Part shown: positions 1 through 64,000 of the stretch, piece after piece
Position numbering within the stretch: the first letter of the stretch is position 1
Layout: each line of letters begins with the position of its first letter
Assembly (NCBI RefSeq): GCF_040054535.1
Contig: NC_090788.1
Coordinates: forward strand, 19,467,001 to 19,531,000
Direction: 5' to 3'
Source of the DNA: Antennarius striatus
Taxonomy: Eukaryota; Chordata; Actinopteri; Lophiiformes; Antennariidae
Length of the DNA stretch: 64,000 bases
Program-made: the position numbers and the translations under genes
Notes under the pieces: generated by a model
What the model was told of the DNA's origin: nothing
Databases searched by the model: none
The model's input: only the letters and a program-made list of their open reading frames with translations

Positions 1-4503
<4,503 letters not shown>

Positions 4504-4850
4504 ACTTCCCATCAACCTGCTGATGTGTGTGTGTGTGTGTGGGGTGGGGGGACTCCTGGGACGTCCTGCTTCACCTGCAGACCCCTCCTCCTGGTGACCC
4601 CCCCCCCCACTGCTGCTCCAGGTGTGATCGGCTCCGTTCACCCTTTAACACTGGCCTGCGTGTGATCGTGTAACCGCTGCGTCACCGTCAACATCACTGT
4701 ACCACCATAGCGTGCATATGTTCAGTCTATGTGTATAGAAATGGTTTCCATGGTAACTACCGTCGACTATGGCCCCAGCTGACCTGTTTAGGATAATAAA
4801 AGCGTCTCTGTGTGAAGCCAAACGTCTGTGTTTCTGTTCAGGGTTGTTGG
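4504..4850 (+). terminator. pgk1 3' UTR with poly(A) signal
   Basis: After the stop codon there is a short TG tract and C run (about 4523-4610), then AATAAA at 4795-4800 in an A/T-rich setting. This is the first good poly(A) signal after the stop, so the transcript probably ends near 4815-4850. The cleavage site itself cannot be seen. Confidence 0.6.
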
Positions 4851-5360
4851 AACAGGAAATGACTGCACTGATGGAACACCAGTACCTGTCAGGTGATGCT
4901 AGTTTGGGTCCAGCAAGTAGACAGCTCCGCCTGTAGCACATCACACTCTTGAGAAGGGACAGCCAATCAGAAGCAGAGGAAGCCTCAGAACCCAGAGAGA
5001 ACTCAGCTGTGAGCCGACAGCGCCACCCTCTGGGCCATCATGCCACCCGCAGTTATAGTTTGACATTTAATTAATGAGGACTTACGAACAAGTCATCTTA
5101 CAAACAACCTCTCAGAACCAACTGTGTTGGTAGGCTGAGGACTTACATATTAAATACATTCATGTTTACACTCGCAGGTTTCCTCAGTGGACTTTACTGA
5201 TATTTAAAACCACAGAACTTTCAATAAAAATACACATTTAATAAACATTCTTCCAACATGAATCTCACAGCCATCTCAAACATTTTCTGAATTCACAGCC
5301 ACTTTTGGGGTTTTTTATGTTAATGAACCTGTGACATCACCACAGGGCGGCGGCGTGTCC

Positions 5361-7672
5361 TCATCCGGTCCAGTCCCCGTTCTGATTCTCATAATCTGGA
5401 TCAACAGCAGCAGCATCTTGGATGAATAAAGAAGAGTTTATCATATCAGAGGTTATCATAGGGCACGACCTTTAACCTGGAATGATGCGTCATATTCTGG
5501 AACAATGACCCGTTTGTGACCCCAGTGAGCTCATATTAAAAATGAATCTCTAGAAGAGTAAAATACTAAGTGGAGTGGATCTGGATGAGTTTATTCCTGC
5601 ATGTCAGGGTGACTCGTCTGACCCCTGGCGACCCCTGGTTTTTAACTTTTAAATGACTCCTGGTGACAAACCAACCAAACACTAAAGACTGCTGCTTTTT
5701 ATTTCTTAATATTTTGTCATTTCCTCTGATGTAGGTTCTGGGCTGGAACTGAGGATGTTTCCAGCATCAGTCAGTCTGCAGATTCTCTTCTTGATCTTCT
5801 GTTTATCATTTCTTTTATAAAAATCCGTGACATAAAAATTGACAACTACTCCTCTTGTAAATGACATTAATATCCTAAATATTTTATATGACAGAGAAAA
5901 ACAGTAAAAGATGACGTTTCTGGAATCAGAAACACTTTAATCATGACTGTATGATCAAACTAGCAGCAGATTAATTCCTGTCCTAATAAGATAATCCATC
6001 CCTGGATTCAGGGTTGCAGCTCTGCAGCTCCTGCACCAGAATAAGACAAAAATCTCTTTAAAAATAAAAATTACAAAATGAGGAAGTTCCTGACACTCAC
6101 AGGTTTCTTGCTCCTTCACGACGGTGCTGAGGAACTGAGAGTTCTCGTAGTCGTCGTCGTCTGTTGAAGGAAGCTGAGATGTTACCTCCTCACCTCAGCC
6201 AGGAACCAACAATCAATTCTGATCAAAACTGATTATTATACCGTCATTTATTGATGACAACATGTTTGCATAGATGTGAGGCGCCTGATCGACATCTGTG
6301 AAAACAGCAGTGTGTGATTCCACATGTTTATTTGACGGACTGTATTTCAGAGGGAAGGTAAAACATTCACCTCCTGTCTGAATCTCATTCTGCTCATTCT
6401 CATAGAAGGTGATTGGAAGAGGAGCTCTGGAAAAATATACACACACACACTCATCATTTCTCACCTTCAACTTGAGTAGGTGTACACACATTACATGCTA
6501 TTTGATTTTTAAAATTACTTTCATTCATAAAAGTCAAAATACAACTCTGTTGTTTTTTTTTATTTCAGTTCACTGTAATAAAAAAATTAATCCTAAATTT
6601 TCAAATTTCAAAATATCAAACCATGAACCAACATATTTAAACAACTGCTTCATTAGCATAAAGACAAGCTGAATAATTTGTAAGCGTGCGTTATATTAAA
6701 GCTCCGTGACAGAACAGGTTGTAATACTCACACATACGTATGTTCCAGACTTCTCATGTGACCTGAGGCGGTGATGGAACATTTACACTTGAGTTGGTAA
6801 ATGGTGACAAACACTGGATGCTGTGTTTGGTGGGCGTTAACATACCATCTTTAATGTTTTCATAATCTGCCTGTTCATCTGACTCCATCTGGTCTTCTAT
6901 CGCTGCTGTAATAGAAGGTGATTACAATGAAACCGGCTCTGATCAGGGTAATATAGACAAAAATTAAAGATGGCACTAGAACAATGAGGACACACCCACC
7001 TGGTGAAGCGTCACCACATACTTCGCTGGAAAAACAAAACCCATTTTGGTGTTAGTAGCATCTCATCACGTCACCTCTAATCCATACGCAGCCGTTAATG
7101 TGAAATCGATCAACGTTGAGTTGTGACAACTTCCTGTTTCAGGACAGCTTCCTGTTTCAGGACAACTTCCTGTTTCATGGCAAAACGTTGAACCTGGGGC
7201 CGGCGCCACCTTGAAGGTGTTCAGACTGTGAACCGAACTGAACCCCTGGGAGAAGGTTTTCAGATTTAATGTGACTGACTTCCTGTGTGGTTTGGTGAAG
7301 GTCCGGGTCTGATACAGATGCCTCTGCCTCACATGCCTGCCTGACATTTGTAGAGGGGGCTGAAAACCATTTAGTCACAGCCATCAGTAAAACCCACCAA
7401 GAACGACAACAGTCCTCCAACAACAACTGCAGAAAGTCTATTTATCTATCGATCTATCTATATATATGTGTGTGTGTGTTTGTGTTTGTGTGTGTGTGTG
7501 TGTGCCCGCGTGCACATGTGTGGCGTGCATGCACGTGTGTGTGTGTGTGTGTGTGAGTGTGTGTGTATACATACATTGGAGGCGAAGTTAAGGTGTTAAC
7601 TCTGGTGACTGAAAACAGGAGAATGTCATTAGTTTAGAGTTCAGATAATTCCTTGCCTTTCATAAAATAATA

Positions 7673-7722
<50 letters not shown>

Positions 7723-8485
7723 TATGATGATGATGATGATGATGATGAGGTTTACCTGTTGTCGACTGTGTCACAACAAAAACGTTTCTTCCATGTTGGC
7801 TGTAAAGAGCAGAGCTCAACTTTAGGACTTGATTCATAAACGTTAGTTTATTTGAGCTGCCCTCTATTATTGTCTCGTCCTCTGACTCTTAGGTGAAATC
7901 ATGCTGTCAGTCTAACGTGTCTGCGTTATACTCACAACATCTGCGGGTCATATATGTAATTCTCCTGAATGATCTCTGCAACAAAGAAGAGCCAAACGTT
8001 GATGATGAGGGATTTCAAGTGGATCTAGGATTTATTTAATGTGGGACAGGAACAATAACAAGATTCTTGTTTCCAGATTTATGGGTAACGTCTACAAAGA
8101 CTGGACAAAAATGACTTAGCAAACAAACTAATAATAATCCAGACTTAAACCGGGATTAAATTGTACTGGTTTAAATATAAATTGATAAGGAGGCTAATTT
8201 GATCCAGACTCTAGGGGCAGGTCTGCCAAGAACCAGCCCACAGAGGTGAATTTAAACACTTTCTTTAGTCCCAAACCCAAAGACTCTTCTTTTCCTCGTG
8301 AGCATCAACCGGTCAGTTTCGGTCCTGTTACACACTAAACATCCTGAGAGCAGGTTGGACCGTCCTGTGATGGTGGACTCACTGGATTTTCTTTTGCATC
8401 GCAGACAGAGGAACGACAGCAGACTCAACATCGACACCGACAAGGCAGCCAGGACAGCAGCCAGCAGGCCAGAGGTCGCTACCAT
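5361..8485 (-). CDS. LAT/LAT2-family transmembrane adaptor, eight small exons, 141 aa
   Basis: Exons on the minus strand: 8485-8383 (ATG; acceptor at 8489-8488 just before it), 7975-7936, 7359-7333, 7025-7000, 6905-6846, 6424-6371, 6160-6101 and 5416-5361 (TGA). Every junction has AG/GT and the phases chain without a stop, giving 141 residues. Residues 5-28 form one hydrophobic membrane helix that ends in a CLRC pair (27-30), like the palmitoylated CxxC of LAT and LAT2. The cytoplasmic tail is acidic and carries four YEN motifs (Tyr80 YENI, Tyr93 YENE, Tyr108 YENS, Tyr132 DYENQ), the YxN form bound by GRB2-type SH2 domains when phosphorylated. I see no LAT-type PLC-gamma site (YLVV). Known role of the family: membrane scaffold downstream of antigen or Fc receptors. 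LAT versus LAT2 is unresolved: KIIQ after the CxxC recalls LAT2, while the DYEN end recalls LAT. The acceptor at 6426-6425 is the second AG of a CAGAG, chosen for phase. Confidence 0.72.
7456..7567. repeat. (TG)n compound microsatellite
   Basis: Interrupted TG dinucleotide tract in the second intron of the LAT-like gene, with a short alternating purine-pyrimidine break at 7500-7535. Confidence 0.9.
7672..7748. repeat. (ATG)n trinucleotide microsatellite
   Basis: About 25 ATG units with one interruption (AATATG) near 7720, in the intron between exons 2 and 3 of the LAT-like gene. The poly-His reading on the minus strand is an artefact. Confidence 0.95.
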
Positions 8486-8859
8486 ACCTGAAACTGAGAG
8501 ACGCAAAGATCACGTCTGGTAGCTGAACGTCACACCAAACTAGCACACGTCAGCTTGTGTAAGTGGAATACCTGGTGAAACAGTCCTTCAAGGTGTTAAT
8601 GAGATAAAGTCTAGGAGTAGCTAGCTGCAGGGTTTGCTGACCACCAACCAGAAGCTGCTCTCTGTCTCAGCTGCTACTTTCCTGTTAACAAGACTGTGAA
8701 CCACAGGATGTGGTCGGGCAAAACCAAAGACGCTGCTGGATGATGAACTCTGACATTTAGGGAGTGACACAAACCTTAAATCAGCTATAGTCGAGTACTC
8801 AAGAGGCTCAGACTGCAGCCTCATTCTGTCTCTGACTTAAATTCTGGTTTGGTGGAGTC

Positions 8860-9650
8860 ATGGAAACTGATCTCATTAGAGCTGGGTTCAAGCAAACTAG
8901 TCTTATTAGAGCTGGACTCAAGTGAACTGGTCTCATTAGAGCTGGACTCAAGTGAACTGGTCTCATCTGTGGTACAGTAGCATACTGTAATACTGCAATT
9001 TCCTCCGGGATTATGCAATTTCCTCCGGGATTAATAAAGTATCTATCTATCTATCTATCTACTGGTTAGCGGTGTTGCCTGACAGGCAAGAAAGTCATGC
9101 GTTCAAACCCCAGTACTCCCAACATGGCTTTTCTGTGTGGTTTGCAAGTTCTCTCCCTTCTCTGTCTGCCTGAATAGTTTTTCTCTGGGTTCTCCATCCA
9201 GCGCATCTTAGGAATATTAGGTTATGTTGGCCCATAGTCGCGGTGTGCTCAGGATCAACTCTCCTCACTACCCCATGTAATTTTGCTGTACATTTCTATG
9301 ATGTCAAAAATCACTTCTTCTTCTTAAGCTGGACTTGAGTGAGCCGGTTTCATTGGAGCGTGACTCAAGGGAACTCATCGAATGTCAGCTGGACTCATGA
9401 GAGCCGGATTCATGTGCCCTATAGAGATGGACTCATGAGAACTGGACTTGTGACCTACACTTATAGAGATGGGCTAGAGTTGGACTCATGAGAGCCTGAA
9501 TTATGTGACCTAGACTTATAGAGATGGGCTACTACGAGCTGGACTCATGAGACCTAGACTTATAGAGTTGGACTCATGAAAGCTGGACTCATGAGATCTG
9601 GAGACATGAGATCCCGACTTATGGAGCTGGACTCATGAGAGCTGGACTCT
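8860..9650. repeat. degenerate minisatellite built on a GAGCTGGACTCA core
   Basis: The left part (about 8873-8965) holds three near-identical units of 30 bp containing CTCATTAGAGCTGGACTCAA. The right part (about 9327-9650) has many looser units around GAGCTGGACTCATGAGA and CTTATAGAGATGG. The array is split by the SINE-like insert described separately. It lies upstream of the LAT-like gene's coding start. Confidence 0.8.
8985..9326 (+). mobile_element. old tRNA-derived SINE-like insert with a LINE-type tail
   Basis: A twice-repeated block ending in TTCCTCCGGGATTAATAAAG then (TATC)n at 9039-9060 is typical of fish LINE/SINE 3' tails. It is followed by a tRNA-like segment with GGTTAGCGGTGTTGCCTGAC (from 9064) and a B-box-like GTTCAAACCCC (9101-9111), then the conserved fish SINE body (TTTCTGTGTGGTTTGCAAG). 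The copy is diverged and is probably two fused elements. It sits inside the minisatellite. Confidence 0.6.
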
Positions 9651-11280
9651 GGACTGGCCTGACCAGTACCCTAACACTGATTTGTCCACTGTGTTTTTGT
9701 TTGTCGTGCTCCTCTCAGGACGTCTCTGGGTGTCCGTGTGTCCTGCAGAGGAAAGCGGCTGAAGCTGCTTCAGTCATGTTTGGTGTTCAGCTCCGGTGTT
9801 TCAGCTCTGCAATGAAACTCCCTGTTAAACTCTGACATGTGCCAGTTCTAGTGGAGGAGACATGAGGTCAGTGAACGGGGAGGCAATCTGACTGATACGA
9901 GTGACCCGAACTCCTCTTCATCCGTCTGTCCACCGTCCAGAATCCTGTCTCTTGTCCTGAGTCCGGCTGCGGGGGTTGGATCCCGTAGCAGCTGACGGGC
10001 CGATCAGAGTCATTCTGAATCCACCAGCAGACAAATCAAACGGACCCGGTGAAGATGTGGCCTTCATGAACCCGTTGTTCTACTCATACTAAAATTAAAT
10101 GTTCCAACACCTGCTGTCAGTCTCTGTCCAGGAGAATCAAACATTCTGATAGACTTCAGCTTCATGTTTCCTTCCAAACACTCATCTGAACTTCTTCTCA
10201 CACCTCTACTTCCTCTCTCATCTGCTGAGACTCATCAACTTTACCTTCTGTTAATTTATCAGTCCCAAAATGATCAAGCAGACTAATATTAATACAGATC
10301 CACTCTTAGTCATTTCATTATCAACAGTCTGTTAAATCATTGGACTACCATTGACAACAGCATCACTTTGTTTTATCTATCTCTTATTATGGGGTGTTTA
10401 CCTTCATATTAATCAACCCTGAGTCTTTTCAGTTGCACAGATGTGTTGCTGTCGCTCTTCTTACCTTCGCTGTTCAAGGTCCGGCTGCCTGCATTCTTTT
10501 GTTCCAGGCAGCAGAACAAGCTGTGCTTCCTCTTTCACCCTTTGACACGTGTCATCGTCACGACAAGGAAGACCTCCCCAACGTGCGCTTGCTTTGAACA
10601 TGTCTGAGGACACTACTGAAGATCAGGTTTATAGACCCCCAATACCGCCATGACGGGGGGGGGGGGGTGTAGGGATGGGTTCTGGCCTCCTGTCATGTTC
10701 TGTTTAGGTAGCAGAACTCAAAAACACTTTTTAAACAGTTACTCAAGTCACATTTTTTTGCTTAGTTAGAGTTTTTTTTTTGTTTTTATTATTATTATTG
10801 CGTTACCATAGTTTCCAGTTGGATGGTGGCTCATTCTGGAAGTAGAGAGTATTTGGGGAATTTGAATTTCAGGTGAAATTTATTTTTTATTTCTTAATTT
10901 CTTACATCTTGCTGTTTATACGACCACTCCACATTCACCTTAAAGGTCATCGTGGGTTAACACGTGTTAATCAAACACAACCGCTCTGGAGGCCAAGACA
11001 TAATTTATACAAATATAAAACAAAATTATTTCGTTGTACATTATTTGAATCTATTAATTGAAAATTTTTAAAATAAGATTTTACTGTTGATTACATTTTA
11101 TTTGAAGAAACACAACAGACACACATGATATTCACAGCAGGACGTATGTAAAGTGAATTTAAATAAACAAACAAAAAACCAAACAAATAAATAAATAAAT
11201 AATATGGAAATTTTTAAGTTTTTTAATTTAATTTTTAATTACCGCACTCTAAATTAAATTAAATTAAAAAAATTAAAAAT
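9650..11280. other. intergenic stretch without a recognisable gene
   Basis: I see no splice-bounded open frame. It holds a G11 run at about 10658-10668 and A/T-rich low-complexity sequence at 10690-11280, including an AAATTAAATTAAATTAAA block just before the kctd7 CpG-rich start. Regulatory sequence for kctd7 is possible but not visible. Confidence 0.5.
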
Positions 11281-11960
11281 CTTATCTCGAACGGACAACC
11301 GACGTGATGACGTTGCGAACCTCTGTTACGTCACCACGCGTATGCCTGAAAGTGTGCGCGAGCCCCTCTCGGACTGCTAACCTCGTACTTTGGATGAAAC
11401 CCCGGCGCGGCGGAGGCTTTCCAGCATTAACGCCCGACGGCGGATCACTCCACTTCCGCCGTGGCTCGCGGGAGAGCCGTCCTTCCTGCGCGTGCCTCAC
11501 CCGTGCCTGCCTTGTTGTTGTTGTTTTTTTTATCCCCGGTCGCGCGCTGAGCTCGTGCTGTCATCCTCAGCTCGGAGTCGCCGCGCGCATGCAGGAGAAT
11601 GGCTCGAGCGGTTCCCACGGCTCTGACGGCGGCGGCAGGGAGCGCCAGTCGCTGTCCTTCAGCCCGCTGCCCGCCGCCACCACACGGGTGAGGAGGTTCA
11701 TCCAGGAGCGGCGGACGCTGCCGCTGCCCAGAGTGATGGTGGTGTTCTCCGCCGCGGGCGACACCGACAAACCGGGAGATGCCATGTCCAGCTCGGACCC
11801 CGCGGAGGACGAGTTCCGAAAGTCGGCCTCTCCGGTACCGAACTTCACCGTGAGCAAGCCGCTCCGCTCCGCGCTGAACGCGCAGGAGGAGGAGGAGGTA
11901 GGCCGCTCCGCCCGCGGGCGACGCACCGCTACCCTGACCAAACACACGTCACACGCGTCT
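11281..11960 (+). promoter_or_regulatory. CpG-rich promoter and 5' UTR of kctd7
   Basis: The base composition switches abruptly from A/T-rich to CpG-dense at about 11281, and CpG density stays high through the first coding exon. This is the usual look of a vertebrate CpG-island promoter. An open frame begins at 11304, and an in-frame ATG at 11589 also lies upstream, but the homologous start is at 11736. Confidence 0.7.
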
Positions 11961-12059
11961 CACGTTTACGCGCAGTAGCTGTTAGAGTGTCGCGGGGGTG
12001 TGGTAGCCTCGAACCCGCGTCAGTCCTGCTCCAGGGGGGGGAAAGGCTGCAGCTGACAT

Positions 12060-12131
<72 letters not shown>

Positions 12132-15100
12132 GCAGTGGGGCAGTGGGGTACCGATCCACAGACCCCCAGGGTAGAAACAAGAACCAACAACATCTCCAGA
12201 ACATTTAGTCACTATGGAAACGGGGGCAGCAACATCCATCAAACTCTCTGGGTGTATTAGGTTTATTGGTGACATCTTCTCTCAGCTGTTTCCAAAAACC
12301 TCCTCAAACAAAAACAGTTCACCAACATTCACCCCAGAAGACCCAGCAGAGAGGCTCCAGAGCCATCTAGATTTGACCCAGGAGCTCTGATGTGGGATCC
12401 TGTGGAGCCACCAAACCATAATAAACCTGGAGTCAGGTGAAAACATCTGCATCGTCATTGGAAATTCTTAAAAGGATGATGACCCCAAACTGCTTCCAGA
12501 AGAAGTCCTGATCATTCCAGTCACCCGACTGGAATAGAAGACTTCTGGTGGGATCAGAGGAATGGGGCTGCTGCAGGTAAACCAGGAATATTCCAGAACT
12601 GGAGGTCATTCTAGAGGAATAGGCTAAGATTCCTCAGAACGCTGGGGTCTGGATCTTCGTCATCAGATCTTAGTACTTAAAGGGTTTCTAGGAAGAAGTG
12701 GAGATACTGGACCATCAGATGTTGGACCATCAGATGTTGGACCATCAGATGCTGGACCATCAGATGCTGGACCATCGGATGTTGGACCATCAGATGCTGG
12801 ACCATCAGATGCTGGACCATCAGAAGCTGATGGATGAGGGGAACACACTGTTGGTTGATCTATTAAGTTGTTGTTGTTTCAAACACTCAGCATCAACATC
12901 AAATATCTGGGGGGGTGAGGTTGACTGACACACTTCTGTTCAGAGTGGCTGTGAACAGCCGTGTGTCTAAATATGGCCGGGTTCCGCTAATGCTAGCAAA
13001 CGAGGTTAGCAGATTAGCCGTGAGCCGGGGCGGGTCATCCTCATCCTCACCGGGGGTATTAGCTTCAGACAAGACGGCGTGATGTGACGTGATGTGACAG
13101 CACGGCGCCATCCCTCTGCTGCTCAGCACAGGAAGTGCAAATAAGTGTGTTTCTGCGCCGCGGCGTGGCTGTGATGCGGTCACATGATCATTTACCACTT
13201 TTTTTTCCCATCCTGTGTAGTTCCCAGAGGTCATCTCTCTGAATGTCGGGGGCACGCACTTCACCACCCGTCTGTCCACGCTCCGCCGCTTTGAGGACAC
13301 CATGCTGGCCGCCATGTTCAGCGGGCGTCACTACATCCCCCGGGACTCCGAGGGGCGCTACTTCATCGACCGGGACGGGATGTATTTCGGGTGAGTGGCG
13401 CCGTGTGATCGTCGCCCCCCCCCCCCTGCTCATTATTCATGTTGTTTATGCTGAGTGAAGATGTGTGTTTGACTTTTGTGTGGCTCTGTGATGAGCTGGC
13501 GTCTTATGTGGGGTGTACCCCACTTGCTTGTCAACGGCTAGGATAGGCTCCAGCAGACCCGTGACCTGCAAGGTGGATAAAGCTACAAAAAGAAAAAAAA
13601 AGGATGCTGGCCCCGCCTCTAACCCCGGCACAGCTCCACCCACTAACACCCACGCATGCACACATTCAGCAAAATCCTTCCCATATTAATACAGAATTAT
13701 TACTTAGTTTTATAAATTGTTAGTTTTATTTATTATTATTAGATTTATTATAATGGTTCAGATTGAAAATAAACTATTATTGGATGATTATCAGATAATA
13801 TTCTTCTTCACATGGATAACATTTTTTAGAGCCTATTCCTTTTTGCTTCCTAATATTTAAACGTAAAGATTTATTTCTTTAAAATCAGTCATCCATAAAA
13901 AATCTATAAATGATTCCTTTTTACAGAAAACTTCAGCTTTAACTCTTTTTTGGGTCCTGGTGAGCACAATGACCGATAATAGCAATGGACATTACCATAT
14001 CATGTTTTTTATGTTATGTCATCTTGACTCAAGAGCCAATCAGATCACACATTACATCAGAGAAGCCTTGTGATGATTGGCTGCAAGGAAAAATTAAGAT
14101 TTTTTTTTTTTAAATTCTGGGTCTAAATCATTCAAACTCATTGTTTGAAGACGTTTGGATCTTGGTTATTTCTCCACATCCCATAACGTTCATGAGCACT
14201 GCCAGCTAGCGGGACCTAGCAGCATCCTCACTGTGAATCAAAGGAAGCCCGACAGCCAATCAGAGCGGGCTGTGGAGCATTCGCTGACCCTGAAGCCGGG
14301 CTGTGGGTCCGATTGGCTGACTGTGCGCCCCCTTCACAGGGACATCCTGAACTTCCTGCGTGAGGGCGAGCTGCCCCAGAGGGAGCGGGTGAGGGCGGTG
14401 CACAGGGAGGCTCAGTACTACGCCATCGGCCCCCTGCTGGACAGCCTGGAGGACACGCAGCCGCTCACGGGGGAGAAGGTTCGACAGGCCTTCCTCGACC
14501 TGCTGCCCTACTACAAAGGTAACCGGAGTCTTCCTCAAGTGGAATCTGTGACGTCTTGATTTCATTATTATTTTTATTCCACTCAGGAAGAAAAAAATAA
14601 AAATTACCAAAGTGGAAAAATATAAAGTCTGGAAGATAACACAGCTGCATGGTTGTGGTCATTAGAACACCTGTTTGATACAGGAAGTGGTCAGTCATGT
14701 GACCTGCAGGAGTCATGTGACCATAAACGTCTGCTTAAATTACTAAGCTGGAAATTTTTCTGCAATAATTTTCAGACGCGGTACATGTTAAAGCTGTATA
14801 GAACACACACACACACACATACACACACACACACACGTATGGGTGGACCCATTCTTTCACATGTCCTCCACCCACCTGATGGTGAATAAAAATATCTTAA
14901 AGTTCTAATCAAACTCTTGTTGCCAGGGAGACAGGAAGCCCCCTGAGTGTCAGTTTAATGATGCTAACGACCTGTTAGCCTCTCACACACACACACACAC
15001 ATAGGGAAGAAAACACTTCTTGTTTAACAACAGGGAGTACCAAAGAGTTTCCCCGCATCAGGCGCGTGTTCCTGTGCGTTCCAGAGAATCTGGAGCGGAT

Positions 15101-15461
15101 TGTGGAGATCGCCAAACTGAGGGCCATGCAGAAAAAGGCTCGCTTCGCCAAGCTGAAGATCTGCGTCTACAAGGAGGAGATGCCCATCACGCCCTACGAG
15201 CGTCCCCTCTTCAACTCGCTTCGCTTCGAGCGCTCCGACAGCGAGGCCAAGCTGTTCGAGCACCACTGCGAGGTGGACGTCTCCTTCGGACCCTGGGAGG
15301 CGGTGGCGGACGTTTACGACCTGCTGCACTGCATCGTCAGCGACCTGGCCGAGCGAGGCATCGCCGCCGAGCAGCAGTGCATCGGCGTCTGCGACAAGCA
15401 TCTGATCAACCATTACTACTGCAAGAGGCCCATCTACGAGTTCAAGATCACCTGGTGGTGA
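11736..15461 (+). CDS. kctd7: BTB/POZ potassium-channel tetramerisation-domain protein 7
   Basis: Exons 11736-11897, 13221-13390, 14340-14518 and 15085-15461 (TGA) join in phase to 295 residues; human KCTD7 has 289. The start was chosen because MVVFSAAGD then AMSSSDPAEDEF matches the human N-terminus (MVV..., AMSSSDAEDDF). The same frame is open further upstream, so a longer N-terminus cannot be excluded. The BTB/T1 domain begins at residue 55 (FPEVISLNVGGTHFTTRLST) and runs through FIDRDGMYFGDILNFLR. The C-terminal half (LLPYYKENLERIVEIAKLRA through YCKRPIYEFKITWW) is nearly identical to human in the parts I can recall. Known of the family: cytosolic adaptor for CUL3 ubiquitin ligase that affects neuronal excitability and autophagy-lysosome function; human loss causes progressive myoclonic epilepsy. 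Human KCTD7 neighbours RABGEF1, which also lies in this window. Confidence 0.96.
12063..12129. repeat. (TG)n microsatellite
   Basis: Uninterrupted TG dinucleotide tract of about 33 units in kctd7 intron 1. Confidence 0.97.
12706..12826. repeat. 15-bp minisatellite, eight units
   Basis: Eight head-to-tail units of GGACCATCAGATGYT, nearly all identical apart from a C/T at position 14 and one A-to-G change. The array is in kctd7 intron 1. Because the unit is a multiple of three it stays open in several frames, but there is no sign that it is translated. Confidence 0.93.
13450..13660 (+). mobile_element. 3' half of a fish tRNA-derived SINE-like repeat
   Basis: The segment TGATGAGCTGGCGTCTTATG, then GGGTGTACCCCACTT and GGATAGGCTCCAGCAGACCC, is the familiar 3' body of a dispersed fish repeat. 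It lies in kctd7 intron 2. The tRNA head is missing, so this is a truncated copy. Confidence 0.6.
14805..14836. repeat. (CA)n microsatellite
   Basis: Short interrupted CA tract in kctd7 intron 3. A second short CA run lies at 14985-15001, close to the acceptor of exon 4. Confidence 0.9.
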
Positions 15462-15861
15462 AGATGGAGACGGAAGCATCCGATTGGTCCCAGGAAACCT
15501 GAGAGGGGAGGGTCCGTTTCTACTGTAGCTCAGCTGATGTTAGTTTTTCTGTGGAAATGAAGAAAATCTTTGTGTTGGTTTCTCCAAATTTGACCCTTTT
15601 AAAAGATGCACATCGAAATCAAAACATCTGTTTTCTCTCTCGATACTAAATTCCAAACGCTTCTGACGTCACGTCCGGGGCTCCAGCTCCAGGTTGTGTC
15701 CGTCAGGCTCACGGCGGACGGACGAGAGAATCGGTGGCTTCCGTGTCGAACGTCGCGTTTCGCCGGTGAAGCAGATGGTTGTTGGTTCAGGTGTTTGTGG
15801 GTCCGTCAGAAAAAAGACGTCAGCTCCATCAGCTCGTGTTTTAAAACAGAAGAGAGATGCA

Positions 15862-16088
15862 TGGGCGGCACGACAAGAAGAAGGTTCCGGGTTCGATTCC
15901 CGTTCATGCTCACCCCAAATCTCCCACCTCCAAAAACACGCGCTTCAGGTGGATTGGTCGGTTCCAAAATCGTCCGTAGGCGTGAGCGGTCGTTCATCTT
16001 TCGAGCGGTTCAGCGATTCGCTGGATTAAGCTCCAGCAACCTCCGTGACCCACGAAAGTGGAGGAGGCGGTCCGGAAAATGAATGAAG
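15862..16088 (+). mobile_element. internally deleted SINE-like copy in the kctd7 3' UTR
   Basis: It begins GGGCGGCACGACAAGAAGAA and has a near-canonical B box, GGTTCGATTCC, at 15890-15900. The fish SINE body follows (CCCACCTCCAAAAACACGCG, GATTGGTCGGTTCCAAAATC, GGATTAAGCTCCAGCAACCT) and the copy ends ...GGAAAATGAATGAA. The central part of the usual element is missing. It is inside the likely 3' UTR, so it may be carried in kctd7 mRNA. Confidence 0.7.
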
Positions 16089-16200
16089 TGGAAAGATGAA
16101 GAGTAACCACTGCCTCTAAGGTCAGAGGTCACACTGCGTCTGCTGTACACAGGTTTGCTAATGCTAGTCAGCTGACAGGTGGATCATGTTTTTAGGAGAA

Positions 16201-16206
16201 AATAAA
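16201..16206 (+). terminator. candidate poly(A) signal of kctd7
   Basis: AATAAA about 740 bases after the stop codon. A later ATTAAA-like site is near 16614. Either could be used. Confidence 0.45.
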
Positions 16207-16689
16207 TGAAATTTAAACTTTTCTGAAAGCAGGGTTTCATGAAAGTAGGGTTCACATCGAGTGGCGACACACTAATGTAAAGAATTGTCTGTTAAATCGA
16301 ACTAATGTCCACTTCTGTCCACCTTTTAACACAATCACATGACTTCATTTAGCGTTGCAGCAGAGGGAAAGCTAAGCTACACGGTACTTCCTGTTGTCAC
16401 GTGTTGATCAGGTCCCTGCTGGAGTCCCTACATCACGGCTGTTTAGTTGTTTTATGACCAGGAGAGGCTGCGTGTGTCTGTGGAGCACTGCTAATGTTGA
16501 CGGAAACCGTTTGCAATGTTTTATATTGTTATTTATTTCTGTTAGCTTCTAGGAAGCTTTAACTGTACATTTGGGTTTGTAGTGACGGACGTGTCATTTC
16601 TATTATAGCTGTAAATTAAAAACGACTGTTAAACTCTCCTGTGGTTGATTCATTTACAGATACCGTCAAGTTTTATGAATATGTATGAA

Positions 16690-17146
16690 TCCTGTGATCA
16701 GCAAAAGGGATGAAAATGAGATGTTGACCTTGAGAAAACTAGGTCAAGGTCAAATTTCAACTTTTGTACATTTTTTCGCACATATCTCAGGAACCGGATA
16801 AGATAGAAAGACGAAGCAAAACGCGTTATTTTCAGGGAGACAAGAGGATGAAAATTAGATCACAACCTTGACCTTGAAAAACTAGGTCAAGGTCAATTTT
16901 TCACATCAATACCTTTTTTGGTACACATCTCTGAAACCTGATGAGATATAATCACAAAACAAAAAGCAACATTTTCATGAAGCCAGAGGTACAAAAATGT
17001 GATGATGACCTTCACCTTTGGTGAAAAGCCAAATATTCAGTAGTACAATATAGAATTCATTGCTGCGACCATTTTGAAAGTAGGTCAGGGTAAAATTTTG
17101 GATTCAGGGGTGTCATGGGATGTTGCAGTCTCTGACTGCCTTGTTT
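16690..17146 (+). repeat. dispersed repeat with TCAAGGTCA motifs, copy 1
   Basis: The segment shares blocks with 25525-25875, 53195-53855 and (inverted) 58775-59075. Shared blocks are GATGAAAATGAGATG, ACTAGGTCAAGGTCAA, GATAAGATAGAAAGACGA, TAGGTCAGGGTAAAATTTTG and the end block GGGATGTTGCAGTCTCTGAC followed by TGCCTTGTTT. Two internal modules can be seen here. No coding capacity or terminal inverted repeats are visible, so the class is unknown. TCAAGGTCA occurs at 16744-16752, 16869-16877 (reverse) and 16887-16895. Confidence 0.8.
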
Positions 17147-17394
17147 ATTTATTCTATTTACTTTGACCAGGGAGCAGTGGTTTAATTAGAGCTGCTTTGT
17201 GGTATTTATCAGGGATGAATCGATCACAGAGCTCATCAGGAGTGACTCTCAGCGTTGTAGATGGAACTGGGTCCAGATGATCTAGAAGAAATAAAGACTC
17301 ATGTGAATTACTCAGTGTTCACCTACATGGTCATGTAGGTGGTTCAAAGGCCAGACATGGATGAATTTAGCTCTGGAAGAGATACCTACGGAGG

Positions 17395-17495
17395 AAGGAT
17401 GCCACGGGGGTCTCTGGAGCCGATCCCAACTGATTTATGGGTGAGATGCAGGGGACACTCTGAGCAAAACACCAGTGCACTGCGGAGAGCTTTAG
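17395..17495 (-). mobile_element. short SINE-like fragment
   Basis: TCTCTGGAGCCGATCCCAAC, GGTGAGATGCAGGGGACACT and CACCAGTGCACTGCGGAG read as the reverse orientation of the fish SINE 3' body seen at 13450-13660. It is a diverged fragment. Confidence 0.4.
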
Positions 17496-18068
17496 ATTTT
17501 CTTTTATATTAAATGCACAGTTAATTAGTTTTGACAGCTAATGTTTCCTGTTTGGATTTCTTTCTTCTTTTTTTTGCCTCAACACGATCATTCAAAGATT
17601 CATGTAGAAAGATTCAGGATAATATTGCTACAGCAATGTAAATAAATCAACATTGTGTCCCACAGTTTTCTTAAGTTGATCAAATAGTTCCAGTATTTGG
17701 TTCATCATTCCTTCATGTCGTTCTCTCTGCTCTCTTTCTCTTACCTTGACGCTCATGTCGTCTGTTGTGCGTTGAGCTGAGAAGGTCAGCCAACCATGAT
17801 CATTCATGACCAGGCCTTTAACTAATCTGTCACCAGCTGTTCCAGTGACTTCAGATTTGAAAGTGTGTCCTCCCCCAGCTCAGATGATCCTGTTCATGAA
17901 GTTTCCTTGGTTACGGGATCAGGTAGGCCATGAAGGATCCACCTGATGGATCCTACGAGGTCCAGGAAAGGTAGGCGGTAGTTAATAACTCCATCTGAAT
18001 GAGTACCAACTGGTCTAGTTGTCCCTCTGTGACAGACTCAAGGTACAGACGCAGCCCCTGAATTAACA

Positions 18069-18440
18069 CAATGATGTTATTATAGATGATAATCATAAAA
18101 ATAATAATAAAAATAACAATAATAAAAATAATGATGTTATTATAGATGATAATCATAACAATAATAAAAATAACAATAATAAAAATAATAATGATGTTGT
18201 TATTATAGATGATAATCATAATAATAATAAAAAAATAATAAAAATAATGATGTTATAGATGATAAATCATAAAAATAATAAAAATAACTAATAAAAATAA
18301 TAATGATGTTATTATATATGATAATCATAACAATAATAAAAATAATAATCAAAATAATGATGTTGTTATTATAGATGATAATCATAATAATAAAAATAAT
18401 GATGTTGTTATTATAGATGATAATCGTAACAACAACAATA
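18069..18440. repeat. A/T-rich minisatellite (TGATGTTATTATAGATGATA units)
   Basis: Repeated blocks of ATGATGTTATTATAGATGATAATCATAA-type sequence, each block followed by a variable number of AATA units, giving periods of roughly 45-70 bp. The long open frames through it are compositional artefacts. Confidence 0.9.
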
Positions 18441-18666
18441 ATAATGACAATTATAATGATAATGATAATAAAAATGACAACAATAATGATATTATAATTG
18501 GTAATGATATTATAATTGGTAATCATAACAATAATGATCATGATAATATAATAGTCATAAGAACAACAACAATAATAATAATAACATGAGTGGTATTTAT
18601 TTTTGTTTATTTTGTGAATGTGGTTGTATATTGTTGTGAAAAATACTAACAAAGATGATGATGAGG

Positions 18667-18667
<1 letters not shown>

Positions 18668-18726
<59 letters not shown>
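18668..18726. repeat. (AAT)n microsatellite
   Basis: About 19 AAT units, continuing the simple-sequence region at 18069-18600. Confidence 0.95.
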
Positions 18727-18727
<1 letters not shown>

Positions 18728-18878
18728 CAATAATAACATGACCGGTATTTATTTTTGTTTATGTTGTGAATCTTTTAATGACTCTACCCTCCTGAAGGAT
18801 CATTTGAACTCAGTCATCTTTAACATTAATTTCCATCACTCACATCATTTCTCCGCCTTCTCGTCTCCCTCGTTCCTC

Positions 18879-18882
<4 letters not shown>

Positions 18883-18922
<40 letters not shown>
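18883..18922. repeat. (TC)n polypyrimidine tract
   Basis: Pure TC dinucleotides for about 40 bases, followed by TCCCTCCCCCTCCCTCAGTC. It is immediately upstream of the putative kcnj6 first exon, where such tracts are common in promoters. Confidence 0.9.
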
Positions 18923-18926
<4 letters not shown>

Positions 18927-18949
18927 CCCCTCCCTCAGTCTTCTTCTAT

Positions 18950-19150
18950 GTCTCTCTCCCAGCTGAGGGGTGGAGGCTGTCGGCCGATGCTTTTCAGAGG
19001 AGAGGGATGGAGGAAAGAGGGAATTAGTCGCTATTCCTTCAGTCTCTGTTCGGATTGAAACCCACAACCAGCAGCATCGGCGGCGCGTTTTCACCGGAGG
19101 GGATCGACTTAAAATGAACCGGGGGAGCGATCGGTGATCTGGTGCGCAAG
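18950..19150 (+). other. possible non-coding first exon of kcnj6
   Basis: A GC-rich segment ends in a strong donor, GCGCAAG|GTAAGC, at 19150/19151. It lies about 4.9 kb upstream of the kcnj6 coding exon, which opens with a splice acceptor (AG at 24047-24048) and so needs an upstream exon. The only ATG in the final part (19114) runs just seven codons before a stop, fitting a 5' UTR. This is inference from position and splice signals; other exons in 19.2-24.0 kb are possible. Confidence 0.35.
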
Positions 19151-20540
19151 GTAAGCCCCTTCCCCGTTCCTGCAGCGGTCCTGATCACGGCTGGTTAAAT
19201 GTAATCATCTGTTATATGGGGACGGTGGGGGTGGAGAGTTACATAACACTCCAAGACGAATCAGATATTAATTATGAGAATAATCAGCGCGTAAAGAAGC
19301 CGCGTCCAGACCCGGACCTGGCGTCTGGAGCTGGTTTCTCCCTGCTGGGGGGGCCATCATGAAGGAGTCTCAGATGGAGAAAGTGGAGGAAAATGTTCCA
19401 AGGCTGTCAGAGCCTGCAGGCCTCACGTCACCACAGGACCACAACACCGCTGAAGGAGCCACACTTGTGCGTATTAACGCACAAGATGCAAAGGAGAAGA
19501 GGCCGTTATTAGTATTAAGATATTACTGTGGTCTGGATCAACCTCCATCTCCATGGCAACGGGAAATATCCAGCTTGTTTGCTCTTCCTGCACCTGATCC
19601 CAAGGAAGGAAGAAAAAACATTTAGCAAGCCTGCTGTGAGATCAGACCCTGAAGGCGTTTCTGTACGTCAAAACCACGATCTGGTCATCAAGTCAGCCGT
19701 GGAACTAGTTATCCACTGACCGGCTGGTCTGGTTTAGAGTTATTATCATGAAAAAGTGTCATTTTTGCTACTTTCATCAGGTTGAAGCAGTGATTCACAC
19801 GTACGGACCTGTTTCACACCTGCTCGTCAGACTGAGGGGGTGACCTGGAGCTTCTGACCCGGCTCTCTGGGGTTCTGGTCCTGGTTCTGATCTATTTCTA
19901 AACTTTGCAAAAGCTCCAACATTTGACAGTGAATTCATTTGGAGTAAAAATTCTGATTTATTTTCTTTATTCTAATCTATAATCTCTATTCAACCATAAA
20001 ATATGAAAGCATGTCTCCAAGAGCCGATACAGGTGATGTATCAGTGTCTTCATCGCTGGAACCCTCCGACTGGGCCCAGGTATTGATCCGCTGCGCCCCA
20101 GTTCATTCCCACAATCGAATAACAACCTCCTACATTTGATCCAGGAAATTACAGAGGAGGAAGAAGAGGATGATGAAGAAGAGAGAGACAGAGAAAAGTG
20201 ACAACGAGAAGGGCTTTGATTCAGCAGTCGTCACAGAGACAGTGATTAAGAGTAAAGAACAAGTGGAGGCAGAGGAGTCGCTGCTTCACGTCCCCCCCCC
20301 CCCAGCTCTCACCCCCAGCACACACTCACTCTCACCTCCATTATTAAAGATGGAGAACCTTCAAACACCGGCCTGACACGCCGTCACCTAAACGCAGCTC
20401 CTTTCACACACTCGGTGGGGTGTTGGTTCTTTCCACATCCACACAGACAGGAAGTAGATGGTCACATGTTAACAGCAGGGGGCGCTCCACTTTATGCAGG
20501 ATACCTTTTAAAGGGTATCTCAGATGATTGATAGCCTGAT

Positions 20541-20589
20541 GTCCAGGTTACCAAGCAACCCCTTTCTGGGGTTGCTTGGTAACCTGGAC
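20541..20589. repeat. perfect 22-bp inverted repeat (hairpin)
   Basis: The arms 20541-20562 and 20568-20589 are exact reverse complements around a 5-base loop (TTTCT). Each arm contains GTTACCAAGCAAC or its complement, which resembles an RFX X-box. It lies in the presumed kcnj6 5' intron. Confidence 0.95.
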
Positions 20590-20984
20590 AACCTGACTGT
20601 AAACTATAGTTTACAAATAACCAAACAATCAATACAAAACCTAAATCTAACAGATGACACCATTAAGCTGTTTATTCCATTTAAAGACCTGTTCTGCTAA
20701 AGATGTGGTATTATGGGATGGATGAGGGCAATCCAGTCGTCATAGGCTCCTGTAGCTTCTTGATGTCAATCCGTGATATTTGTGGGTTATTTGGGCTAAA
20801 AGTTGAGTTTTCCACATAAATATGATGTTATACAGTCTATGGTTCATCCACATGTTAAACAAAGACAGTTCAGATCAGTCCAAATGATGGTGATGACTCT
20901 AATACTACCATACTGTTTACTAGTTGTTCTATTTAACCATCTATTCTTAGTCAAAGCTCGCAGGTCATCCTAAGTTGTTAAAAT

Positions 20985-21075
20985 CCATCCAATGGACTCA
21001 AAGAAAGGTTCTTGAAGACGTTTCACCTCTCGTCCGGGAGGCTTCTTCAGTTGTGGTAATGGATTGGATAACCAT
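20985..21075 (-). mobile_element. fragment of a dispersed fish retroelement
   Basis: GGTTCTTGAAGACGTTTCAC followed by CTCTCGTCCGGGAGGCTTCTTCAG is a block I recall from the ends of many fish non-LTR or Penelope-like copies. Only about 90 bp are recognisable; strand and class are tentative. Confidence 0.4.
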
Positions 21076-22082
21076 GACCTGAAGTTTGGTCCCGGTAGCA
21101 ACACGGTACTGTGGTGCCTCCCCCAGTAGAACTGAACCTGGTCCAGGTTCAGGATGTGGTCAGTCTTCTTTGGTCCCAGTCGAGCCCGACGTGCTACACG
21201 TGTCTGACAGATCCGTCTTCAGGTCTGAAACAAGTCTATGTCTCCTGACTTCTGGAGACTCGGTACGTCTAGATTGTGTGGTGACACGTTGATGTGGTAC
21301 CCCATCGCTCCAGCCAAGAGCAGGTAGGCTCTGGTCCTGTCCTGAGCAGGACATCTACTGGGCATCACCGGTTCAAATCTTCATTGAGTCTCATTGTGTT
21401 AAATTTGCCACTTCTGGTGTGCATTAATCCAGATCTAAGAAAGAGAGAGCTCATTTTCCAAAGAAAATGCGTTGTGATTGCTGGAAGGCTGTAATTTCCA
21501 CTCAGGAATCAGGATGGAGATGAGTTTGTGCTGTCCTATTTTTGTCGCTGGCTGTCTCGTCAGCAGCGTCTGTGTGAACACAGTTCCTCTCAGGCCCTCT
21601 GGAACTGGACCCGTCTCAGCTGCCTGCTGGACGTGGTGGTGTTAGAGATCCAAGAGAGTGTCGGTCGCTGAACGGCTTTAATGTTCCTGCTGACCACAGA
21701 TCGATGTGTCTCAGCTGTTGATGTGTCTAATAATAGCCCGTGTCCCCGTGGGAACGCAGCGCCGTTTAGGCCACATCTGGATCCCTCTACCTGGTCCTTA
21801 ATGTCCGCCACACAGCAGAGGTAACGAAGAGCTGGGAGCACACCGAAGAACAGGACGGATGACTGACATGTCCACACAACCTGATCAGCTCTCCATGCGT
21901 GTTAATAACACGTCCTGCTGCAGCAGCAGAGATGCTCCTTCATGACCAGACTGAAGGAAAACATACCCATGATTCAATCTGTTCAGCTCCATTAATAATA
22001 AATCCACAGACAGACAAACAAGCAAACAAACATGGCTGATCACATCAGCTCGTCCAGCTCTCATTGGCCGAGGTGCAGAGTT

Positions 22083-22166
22083 GTCAGGATCAGTTTATCA
22101 TTACCAGCCGGTCAGGATCAGCCCATCAGAACCAGCCTGTCCGGATCAGTTTATCAGAACCAGCCT
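22083..22166. repeat. 28-bp tandem repeat, three units
   Basis: Three units of 28 bp sharing GGATCAG...ATCAGAACCAGCC, each beginning GTC. They differ at a few positions. Confidence 0.85.
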
Positions 22167-23457
22167 GTCGAGCTGAAGTGGGACAGCAGATAGTGACCCA
22201 TAAATGTTGTGGGCTGTTAAACGGAGCGATGCTGAAGGAAGCTCAGACGTCTCCAGGGGAGCTGCTGATTCAGGGGTTCTCTGCTGCCTCGTCACCACCA
22301 ACCAGCCCCTCCTTCCTGGAGCTTGTGGACTCACCCCCCCCACCCACCCACACCCAGTATAAAATTTAACAAATAGAGCAAATCCAGTGTGTGGTAGTTG
22401 AATCATTCACAGGGATAAGACTGGAAACATAGCCACCACATTTATTCTAGTGTAATAATAATTTTATCTGTTGTTAGCATAGCTTTGTCGTCGCTAGCAG
22501 CTGTAATAGCATTATTCCTGCTGCTGATTTCCAGGCCCCACTGATCCTGGATCAGTCCCATCATGTGGACGGGCTTCTATGATTCTATTTGTGTTCATGT
22601 GAGTCCAGCTGTTCCAGAATGAGCTTCACGCTCAGCGCAGACGGATTCACTACATTGTTCCTGAAACAGATGAAACAAATGTTATGCAGCGCTCTCATCA
22701 GATACGTTCCTGCTATATTGTGAGCACTTGGTAGAGGGTTGAGCTGTCCGTTGCCACGGAAACCAGCCCTGCTCAAGCTCATAATATTCCCCTATGAATG
22801 GAGGCAGTACGGTTTCAGAATAGCCATTTGTTCCAGTGGTGGAAACACTGATAGCAGTTTAGGCAATGTGCATCATCAGGGAGGAAGAGGAGAATCTGAG
22901 GGAGCCCTTCATCCTTCTGATGTTTCCACGACGGCCGCATCTCCTGTCAGGTTCTCCTCTGGAGGAAGCGCTCCAACGGAAAGAGGTGGCAACACAAACG
23001 TCAGACGTCCTTCAGTTCACTATAGAACTTCATACTTCATGTTCACCTCTGGGGTCTGTCAGTGTTTTAGGAGTTCCAGATGAATTAGTGTAGAACCTGG
23101 TTTGTCTCCAGCGCACTGGGTGGTGTGGTTTGGGTGGAGGTGTTTGCTTCACCGTGGGTTCAGGCGGTGGTGGGGCTGGATGAGACGCTGGTCTCTGAGT
23201 GGTGGCGCTGGGAACAATGGCTGAGGGGAGGTTTAGAGATGTTATTATCCGCATGCGTATTCATTTAGCTGTCACACGACCTCCGGGTTGATGCATCGGC
23301 TGAAGGTCTCAGAGTGTTTCTCTGCAGCTGGAGTTCATCTCCTTCTGTCCACAACAACAACCTGATCAGGTTTCACTTCACCATTCTGTCATGTTAATAA
23401 TAATCTGATATTGAAGTGTGTTGACATGATGTGGACATGAATCACCTCACAGGACTG

Positions 23458-23477
23458 TATATATATATATATATATT
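23458..23477. repeat. (TA)n microsatellite
   Basis: Short TA dinucleotide tract followed by related ATATAGATAT sequence to about 23525, in the presumed kcnj6 5' intron. Confidence 0.9.
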
Positions 23478-24070
23478 GGTTGATATAGATATATAAATAT
23501 AGATATACAGATATCAATAGATAAAAATGTTTTAAGATATTTTACTGATTTCATCTCATTTGAAAAACAATGCTGACCCAAACACGATGCTAACAGAAAA
23601 TACATATTACAGTTATGAGTATTTCCTCTCGCCTAATGTTTAGTATCTTTAAATCATTGGTGGAAGAACCCGACCAGACTTCTCCCTCTTTATATCTATC
23701 ATGGAGATGTGGTTTCAGTCATAGAAACAGAAGTAGGAGATAATCCCAGCCCTTGCTGAGAGCTTCATGCTGGTTCTTCTGCAGCGTGAGGCAGAAGTAC
23801 GTGGGTCACCATCAGTGTTTTTACTTAAACACAATATTCAGAGTCTCCCTTCCCTCTCATCAGGACCAGCCACTCTCCTGGTTCTTCACAACGAGGTCAG
23901 AGGATGGTCAGAGTAGCAGAAGCAAAGGACTGTCTGGCCCCTCACAGAAGATAGACATCTCCATGTTCACTACCACTCAAAGCCGTCTGGATGGATGAAC
24001 AGATGTTTTCTCTTCAGAACTAATAATCTGCATGTTTCCCTCCAACAGGCTTGAATCCCCCAGCAACCCC

Positions 24071-27053
24071 ATGGAGCAGGATGTGGAGAGCCCGGCCATC
24101 ATCAGACAGCCCAAGTTGCCAAAGCAGGCTCGCGAGGATCTGCCCAAACAGCATGCTGAGATGTACCGAACAAAGAAGATCCAGAGGTACGTCCAGAAGG
24201 ACGGGAAGTGCAACGTCCATCACGGGAACGTCCGGGAGACCTACCGTTACCTGACCGACATCTTCACCACGCTGGTAGATCTGAAGTGGAGGTTCAACCT
24301 CTTCATCTTCGTGTTGGTGTACACGGTGACGTGGCTCTTCTTCGGCTTCATGTGGTGGCTTATCGCCTACCTCCGGGGGGATCTGGACCATCTATCGGAC
24401 AACCACTGGACTCCTTGCGTCAATAACCTCAATGGGTTCGTATCGGCCTTTCTGTTCTCCATCGAGACCGAGACCACCATCGGTTACGGATACAGAGTCA
24501 TCACGGACAAATGCCCCGAGGGGATTCTTCTGCTTTTAGTTCAGTCGGTGTTGGGGTCCATCGTGAACGCCTTCATGGTGGGCTGCATGTTTGTTAAGAT
24601 CTCACAGCCCAAGAAGCGAGCAGAGACGTTAGTGTTTTCCACCAACGCGGTCATCTCCATGAGAGATGGGCGGATGTGCCTGATGTTCAGAGTGGGTGAC
24701 CTCCGGAACTCGCACATCGTGGAGGCGTCCATCAGGGCCAAGCTCATCAAGTCCAAGCAGACCAAGGAAGGGGAGTTCATCCCGCTCAATCAGACGGACA
24801 TGAACGTGGGCTACAACACTGGAGACGACCGGCTGTTCCTGGTGTCGCCGCTCATCATCTGCCACGAGATCAACCAGAACAGCCCCTTCTGGGACATCTC
24901 TCAGGCTCACCTGGCCAAGGAGGAGCTGGAGATCGTCGTCATCCTGGAGGGGATGGTGGAGGCCACAGGTGAGTGTTACAGGAAATGAGTGTTGTAGATC
25001 ATGTGTCAGCAGGATTACACTTAAACCACATGATGGAGTTTCATGAAACCTGCTGGAACAGAGACTGGGGTCACCAACCAGAGTCCAGAGTCCTTACGCT
25101 TCCCTTCATGGTGCTGTGTTACTCTACGTTACCCTGACTTACCCTTCGTTACCCTGCGTTACGCTACGAGATGTGCATGCAGGCTGATGATGTCAGAGGT
25201 ATTGAGCTGACTGTAGCCACAGAAACGGGATCTGTCCAAACACATTAAAATACAAGAGTATATGTTAATGACTGAGATCTGATGGGGTGTTCAGACGCCA
25301 GATGACTGTAGTCATCTTTCCCACATTCAGCCAAGACAAAATGAACCAATTACATAACGTCTGAGTGCGTTTTTTGAACAGCTGCTGGAGACTCACAGAG
25401 GACTTTTCCTGCAGACAGCTGAGCCAAAGATTCAAATCAAAACACAAGAAAACGCATCTGAAAGTGGCCGAAACCCGTGAAACCCCTCTACCCCTGGACG
25501 TCGGGGGAGAGGGGTTAGGTGTAGGGTTGGATCTCGTTGCAGATAGAAAGATGAAAGAAAAAGCATATTACTCGGGCAGCAATGGGGATGAAAATGAGAT
25601 GATGACCTTGACCATGAGAAAACTAGGTCAAGGTCAAAATTTCACTTTTATACCTTTTTAATGCCCATAACATTATTGTAGGTTGTCCTGGGTCTGTCTG
25701 CTACAGTATACCTCTAGCAGTGGTCAACTTACAAATATGAAATGAAAAGCCAAATACTTGATAGTACAATATAGAATTCATTGCTGCAACCATTATGAAA
25801 GCAGGTCAAGGTAAAATTTTGAATTCAGGGGTGTCGCGGGATGTTGCAGTCTTTGACTGCCTTGTTTGTTCCTCCATTCGTCAATTTATTCATCTAAACA
25901 TTTTACACTTTTGCAGCATGCATGAAAAATACTAATTAACCCTATTTACCTTTGGGCCAGTGACATGACAAAATCCATAACCTTTATTAGTTTTAGTTCA
26001 TATGAAATCAGTGTGATTCTGGAACTCATAACCAGCTAGTTGAAAGAGCTTCAGACAGACTTCACTCAGAGCCGTCAGGGGGATGGAAATCAGATTTGGA
26101 TGCATTATGAAATGTAGTAAGAAGAGTCTTTGGCCTGATGACAGCCTGAAATGAAGTCAGTGAATCACCGAAGCCTTCACAGTTCATTCTGTGATTGATG
26201 GAAATGCATGTTTTCACTGAGTCATAAGAAATACTTGATTGACTGATGGATTGTAATTGCTGACACTGCCGACATGGGGGATAGAAACGGCCCTGTTTCA
26301 GGTCTCTAAATGTTCCTGGTGACGTCTGAGGGTGACACAGCAGGTTTTTCATTTATGAATGTTAAGGAGGTGCAGGAACAACACAGCCTGACGTCAGAGA
26401 CACAGGTGCTCCTGGACTCTGGGCAGGCTGGACGCTCATTTAGATTCAGCACCGCCTCCTCTGACGGCATGAGACCACCGCTAACACCGTATGATACACG
26501 TCTGTAAAACTCCTCGGTGAACATCACTGCATCCATGGTAACGGTATACTAACAAACATGTTCTGTACCCATCGATGTCAGCATCTTCACAGAGTGCCTC
26601 AAACAAAACCCCATTGAACCGTCACATCTACTTTTACCTGCAGAGAGATGAACATATATCCCATGAACCTTTGCTCTTTGGTGTCGCTCTGTGTCTTCAG
26701 GCATGACGTGTCAAGCAAGGAGCTCGTATGTCAGCAGTGAGATCAAGTGGGGCTACCGGTTCACACCGGTCCTGACCCTGGAGGACGGCTTCTACGAAGT
26801 GGACTACAACAGCTTCCATGACATCTACGAGACCAACACCCCACCCTACAGTGCCAAAGATTTGGCTGACATCACCAGTCGCAGCCGCTTGCCCCTCACC
26901 TGGTCTCTGGCCAGTAAGCTGAGCCAGCAGGGCCTGCCAGAGTCCGAGCAGGAGGGTCAGGAGACCAAGTCCAGCCAGGAGAACCAGGGCAAGAACCAGC
27001 AGACGGAGAGGAACGGCGACATCGCCAACTTAGAGAGCGAGTCCAAGGTGTGA
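24071..27053 (+). CDS. kcnj6: G-protein-gated inward rectifier K+ channel Kir3.2 (GIRK2)
   Basis: Two coding exons, 24071-24968 and 26701-27053 (TGA), join in phase (ACA G|GC ATG) to 416 residues. The start is the MEQDVESP methionine, matching human MDQDVESP; the acceptor AG at 24047-24048 lies just upstream. The preceding in-frame codons (LESPSNP) could be coding if an upstream exon supplies another ATG, as in the longer human N-terminus. Features: M1 helix from [20 protein letters not shown], pore helix and selectivity filter [10 protein letters not shown]2 from [19 protein letters not shown], then the cytoplasmic Kir domain including [11 protein letters not shown] and [11 protein letters not shown]. 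The C-terminal ESKV is a PDZ ligand of the SNX27-binding type. Family role: opened by G-beta-gamma after Gi/o receptor activation, causing slow inhibition in neurons. [13 protein letters not shown] and [13 protein letters not shown] separate it from GIRK1, 3 and 4. Confidence 0.96.
25525..25875 (+). repeat. dispersed repeat with TCAAGGTCA motif, copy 2
   Basis: Same family as 16690-17146. It begins near GTTGCAGATAGAAAGATGAA, has ACTAGGTCAAGGTCAAAATT, and ends GGGATGTTGCAGTCTTTGAC then TGCCTTGTTT. It lies in the kcnj6 intron between the two coding exons. Confidence 0.8.
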
Positions 27054-27880
27054 AAGACGGCAGGTTGTACGGTCCAAATGAGATTATTGTGCAGTGTACA
27101 TCTCAGCACTGAGGCTGCAGAGGACACCGGAGGCGTTGGGGTGGTAAACAAAGACCAATGAGCACAGTAGACCAAGTATCCCCGCACTAAGAACCGCTTT
27201 TTTCTCAGTGATCCATACGTACCCCAATAAGAACCAACATCCGGAGACGTGTCCCACTGCTGGACTGATCTGCAGTCAGTGCATGTTTCAAAAATAATGA
27301 GATGTCCTCCTGACCAGATTCCAATTATTTTTTCTATTAAGATATTCCTAGGGGCATTTGCAAGTATTTTTGTATATATTATGAGAAGTTTTAAAATTCT
27401 TTGTTTTGTTGCAGTGTGAATATTTGACAGATGTTTGATACTAATACCTTTAGGTTAGTTCTGTATATATTCTATGCCTTACTGTATGTATAAAGCTTTC
27501 ATGACTTGTTTTTCAGAAGTATATTAGCATGTATAAATATTATCTGCAGTTCATTTATCTTGTATTATGTATATACTGAATAAGGACGTTAGAAGAAACA
27601 CACACATTTCAATGGATGCAACCTAGTTTAAACCAATGACCAGTACTTCCCCAAACAATGATTGTTTGTTTAGTGTAGTTCTACACGTCTACAATACAAT
27701 TCTTCGAGAAGCCATGACTTGCAGTTTGCAGCTGAGTGACTTCAGACAATGGCCCTTTAAGACTGCATTTTGTCACTTTTGCACATTGGAGACCTCTAGT
27801 GGAGAAAGTTAGTCTGTCAGTCTCCACAAACCCCTCACATGTCGCCCAACAATATTAAAAACAATAAAGAGTAAATCGCA
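27054..27880 (+). terminator. kcnj6 3' UTR with poly(A) signal
   Basis: An A/T-rich tail follows the stop. AATAAA occurs at 27863-27868 (context ACAATAAAGAG). Several ATTTA- and TATT-type segments (27320-27580) could affect stability. The cleavage site is not visible. Confidence 0.6.
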
Positions 27881-28093
27881 TAATAACGGATGACACTTTT
27901 CCTTTTATTTCTGGTGAAATTTGGTGATGACTGTGATCACAGGAATGAAAGAAATAAAAGTATGAGATGAACTGAGGAAACATTACTTTATTGTTTCAGC
28001 TGTCAGACGGATCTAATGTTAAGGACTATCAACAGCTCATTTTACTGGTTTTCAGTAGGACTACTACATAAATGTCAGGCTTTACCCTTTGCA

Positions 28094-28107
28094 GCGCCCT
28101 CTAGTGG
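28094..28107 (-). promoter_or_regulatory. CTCF-like motif
   Basis: The minus strand reads CCACTAGAGGGCGC followed by TGC, an excellent match to the vertebrate CTCF core. It is located just past the kcnj6 3' end. Confidence 0.55.
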
Positions 28108-28194
28108 ACCCTGAAGGCTCTGCAGGCTGGATGCCTCCTACAAACCCAGCAGACCTCTGAACTAGTACGAATTCTGCTCTCTGATGAGATGTGA

Positions 28195-28208
28195 CCACCA
28201 GGTGGCGC
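28195..28208 (+). promoter_or_regulatory. CTCF-like motif
   Basis: The plus strand reads CCACCAGGTGGCGC followed by TA, close to the CTCF consensus. It is about 100 bp from the minus-strand motif at 28094-28107 and points the opposite way. Confidence 0.55.
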
Positions 28209-28238
28209 TACAGTCAGTTCAATAGGATTTCATGAAGC

Positions 28239-28269
28239 AGTTGAATGAATGAATGAATGAATGAATGAA
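28239..28269. repeat. (GAAT)n microsatellite
   Basis: About seven tandem GAAT units between kcnj6 and rabgef1. Confidence 0.9.
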
Positions 28270-28391
28270 TCAGTGACACAAAACTTTTAAATAAAAGTTT
28301 AATTGGCTAATCAAATGAAGATGACAAAACAAGAATATTGGCACAGTAATGATGTACACAAATACAAAAAAAAACAAAATCATATTCTGTG

Positions 28392-28500
28392 TGCTCTTAT
28401 TCTATTATTTTAAAATATATTTTTTATATTTTAATATAATAGAAATAAAAACATATGTTTTTTTTATTTTAAAATAATGTATTAAAATAGAATAAGAGCA
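28392..28500. repeat. A/T-rich imperfect palindrome of about 109 bp
   Basis: The outer arms TGCTCTTATTCTATT (28392-28406) and its exact complement (28486-28500) enclose A/T-rich sequence that also pairs loosely. It may be a small foldback MITE or a chance A/T palindrome. It lies between the convergent kcnj6 and rabgef1 genes. Confidence 0.7.
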
Positions 28501-29917
28501 TACAGGCTTCATTCAGGGTGAAGCTGAAAGTTCTTCCCAGTACTGTATTCTGAGAAGAAAAACCAGCTGAAGTCAGTGACTGCTTTCTTTTCTGTAGTAT
28601 TTAATATTAAGACTTTCTGCACATCCACAAAAAAACATCGGAGCTCATATCATTGTTTCCTCATGCAGGACGGTATCTCCTGAACATGAGTTTCAGCTTC
28701 TGCTGCTCACGTGTTAAACCATTTCTGGACCATAATAATCCACACATTTTCTTCTAGAAGAACCGATTGCCATCATCTCATCAGTAGCTGCTTGTCCGCC
28801 TCGCGGTTCACGGGTGTTACTGGAGCCTATCCTGGCTGGCTATCGAGATCGAGACGCAGCAAAAATCAAAGTTCTCAGTTCTTAAGTCACTTCAAAATCC
28901 ATCAGATGAATAATAATATTAGTGTTCTAGTTTAAAACTATAAAACAACCAAGTATGTTGTGGTTAAAGGCTGGACAGGACAGTTATTAACTCGCTACTG
29001 TCATGTAGTCTTGTGTTTTAATGTTTGTCACTAAAGTCTAAATGATGTACTTGTTAATACTGACAACATTCTAAAAAAAAAAACATCGGTACGGATTCAA
29101 CTGTCAGTAGAACAGGATAACGCTGAGTCACACCCAGGATAACACAGCACATCCCATAATGAAAAGGCAAACCAAAATATCAAAGACATCCTGTCATTAA
29201 ATATGCATGCTGAGGTGAATATAAAGAACACCTTGTCAAATACACTGAAATCTAAAAACACAGTACTGTGTAGAAACATGAAGGACCTCGTGAAGTTCAT
29301 GTGACACCTGGAGACAACGAAGCGTCGTGTTTCTACATTTGTCAGCGTGGAGAAGATGAGATGAGACGGTGACAGAACATTAAACATAAAGTCAAAGCTT
29401 TGGTGTCTAGAAATAAAACATTAGCTTTACAGCGTTAGCAAAGTGTGAAAATACGAACATGAGCCACCTCAACAGCCAATGTGTGTAGATTTTAATTTTG
29501 AGTTAGAAATGTTTATTACCATCTGTATTTTATGTGTATATGACTGAACGAAGAGGACCATGATTTTTATTTGATTCTAGACATATTACCTCAAAATCTA
29601 TCTATCCATCTATCCATCTAATGTAGCGTAGCTGCCTAGTAACTAGCTAGCGTGCTAGCGTCTGTAACAATCTCTTTTGGCGTCTGTTTTCTCTACATCA
29701 CACCATCACTGCCTAACGGCACACTTCAGTTCATAGTGATGAGTGGAAACAGGCTAACTAGCCTCCTAGCTGCTAGAGTGGATCAGTTTGTGATGCTAAG
29801 CGCGGTGCTAAAGCTACGTTAGCTTCCTGGAGCGTGACTCTGAGTTTGTGCAGGTTAAAGTTACTAAAGTTACTCGACCGTGGAGTGAAATGTTTTCTCC
29901 TGCCTCTGGTGACTCCA

Positions 29918-31819
29918 CTACCCAGCAGACATCTGGGGTGTGAGGGGGGGCGGCAGGTTGTCGCTGTCCGCGTTGCGGTCGTCCAAAGCAGACACCGGGC
30001 GGGGCAGAATCTCCAGAGGGTATTTCTCCAGAGCGCCGTTGACCTCCTGCTGGACGCCCCCGGTCCAGGTCAGCAGGTCGTCCTGCAGCCTCTGCGCCGC
30101 CTCCATCACCGCCTCCTGGCGGCAGTTGAGGCCCGACAGCGTCTCCAGGTTCTGGTTGAGCTCGGCCAGGACCGGGTTGATGGGAGCTCCGCCGGGGGCC
30201 GAGTCGGTCTGAGACCAGTCCGCCTCCGAGCCGTTGGAGCGGGGCGACGCCTGGCCCGACATGTAGCGCTCAAACTCGTCCGCAGAGAGGTTGAGGGATT
30301 GAGCGTCCAGCTTCTCGATGAAGGCCACGGCGCAGCACTGAGGAAGAGGAGACACGGGTCAGCAGATGAAGACGAGGTCAAGGTTTCATCACATCCAGTG
30401 TCAGGGTCCAACACACAATTCCATTCTATCCTCCACTGCTCTGTGACCCGGGGTGCACTGACCCCTCAAATATAGCTTCTAATCCTCCAGATCTAGATTA
30501 GATTAGATTAGATCCAGATCCACAAGCAGAGGCAGGGTAAATAAAAGATGGTTACCATCCAGTAACAGAAAAAGCATCTACAGTAATCCCTCGTTTATTC
30601 ATGCTTCAAGATGCACAGCTTCACCACATCACGGATTTTTAATAGGTAGTCATGTGATACCATACTCGCATGCTATTGGCTGACAGCCAATAGTTGCGTT
30701 CCGACTCACAATTCTTTTTGCGACTTTTCTTTAATACAAAAGTGCTTTAAACAGTCTATAAAAGTGTGGGAAAAGGTAATACAGATAGAAGGTGGTTTAA
30801 TATCAGTATGGGGAGGGTTCAAAAACATTTAAATTACCGTAAATAATAAAATAGTTTGTTGCTCTATCGCGGAATTTCGTTTTTCCCGGTTGGTCCTGGA
30901 ACACATTAACCACGAGAAACGAGGGATTACTGTACGTAAACTCTCTATAGCTTTCCTTATCCACTAATAATCTGTAGAAATGTTAAATACTGACAGAAAT
31001 ATCTCATTAACGTGGATGAATATGTAACCGGGTTGTTGTTAAGCCGTTTATAAAACCCACTATTTATGCAATGTTATGTTATTTTCTGTCCTGTAATGAG
31101 GTCAGACTTGTCACTAGTTGATGTCAGCATTAGAATACCGGCGTCTGATCCAGTTTCCAGCAGCAGAGAAGTCTGTCGTCAAGCTGCTGTGGGGGTGGGA
31201 GGCCTGATCTGTCAGAAATCGAGGGGCACCGGAACCGAAAAAGTGGAAAGAGGAACTGGGACTGGGTTTGAGTTAACCGTTTGAGGAACAAACAGGAACC
31301 GATGAGGAACCGATGAGTCAAAGCGAACGCCAGGAGGAGCAGGAGGAGAATCTGACCAGGTTGGTGAAGAAGTATCCGTCCTCCCCGGTCATCAGCCGGC
31401 TGGGGTTGCAGAAGCGGGTGATGTACTGGATGTTGGACTGCAGCCGGGGGGGGTTGGCCTTCAGCACGATGTAGATGAGCGCCGGGAGGAAGTCGTCGGC
31501 GGACGCCGGCTCGTTTTTGGTGATCCGGATGGCGCTGAAGATGTGTTTACTGCAGCGGGTGACGCAGCCCAGCTTGTCACGAGGAACTCGCTTCGAGTCC
31601 ATCTCGATGATGTCTGGGGACACAAACAAACAAACAAACACAAGTTTATCACCGTGAAAAACAAATCACTTGAGTTGATCAATAAGCAAATACTCTGACA
31701 GTTCATTTCTTTCTTGTTCCAGTTGTTTAGATGTAAAGTTTGACTTGTTTTATTACTTTTATATTATAAGTATAAAGTCAAGCTACTGAAAATAAAGGAA
31801 ACACTTTTCTACCTCTTGT

Positions 31820-31887
<68 letters not shown>

Positions 31888-31897
31888 GTGTGTGTGT

Positions 31898-31990
<93 letters not shown>

Positions 31991-33346
31991 TTTTAAAACA
32001 CACCACCTACTCTCCCCTGAAGGCCGAATCTTTCTCTCACCTGTTATTGCTTGGACCACGTTCTCAGAGACTTCTGGGATGTCTTCCTCCATGGACACAC
32101 ACAGCATCTGGATTGTTACCCAGCGCAAGGCCCTGACACGCAAACACAAACACACACTTTACACACACAGAACCAGCCGACTTTCACTCAGTTTATCTGT
32201 ATTATCATCATCCTCTTGGATCTGCTGACTCCAGAAACACACACCTAATCCTCGTCTGCGTCGCTAAGTCCTTCCTTTCATCGTCGGTGGTCTCTGGACA
32301 GAACACGCTCTTATACAGACGAGTCATGATGTACTTCTCCACCTGGTCCATCACCTGCTCCACCGACTCCGACGACCCTGGTGAACAGAGACCGATCAGA
32401 TCACGAGGAGACGTCAGCTGACTGCAGGAGACCTCTGGACCCACCTTTGAAGTGACTCATCAAGCGTTCGGCCATGTTCTGGTAGAAATCCTGAACGCAC
32501 TCCGATAGTTCGTCAGCACTCAGGTCCTGCAAGGAGAACGCCAGCGTGAAGGTCAAACACAGGTCAACAAACGGTTCTACGTCACCGGACCACAAACAGT
32601 TTCACACCTTCTTGCTCGACATGTTGACGATGAAGGCTCGGCACTGCTTGTGGATCTCTTTGCCGGGCTTCTGCAGGTTTTTCAGGAAGTCCACGAAGTC
32701 CTTGGAGACCTGATCCATGTCGAAGCTGGTGCGGCGGCTGTTGGACGGACTCGGGGTCTTGCCCTCTTGGTTTTCTGAGGAGGAACGACATCAAGAACAC
32801 GTGACACGTCTGTCTGAGGTCAGAGACGGCGAGCTGGTCTTCACACACTCTGTCACACCTTTCTTAGGAGCGACACGTGATGAAGGGCTGAAGAACTTCT
32901 TGACGGTGGTGACTTTGCGTGTCTTCTCATTTGTCTTCTTCTCCTCGAACTTGGAGAAGGGTCCCAGAGAGGCGGGGCCCGGGTGTGGGTGTGGAGGAGT
33001 GGGGTGGGAGTGGGTCTGGGAGTGGGGCTGTGCTCCATGACTACTGGCATACGCCGCCTCCTCCTCTCGCTGCAGCCTGTTGCCGACGACAACGGATAGA
33101 GCAGACATCATCACATGATCACCACAACATGAGGGGTATTGTAGTCCTGGTGAAGCAGTGGTCTTACTTTTCTGCCAAGGCCCAGTCGTCCTGGATCTGT
33201 TTCTGCCGGACCCGCTGGTACTCCTCCCTCCAACACTTGGAGCACAGGCCCTGCCATGCTGCATTGCCATAGTAACCGCATCCCTTTTTGCACAACAGGT
33301 CTGATTGGTCCACATGTATCCCCCGTCGCTCCGTCCGCTGACTCAT
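29918..33346 (-). CDS. rabgef1: Rab guanine nucleotide exchange factor 1 (Rabex-5)
   Basis: Minus-strand exons: 33346-33168 (ATG), 33076-32859, 32774-32608, 32526-32445, 32377-32245, 32132-32041, 31613-31357 and 30337-29918 (TAG). All have AG/GT and chain in phase to 515 residues. The N-terminal A20-type zinc finger has Cys19, Cys23, Cys35 and Cys38 ([22 protein letters not shown]), as in human, followed by an LQREEE helix of the ubiquitin-interacting type. The VPS9 catalytic region includes [38 protein letters not shown] and [20 protein letters not shown]. The C-terminus begins [20 protein letters not shown] and includes a coiled-coil-like stretch ([15 protein letters not shown]). Known role: activates RAB5 on early endosomes with rabaptin-5 and binds ubiquitin. 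The 3' end faces kcnj6. Identity is very secure. Confidence 0.96.
30579..30934. mobile_element. pogo/Tigger-like MITE with TA target duplication
   Basis: The element runs from CAGTAATCCCTCGTTT at 30581 to AAACGAGGGATTACTG ending at 30932. The 16-base ends are exact inverted repeats, flanked by TA at 30579-30580 and 30933-30934. About 352 bp, no coding capacity, consistent with a non-autonomous Tc1/mariner-superfamily (pogo-type) element. It is inserted in the last rabgef1 intron. Confidence 0.85.
31823..31989. repeat. long (TG)n microsatellite
   Basis: About 167 bases of TG with a few GTGTGGTGTG interruptions near 31880-31902, in a rabgef1 intron. Reading frames of repeated Thr-His or Val-Cys through it are artefacts. 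Confidence 0.97.
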
Positions 33347-33682
33347 GATGCTGGCCCACCTGGAGGGAGAGATTTATCACCTCTCAGCATTCTGCTCCAC
33401 ACTGCTGCAGAATATTAGACCAAAACATCTGAACGTCAGTCAGACCGGCTGCCCCATCGTGTGCCTGATGGGAATTAACCTCATTACACATTAGTGTCAG
33501 TTCTCTTCTCTGCCAGCTGCGTGTGGAGACTAAAATACAACACTGGTAGTAAAACCACAAAGACCTTTTTCCTCATTTCTGGTATTTCAGCCGCTAAACA
33601 CTTCACTATAACCTTTTTAATCTCATTTTTAAAAAGCTGTCTATCTCCCAACTACTTGGTTCGCTGTCACCATCTGTTAAAA

Positions 33683-34190
33683 CACATGTGTCAAACTCAA
33701 GGCCCGGGGGCCAAATGTGGCCCGCCAAATCATTTTATGTGGCCCATGAGAGCATAAAAGGTCAGAGGGGTAGTAAATAGGTCAAAAGTTTGCTTTAACC
33801 CAAAAACTACATTTCCCACAATGCAGTAATGAAGCCCATTTTAGCTTTGACAAAAACGTTTTGAACAAAGTTAATGTCTTAACTCGTGTTTAATGTTTTT
33901 TTTTTTAATTATTATTCATTGGATAGTTTGATCCTTGATTGATGGAGTTCTGTGGGTTTAATAACCTCATAAATTAAAAGAATTTATGCTGTAACAAAGA
34001 AAGAAACATGTGTTTTCTGTGCAACTGTAATGCTTGTAACTTGAATAACTAATAAATTCAGAGTTATATAACATTAAGGAGTAGTAATATTTATTTTACA
34101 TTAGATTATTTACATCTGGCCCTTTGAGGACAGCCGTAATGCTGATGTTGACCTCGGTGAAAACGAGTTTGACACCCCTGTGTTACAGCA
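33683..34190. mobile_element. hAT-like non-autonomous element
   Basis: The left end GTGTCAAACTCAAGGCCCGG with GGCCAAATGTGGCCCGCCAA, and the right end GAGTTTGACACCCCTGTG, form partly matching terminal inverted repeats (core GTGTCAAACTC) about 500 bp apart. This is a familiar vertebrate repeat pattern. I could not find a clean 8-bp target duplication, so the superfamily is tentative. It lies in rabgef1 intron 1, upstream of the coding start. Confidence 0.6.
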
Positions 34191-34439
34191 TATTTAAAAC
34201 GTAAAACAAGTAAAACATCCAAAAAGCACCGGACAACAGACCGGTTTCACTAAAGGTTATCAGCGGTCACAGCGGTCCCCGGTCCTCCGTCCATCTTTCG
34301 GTTGGTCTCAGACCACAGCTTTAAATAACTAACAGCTGCTCATGCGCCCGTTTGTCAGTTAGCGGAGCCGTTAACGGCTAACGGGTGCGGCTCGAACCGG
34401 TTAACGAGCGGTTTTCCAGCAGGAGGTTCCGCTACTCAC

Positions 34440-34560
34440 CTGCCGCGAATCCACCGACAACAGGCGGCGAGCAGGACGCGGAACTTCCCCGTGACGTAAG
34501 CCCCGGATGAACACGATCACGTGATTTACGTTTAACCCGGAAGTGCAGCAGCGCAACCAC
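34440..34560 (-). promoter_or_regulatory. rabgef1 first non-coding exon and CpG-rich promoter
   Basis: The minus strand shows GGATTCGCGGCAG|GTGAGT with the donor at 34439-34438. Together with the acceptor at 33361-33360, 13 bases before the ATG, this gives a spliced 5' UTR. Upstream are a CpG-rich segment, a CACGTG E-box (about 34518-34523) and a CCGGAAGTG ETS-type site (34537-34545), typical of TATA-less housekeeping promoters. The start site itself is inferred. Confidence 0.6.
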
Positions 34561-35197
34561 TGGATTACGAATTAAAAAATTTTTTAAACGAAGTGACGTC
34601 TTTGATAAATTTTTACAAATATGTTTTCTGAACTATGAAATAATTCAGAATTGGAAAATAATTTTTAAATAAACCTTGAATCCTGTCCAGTCCTAGTTTG
34701 CTTCATTCTACTTTGAGCAATTCGGCTTCATCCTTGTTTGAACAACTCTGGTGCGTTTACGTGCGGATGGCAGAGTAAGTTTTTCATTATATAGGGAAAA
34801 CTTTTTATTCACAGCGCACACGATAATAAACGCTTTGAATCCTTTGAAGCAGGGACTTCAAGGATTGATGGACTCGCTCAACTGAAGGTGGGGTTACATG
34901 ACACCAACTCGCCTATCAGAAGTGTTAATGATGAGTTTTCATGGGAACCGTGGTCTGAAATCTATTGTTATCATCCTAACGCTCCTGTTCGACGTCATAC
35001 AGAATGCTTTTGGTTTTGTCTCCATTTATATTCTGTGTTTTAATGTGATTTGGCACATAAATGCTAGAATTACCTTGTTAAAAATGAATGTAAATGTATT
35101 CATTTTAATATCTACTTTATGTTTACTGACCGCAGCAGTAAAGAACTCCCGACTGACCCTGAACGTGAACGCACCACATACATCAACTACAGTATGT

Positions 35198-35199
<2 letters not shown>

Positions 35200-35233
<34 letters not shown>
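35200..35233. repeat. (ATC)n microsatellite
   Basis: About eleven ATC units in the spacer between rabgef1 and the unrecognised gene. The surrounding 34560-35870 holds no recognisable gene; 35570-35620 has a (TTGAT)n-like SINE/LINE tail. Confidence 0.85.
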
Positions 35234-35236
<3 letters not shown>

Positions 35237-35870
35237 TGTTCTTATTTCCGTGCGTCCTTGCATCTTTGACTCACTTTTTTTTTGACGGGACGCAAGCCTT
35301 AAATGCACTTCCATTCAACAAAATTATTCGCAATTTATTTTATTTTTTTAATTTCTCCACTTAAATTTCGAACCCGAAAAATCGCCATTATGTTTTGATT
35401 TCGCGCGGGTTTCTCATCACGAAACTTACCTGCGTGAATCTCCCAAATATAAATCAACCAAACGGCAACGCGACATCGCTGCAGTGAGAGCGAGGAGTTA
35501 GTGAGACCCTTCTGAGCGAGGGTCCTGTTGGGTTTGTCTCTCTTTAGAAGTGCTTTGAAATGCTGATGTGATTAAGCACTACACAAACAAAGGTTGATTG
35601 ATTGTTTGATTGATTATCACCACGCCTCCGGAAAAGATGCAAAAGTTTGAGAAAAACCAAGTGACAATGACATTACAACTTTATTTATTTCTAAAACAGT
35701 TTTTTAATGACTACCAGGCTTTAACATTTTGGTAAAAGTAGTATATAATTTTACTCGTTTTTTGTTTTTACTTAAATAGTCATGACGTCGTTATTAATAA
35801 AATCATTTAAATTAGCAGTTTGTTTATGTTTGTTTTTATTTTCTGATCTATACGGGTTGGCAAGACAGAG

Positions 35871-36000
35871 ACAGAGATGGGAAGGACGCGCAGCAGGTTA
35901 GGGTGATTAAGGATAGGGATGGAGGTCTATTGACAGGTGCCAGTAGTGTGATGGGAAGATGGAAAGAGTACTTTGAAGAGTTGATGAATGAGGAAAATGA
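35871..36000 (+). mobile_element. RTE-type LINE fragment (5' part of the reverse-transcriptase ORF)
   Basis: The translation GRWKEYFEELMNEENERE after IKDRDGGLLTGA is the conserved linker before the reverse-transcriptase domain in fish RTE/BovB-type LINEs. Only about 130 bp remain before an AT microsatellite. Confidence 0.75.
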
Positions 36001-36005
36001 GAGAG

Positions 36006-36107
<102 letters not shown>

Positions 36108-36270
36108 AATTATTATCTTCTCTAAGGCTCTAATAATACATCACTATTCAATTGCTGATTAGATTTTTTTATTAATTCAAGTCTGTAAAGTAACCAGCAA
36201 TTAAATTTAGCAAATAAACATTAACATATAATCAAATTATACCCTGAATAGTTAGGCTAAATGATTGTTT

Positions 36271-36279
36271 GATGATGAA

Positions 36280-36352
<73 letters not shown>
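36271..36352. repeat. (ATG)n microsatellite
   Basis: About 26 ATG units with one AAG interruption near the left end. Confidence 0.97.
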
Positions 36353-36353
<1 letters not shown>

Positions 36354-36499
36354 GAGTTAATTTTACCTCAAGAAAGTTGTGCATCCTTGGGATGCACTTC
36401 AAGAAAAATTTGTGCATCCCAAAAGTAATTACAGAATAGACAGTATGAGCGTCCACAAGGATTGAGTTTCGCCAACAGTACAATACAAAAACCGAACAT

Positions 36500-36607
36500 A
36501 AACTTCTCTTCTTTCGGCTTTTCCCTTCAGGGGTCGCCACAGTGAATGGCTCATCAGCTTTATTCTCCTGTAGCCATATCTCTGCACGTCTCCCTTGTTC
36601 TTAAAAA
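36500..36607 (-). mobile_element. RTE-type LINE fragment, reverse-transcriptase start joined to the 3' tail
   Basis: On the minus strand FKNKGDVQRYGYRRIKLMSH matches the RT motif seen at 51219-51290 (FKNKGDVQSCGNYRGIKLMS). It passes directly into the element's 3' tail (CACTGTGGCGACCCCTGAAG). The copy therefore has a large internal deletion. An A/T and CA-rich tract follows at 36608-36690. Confidence 0.75.
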
Positions 36608-36649
36608 ATAAATAAATAAAATAATAATAATAATAATTAAAAAAAAAAA

Positions 36650-36682
<33 letters not shown>

Positions 36683-36704
36683 TACACACCTGGGCATCCA
36701 GGAC

Positions 36705-36870
36705 ACCCTGGATTAGAGCTCAAGGCCACAAGAAAGACAAACACACACGCTCACACTCCCACCTACAGACAATGTGGAGTGAATATTTCGACTAAGCTGC
36801 ATGTTTCTGGGGGTGTGACAGAGAACCCACACAGACACGGGGAGAACATGCAAACTCCACACAGAATGGA
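36705..36870 (-). mobile_element. fish SINE-like body fragment
   Basis: The reverse complement of GGGGAGAACATGCAAACTCC (36839-36858) and of TGACAGAGAACCCACACAGA matches the body of the fish SINE-like repeat at 9120-9190. The tRNA head is not seen. Confidence 0.6.
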
Positions 36871-37833
36871 GTAAGGATTTAAGAGGAGAAGGACCTCTTG
36901 TCTTCTTGCTGATTGTCTGCCTTGGATGCACAAATACACATTTTACTGCAGGCATCCTCACTGCAACACAAAGCCAGAAGTTTGAAGCGTTGCCTGGACC
37001 TGACTGAGTGGTCACTGGTCAGGGGATCCATCCCGACTTGAAGACGACTGTCTTATCAACATTGAGGTTAATAATCAGCCGGTGTGTTCTCGGGTAAGGA
37101 CAAAGGTTGTGTGACGTCAGCTGCCTTCACCAGGCAGCAGGCTGCTATGCTAACATTTCTCACAATATTTACCTTTCAGAAAATACCAAAAAGGAATGTG
37201 TTTATTAAACACTGTCACACTGCTGAAATGTTAACTTTTATTTTTTATGGGATAGCATTGACACTTAGATAAGCTTTCAACCTTTGGCAGCAGTACAAAA
37301 AAACAAAAAAAAACAGAGACAATGATGAGCCATGAATCTAAGGCTTGTTCCCAGATTCATTTTAGTATTTAAAATCATTACAGAGTCTGAAATTTTATCA
37401 AATGCTAAGCCTAACCAGGACAAACTAAAAGAATATAATATCTACAACAATATCAGTGTTTCAAAAAATATATACTGTATATGCACGATTGTGTCATATG
37501 AAAAAAGAACATTATTAACCTTTGAAATTGACAAAATTTGGAAGTTTTAGACTCAGGTAGTACCTTCAGCTGGTGTAGATATGCGACTGTGAACGGTGAC
37601 CCTTCACACCCAAAGCTTCCTCTTCGTGTGGCCTGTGGGGGGAGGTGGGTGGGAACCAAAGAGAGACTCATGACCCAGAGTCTCAACCCAACTCAACCCA
37701 GATGTTTTAAGTTGTAACATTTGAGCAGCAAGAGCTGGTTGGACTGAAAACATCCCAACTGGGGCGAACAAACACAGATAAGAAGCATAGCTGCAGACAC
37801 ACACCGGCGCTCACCGACCAGACAGACCCAACC

Positions 37834-40359
37834 ATGATCCTGACCGGTCAGGGGATGTGCCTCCCTTCTCCATCCACCATCCAGGAGCTGTTCTTCGTGG
37901 CTCGAGACGCCAACATCATCCCGGACATCTCTCTGGACCCGGTCCTCACCACCTACCTGTCTCTGGACTCCTCGGCGGCGCTGCGGCACCATTACGCCTT
38001 CTCACAGAGAAGCATGACCCTGGAGCAGCAGTCTGAGTTCAGACTGAACCTGACGAACAGGGTGGGAGGAAGCAGCAGAGTCATCCACGGGGGGATCGGG
38101 GTCGTCGCTCTGGCTCTGTCCATGCTCTTCGACCAGGTCGCCCTACAAGTACGTAAAGCTCTTTGGTTTCATGTCAATGTTGTCCCCAATCCGCCAGGGA
38201 GGTGACGATCTCCCCAGGGTGGGTCATTTTTAGTAGGATTACACAACAATAGACAAGTTTTTATTTTCTTTAACACTACAGATAGTCATCGCTGGCCTTC
38301 CATCTACTAGTGGTAAACTACCTCGTGGGTATAGAAATAAGTCTGTAGGAGAATTAGAGGCACCAGGCGCACCAGAGAACAACCCATAAAATCATAAGGA
38401 GAAGAGTTTTCTGACTTTTTTGACCATCACTCAAACCCTCAGTTCTTACTGGATTTTCAGAACATTTTAATGAAAATGGAGCAGAGGTTTCTCCTCCAAG
38501 TTCCCCTCAATTGTTTATAAACTGAACATTTCCTGGTTGGTCTTTTCATCCACTTCTGAAATCCATGTGTTTAACATCTGCTCTGATACGACACACTGAC
38601 GACATGTGAGCTGGTTCTTATTTCCTGTTCTATTTTGTCAGTTTCTGACCTTTTTTTTTTTTACCTCTGAACTAGGAATAGCTTTTTTCTTAAACCCCTT
38701 AATGTCCCTGTCCTGGATTCCTGTGCCTGAATCCATGATATACAACATTGAGTCCTGTTTGTGGAGTGAGGGGCCCCTGGCTGATCCAGTGTTGTCCACT
38801 TGAGCACTACTCTGGGACAATGACCAACAAGTTCTGTTCTTTTTTTACTTATTTCTAGAGAAACGTACATAAGAAATTCAGAAATGTTGCACCAACAGTT
38901 TGATTCTCAGTTTGAGGTTGGTGTGGGGTCAGTTTTTGACTGCTTAAAGTACAGAATGTCTAAAAAATTTTCTTCTTGTCCCGTTAGGGATCGCCACAGT
39001 GTGTTATCCTTCTTCCATTTTAGATGATTGCTCATATTTGTTTGGCAAAGTTTTTTATGCTGGATGCCCTTCCAGCCACAGCCTTCTACATTTATCTCGG
39101 CTTGGGACCAGGTTTGCATTGACTCTGCCTTGTGCCCTCGTGGAGGGTTTGTGCTGCCAGGTTCAGCACCCAGTGTATGCGCTCTACCACTGAGCTACAT
39201 CCCCTGCCTAAAAGTACAGAATGCTTATCAAATCAAAAGTCAACACAAACAGACACCTTGAATTCAGATGTACAAACTCCCTCCAGGTCCGAGGGCAGGA
39301 ATCAGCAGAGGCGAATGAATCATCTCCTCAGAGACCCCAGGCTAAGATGATTTTTGGCATTAGCAGTTCATCCAGGATAGGCTGGATCATCCAAAGCTAC
39401 CTCCACCTGTTGCCCACCATCACCAACAACCAGGATGAGATGGCGGAAAACACAGAGCTGTTTGACGATTTGCTGACACTGGAGCTGCTGGATCATTACG
39501 AGAGAATGACCAACAAGAAGAGAATGAGTTCAGTGTCCATGCAGCAGTGGCTGGTGGGAGCTGCATTTCATGTACACCTGAGAATTCACCAGGTAAGACA
39601 GAGTCACGAATGCTGAAGGCTCTGGATGAGCATGGAGGCGTGGAGACGTCTGACGTGGATCTGTGTCCGGGGCCAAACTAGACTCTTCTGATCTCTGTAT
39701 GCCAACAGGTTCGTCTGGGTTCTGTTCCAGTGGGATCAGCGATGTCACTGCGCTGGTCCTATAAATCAGGATTATCGCGCCTCATCCAGGGCTATGCAGC
39801 CTACCTAAACCGAAACATTCGTGAGACTGCAGCTCCAGGACCCAGAAAAACCAGAACCAATGGACCAAGACAAGCTAACGCAGATAGCAGAACCAATCTG
39901 ACCTGCTCAACTGAAGAAGGTCTGCTCAGTCCCGGGAACTCAACAGGTGGAATTAAAGAGTCGACCACACCGAGGAACGTCACCAGCAATATGTATAAAC
40001 ATAATGGATCAAGTGAAGACACTGGAACCACGGACCAAGAGGCGAAGAGTGAAGCCGCTGCCGACGGCAGAACGATGCTCAACTGTTCTTCTGGCTATAG
40101 CAATGAAGAGGAACTCGGTCTGCTGGTCATCGAACCAGGGAGGAGTGTGAGTCACCGCGTGCAGCATCATCCCTGCGAGTCTCCAGCCATTCAGGACGCT
40201 CTGGCGATTCGCATCATTAACACTCAGGACCTGGAGCAGAACAGGAACTTCTTCCGCTACGCTGAGAAAGTCTTCCGCGGCCTCCTGAGGCAGAGAGACA
40301 ACTTTGAGCTGAATCAGACAGAGAACGTCCACCGTTCTTCACAGAGACAGAGCGTTTAG
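37834..40359 (+). CDS. unrecognised three-exon gene, 423 aa
   Basis: Exons 37834-38148, 39287-39592 and 39709-40359 (TAG) are joined by phase-0 introns with AG/GT borders (CAA|gtacgt, ctccag|GTC, CAG|gtaaga, acag|GTT), giving 423 residues. I do not recognise the family. The N-terminal 105 residues start MILTGQGMCLPSPSTIQELF and contain a hydrophobic stretch, GGIGVVALALSMLFDQVALQ (about 86-105), which could be a buried helix or membrane segment. Exon 2 encodes a compact mixed region (RIGWIIQSYLHLLPTITNNQ, then LFDDLLTLELLDHYERM). Exon 3 opens with a basic, well-ordered block (LGSVPVGSAMSLRWSYKSGL and LIQGYAAYLNRNIRE), then about 100 Ser/Thr/Glu-rich residues likely to be disordered, then a helical end (QNRNFFRYAEKVFRGLLRQR). 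No signal peptide is clear. Fully open frames across three spliced exons argue for a real gene. The start is the first ATG after an in-frame stop-free leader. Confidence 0.75.
38959..39210 (-). mobile_element. tRNA-derived SINE with exact 13-bp target-site duplication
   Basis: On the minus strand it begins GGCAGGGGATGTAGCTCAGT with A-box-like TAGCTCAGTGGTAGAGCGC (complement of 39180-39198). A unique body follows and it ends in a tail (CACTGTGGCGATCCCTAACG, then GGGACAAGAAGAAA) related to the RTE LINE tail at 36500-36545. The 13 bases AAAGTACAGAATG flank it exactly at 38946-38958 and 39211-39223. It is inserted in intron 1 of the 423-residue gene. Confidence 0.9.
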
Positions 40360-41085
40360 ACATGAGACGCCCTCCACGAGCCATCAGCAGGACAACAGGA
40401 AGCACCTCTTACACCTCCTGCTGTGAGACACACACAAGTTTTACCAGATTCACTAGGTATGCTAGCAACTATCACATGTTCTTGAAGTTACAATTTTTTC
40501 CTTGCTGTAGCCAGAATCCCTAGTCCCTAATGTGTTACGAGATGTGAAAGGTACATCGGAATAAGTATGGATGAGGAAGTGAGTACAGGCAATACTTTAC
40601 AATGCAGTCCCTTTGGAGACCTGACATTGGCGGCGGTGGCTGATGAATGGTTGATGAATGATGATGTTGGTGAGTCTGCAAAGACTAGGGGGTCATGAGG
40701 AGGTTGTCACATACATAACAGCAGCATGTATGACGTAGATTGTCAAAGATTAAAAAAAGATAGCAGCATGATAACATGCTAAAAATCTGTGTTGCCATGC
40801 TAATGGCTAGATGTGACCAAACGATCAGAACTGCCAATCACTGACAGCTGTAAGTGATGATAGCTGGAAAGTTAGACTGAGAGGCACAAAAAGGAAAATG
40901 AACCCTGACACAAATTTACAAAGGTTCAGTCTTCCTGACTGAATCGTTCCTCCTCTCTGCCACGTCTAGCATCAGGCTCTTCCAAACCAGATTTACAGGA
41001 AACACACTTGTAAAACTTCAGAATAAGTGCTCTTTATTGAAATGAAAATAACAGCTGTATTCATTCATTGGATTGTTGGATTGTC

Positions 41086-41091
41086 AATAAA
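41086..41091 (+). terminator. candidate poly(A) signal for the 423-residue gene
   Basis: AATAAA (context GTCAATAAAGAATG) about 730 bases after the stop. I saw no closer AATAAA on this strand. A complementary signal (TTTATT, about 41030) on the other strand has no gene to serve. Confidence 0.35.
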
Positions 41092-41349
41092 GAATGACTC
41101 TACATGCACATTAACAAGTTTCTAGGCTTCAGATTAAACAGTCCAGAATCCCCAGGAATGATCCACACCAGAGGAATTCATACCTCCAGACCGTACAGAG
41201 GCAGCACTGAGCAGTCCTGGCAGGAAGGACCATCCTCCATTTGCAAAGACCCCCTGACTCCGACAAGGTACAGTCAGCTGCTGGCAAGGAAAGATCCTGG
41301 ATGTATGCCTTTTAACCAAAATCCACTAGGACCCCTCTGGACGCCCCGG

Positions 41350-41690
41350 TAGAGACTCCACTGTTAGACGCCACTCGAGAGCCTGGTACCAGCTCTACTG
41401 GAGGCCACTGCAGAACCTACTAGATATCCGACTGGATGCCCTACTAGAGGCTACTAAAGGCCCTGCTAGAGATCCTGCTAAAAGCCTCACTAGAAACTCG
41501 GCTAGAGGTGTCTAATAAAGGTCCCTATAGAGGTGAGTACAAGCCCTGGGAGAGACTCTATAGAGGACTTGCTAGAAGCCCCACTGTTGGCCCATCTAGA
41601 GGTCCTACTAGAAGCCACTAGAGGTCTTGGCAGGGCCCTGTATGAAACCCTACTAGAGGCCCCCAGTAGAGAGCCCTCTAGATGCCATGA
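41350..41690. repeat. degenerate minisatellite with CTAGAGGYC core
   Basis: At least 15 imperfect units such as CTACTAGAGG, CTGCTAGAGATC, CTACTAGAAGCC and CTCTAGATGCC at spacings of about 15-24 bp. The array is old and irregular. Confidence 0.8.
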
Positions 41691-41699
41691 CTTCTGGTA

Positions 41700-43460
41700 T
41701 GGAAAAATTGTGAGTAACTGTATGGAGTTATTGCACCAGATTCATGCAGTTATGCAAGGTACACCAATACATCAATATAATTATTGTTGTTATGTTATTA
41801 TTCATTGCTGTCATGGTTGAGAAACCCACTCATATGTCGTGAAATCTTATTCTCACAATGTTAGGTGTGTAGTTGTTGTTCTCCACCCACAGCTGTCTGG
41901 AATCAGTGTAAAACATCACAATAGTTTAAGCAGCATTTGTCCACCTCTGGTAGAATCACTGTCCTCTGTTAAATCAGCAGCAACATTAACTGATAATAAA
42001 CAAAGTGATCATGTGATGCCCTGTTATGCAAACAAACTAGTGTCTTCAACTGTAACATTCCATAATAGTGCATTACACCCAACTGCTAAGGTGTGACCTT
42101 GATGACTGTGGTAGAGTTTAAATACCTGAACTCATTAGAACTAAGAGGACTCTGGGAGGTTCTTCAGACCACGAACATGATCCTGTGATCACATCCAACC
42201 TTCAGGACCTCTGTTAGTCAAAGTTGGCTGAGAAACGAGCGGAAACAAGTCTAATATTACACCTGTTGAATATTTGAATAGCAATAATTTTACCAAATAA
42301 CCCACAACACTCAGCAGTTAAGTTTCACTTAAACTAAAACGCACCTCCAACCCCTGGAATCTAAGAGCCAATTCGTGATAAGCATGTCCACCTTAACGTC
42401 TAGCATCACTCAGTTTATTTGAAGAATGCGCTGCTGCATGAAGGAAGACATAAATCAGGTAAACTCACACTGTGGAAAACAAAATGATGTTTGTCCTGAT
42501 CCTATTGAAAGAACCAGGATATTAATGACATGTGTTGGCCTTATTAGAGATGTTAGGGCTGGCTGTGGACCATGAAATACTGGTTCCAAAGACCAAAAAG
42601 TATGCGGGCCAGGCTGACGTCATTTTTTCCTGAAGCAGCAGCTGCCAAATGGGTGGAGAGTAAAACAAACAATTCAACAGTTTACTTGAGCTGTCTCGCC
42701 AGAATCTTTCTTAAGATCAGCTGAATACTTCTGATACTACATTATAAATATTCAATTCCTTCTTTGTGATAAACTGCAGAACAAAATCAGAACTATTCCT
42801 TACAATCTTCTCAAATTTTGGACCCAAAAACGTGGTCAGTATCAGCTAGATATCCTTAATATACAACAACATACAAACAAACATACAATAGATGCACACT
42901 AAACACATGTCAGTGGTTCCAGTAGAGCAGCCGGTTTGATCACTGTACCGTAACAAATTTACATTTTGGTCCATCTAAATATTTTCTGGGGATTAGCATC
43001 TCTAGTTTTTGTAAGTAAACTGTAATTTTTGAACGCTCCAATATTGTAGATGAGGCTCAAACAAGGTTTTGTATCAGGTGAGAAGTGAAGGAAGTCTCCA
43101 CTTAAGAAACACAGCAGTATATTGAGACTGTTTTTGGTGAGGTCTGACATTTAGGAAGAATTCATCCCCCTTCATTTGCTCTACCCTCTATTCATTAACT
43201 TCATCCTTCATTCATTTACTTTGTTCCCCCCTTCATTTATTTAATCTCAGATACGCCAGCAGGACAGCCTGGATACAAAATAAAGGAAAACAGTTTGTAC
43301 AAGTTTTTATGAAGTTCTTTTCACAAATCAGAAACACAAGTTCTTGACATGACACACAACAATCTCTTGCACAAAGATTTCAACTTGCTGCTTTGCTGGA
43401 TAAACGAACAGATGACCTGAATGATAAACAACGTGACTCGTGGCTGCTCTGTTGATGGAC
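41700..43460. other. intergenic stretch without a recognisable gene
   Basis: A/T-rich unique sequence between the 423-residue gene and hpgd copy 1. The only open frames are short and not splice-bounded. A minus-strand poly(A) signal for hpgd copy 1 could be AATAAA at about 43231-43226. Confidence 0.4.
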
Positions 43461-43485
43461 AACACACACATCCACCTTCTCCATT

Positions 43486-46444
43486 CTAAGCCAGGAGCTC
43501 ATTCATTGTGGGGAAAGTAACATATTTTTTTCCTTTTGGGGACACACAGATGGCCTCTCCATTCTTGGCGATGTCGGTTATCAGCTCCAGCATGGGCTCC
43601 ACTGTCTCAGATACACTGAGGACACAAAGGACCTCTGTGAATTTATAGGTCTGTAGCGTCACATGGTTAGTGTCCCCTTCACGGGCTCATATCTGATTGG
43701 CTTTTCAATGCACTCAATTCAGAGAAATGTAGTTGATGGGTTCAGACTCACCTTAAGACCCCCAACTTGGCTAAAACCTGTTCGTTGTACTCATTCAACT
43801 TGGAGAACTGTCCCAGGTGAGATGGGATGTCGGAGAAGAGTTCAGTTTGGACAAACGTGGGGCAGAGTGCGTTGACTCTTATACCATAGCCTAACGCAGC
43901 AAAAGCAGCCTGGTGATAAAAATGTTGTAAAATATTGTGGACCTGTCAAAATAACTTCACTGTTAGCGTGTTAATCAGCCACGTGTCCAGTCAGGCTCTC
44001 GACCGTTGATCACACCAGGCCCAGGTCAGACATACAGACAGAAGAAGCCTACAAAGTTTCTTCATGAAAACACAAGCTTCCTCACCGCAGTACTCCGTGT
44101 GAAGCCAATCACCCCATGCTTGGTGGAAGTATAGACGGGCATGGACATCACAGGAAAGACACCTGCAGGACGGGAGAAGTTAGGGTTTCAGGTGTGAGGG
44201 TTAGGGTTAGGTTAGATTTAATTACAACGGCTGAGAGTCAGGCATAAGTTCCAGCCAGTACACCAGGAACAAATGAAACAGCTGGACATACGCCGTTCTC
44301 CTTCAGGATGGATACATGAATATTTTTCATAGCTCTTCTTCATTTTACTGCACAACCTCCCCAATAACAGGAAGAACCTCTAATAGCAGCAAAGCAGAAG
44401 TTCAGTCTCTGCCTCTTTGACTCTACCCTCTGCTAATAAAGGATGATGCATCAGTTCAGCCCTGATGACAGAAGGGTGAGCCAAGTAAAAGTCCATCCAC
44501 CAAATGAGTGATTTATTAAAAGTGCAGGCCTAAAATGAACTGTTCCATCCAACAGTCTGAACTTAAAACAATCCTGACTCTTACACCTTCATGCAAGGTT
44601 ATGGTATGCATCTGCAGATACATAAAGCTGACTAAAAACAAATGCTACTGCAATGAAGTCATGTGTGAATGTGGGTACCTGCAGCAGATGCTGTGTTGAT
44701 GATCACCCCTCCTCGATCTCCATTCAACTTGCGCATGAGCTCTGTGGCCAAGTAGGTGCCCCTGATGACGGCCACCTGCAACACACAGGAGGCATTAGCT
44801 GAGAAGGTTCCTGTCTCTGGAGATGTCGGTATAGTGGTGCCATTTCCCTCATGGCGGGTGTGTGTGGGGCAGCTTGCTGCTCCTCTTACAAGGTTGATGG
44901 AGACGGTTTTCTCGAACAGAGCCTCGTTCAGGATGCCAGCGTTGTTGCACATGATGTCGATTCCTCCAAAGGTGTCGACTGTCTTCTGCAGGGAGTCTTT
45001 AGAGGAGATGTGGGTAACCGTTAGGGCACTTCACCTTAAAGTTCATGGCCTCGATTAAGGGCTTCAGCACCATTTTATTACAGCAGCACACATACGACAT
45101 GATTGATTAATGATTATTCCCCTTTAATCTGGAAAAGAAAGGTAGATAAATAATTGTGATACGTTGTACATTTTGTTTGCTTGTGTGTCTGTCGTAACGT
45201 GTTTATCTGACCTGATTTTAAATGTAAATGGGGCATTGGTTAAAAAAAAAAGGTAAACTTGATCTACAATAAAGAGTTCATGATTAACTTCTACTGAAGC
45301 TGGACCGTTGTGTGTTACCTCTGAACTGCTCCTCTGACTCAACGTCACAGCGGACAAACAGAACTCGCTCTGGTCCAAACTGTTTCGACAGGACCTCCAC
45401 TAAACTCTTTGCTGCGGTTTCGTTCACATCCAGGAGGGCGACCTGGACAGGACCAGAACACCTACCGTCAGACTCTCATGACCTCTTTAAAAGATGCTCG
45501 TCTTGTGACCTTGTGTCACCCAACAGTCACCCAGCAGTCATCTATCAAGATACCCAATAGTCAACTACCAGTCATCTATCAAGATACCCACCAGTCATCT
45601 ATCAGTTTCCCAACAGTCACCCACAATGACATTTGAAAAACGTGTTTCATGTTGATTTGTAGTTCCTACTTTGGATCAAAGATTAAAATTTGCAGCATTA
45701 TTGATGAGAGACACCTTCACTTGAAAAATGTTACATTCTTCAAACTTCACCCCTCCAGTTTGTGAGTACTGGTACTAGTAATAGCATTAGTAGAAGAAAT
45801 AGTAGTAGAGGAAGAAACCACATTCACTTGTCCTGCATAGGGGAAATGATTTTTCCACTCTACCTGGTAATAATAGTCGTAGGAGTAGTAGTGGTAATAG
45901 TAGCAGCTATAAAAAAAAAAAAGTTATAGTAGTAATAGTGATAGTAATAGTAATTGGCTGTGGTAATAGTAATTAGCAGTAGTAATAGTAATAGTAGTAA
46001 TAGTAATACTGATAGTAATAACAGTAGTAATAGTAATACTAATGGTAATAGTAATAGTAACAGTAGAAATAATAGTAATAGTAATTGCTAACTTTTTTCC
46101 TGTAACTCTGTGACTTTACAGGTTTCACTGACAGATTTCTGCTCTCCTGTTCACTTCCTACATGGTTTAACATGTTTTTTCTCCATGAATCTGAAGAACC
46201 AGCAGAGATCCAGATGGACCAGCCAACATCTGGATCTCTGCTGGTGAACACACACCACACAGTCCACACAACAGGAGTCCTACACACTGTCTGTGGTCGG
46301 GAGGGGTCCACACAGTCTGGATCCACGCAGTCCGTGGAGGACCAACTCTACCTTGGCTCCGTGTTGCAGGAGTAACTCGGTCATCGCCCTTCCGATCCCC
46401 ATCGCCGCGCCGGTCACCGCCGCCACCTTCCCGGTCAGAGCCAT
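43486..46444 (-). CDS. hpgd: 15-hydroxyprostaglandin dehydrogenase-like SDR, tandem copy 1
   Basis: Minus-strand exons: 46444-46352 (ATG), 45442-45319, 44996-44890, 44775-44679, 44162-44086, 43909-43752 and 43615-43486 (TAG). All AG/GT, phases consistent, 261 residues; human HPGD has 266. Classical short-chain dehydrogenase motifs: NAD-binding TGAAMGIG (11-18), NNAG, the catalytic Ser in INTAS and, 13 residues later, YTSTK with the catalytic Tyr and Lys. The start MALTGKVAAVTGAA aligns with human MHVNGKVALVTGAA. Known reaction: NAD-dependent oxidation of the 15-hydroxyl of prostaglandins, which inactivates them, in the cytosol. All catalytic residues are present, so it looks functional. Fish carry several hpgd-like genes, so the precise paralogue is not settled. 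It is the downstream member of a head-to-tail pair with 52243-48188. Confidence 0.9.
45519..45625. repeat. short tandem repeat (CCAACAGTCACCCA type), copy 1
   Basis: Repeating ACCCAACAGTCACC, CAGTCATCTATCAAGATACC units in hpgd intron 1. The equivalent in copy 2 spans 50709-50872 and has rearranged unit order. Confidence 0.8.
45860..46085. repeat. (GTAATA)n-type simple repeat, copy 1 intron 1
   Basis: Irregular TAGTAATAGTAATA array of about 225 bp with a short A run near 45910. Its counterpart in copy 2 is at 51484-51890 and is longer. Poly-Tyr reading frames here are artefacts. Confidence 0.9.
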
Positions 46445-46714
46445 GACTGCTGCTGGGCGGGAGGAGGGAGACGTCTGCGCCGCATTTAAAGAGGCTGGCG
46501 TGAGAGACGCCCACGGACACTAGTGACACGCCTCAGAGTGTCCGTCCATACCGTATATGAACGGAACCAGTCCCGTCCACTATACAGACACTCAGTGTCA
46601 GCTGGTGCTGTATGCCCTTGATTAGGGGGTATTTGTCTGTTAACAGAACCACCGGGTGTCTAGTGCTGGTGTTCACATCATCCACGCGTCGGAGAACACG
46701 TTCCATCCAGCCGC

Positions 46715-46885
46715 TTGACCTTCTTGCGGGTCACGGGTCACGGGTCTGCTGCACACGAGCAAAACGCGGGTTATACTCTGGATAAAATGCCAACTGATCG
46801 TGGGGCCCCACAAAAAGCCTGGAGGGCAGACATGGGTTAGTGTGAGGCAACAGCGCTCCCCACTGCGCCCGGGACGCAAAAACAT
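46715..46885 (-). mobile_element. SINE-like fragment upstream of hpgd copy 1
   Basis: GTTATACTCTGGATAAAATG, CAACTGATCGTGGGGCCCCA and GCAACAGCGCTCCCCACTGC match the reverse orientation of the fish SINE-like repeat. The copy is shared with unit 2 (52470-52655), so its insertion predates the duplication. Confidence 0.6.
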
Positions 46886-47569
46886 TTTACCGTTGTCAGA
46901 TTAGTGGACTCTTTTAATTTGTATTGCACATTTAAACACACAGCAGTTGGGTGAAAGTGCTTTACACGTTTAGCAGGGAGGGAAAAACAGTATTGATGCT
47001 TTGACAACACAAAACACTCAGGAGTTGGGGGCTCCTACAGAGAGCCCTCTGTCCCCTCTGGTGCTTCAGCATGTCGGTGGGATCTGGGATGGCCATGAGA
47101 TGTTCCACTGTGGACCTGAGTGACACAGAAGAGGAGTATAGAAGGGGCACCATAAAGTGCTTTAATCACAAAAAGAACAACTTTAACACTAGACCTGTGT
47201 AAAGTGGATTGAGGTCATCTAGACGGGAGCTAATAAAAGCATGTTTGACTGTTTCAAAGTCTATTAAGAGGATAAAAAGTGCATCAGTTTAGCTATTGTT
47301 CTAAACTGATTAAAACTAACTTGGACAGCAGAGCTGACTTGTTTGTTAAAGTTTATATAGCTCTCAAAGAGAACCCCCAGGTTTCCGATCCTGTCTATAG
47401 ATGTTATAACCAGTGATCAAGGGCTTTGCTCAACTTGTGTGTACAGTTAGATGATCCAAATAACATCATCTCGGAGTTTCTGGTGTTCAACTAGAGGAGG
47501 TTTGCTGTCATCCAGAATTTAATGACGTCCAAACAGCTGAGAAGTGTGTGTTTCCAGGGAAGATGAGTC

Positions 47570-47975
47570 AGTACAGTGGTGTAGGAGATACAGCTACTAC
47601 CATCACAAAGGTATAAATCACTGCCTTATTATTTTAATATATCATTTCTTGATTTATTACTTGAGTCACATCATCCTTTGATATTTACCTGACATGTATA
47701 CTATGACTATATCAGATTGTTTTGCCTAAACTTCATTATTTTGCTCACATTGACTTACAAATCAATATGAGCATGTACAAAATATATTTATATATGAAAT
47801 ATAAAACACAGAATATAATTACTTAACTGTCACCATTACAAGGCTGTTAAGTTTACGTCATGCTTTTGATGCATGACATATCAAAAATGACCTGAGTTTT
47901 GATGTTTTGTTTAATAGAATTATCTTGTGCTAAATTAATATCATTCAGTATTCTTTTTGATCATCTTACATCCTT
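47570..47975. other. unit-1-specific A/T-rich spacer
   Basis: This sequence has no counterpart in unit 2, which instead carries the dispersed repeat at 53195-53855. No open frame or recognisable repeat was seen. It may be ancestral sequence or an unrecognised insert. Confidence 0.5.
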
Positions 47976-48187
47976 ATTTAATGTTGTCCTTGCTTACATT
48001 TGATTTCTTGTATTTCTACCCCTTCTCACGCGCAACATAGGTCAAAAATAACCCATAATTATTTTCATTTATTTCATGTATGGATGAATTACTCCATGAT
48101 ATATCATGTATTTAAACTTTAACCAGTGTTCAGTAAATAAGAATGTTAAGTCTTAGGCAGTCACTACACACCTCTACCTTCTCCATT

Positions 48188-51100
48188 CTAAGTCAGGAGC
48201 TCCATCAATGTGGGAAAGGTAGCATATTTTTTTCCTTTTGGGGACACACAGATGGCCTCTCCATTCTTGGTGATGTCAGTTATCAGCTCCAGGATGGGCT
48301 CCACTGTCTCAGATACACTGAGGACACAAAGGACCTCTGTGAATTTGTAGGTCTGTAGCGTCACATGGTTAGTGTCCCCTTCACGGGCTCATATGTGATT
48401 GGCTATTCAATGCCCTCAATTCAGAGATAAATATAGTTGATGGGTTCAGACTCACCTTAAAAGCCCCAACTGGGCTAATAACTGTTGGTTGTGCTCATCC
48501 AGTTTGGAGAACTGTCCCAGGCGAGATGGGATGTCGGAGAAGAGTTCAGTTTGGACAAACGTGGGGCAGAGTGCGTTGACTCTTATACCATAGCCTAACG
48601 CAGCAAAAGCAGCCTGGTGATAAAAATGTTGTAAAATATTGTTTTATACAAATACCCAGTGGTGGACCTGTCAAAATAACTTCACTGTTAGCGTGTTAAT
48701 CAGCCACGTGTCCAGTCAGGCTCTCGACCGTTGATCACACCGGGCCCAGGTCAGACATACAGACAGAAGAAGCCTACAAAGTTTTCTTCATGAAAACACA
48801 AGCTTCCTCACCGCAGTACTCCGTGTGAAGCCAATCACCCCATGCTTGGTGGAAGTATAGATGGGTATGGACATCAGAGGAAAGATACCTGCAAGATGGG
48901 AGAAGTTAGGATTTCAGGTGTGAGGGTTAGGGTTAGGTTAGATTTAATTACAACGGCTGAGAGTCAGGCATAAGTTCCAGCCAGAACACCAGGAACAAAT
49001 GAAACAGCTGGACATACGCCGTTCTCCTTCAGGATGGATACATGAATATTTTTCATAGCTCTTCTTCATTTTACTGCACAACCTCCCCGATAACAGGAAG
49101 AACCTCTAATAGCAGCAAAGCAGAACTTCATTGACTCTACCCTCTGCCAATAAAGGATGTTGCATCAGTTCAGCCTTGATGACAGATGGGTGAGCCAAGT
49201 AAAAGTCCATCCATCAAATCCAATCCAATCCAATCTTTATTTGTTAAGCACTTTACAACAACCACAGTCGACTAAAGTGCTGCACAGACGAATAAAAAAA
49301 ACCCAAAACATTATAGATAAAAGACAAAATGGCTCAAATATTATAAGTCAAATAAATTAATCAAAAACATAAAACATGGATAAAAGCAATCAGAGCAATA
49401 AAATAAAATAAAATCCATTGTCCATCTAGATGTTAAAAGCCAAGGAGAAGAGGTAGGTTTCCACAAGCTATTTAAAAACAGACAGAGAAGAGGCCTGTCT
49501 GATTTGCTGAGGCAGATTATTCCGTAATTTAGGAGCCACAACAGCAAAGGCATGGTCCCCTCTGAGCATCCGTTTGGTTTTGGGCACACTCAGAAGAAGC
49601 TGATCAGCTGACCTGAGAGAGCGAGCAGGTATGTAAGGGAGTAGAAGCTCAGAGAGGTAGGGCGGGGCAAGTGCATTTAGGGATTTAAAAGTAAATAAAA
49701 GAATTTTGAAATGGATTCTAAAATGTATGGTTAGCCAGTGGAGTGACGCTAAAATGGGGTGATTTATTAAAAGTGCAGGCCCAAAATGAACTGTTCCATC
49801 CAGCAGTCTGAACTTCAAACGATCCTGACTCTTACACCTTCGTGTAAGGTCATGGTATACACCTGCAGATACAAAAAGTTGACTAAAAACAAATGCTACT
49901 GCAATAAAGTCATGTGTGAATGTGAGTACCTGTAATGGATGCTGTGTTGATGATCACCCCTCCTCGATCTCCATTCAACTTGCGCATGAGCTCTGTGGCC
50001 AAGTAGGTGCCCCTGATGACGGCCACCTGCAACACACAGGAGGCATTAGCTGAGAAGGTTCCTGTCTCTGGAGATGTCGGTATAGTGGTGCCATTTCCCT
50101 CATGGCGGGTGTGTGTGGGGCAGCTTGCTGCTCCTCTTACAAGGTTGATGGAGACGGTTTTCTCCAGCAGAGCCTCGTTCAGGATGCCAGCGTTGTTGCA
50201 CATGATGTCGATTCCTCCAAAGGTGTCGACTGTCTTCTGCAGGGAGTCTTTAGAGGAGATGTGGGTAGCCGTTAGGGCACTTCACCTTAAAGTTCATGGC
50301 CTCGATTAAGGGCTTCAGCACCATTTTATTACAGCAGCACACATACGACATGATTAGTTAATGATTATTCCCCTTTAATCTGGAAAAGAAAGGTAGATAA
50401 ATAATCGTGATACGTTGTACATTTTGTGTTTGATTGTGTCTGTCGTAACGTGTTTATCTGTAATAAAGAGTTCATGATTAACTTCTACTGAAGCTGGACC
50501 GTTGTGTGTTACCTCTGAACTGCTCCTCTGACTCAACGTCACAGCGGACAAACAGAACTCGCTCTGGTCCAAACTGTTTGGCCAGGACCTCCATTAAACT
50601 CTTTGCTGCGGTTTCGTTCACATCTAGGAGGGCGACCTGGACAGGACCAGAACACCTACCGTTAGACTCTCATGACCTCTTTAAAAGATGCTCGTCTTGT
50701 GACCTTGTGTCACCCAACAGTCACCCAGCAGATCTATCAGTTACCCAACAGTCACCCACCAGTCATCTATCAAGATACCCACAATTATCCTGAGAGATGA
50801 CTGGCAGGTAACTATCAGTTACCCAACAGTCACCTACCAGTCATCTATCAGTTACCTAATAGTCACTCACCAATGACATTTGAAAGACGTGTTTAGTGTT
50901 GATTTTTAGAGACTACTTTGGACCAAAGATTAAAATTTGTAGCATCATTGATGAGAGAAACCTTCGCTTGAAAAATGTTACCTTCTTCCAAACTTCATTC
51001 CTTCAGTTTGTGAGTACTGGTACTAGTAATAGCATTAGTAGAAGAAATAGTAGTAGAGGAAGAACAAACCACGTTCATTTGTCCTGCATAGGGGAAATGA

Positions 51101-52243
51101 TTTTTCCACTCTAGTCATCATTTGTTATTGTAATCATCTCATGGCAGTAGTGTTTCTGACTGGGTTGTTCAACAGGATCTTAAATGGTGAGGAATGGAGG
51201 AGAAGTGTGCTGGTGCCCATTTTTAAGAACAAAGGAGATGTGCAGAGTTGTGGCAACTACAGAGGAATAAAGCTGATGAGCCATACAATGAAGTTATGGG
51301 AGAGAGTAGTGGAAGCTAGACGAAGGGCAGAAGTGAGCATCTGTGAGCAGCAGTATGGTTTCATGCCAAAAAGGAGTACTACGGATGCAGTATTTGCTTT
51401 GAGGATGTTGAAAGAGAAGTATAGAGAAGGCTACAGGGAGCTGCATTGTGTTTTAGTAGATCTGGAGAAAGCTTATGACAGTAGAAGTAGTATGAGCAGT
51501 AGTGGTAATAGTAGTAGCCATAGGAAGCTAGTTATGGTAGTAGTGGTAGTAATAATGATAGTAATAGTAATTAGCAGTGGTAACAGTGATTTTCATTAGT
51601 AATAGTAATAGCAATAGTAGTACTGTAATAGTGATAAAAGTGGTAATTCCGATGGTAATAGAAGCAATAATAGTAATTAGCCGTAGTAATAGTATTAATA
51701 GTAATAGTAGTAGTAGTAATAGCAATATTAATAGTAATAGCAGTAATAATAGTCATACTAATGGTAATAGTTAGAGTAATAGTAGTAAAACAGTAATAGT
51801 AGTAATTGTAAGAGTAATAGCAGTAGTAATAGTAATACTAATGGTAATAGTAATAGTAACAGTAGAAATAATAGTAATAGTAATTGCTAACTTTTTTCCT
51901 GTAACTCTGTGACTTTACAGGTTTCACTGACAGATTTCTGCTCTCCTGTTCACTTCCTACATGGTTTAACATGTTTTTTCTCCATGAATCTGAAGAACCA
52001 GCAGAGATCCAGATGGACCAGCCAACATCTGGATCTCTGCTGGAGAACACACACCACAGAGTCCACACAACAGGAGTCCTACACACTGTCTGTGGTCGGG
52101 AGGGGTCCACACAGTCTGGATCCACGCAGTCCGTGGAGGACCAACTCTACCTTGGCTCCGTGTTGCAGGAGTAACTCGGTCATCGCCCTTCCGATCCCCA
52201 TCGCCGCGCCGGTCACCGCCGCCACCTTCCCGGTCAGAGCCAT
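48188..52243 (-). CDS. hpgd: 15-hydroxyprostaglandin dehydrogenase-like SDR, tandem copy 2
   Basis: Minus-strand exons: 52243-52151 (ATG), 50636-50513, 50247-50141, 50026-49930, 48888-48812, 48613-48456 and 48317-48188 (TAG). Exon lengths are identical to copy 1, giving 261 residues. Exon 1 encodes the same 31 residues. Differences cluster in the last three exons: IFPLMSIPIY for VFPVMSMPVY, KLDEHNQQLLAQLGLL for KLNEYNEQVLAKLGVL, and ATFPTLMELLT for VTFPTMNELLA. NAD-binding and Ser/Tyr/Lys catalytic residues are kept, so this copy also looks intact. Two LINE pieces have entered its introns since duplication (49218-49757 and 51115-51483). The changed residues lie in the C-terminal part that forms the substrate lid in SDR enzymes, so substrate preference may differ (inference). 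Confidence 0.9.
49218..49757 (-). mobile_element. 3' piece of an L2/Rex1-like LINE in hpgd copy 2
   Basis: The minus-strand reading LASLHWLTIHFRIHFKILLF, then TFKSLNALAPPYLSELLLPY, then LPQQIRQASSLSVFK is the conserved C-terminus of fish L2-type LINE ORF2. A stop codon follows SVFK and interrupts the usual ending (LVETYLFSLAF follows in frame). The piece ends in (CAATC)n at 49218-49232. It lies between exons 4 and 5 of copy 2; copy 1 lacks it at the matching point (about 44518), where AAATG is the likely target duplication. Confidence 0.85.
51115..51483 (+). mobile_element. RTE-type LINE reverse-transcriptase fragment in hpgd copy 2 intron 1
   Basis: An open frame holds GEEWRRSVLVPIFKNKGDVQ, CGNYRGIKLMSHTMKLWERV, EQQYGFMPKRSTTDAVFALR and LHCVLVDLEKAYD, the standard start of an RTE/BovB-type reverse transcriptase. 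Both ends are missing. Copy 1 has uninterrupted sequence at the matching point (about 45870). Confidence 0.88.
51484..51890. repeat. (GTAATA)n-type simple repeat, copy 2 intron 1
   Basis: The expanded counterpart of 45860-46085, directly abutting the RTE LINE piece. The right-hand 100 bp are nearly identical to copy 1. Confidence 0.9.
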
Positions 52244-52469
52244 GACTGCTGCTGGGCGGGAGGAGGGAGACGTCTGCGCCGCATTTAAAGAGGCTGGCGT
52301 GAGAGACGCCCACGGACACTAGTGACACGCCTCAGAGTGACCGTCCATACCGTATATGAACGGAACCAGTCCCGTCCACTATACAGACACTCGGTGTCAG
52401 CTGGTGCTATATGCCCTTGATGAGGGGGTATTTGTCTGTTAACAGAACCACCGGGTATCTATCTATCAA

Positions 52470-52655
52470 ACTTGCTGAATACGGGCGTAAGGCGGGCTAC
52501 ACCCTGGATAAGATGCCAGCTGATCGTGGGGCCCCACCAAAAAAACCAAAAAGCCCCCACCAACAAAAAAAGTTAGTGGGGACTGGATGTGGGGGGGGGG
52601 GCAGACATGGGTTAGTGTGAGGCAACAGCGCTCCCCACTGCGCCCGGGACGCAAA
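52470..52655 (-). mobile_element. SINE-like fragment upstream of hpgd copy 2
   Basis: Counterpart of 46715-46885 (GGCGGGCTACACCCTGGATA, CCAGCTGATCGTGGGGCCCC) with an added A/C-rich and G-run segment at 52525-52605. Confidence 0.6.
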
Positions 52656-53194
52656 AACATTTTAGCGTTGTCAGATTAGTGGACTCTTTTAATTTGCATG
52701 TCGGTGGGATCTGGGATGGCCATGAGATGTTCCACTGTGGACCTGAGTGACACAGAAGAGGAGTATAGAAGGGGCACCATAAAGTGCTTTAACCTGTGTA
52801 AAGTGGGTTGAGGTCATCTAGACGGGAGCTAATAAAAGCATGTTTGACTGTTTCAAAGTCTAGATAAACAAAAAAGTGCGTCAGTTTAGCTATTGTTCTA
52901 ATCTGATTAAAACTACCTTGGACAACAGAGCTGACTAGTTTGATAAAATTTATATAGCTCTCAAAGAGAACCCCCAGGTTTCTGATCCTGTCTATAAATG
53001 TTATAACCAGTGATCAAGGGCTTTGCTCAACTTGTGTGTACAGTTAGATGATCCAAAAAACATCATCTCAGGGTTTCTGGTGTTCAACTAGAGGAGGTTT
53101 GCTGTCACCCAGAATTTAATGACGTCCAAACAGCTGAGAAGTGTGTGTTTCCAGGGAAGATGAGTCAGTACAGTGGTGTAGGAGATTGTAATTG

Positions 53195-53855
53195 CCAGTG
53201 TTTGTTCGTTTGTTCATTTACCAATCCATCCACCAAATATCATCACAACCGTTGCAGATAGAAAGATGAAACAAAAAGCACATTACTCAGGCAGGAGAGG
53301 CGATGAAAATGAGATGATGACCTTGACCTGGAGAAAACTAGGTTAAGGGTACATTTCAACTTTTGTACACTCAGGAACCAGATAAGATAGAAAGACGACG
53401 GAGAAAGCCAGTGTGAGTAAGACCATGGACCAAAGCTAGTGCTTTGATCTATAACAGTAGGTCAGAGCACTATCTTTGATCTTTGACCTATTCAAGTAGG
53501 TCAGGGTAAAATTTTGAATTCAGTGGTGTCGCGGGATGTTGCAGCCTTTGTTCTAGTCTATCCTGAGATATTTTTGCACATATCTCAGGAGCTAGATAAG
53601 ATAGAAAGACAAAACAAAAGGCGTTATATTCGGGACGGTAGGGGGATGAAAATTGGATCACAACATTGACCTTGAAAAACTAGGTCAAGGTCACATTTTA
53701 ACTTTTATCCCTTTTTAGGTACACATCTAATGCCCAGTTACATGTTGGATCATTAGTCTTTTGTTAAATGACCCTGACCTATGAAAGTAGGTCAGGGTAA
53801 AGTTTTGAATTCAGGGGGGGTCACGGGATGTTGCAGTTTCTGACTGCCTTGTTTC
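53195..53855 (+). repeat. dispersed repeat with TCAAGGTCA motifs, copy 3 (longest)
   Basis: It opens TTCGTTTGTTCATTTACCAA, CACAACCGTTGCAGATAGAA, carries two or three modules of GATAAGATAGAAAGACRA with ACTAGGTCAAGGTCA, and ends GGGATGTTGCAGTTTCTGAC then TGCCTTGTTT. It sits only in duplication unit 2, so at least this copy moved after the hpgd duplication or was lost from unit 1. Confidence 0.8.
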
Positions 53856-54099
53856 ATGTTGTCCTTGCCTATGTTTTGATTTAAAACTCTTTCTGTATTT
53901 CTACCCTTCTCACGCACAACATGGGTCAAAAATAACCCTTATCTATTTTCTGTTATTTCCTGTAAGGCTGAATGCCTTCATGATATATCATGTATTTAAA
54001 CCTTTATCATTGTGTTCAGTAAATATCATGTTTTTGTTTTGCACATATTTTTCTTTCCTACTTTATGAACAAGAAAAACTTTTGTGTTTTGACATGAAA

Positions 54100-54560
54100 C
54101 GTTCAGGTGATGACAGCCAATAGTTTTTCAGGATATCTGTGCTAATCTGCATGTTCCCCACATCGTCCATCTCAACATCTCAGTATTATTGCACCTGCCC
54201 TTCCTCCCACTCACCTGTGTGCCAAACACTCCCTCCTCACCCATCAACAGCTCCCCTCAGCAGCTGATTCTGGTTTCCAGTCACTCATTCACCTGTTAAC
54301 CCACTGCCTACCAATCAGACATTAGCCACTGCGCTTAAGCCTTAGCTGTATGGATTTTGAGCCTGACTGTTCTGGGAAACTCATTCTGTTTGGCTTTCTG
54401 ACCCCAACCACAAGTCTGTTTCACACCTGCTTTGTGCACCATAACGCTCATTACTATCTGAGTAAAGATCATTTACTTTCCTGTCTGAGACTGTTGCATT
54501 TGAATCCGGCTCCCACGCCTGTGACTTACTCAATACTTCACGACTGGTTTTATGGTTAAG
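54100..54560. repeat. probable dispersed repeat, class unresolved
   Basis: The segment CACCTGTGTGCCAAACACTC through GGCTCCCACGCCTGTGAC resembles a repeat end I associate with fish genomes. I cannot assign it to a class, and no coding region or terminal repeat is visible. Confidence 0.3.
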
Positions 54561-56190
54561 TATGAAAGGAAAATGGAAATAATAATCTGTGGAATTCATT
54601 CATCTTCTTGAAAACAAAATTGTAATTGTCTCATCTTTAGCCACTTATCTGCTATTATATCTGATACTATAAAACAGACCAGAAAACCACAAAGTCATGT
54701 TATATGTTAAAAGTTGAATTCATGTCTGCATAATTTGTGCTTATATATGTTTTGTCTTTTGGGATCTTGTTTGTTTGTGAGATCAGAGTCCAAGGTTTTT
54801 CTTCTCCACCTCCACCTGAACTCCGTATGATCTTGAAGAACAGACGCATTGGTTCTACTCTGCGGTGGGACCCTGAACGACCTCTCCTGAACGGCCACTA
54901 GGGGGCGTGTTGAGCCGTCACGGGGACACGTGTTGCTGTTTCACTCCATCCGTGACATCATTTCTGGTTTCTCAGCTGAGACGCACAGCAGCAGACCTAT
55001 ATCCGATCACACAACTGATGTTCTGTGTGCTTTTTCTTTTTTTCTAATCATTAGTTCCGTTTGACCCCTTGGGAAGTCATGTGACCTCCCTTCAAGAGAT
55101 CATTGTAGTTGAAGTTGTGACGACATTATGGGTTTCTGTCTCAAACCAGAGCCATTACATTAATATGTGTGCCAAGAATATAAAAATATGAAAATATTTT
55201 ACTACCTATAAACCTGTGACACTTATGGTTTCTGAAAGAATAAAAAAAAAATCCAGGTTCTAATATATATCCAGAATGGAACGATTAAATCTGGGCTATG
55301 ACTCACATTTTGAAATTATATCACATTTAATTTGTCCTATATTTTCCTATTTTAGCTCCTGGCCAATTATTATAATGATGTTTGTTTTTTTCCTGTCAGA
55401 GACTGAAACACTCTCGACCAGATCTATAAAGCCTGTCTGAGAACAGGAACAGATTCTGAGGAGTTTGAGTGAAATTCAGTTCCTTCTTTCCGTTAATGAG
55501 ATCAGCTGTCCACGAAAAGCAGCATCCATCATACAGAGCTCTGATCAATAAAACCAATGTAGATGCTTATGAAAAAAAAAGTCTCCACTCTGCCTCCCAA
55601 ACCAGGTCCACAAAGCCACCCTAGGCTTGTCTTGCTTACGAGGCAAATCCACCATTTAACAGCTTTCAACTGTGATTTGCTGACCAGCTGCTGACTTGTG
55701 TTTTCATCCCAGCGACCCTTTGCCATTTCACTGGTGGTTGCATCGCTAAAGAGCTGCAGAGAGCTGGACAATGCCAGAGAGCTTTACATGTCACCGGCGT
55801 CATCGCCCTCAGAGAATAGGACGTGGCGATTTCATGGAATATCAGCCTGTTTACAGTGAGGGGCCAGCATGGGAGAGCAGGGTGTGTGTGTGTGTGTGTG
55901 TGTGAGACCTACTCGAGGCCGTGACTGCGTATGAGATATGTGGTCAGAGGGTTAAACAGGAGTGTTTGTCAGCCCAGGGATGAAACAGCTCTGCTCACAC
56001 CTTTAGACGTGTGTGTTTGTGTGTCTGAGTGAGTTTCATTCAGTCCCACAGAAACCAACAAGTTGTTCATCAGTCAAACCACCAAACATCTGTCAGCTGA
56101 TAACACAGGGTGTGGAATAAGGGGGCTATCGTATGGCAAATGTTTTGGGCCCAAAAAATAAACAAATAAACAAACAAATAAATAACATTT

Positions 56191-56242
<52 letters not shown>

Positions 56243-58140
56243 ACAGGTCACAGGTCCAGTGCCTGAAAGGGTGTCGGACCAAAGAAAGGGATGGCTCAAT
56301 GTGTTTTGTTCATGCTTTCAGTCATAATATTATCTATATGTCCGTAAATGTATATATTGATAAGTTTTCATAACTTTAAGGAAGAAAAGAGCTTTGCTCA
56401 AAAAAGATCTTAAGGACTGTTTGTCGGATGAGGCAGCTGAAAAGACAAACACCAACTCAAACACCAACTCTGATCTGAATGAAGTGACATCTGCAGGTAT
56501 ATTTACAAACTGCTTAGCATGTGACAGCTGAGCAGCTAATAGCTAGTTAGCTTTCTAACGGCTATCAGTCACACACCTCTCACAACAGCAGTAGGACAAG
56601 GTTAATTTGTTTCCTCAACCTGTGAAAAAATAAACTTGACATTGCCGGAAATTATTGCCCTTACTGCCCTCTGGTGATTTAACTGCTGTAATACTGTGGA
56701 TTTTTAAAAAAAAATGTGTTGCATTCAAGACATTTGGTTGAGTTTTGTTTCCTACATTGTGCACCAGCATCACATTCGTTCATTCATTCAAATAATGAAT
56801 GAATGAATGAGTGAATGAATGAATATTTAGACTAATTTTTTATTGGAATCATGAATAGGAGCAGAAGCCAGAGTCTCACATGAGGAAGAGTAGTGACAGG
56901 TGTGTATGTTTCTCTGTGTGTGTGCACATGTGTGTGTTTGCACGTGGGGGGATCTTCTGCCCCTTCTTCATCCCCACCCGCCCCTCAAGCATACCTGTTC
57001 TTCTATGCACATTAAACACACTCATACACACACATACACACACACACACCTTTGCTTGTTTTCTAGTTGCTTTAACTCACGCTAACAAACAATTACATTT
57101 CTCATGAAACTGTTTTTAAGAATGGCGGCCTCCAGGCCATTCTGGATCGTCCGGCAGTGAATGAACCAATCAGCACTCACCTAACAGGGGCGAGAAAGTA
57201 AGAATCTACACAACGTGTTCAAACAGGAGCGTGTCTTCAGGGAGGTACCGCTGCAGTGACTAATCTGAGAAATGAACGTACTGTTTTTAATCATAAATAC
57301 GTGAGCGGAGCGGCGAGGACAGCAGGCGGCTGAGGATCAGAATCCTCCAGCCGAGCACATGACCAACTGTGGAGACTCAGAACCTGTGCCCCCCCCCAGG
57401 AAGGTTCAAACACCACAGCAGCATTATACAGTACAGTGTATTCATGCATTGACTGCATTGTTTCTTCTGTTCATTCATTCATCCAGTTTTACACAGTGAC
57501 TGAATTCCCTTTATCAAAACTGGTTGATTTAACGAAGCCTATAAGAAATCTTTCTGAATGAGATGACCTCTGACCTCCGCTATAGTGGAAACTGGAAGTG
57601 TCAAACAGTGAAATGCACTTTTTTTTATATTAAGTATCAGAATAATAGTGAGACCAACATGATCCAGGTTCTAGGAGCATGGAGTCACATGATGGGGGGG
57701 TCAGCCTGACTGAGATGCCTTAGGACGTTTGTTCTAGAAATGTCTACTTGCCCCCCTCCCCCCTTATATTGTGTTATTTCTATTTATTTTTGTATATGTA
57801 GTGACCTTTAAGTCAATCCAGGGGACATTTTGAGGCACAGCAATAAAATTACTGATTTTCTTCATACATCTATGAACTAAGCGGTACCTGTACCACTATG
57901 CAACATTATAATACACAGATCTATTGGATCAAATATTTAGTGATCATTTTTTACATTTTAATTCATGAGGTATATTTTGGTACTACTACTTTAAGTATGT
58001 ATGAAATTACACTATTTTTTTCCCCTTCAACAGAATCCATTACTTTCATAATCACGTCAACACTTCCACTTTTCTTTTTCCACACGTCTTGTAATATAAT
58101 CATCCATCACTCAAGTGAAAAGGGACATTTAATTTAGAAG
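54560..58140. other. intergenic stretch without a recognisable gene
   Basis: Unique sequence with small simple repeats: (TG)n at 55882-55905 and 56200-56240, (GAAT)n near 56795-56825, (CA)n at 57027-57050. No splice-bounded coding frame was found. A CTCF-like core CCACTAGGGGGCG is at 54895-54907 (+). Confidence 0.45.
54895..54907 (+). promoter_or_regulatory. CTCF-like motif
   Basis: CCACTAGGGGGCG followed by TG fits the vertebrate CTCF core closely. It lies upstream of the hpgd pair and before larp1. Confidence 0.5.
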
Positions 58141-58510
58141 CACACGTTGGGCATCACTGCAGTCACAACAGACAGTCATCCGCGTACACGCACCACACAC
58201 ACTGGGTGTTTTCAGTGGGATCGACCAACTCCACAAAACAACTCCGTGGAATCCGCACACGTGTAGCTCCGGTGTGGACACGTGTGCGCCGTCCAGCACC
58301 AGGAACTAACGGCTTCCGTTGTTGTTTCCACGCTTCTCTGGTGGGAATGTGAACACAACGTCACGTGAAAACTCCACACACTAATCCACGGTGTTTTTAA
58401 CAACCGGTGGTTACCGTGAAAACATTGGGCAGCGGGCTGACGGTAAGGTTACGGCGAGCTGCAGACTCGACCGGAGGGAGACAGTGACGTCATGCAGGAC
58501 GTCGCGTTGC
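58140..58510. promoter_or_regulatory. orphan CpG-rich segment with E-boxes and a CRE
   Basis: It contains several ACACGTG/CACGTG hexamers (about 58258, 58277 and 58362), a perfect CRE palindrome TGACGTCA at 58485-58492 and a consensus-like donor CTGACG|GTAAGG at 58440/58441. No gene start has been matched to it. It could be an alternative upstream promoter or exon for larp1, about 1.3 kb downstream. Confidence 0.35.
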
Positions 58511-58774
58511 GTTCAGGATATCGGAAAAAAAAAGTAATTTCCATGAATTGATCATATACGTAGGTAGCTTTAGCACCAGATGACTATGTAGGTTATACAT
58601 TTAAATAAATCATTTGAATTTTCAGTATATATACCCAGAGCGTGTAAAATGGGAATATCACGTGATAAAGAAACAATTTGTTGCTAAGTTCTTTAAATTT
58701 TAAAGAATGTAAATAATTTTAGTTTTTAAAGTACTTCACATAAAAAAAAATTCAACTTTCATGACTCAAACACA

Positions 58775-59075
58775 ACAATGCAGTCACAGACTGCAACATC
58801 CCGCGACACCCCTGAATCCAAAATTTTACCCTGACCTACTTGCATAGGTCAAATATCAAAGCTAGTGATCTGACCTACTGTCATTGATCAAAGCAGTAGC
58901 TTTGATATACGGTCTCAATCACACTGGCCTTCTCCCTTGTCTTTCTATCTTATCCAGTACAAAACTTGAAATTTGTTATCTCAAGTTGTCTCAATGTCAA
59001 GGTCATCATCTCATTTTCATCCCCTTTGCCACCCGAGTGATGTGCTTTTTGTTTCATCTTTATATCTTCAACGGT
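58775..59075 (-). repeat. dispersed repeat with GGTCA motifs, copy 4 (inverted)
   Basis: It opens with CAGACTGCAACATCCCGCGA and CAAAATTTTACCCTGACCTA, the reverse complement of the family's 3' end. It then carries TCAAGGTCATCATCTCATTT-type sequence and ends near TTTTTGTTTCATCTTTATAT. The internal order is rearranged relative to the other copies. Confidence 0.75.
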
Positions 59076-59339
59076 TCTGAAGATATTTTGTGGACTAATG
59101 GACAATTACAATCAATACATCACCGCTTCGAAGCAGGATTTAACAAAAAGAAGCAATACAATAATGAGAGAACAAACCTCCACCAAGCTTCCACATCACA
59201 TCACAGAGCCATGATGCCTGATCTTCAAATATGACGCCTTACGCGTTAGAATCTATGCCTAGAATTTTAAAAATAACTGAGTGAACGTTGAAGAGCCGCT
59301 AAAATAAAATCAAGTATTTTCCTAGTGTGCGTTTATTAG

Positions 59340-59728
59340 TAGTGAAGACTACATGTTGCACCTGAAGGCATCATCGCGACCTGACCCCAGAGCGCGCTCC
59401 CAGTGGTTCGTGGCCACTCCCCCTGTACGTGCGTACGTGCGCGCCCCTTCGTATCGCGTGGTGGGGATCATCCATATTGCTGCTAGTGGTGGAGTTCGGC
59501 TGATAATCCTGGGAGGCCGTCGGACACGTTACTTTTATTTTTATTCATGTTTTAAACGACGCTGACGACTCTGCGTCTTAGACGGAAGCGTTTCCTGGTC
59601 TAGGGGCGACAGAGGAGCAGCAGGCTCCCGGAAAAAACTTCACATTTCCTTGAAATTGACGGCGAATTCGGACCGAGGGGGGGGAGAGGACTGGTAATCC
59701 AGAGGGGGAAGAAAGACGGTGGTGGGAA
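59340..59728 (+). promoter_or_regulatory. larp1 promoter and 5' UTR region
   Basis: CpG-dense sequence with several CGCGC and ACGTGCG blocks leads into the larp1 first coding exon. The CpG-rich character continues to about 61.3 kb in intron 1. No TATA box is evident. The transcription start is probably within 59480-59620. Confidence 0.5.
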
Positions 59729-60098
59729 ATGGCCACTCAGGTGGAGACTCTCCTGCCCGGCAACCCGCTCGCCACAGCGGAGGAGCACGGTAAAATGATC
59801 AGCCGTGAACCGGTGGAGGAGCAGGGCGGCCGGGAAGACGGGGACAAGCGGCAGATGGGTGTCGCCGACCCGGGGAGCAGCAGCGACAGCACACCCGGGC
59901 AGGGAGACACCTCGACCGGGGAGGACCCAACCTCCCCGCGGGGGACCGAGGAGAGAGAGGGGGTCTGCGACAGCGACGAAGGGGATAAAAACGGCAGCAA
60001 AAAGGAGTTTACTGAAGCCCCCCCACCCAAGGTGAACCCGTGGACGAGGAAGATGAACGCGGTGACCGTGGTCAGCGTGAACGGACAAGCACACCACG
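59729..60098 (+). CDS. larp1: La-related protein 1, first coding exon only
   Basis: The exon starts MATQVETLLPGNPLATAEEH, matching the human LARP1 form that begins MATQVEPLLPGG...AEEHG. After a low-complexity acidic stretch it has EAPPPKVNPWT, which is EAPPPKVNPWT in human, then a VNGQ motif (human TTVNGQ). The exon ends at 60098 with donor CACG|GTGGGT, leaving one base of a split codon: 123 codons plus one base. Known role: cytosolic RNA-binding protein that controls translation and stability of TOP mRNAs under mTORC1; its La, RRM-like and DM15 domains would be encoded downstream, outside the window. Reading past 60098 gives an open but unconserved frame, which I take as intron. Confidence 0.9.
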
Positions 60099-61527
60099 GT
60101 GGGTACCCCGCTTCTCCATGCGTCCTCACTGTCACCGCTGCCCCGTCCAGGTTGGAGCTCACCTGGCCGGGGCAGCAGCTGTCACCCGGTTACGTGTCAG
60201 TTATGGAGCCTAAACACTGGGGGGCTGCTTCACAAACCACTTCTATTTGGAGTGTGATCACCACCACCCCTCCACCCAGGAGAAAGTTATTCTCGGAGTG
60301 GATGTTTGCGGGCGGCTGGTTGCACCAGGGATCACACCCTGATGGTGGTCGAATGAGTCCTCAAACGCGTCCCGGCGGCTTTTTGTTCCATTTATTAAAT
60401 CCCAGCTGCTCGTTTCTAGTCGTGTTCTTGATGTTTTAGCCGTTAAACCTTCATTTCCTTTCATGTTCACGCTTCACAGACGCGTTTTAAACGTCTTGAT
60501 GTGAACATGAAAGGGTGAATATTCCCTAGATGCTCCCCTGAATGCATTATTTGTGCGTTTAGCTGATCCATCCAGGGAGGGGGGGTGACACGGCTCCACT
60601 GTTGTTGCCCCGTCTCCTGTCACCTAGCTTCCCTACAGTTAGCCCCACCTGCCCTGCGTTGGAAATGCAGGTTCCACGCGTGTTTTGGGGGGCATGTTTC
60701 TGCACATTCTTTCTCTGGCATCAACCAGAAGCCTTCCCCTGGCTCACATCGGTGAAAATCCACGGGCTTGGCCGCTTGTGTGGCTCCTTAGGCGGCTAAC
60801 AATAGCACGCAACCTCCTCGGGCCTAGCGATCTCCGAGCCCTCCCCCGCGGGTGTTAGCCTAGCTTCCAGGCTAACAACCGCCTCTTTCCGGTATTATTA
60901 TGCAAACATGTTAACTTATTAACTTAGTAAACACGATTTCCGACTCAAACACGACTCAAAACGTTAAAATGTGATGGTTTAATGTTTGCAAGGGAGCAGG
61001 TTTGTTATGAGACGTCACGTGTTCACTCCACGTGTTCCCCGAGAGAACAGCATGGCTGCTAGCTAGCTGGCTAACTGGCTAACGGGGTTTTAACGTGTTT
61101 GTGGACTCGGGGACCTCAATCACCGTGTCGTGTGTTGTGATCGCCGTGACGTGGACGTGTAATCGTGCGGTTGTCATGGCCTGTACGCGTTGTCATCACA
61201 AATGTAGCTCATGGCTGCTGCCAGTTGTCGTTTGCGTTACGCTAACAGGACACACGGTTCCGATCAGCGGCCTCCCGTTCGCCCCTTTGTTTGCCTTCTG
61301 GGTTGTTTGCTTTGCTAGAACCATGTGGCACTAAAGTAAATTTCAGAGTTCAGGCTGTACCCTGAAAATAGCCGGTGTGGGTGGGGTGGATGGAGCTGCC
61401 CCTGAAGCTGTCACATCAGCAGGCAGGCTGGATGGGGGCCAGGTTCAGAGGGGAGGCACTGGTGCTGCAGAGAGAGGCACTGGTGCCACAGGACACCCAC
61501 CAGCGGCTAAAAGCATTTTAAATGTCT

Positions 61528-61590
61528 GTAGGAACATCTTCAACACAAATCACACGTCCTCTTCTGATGTCGTGTTGGAGATGTTCCTAC
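61528..61590. repeat. near-perfect 19-bp stem hairpin, miRNA-precursor size
   Basis: Arms 61528-61546 and 61572-61590 are complementary at 18 of 19 positions; the odd one is a G:T wobble. They enclose 25 bases in which ATCA and TGAT can also pair. The 63-nt unit lies in larp1 intron 1. Confidence 0.85.
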
Positions 61591-63343
61591 TTCGATGGCT
61601 GGTTCAGACCATCAAAAATGCCCCCTCCCCTCCAATTACCCCATTATAATAATAGAGAACGGTAATGGCAGATAAAGGTGAAACAGCTCCATCGTTAACC
61701 AGTCTGCTTTGCATTGATTACAGAGGTTGTTCTTGAATAGGATCCAGGACTGGCTTCTGCCCCACCCAGGCTTTTTTTGTGTGTGTTGATGTTCTGCACA
61801 TCAATCATTTCTTTGTCACTGAATGCTCGCCTCTACATTCTCCAGTTGGACACTCGATCAACATGAGTTAATTTTCCAAAAGATTACTTTGCCTTGAAGT
61901 CAAAGGAAACCCCAACGCTCAACAAATCACCCAAACCAACTTTTAAACGTCTTCTTCCGTCAGTCAGCATCCAGTCGAGCCATCAGTGAAGGAAGCATCA
62001 CTGCAGGCAATAAAAGACGGATCGCTGTGACTAAAACGAGACAAAGTAGATTTCTACTTTACCTGACCTTTGTGGTCAGAGTGAACCCCACTTTTCAAAT
62101 TATTTGAACTGATATTGCTGTGTGTGAGCATGCCTCCATCCATATGTTCACTAATGGAAACAGACTGAAGGGCCTTAAAACTGCATGGGCTGTAAAACGT
62201 GTGCAGTGTGTGATCTTTAGTGTGTTTACATGTTGCAAACATGCATCCCATCCTGTTTTTCTCATCGTCTTCCGTGTTTGTACGGATGCCGATAGTTTGA
62301 TGGTGACTTCATCTCAGATTTGTGTTTTTTGGTTTGACTCTCTGATTTGTTTCTGGTAGCATCTTTTTTTAAAAAATTTTTTTATAACAGATCTTCGGGG
62401 GGGGTTGATCTCAAACAGAGTTCATGATGAAATAATAAGATGTTGCAGACAGATGGAGGGAAATGCTTCATAAAAATCATACACAGCTGTTCCTTAAACT
62501 TTTCCATCATCTATTTTTCCCAGAAACGTTTATATATTGTCCAGTTTATCTCTAATGTTCACGGAGAAGTACTTTAAAACAAGCTACAGTCGTGTTTGAT
62601 CATCTGTTTTTCTACATGATCTTAAAGGTGTGTTAAATCGCCCAGAAGGCAGTGCTGGGTGTCAGGGAAGCCAAAGCAAACAGCTCAAAGGTGGAATTAA
62701 CTATTTACGTGAAGAACTTTGAAAATGAGGCGTCAGGAAAAACCAGTTTTTCACCATCGTTCTGCTCCAGCTGGGGGGGCTGTCAGTGAGGTTGGCTCAC
62801 ATTGATTATCAGCTGTTAAACAAACAGGTGCTATTAAGACTGAACTTGTTGTGCTACTGTCTGACTCTTCATTCAGAACTCACGTTCTCCCAGCTGTTCC
62901 AGGGAAAGTGTTGTGGTTTGTAGTGTAATCTGAGGTGTGACCCAGTGACCAGTGACTCATGAATGAGTAGTAGTTCTGCTGAAACAAGAAATGCAAATGT
63001 GGGTTTTATCTGCTATCATCAGTAGCCGTTAGCATATGGGTGAGCCTGAGGTGACACCTCCAGATGAAGTCCTTCCTGGTTGGAGCTGTTGGCTGAAACA
63101 CTGTCCAACAACTGTTCTTGATCTAAACTTGAAGTGAAACCAGCAGCAGGCAGGTTGTGAGAGTTTTTATGTTAACTGGAGATCATGACCACATTGCTTT
63201 ATGATGCACGAGTTATAAGCAGTCGTACTATGGACGTAAACAGTTGGATAGTAAAACGTGTCCTCACTGGAAGGGTTGGGTAGCCTGAGACTCCCAGATT
63301 TGTTGCTCTGTCCTCTGTTGTGGTTGTGACAACATCCAACCTG

Positions 63344-63344
<1 letters not shown>

Positions 63345-63409
<65 letters not shown>
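63345..63409. repeat. (CA)n microsatellite
   Basis: Uninterrupted CA dinucleotides, about 32 units, in larp1 intron 1. Confidence 0.97.
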
Positions 63410-63412
<3 letters not shown>

Positions 63413-64000
63413 AGTACTGCTGGGCACCAACAGGTGTCAACAGGTCACTGACTCTAAAGGAGCCCTGACCCGTTGAGGTGGAGGTGCTGTTATTGTTGCA
63501 CCTGTGCAGGTTTAGAGTCCCAGCGTAGCTCCCAGAGTTTCCAGACATGTAAGGCTGGAGCTTGAGGACCTCAGCAGCTCTGAGGTCAGCGGTGTGTGTC
63601 GGTACGAAAGTGTAAATCGAGCTTCACATGCAGACTGGACTGATGACGCAGAGTCGGACTCCTCCAGCCTCTCGGTGGAGCTCGTGAACGGGAGTGCAGT
63701 GGCTCAGCTCACTGGAGCGGCTTTATCTCGGTTAGTCGCGTCTGGACTTGGCGATAGCAGCTCGTCCTTATTCACCCAGGGTGTGGACTGTTGACACCAA
63801 GGATGGGTCCGGGTGGTGGGGTGGTGTTGATCAGGGGGGGGAGACAGTCTCTCAGATGTTGGTAATGATTATCTTCTAGTGTTTCTGCTGCAAACCAGAC
63901 TGATGCGAGGTGTAGGTTGGTGTAATGACCTGTCATCAGACACGTCTGGGTCTAACATTCTCTCTGTGACAGTAACCCCCCCCCCTGTAGATTCATTCAT

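Follow-up and report, generated by a model that had tools for sequence, protein, structure and literature searches.

Positions 8485 to 5361 on the minus strand of the window, the whole 64,000-nt stretch of Antennarius striatus DNA that was analysed (on contig 13 of the 548-Mb assembly), can with good confidence be read as an intact-looking vertebrate gene for a transmembrane adaptor of the LAT2/NTAL type, with 11 predicted coding exons and 187 residues. LAT2 (NTAL, also termed LAB or WBSCR5) is a membrane adaptor known from signal relay in immune cells, B cells among them. The locus is very likely a real gene and probably the fish orthologue of LAT2/NTAL, ordinary in kind, and does not define a new adaptor class. 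We present a corrected exon map for this probable fish LAT2, a micro-exon gene prone to mis-modelling. Among the matches listed in a literature search on fish LAT2/NTAL, no title names a fish LAT2 adaptor.

According to excerpts of PMC4143283, mammalian NTAL carries a palmitoylation motif of CxxC form and is able to bind GRB2, SOS1, GAB1 and CBL. The same excerpts place its expression in B, NK, dendritic, monocytic and mast cells, not in resting T cells, and describe it as a negative regulator in mouse mast cells. Excerpts of PMC4861716 give it five putative GRB2 sites, describe its phosphorylation by SYK and partly by LYN, and report that mast-cell activation is inhibited more strongly when LAT and NTAL are both lost than when only LAT is. 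Direct binding of PLCgamma1 is denied to NTAL in the excerpts of both papers.

GENE MODEL

An initial annotation had proposed a LAT-type signalling adaptor hidden in micro-exons at this locus, built from eight minus-strand segments. These are indeed present (103+40+27+26+60+54+60+56 = 426 nt), form a single open frame of 141 aa, and contain, as described there, one membrane helix, a CxxC (CLRC) and four YEN motifs. The better-supported model has 11 exons, in which phase is kept from exon to exon, the frame stays open and every intron is GT-AG (window coordinates; scores are for splice sites):

8383..8485, minus strand: exon 1, 103 nt; start ATG, membrane helix and CLRC; donor score 3.4
7936..7975, minus strand: exon 2, 40 nt; KIIQENYIYDPQMF; GT-AG and phase kept
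7756..7799, minus strand: exon 3, 44 nt; FQHGRNVFVVTQSTTV; skipped in the initial annotation
7575..7608, minus strand: exon 4, 34 nt, of which only the last 27 nt had been taken; acceptor score 2.2
7000..7025, minus strand: exon 5, 26 nt; donor score 6.8
6846..6905, minus strand: exon 6, 60 nt, phase 1-1; site Y97, YENI
6732..6762, minus strand: exon 7, 31 nt; GHMRSLEHTYV; acceptor score 3.8; previously skipped
6371..6426, minus strand: exon 8, 56 nt (previously 54); site Y121, YENE; acceptor score 2.2
6242..6295, minus strand: exon 9, 54 nt, phase 1-1; site Y140, YANM; previously skipped
6101..6160, minus strand: exon 10, 60 nt, phase 1-1; acidic run and site Y154, YENS
5361..5416, minus strand: exon 11, 56 nt; site Y178 (PDYENQNGDWTG) at the C-terminal end, then the stop; weak acceptor (score 0.2)
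5237..5242, minus strand: candidate polyadenylation signal ATTAAA, ~118 nt beyond the stop, by pattern only

The start ATG has G at both -3 and +4. Behind a short N-terminus lies the membrane helix, with twelve 19-residue Kyte-Doolittle windows inside residues 1-30 (maximum 2.34), and the CLRC motif is juxtamembrane at residues 27-30. The tail, probably disordered, carries five Y-x-N tyrosines (Y97, Y121, Y140, Y154 and Y178), one exon each, in addition to Y112. Exons 6, 9 and 10 are all of phase 1-1 with lengths that are multiples of three, making them three frame-neutral cassettes. Where a minimal adaptor of 141 residues with four GRB2-type sites had been proposed, this model thus gives 187 residues and five YxN sites, the fifth being YANM in exon 9.

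RELATIONSHIP TO LAT2

The only Pfam-A family matched by the 187-aa chain at E<=10 is LAT2 (PF15703), with E=1e-5 and 26.0 bits over residues 31-161, which together with the helix, CxxC and YxN sites bears out the assignment to a LAT-type adaptor in micro-exons. This score lies 1 bit below the curated cut-off of 27 bits, as do, by larger margins, those of the other matching chain variants (all six: 26.0, 25.7, 25.3, 21.6, 20.6 and 18.3 bits); because this technical threshold is missed, we speak of a probable LAT2 orthologue and not of a certified family member. With shuffled tails placed behind the real helix, none of five sequences matched LAT2, and one gave matches to LAT (PF15234, E=0.008) and PAG (E=0.16); the helix by itself can draw weak matches, which call for caution. 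A search of PDB sequences returned three chance matches (E 1.4-1.9) and one of NCBIfam a single chance match (E 0.096).

Working versions of the human LAT2 and LAT sequences were used for pairwise comparison; the LAT2 version scores 251.7 bits to PF15703. Against it the 187-aa chain scores 79 locally (shuffles 44.4 +/- 4.6), 97 overall (43.2 +/- 11.6) and 64 for the cytoplasmic part (27.7 +/- 8.3), and in none of the three comparisons was any of 500 shuffles as good. In the alignment, human Y95, Y110 and Y119 are the counterparts of Y97, Y112 and Y121, with spacings of 15 and 9 in each protein. Further on, the global alignment sets Y154 against human Y136, and the C-terminal third of the human sequence has no partner. 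By eye, a one-to-one order of sites can be suggested (YENI/YQNF, YVAPLP/YIDPIA, YENE/YNWG, YANM/YENV, DYENS/EYQNS, PDYENQ/PDYVNG), the second half of which disagrees with the global alignment.

The likeness to LAT2 extends to a short N-terminus, a single helix, CxRC and five YxN sites and, against the working human sequence, to a KI-Q...D-Q--F block and a Y-[IV]-x-P-[IL] site placed between the first and second YxN at the same spacing. By eye, the two also share an acidic run ahead of a YxN and a PDY-x-N near the C-terminus. They differ in length, the fish chain having 187 aa versus 243 in human and 203 in mouse (excerpts of PMC4143283), and the place of the missing part depends on the alignment.

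That the gene might instead encode the fish form of LAT, the T-cell adaptor, is quite unlikely. LAT shares the plan of helix, CxxC and YxN sites, the C-terminal PDYEN of the fish chain resembles the LAT sequence PDYENLQELN, and Y112 (YVAPLP) could take the place of the LAT PLCgamma1 site. Against the cytoplasmic part alone the working LAT sequence does reach 49 (shuffles 31.7 +/- 8.5, 20 of 500 as good). However, it does no better than shuffles locally (49, 500/500 as good) or overall (51, 82/500), whereas the working LAT2 sequence outscores every shuffle; and the LAT profile PF15234 finds no match in the 187-aa chain at E<=10 in the scan where LAT2 is the single hit.

PAG1, LAX1 and SIT1 are further single-pass adaptors of lymphocytes with tyrosine motifs. 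None of these families was matched by the 187-aa chain in the Pfam-A scan at E<=10; the library contains the PAG model and, we assume, those for LAX and SIT. LAX lacks a palmitoylation motif according to excerpts of PMC4861716, whereas the fish protein has CLRC.

Searched against the whole genome, the 187-aa protein has no match beyond its own locus at E<=0.001. The sole other match at E<=10 (E=0.29, on contig 14) was judged to be chance, because within frames of at least 30 aa at 2500-7500 of that region there is no helix-CxxC exon, and the acidic-YxN pattern is unmatched. Whole-genome searches with PF15703, PF15234 and the working human LAT2 sequence found nothing; since the method cannot join micro-exons, this empty result shows no absence. 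As to synteny, we take the human order to be RFC2-LAT2-EIF4H. In this genome the best matches to EIF4H and RFC2 fall outside contig 13, on contigs 6 and 2 respectively, so that the human-type neighbourhood was not found and synteny lends no firm support to LAT2. KCTD7 and RABGEF1, both in the window, presumably lie on human 7q11 like LAT2, but some Mb away from it.

The missing RFC2/EIF4H neighbourhood, like the PF15703 score slightly below cut-off, would suit a YxN adaptor confined to fish, or the relic of a dead LAT2. We consider either very unlikely: eleven open, in-phase exons with GT-AG introns would be unexpected in an old relic, and three sites with identical tyrosine spacing, together with a profile match to LAT2 alone, argue for an orthologue of LAT2.

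SPLICE-CHAIN SEARCH

The exon chain was also sought blindly, by dynamic programming. Apart from a fixed first exon and a fixed final stop, the search drew on nothing but approximate splice-site matrices, phase, stop codons and limits on length, and it was run with several exon penalties and sets of thresholds. At penalties 2-4 the best chain contains exon 3 (7799-7756), exon 7 (6762-6732) and the acceptors 7608 and 6426, and with them exons 4 and 6; the result is the same when the sites of both rival models are all permitted (loosest set, penalties 2 and 3). At penalty 5 the best chain leaves out exons 3, 4 and 6 and retains exon 7, which is kept at every setting. Exons 2, 5, 8 and 10 are likewise part of the best blind chains. 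A runner-up, with 7340-7280 replacing exon 4, scores merely 0.5 lower.

The blind optimum departs from the 11-exon model in two places: it omits exon 9, which is in phase and open with a weak donor (score -1.9) and is possibly a cassette, and it favours the alternative acceptor 5395 over 5416 for the last exon. With the two loosest threshold sets it also gains an in-phase 27-nt exon within intron 4 (7359-7333, minus strand, PLYKCQAG), not adopted as default because the LAT2 score then drops from 26.0 to 21.6 bits (20.6 if exon 9 is also removed). With the tightest thresholds both the 11-exon and the eight-exon chain fall outside the candidate set.

The optimum scores 29.6 at penalty 3 (30.6 with the loosest set) and 37.6 at penalty 2. 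When the interior was dinucleotide-shuffled, no shuffle out of 200 did as well, whichever of two threshold sets was used; when other window sequence, including stretches of neighbouring genes, was placed as the interior, one of 73 placements reached it (one threshold set).

Profile scores follow the exons found in this way. Without exon 3 (and with the shortened exon 4) the LAT2 score falls to 18.3 bits; without exon 7 (and with the 54-nt exon 8) there is no LAT2 match at E<=10, nor is there a LAT2 match when exons 3 and 7 are both removed and exon 9 is kept. The exons added by the splice search therefore carry much of the family signal. Removal of exon 9 costs 0.7 bit (25.3), and the variant with acceptor 5395 scores 25.7.

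The eight-exon chain is open and in phase, but once the 44-nt and 31-nt exons are skipped its frame must be rescued, and for this reason its acceptors shift to 7601, a weak inner site (0.6 versus 2.2 for 7608), and to 6424, an AG-AG site (-5.5 versus 2.2 for 6426). Its score at penalty 3 is 13.2, whereas the 11-exon chain reaches 25.2, that chain minus exon 9 reaches 27.6, and chains that include the skipped exons go up to the loosest-set optimum of 30.6. Its 141-residue product matches no Pfam family at E<=10, and in the comparison with the working human LAT2 sequence shuffles equal it 28 times in 500 locally (score 55), 11 times in 500 overall and 122 times in 500 over the cytoplasmic part. 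A minimal eight-exon adaptor of 141 residues and four GRB2 sites, exactly as first written, is therefore hardly credible. The lesson is that a chain built on phase only may look perfect and yet skip exons.

TYROSINE SITES AND PREDICTED FUNCTION

For immunology, the 11-exon model predicts an NTAL that is short and carries five sites of GRB2 type, as well as one tyrosine of another type, Y112 (Y110 in human LAT2), whose partner is of interest. This site, TYVAPLP, spans the junction of exons 7 and 8, and the residue before Y112 is T. In human LAT2 we take the corresponding place to be YIDPIA. The PLCgamma1 site of LAT is Y132, of YLVV type; no such motif is present among the nine tyrosines of the 187-aa chain, a further difference from LAT.

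Excerpts of PMC3514216 give the GRB2 pattern as pY-[V/E]-N, which four of the five YxN sites fit; YANM deviates at +1. Y112 (YVAPLP) resembles the PLCgamma-binding Y1021 of PDGFRB (DYIIPLPD), and fails the PLCG1_C pattern pY-phi-x-D/E found in the same excerpts. The initial annotation had stated that there is no PLC-gamma site, which agrees with mammalian NTAL; the statement does not settle the matter here, because it was made on a model without exon 7, which builds the Y112 site. Judged from its sequence, Y112 has a low probability of recruiting PLCgamma.

If the fish protein works as its family does, the CLRC cysteines would be palmitoylated and, upon immunoreceptor engagement, SYK/LYN-type kinases would phosphorylate the YxN sites. 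These would then bind adaptors of GRB2 type and, through them, SOS1, GAB1 and CBL, so that ERK and calcium signalling would be tuned in B and myeloid cells. We infer every functional step in the fish by analogy with the family. It is conceivable, and in our view unlikely, that the fish LAT2 combines functions of LAT and LAT2, with Y112 recruiting PLCgamma directly and cassette splicing setting GRB2 valence. If true, the former would exceed what mammalian NTAL can do, and the layout of one YxN per exon with cassettes 6, 9 and 10 would let splicing tune the latter.

NEIGHBOURING GENES

The remainder of the window holds the following genes:

1370-3776, plus strand: phosphoglycerate kinase exons, four pieces of which match PF00162; tail to tail with the LAT2-like gene, with earlier exons, by eye, from base 1
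14149-15461, plus strand: KCTD7; piece 14979-15458 matches the KCTD7 structure 8i79 (E=6.5e-73), and the piece before it has a BTB_2 match at the cut-off
23999-27050, plus strand: inward-rectifier potassium channel gene (PF01007, PF17655), of GIRK type by eye
29921-32456, minus strand: exons of RABGEF1/Rabex-5, a Rab5 exchange factor
44400-46600 and 49600-52400, in the same orientation: two closely similar 15-hydroxyprostaglandin-dehydrogenase-like (HPGD-like) copies

Five 100-column alignment blocks of the two HPGD-like copies are identical throughout, and the pair reads as a recent tandem duplication or gene conversion. The second copy contains an insert that is absent from the first (51057-51599, plus strand), with an open frame that by eye resembles a reverse-transcriptase fragment.
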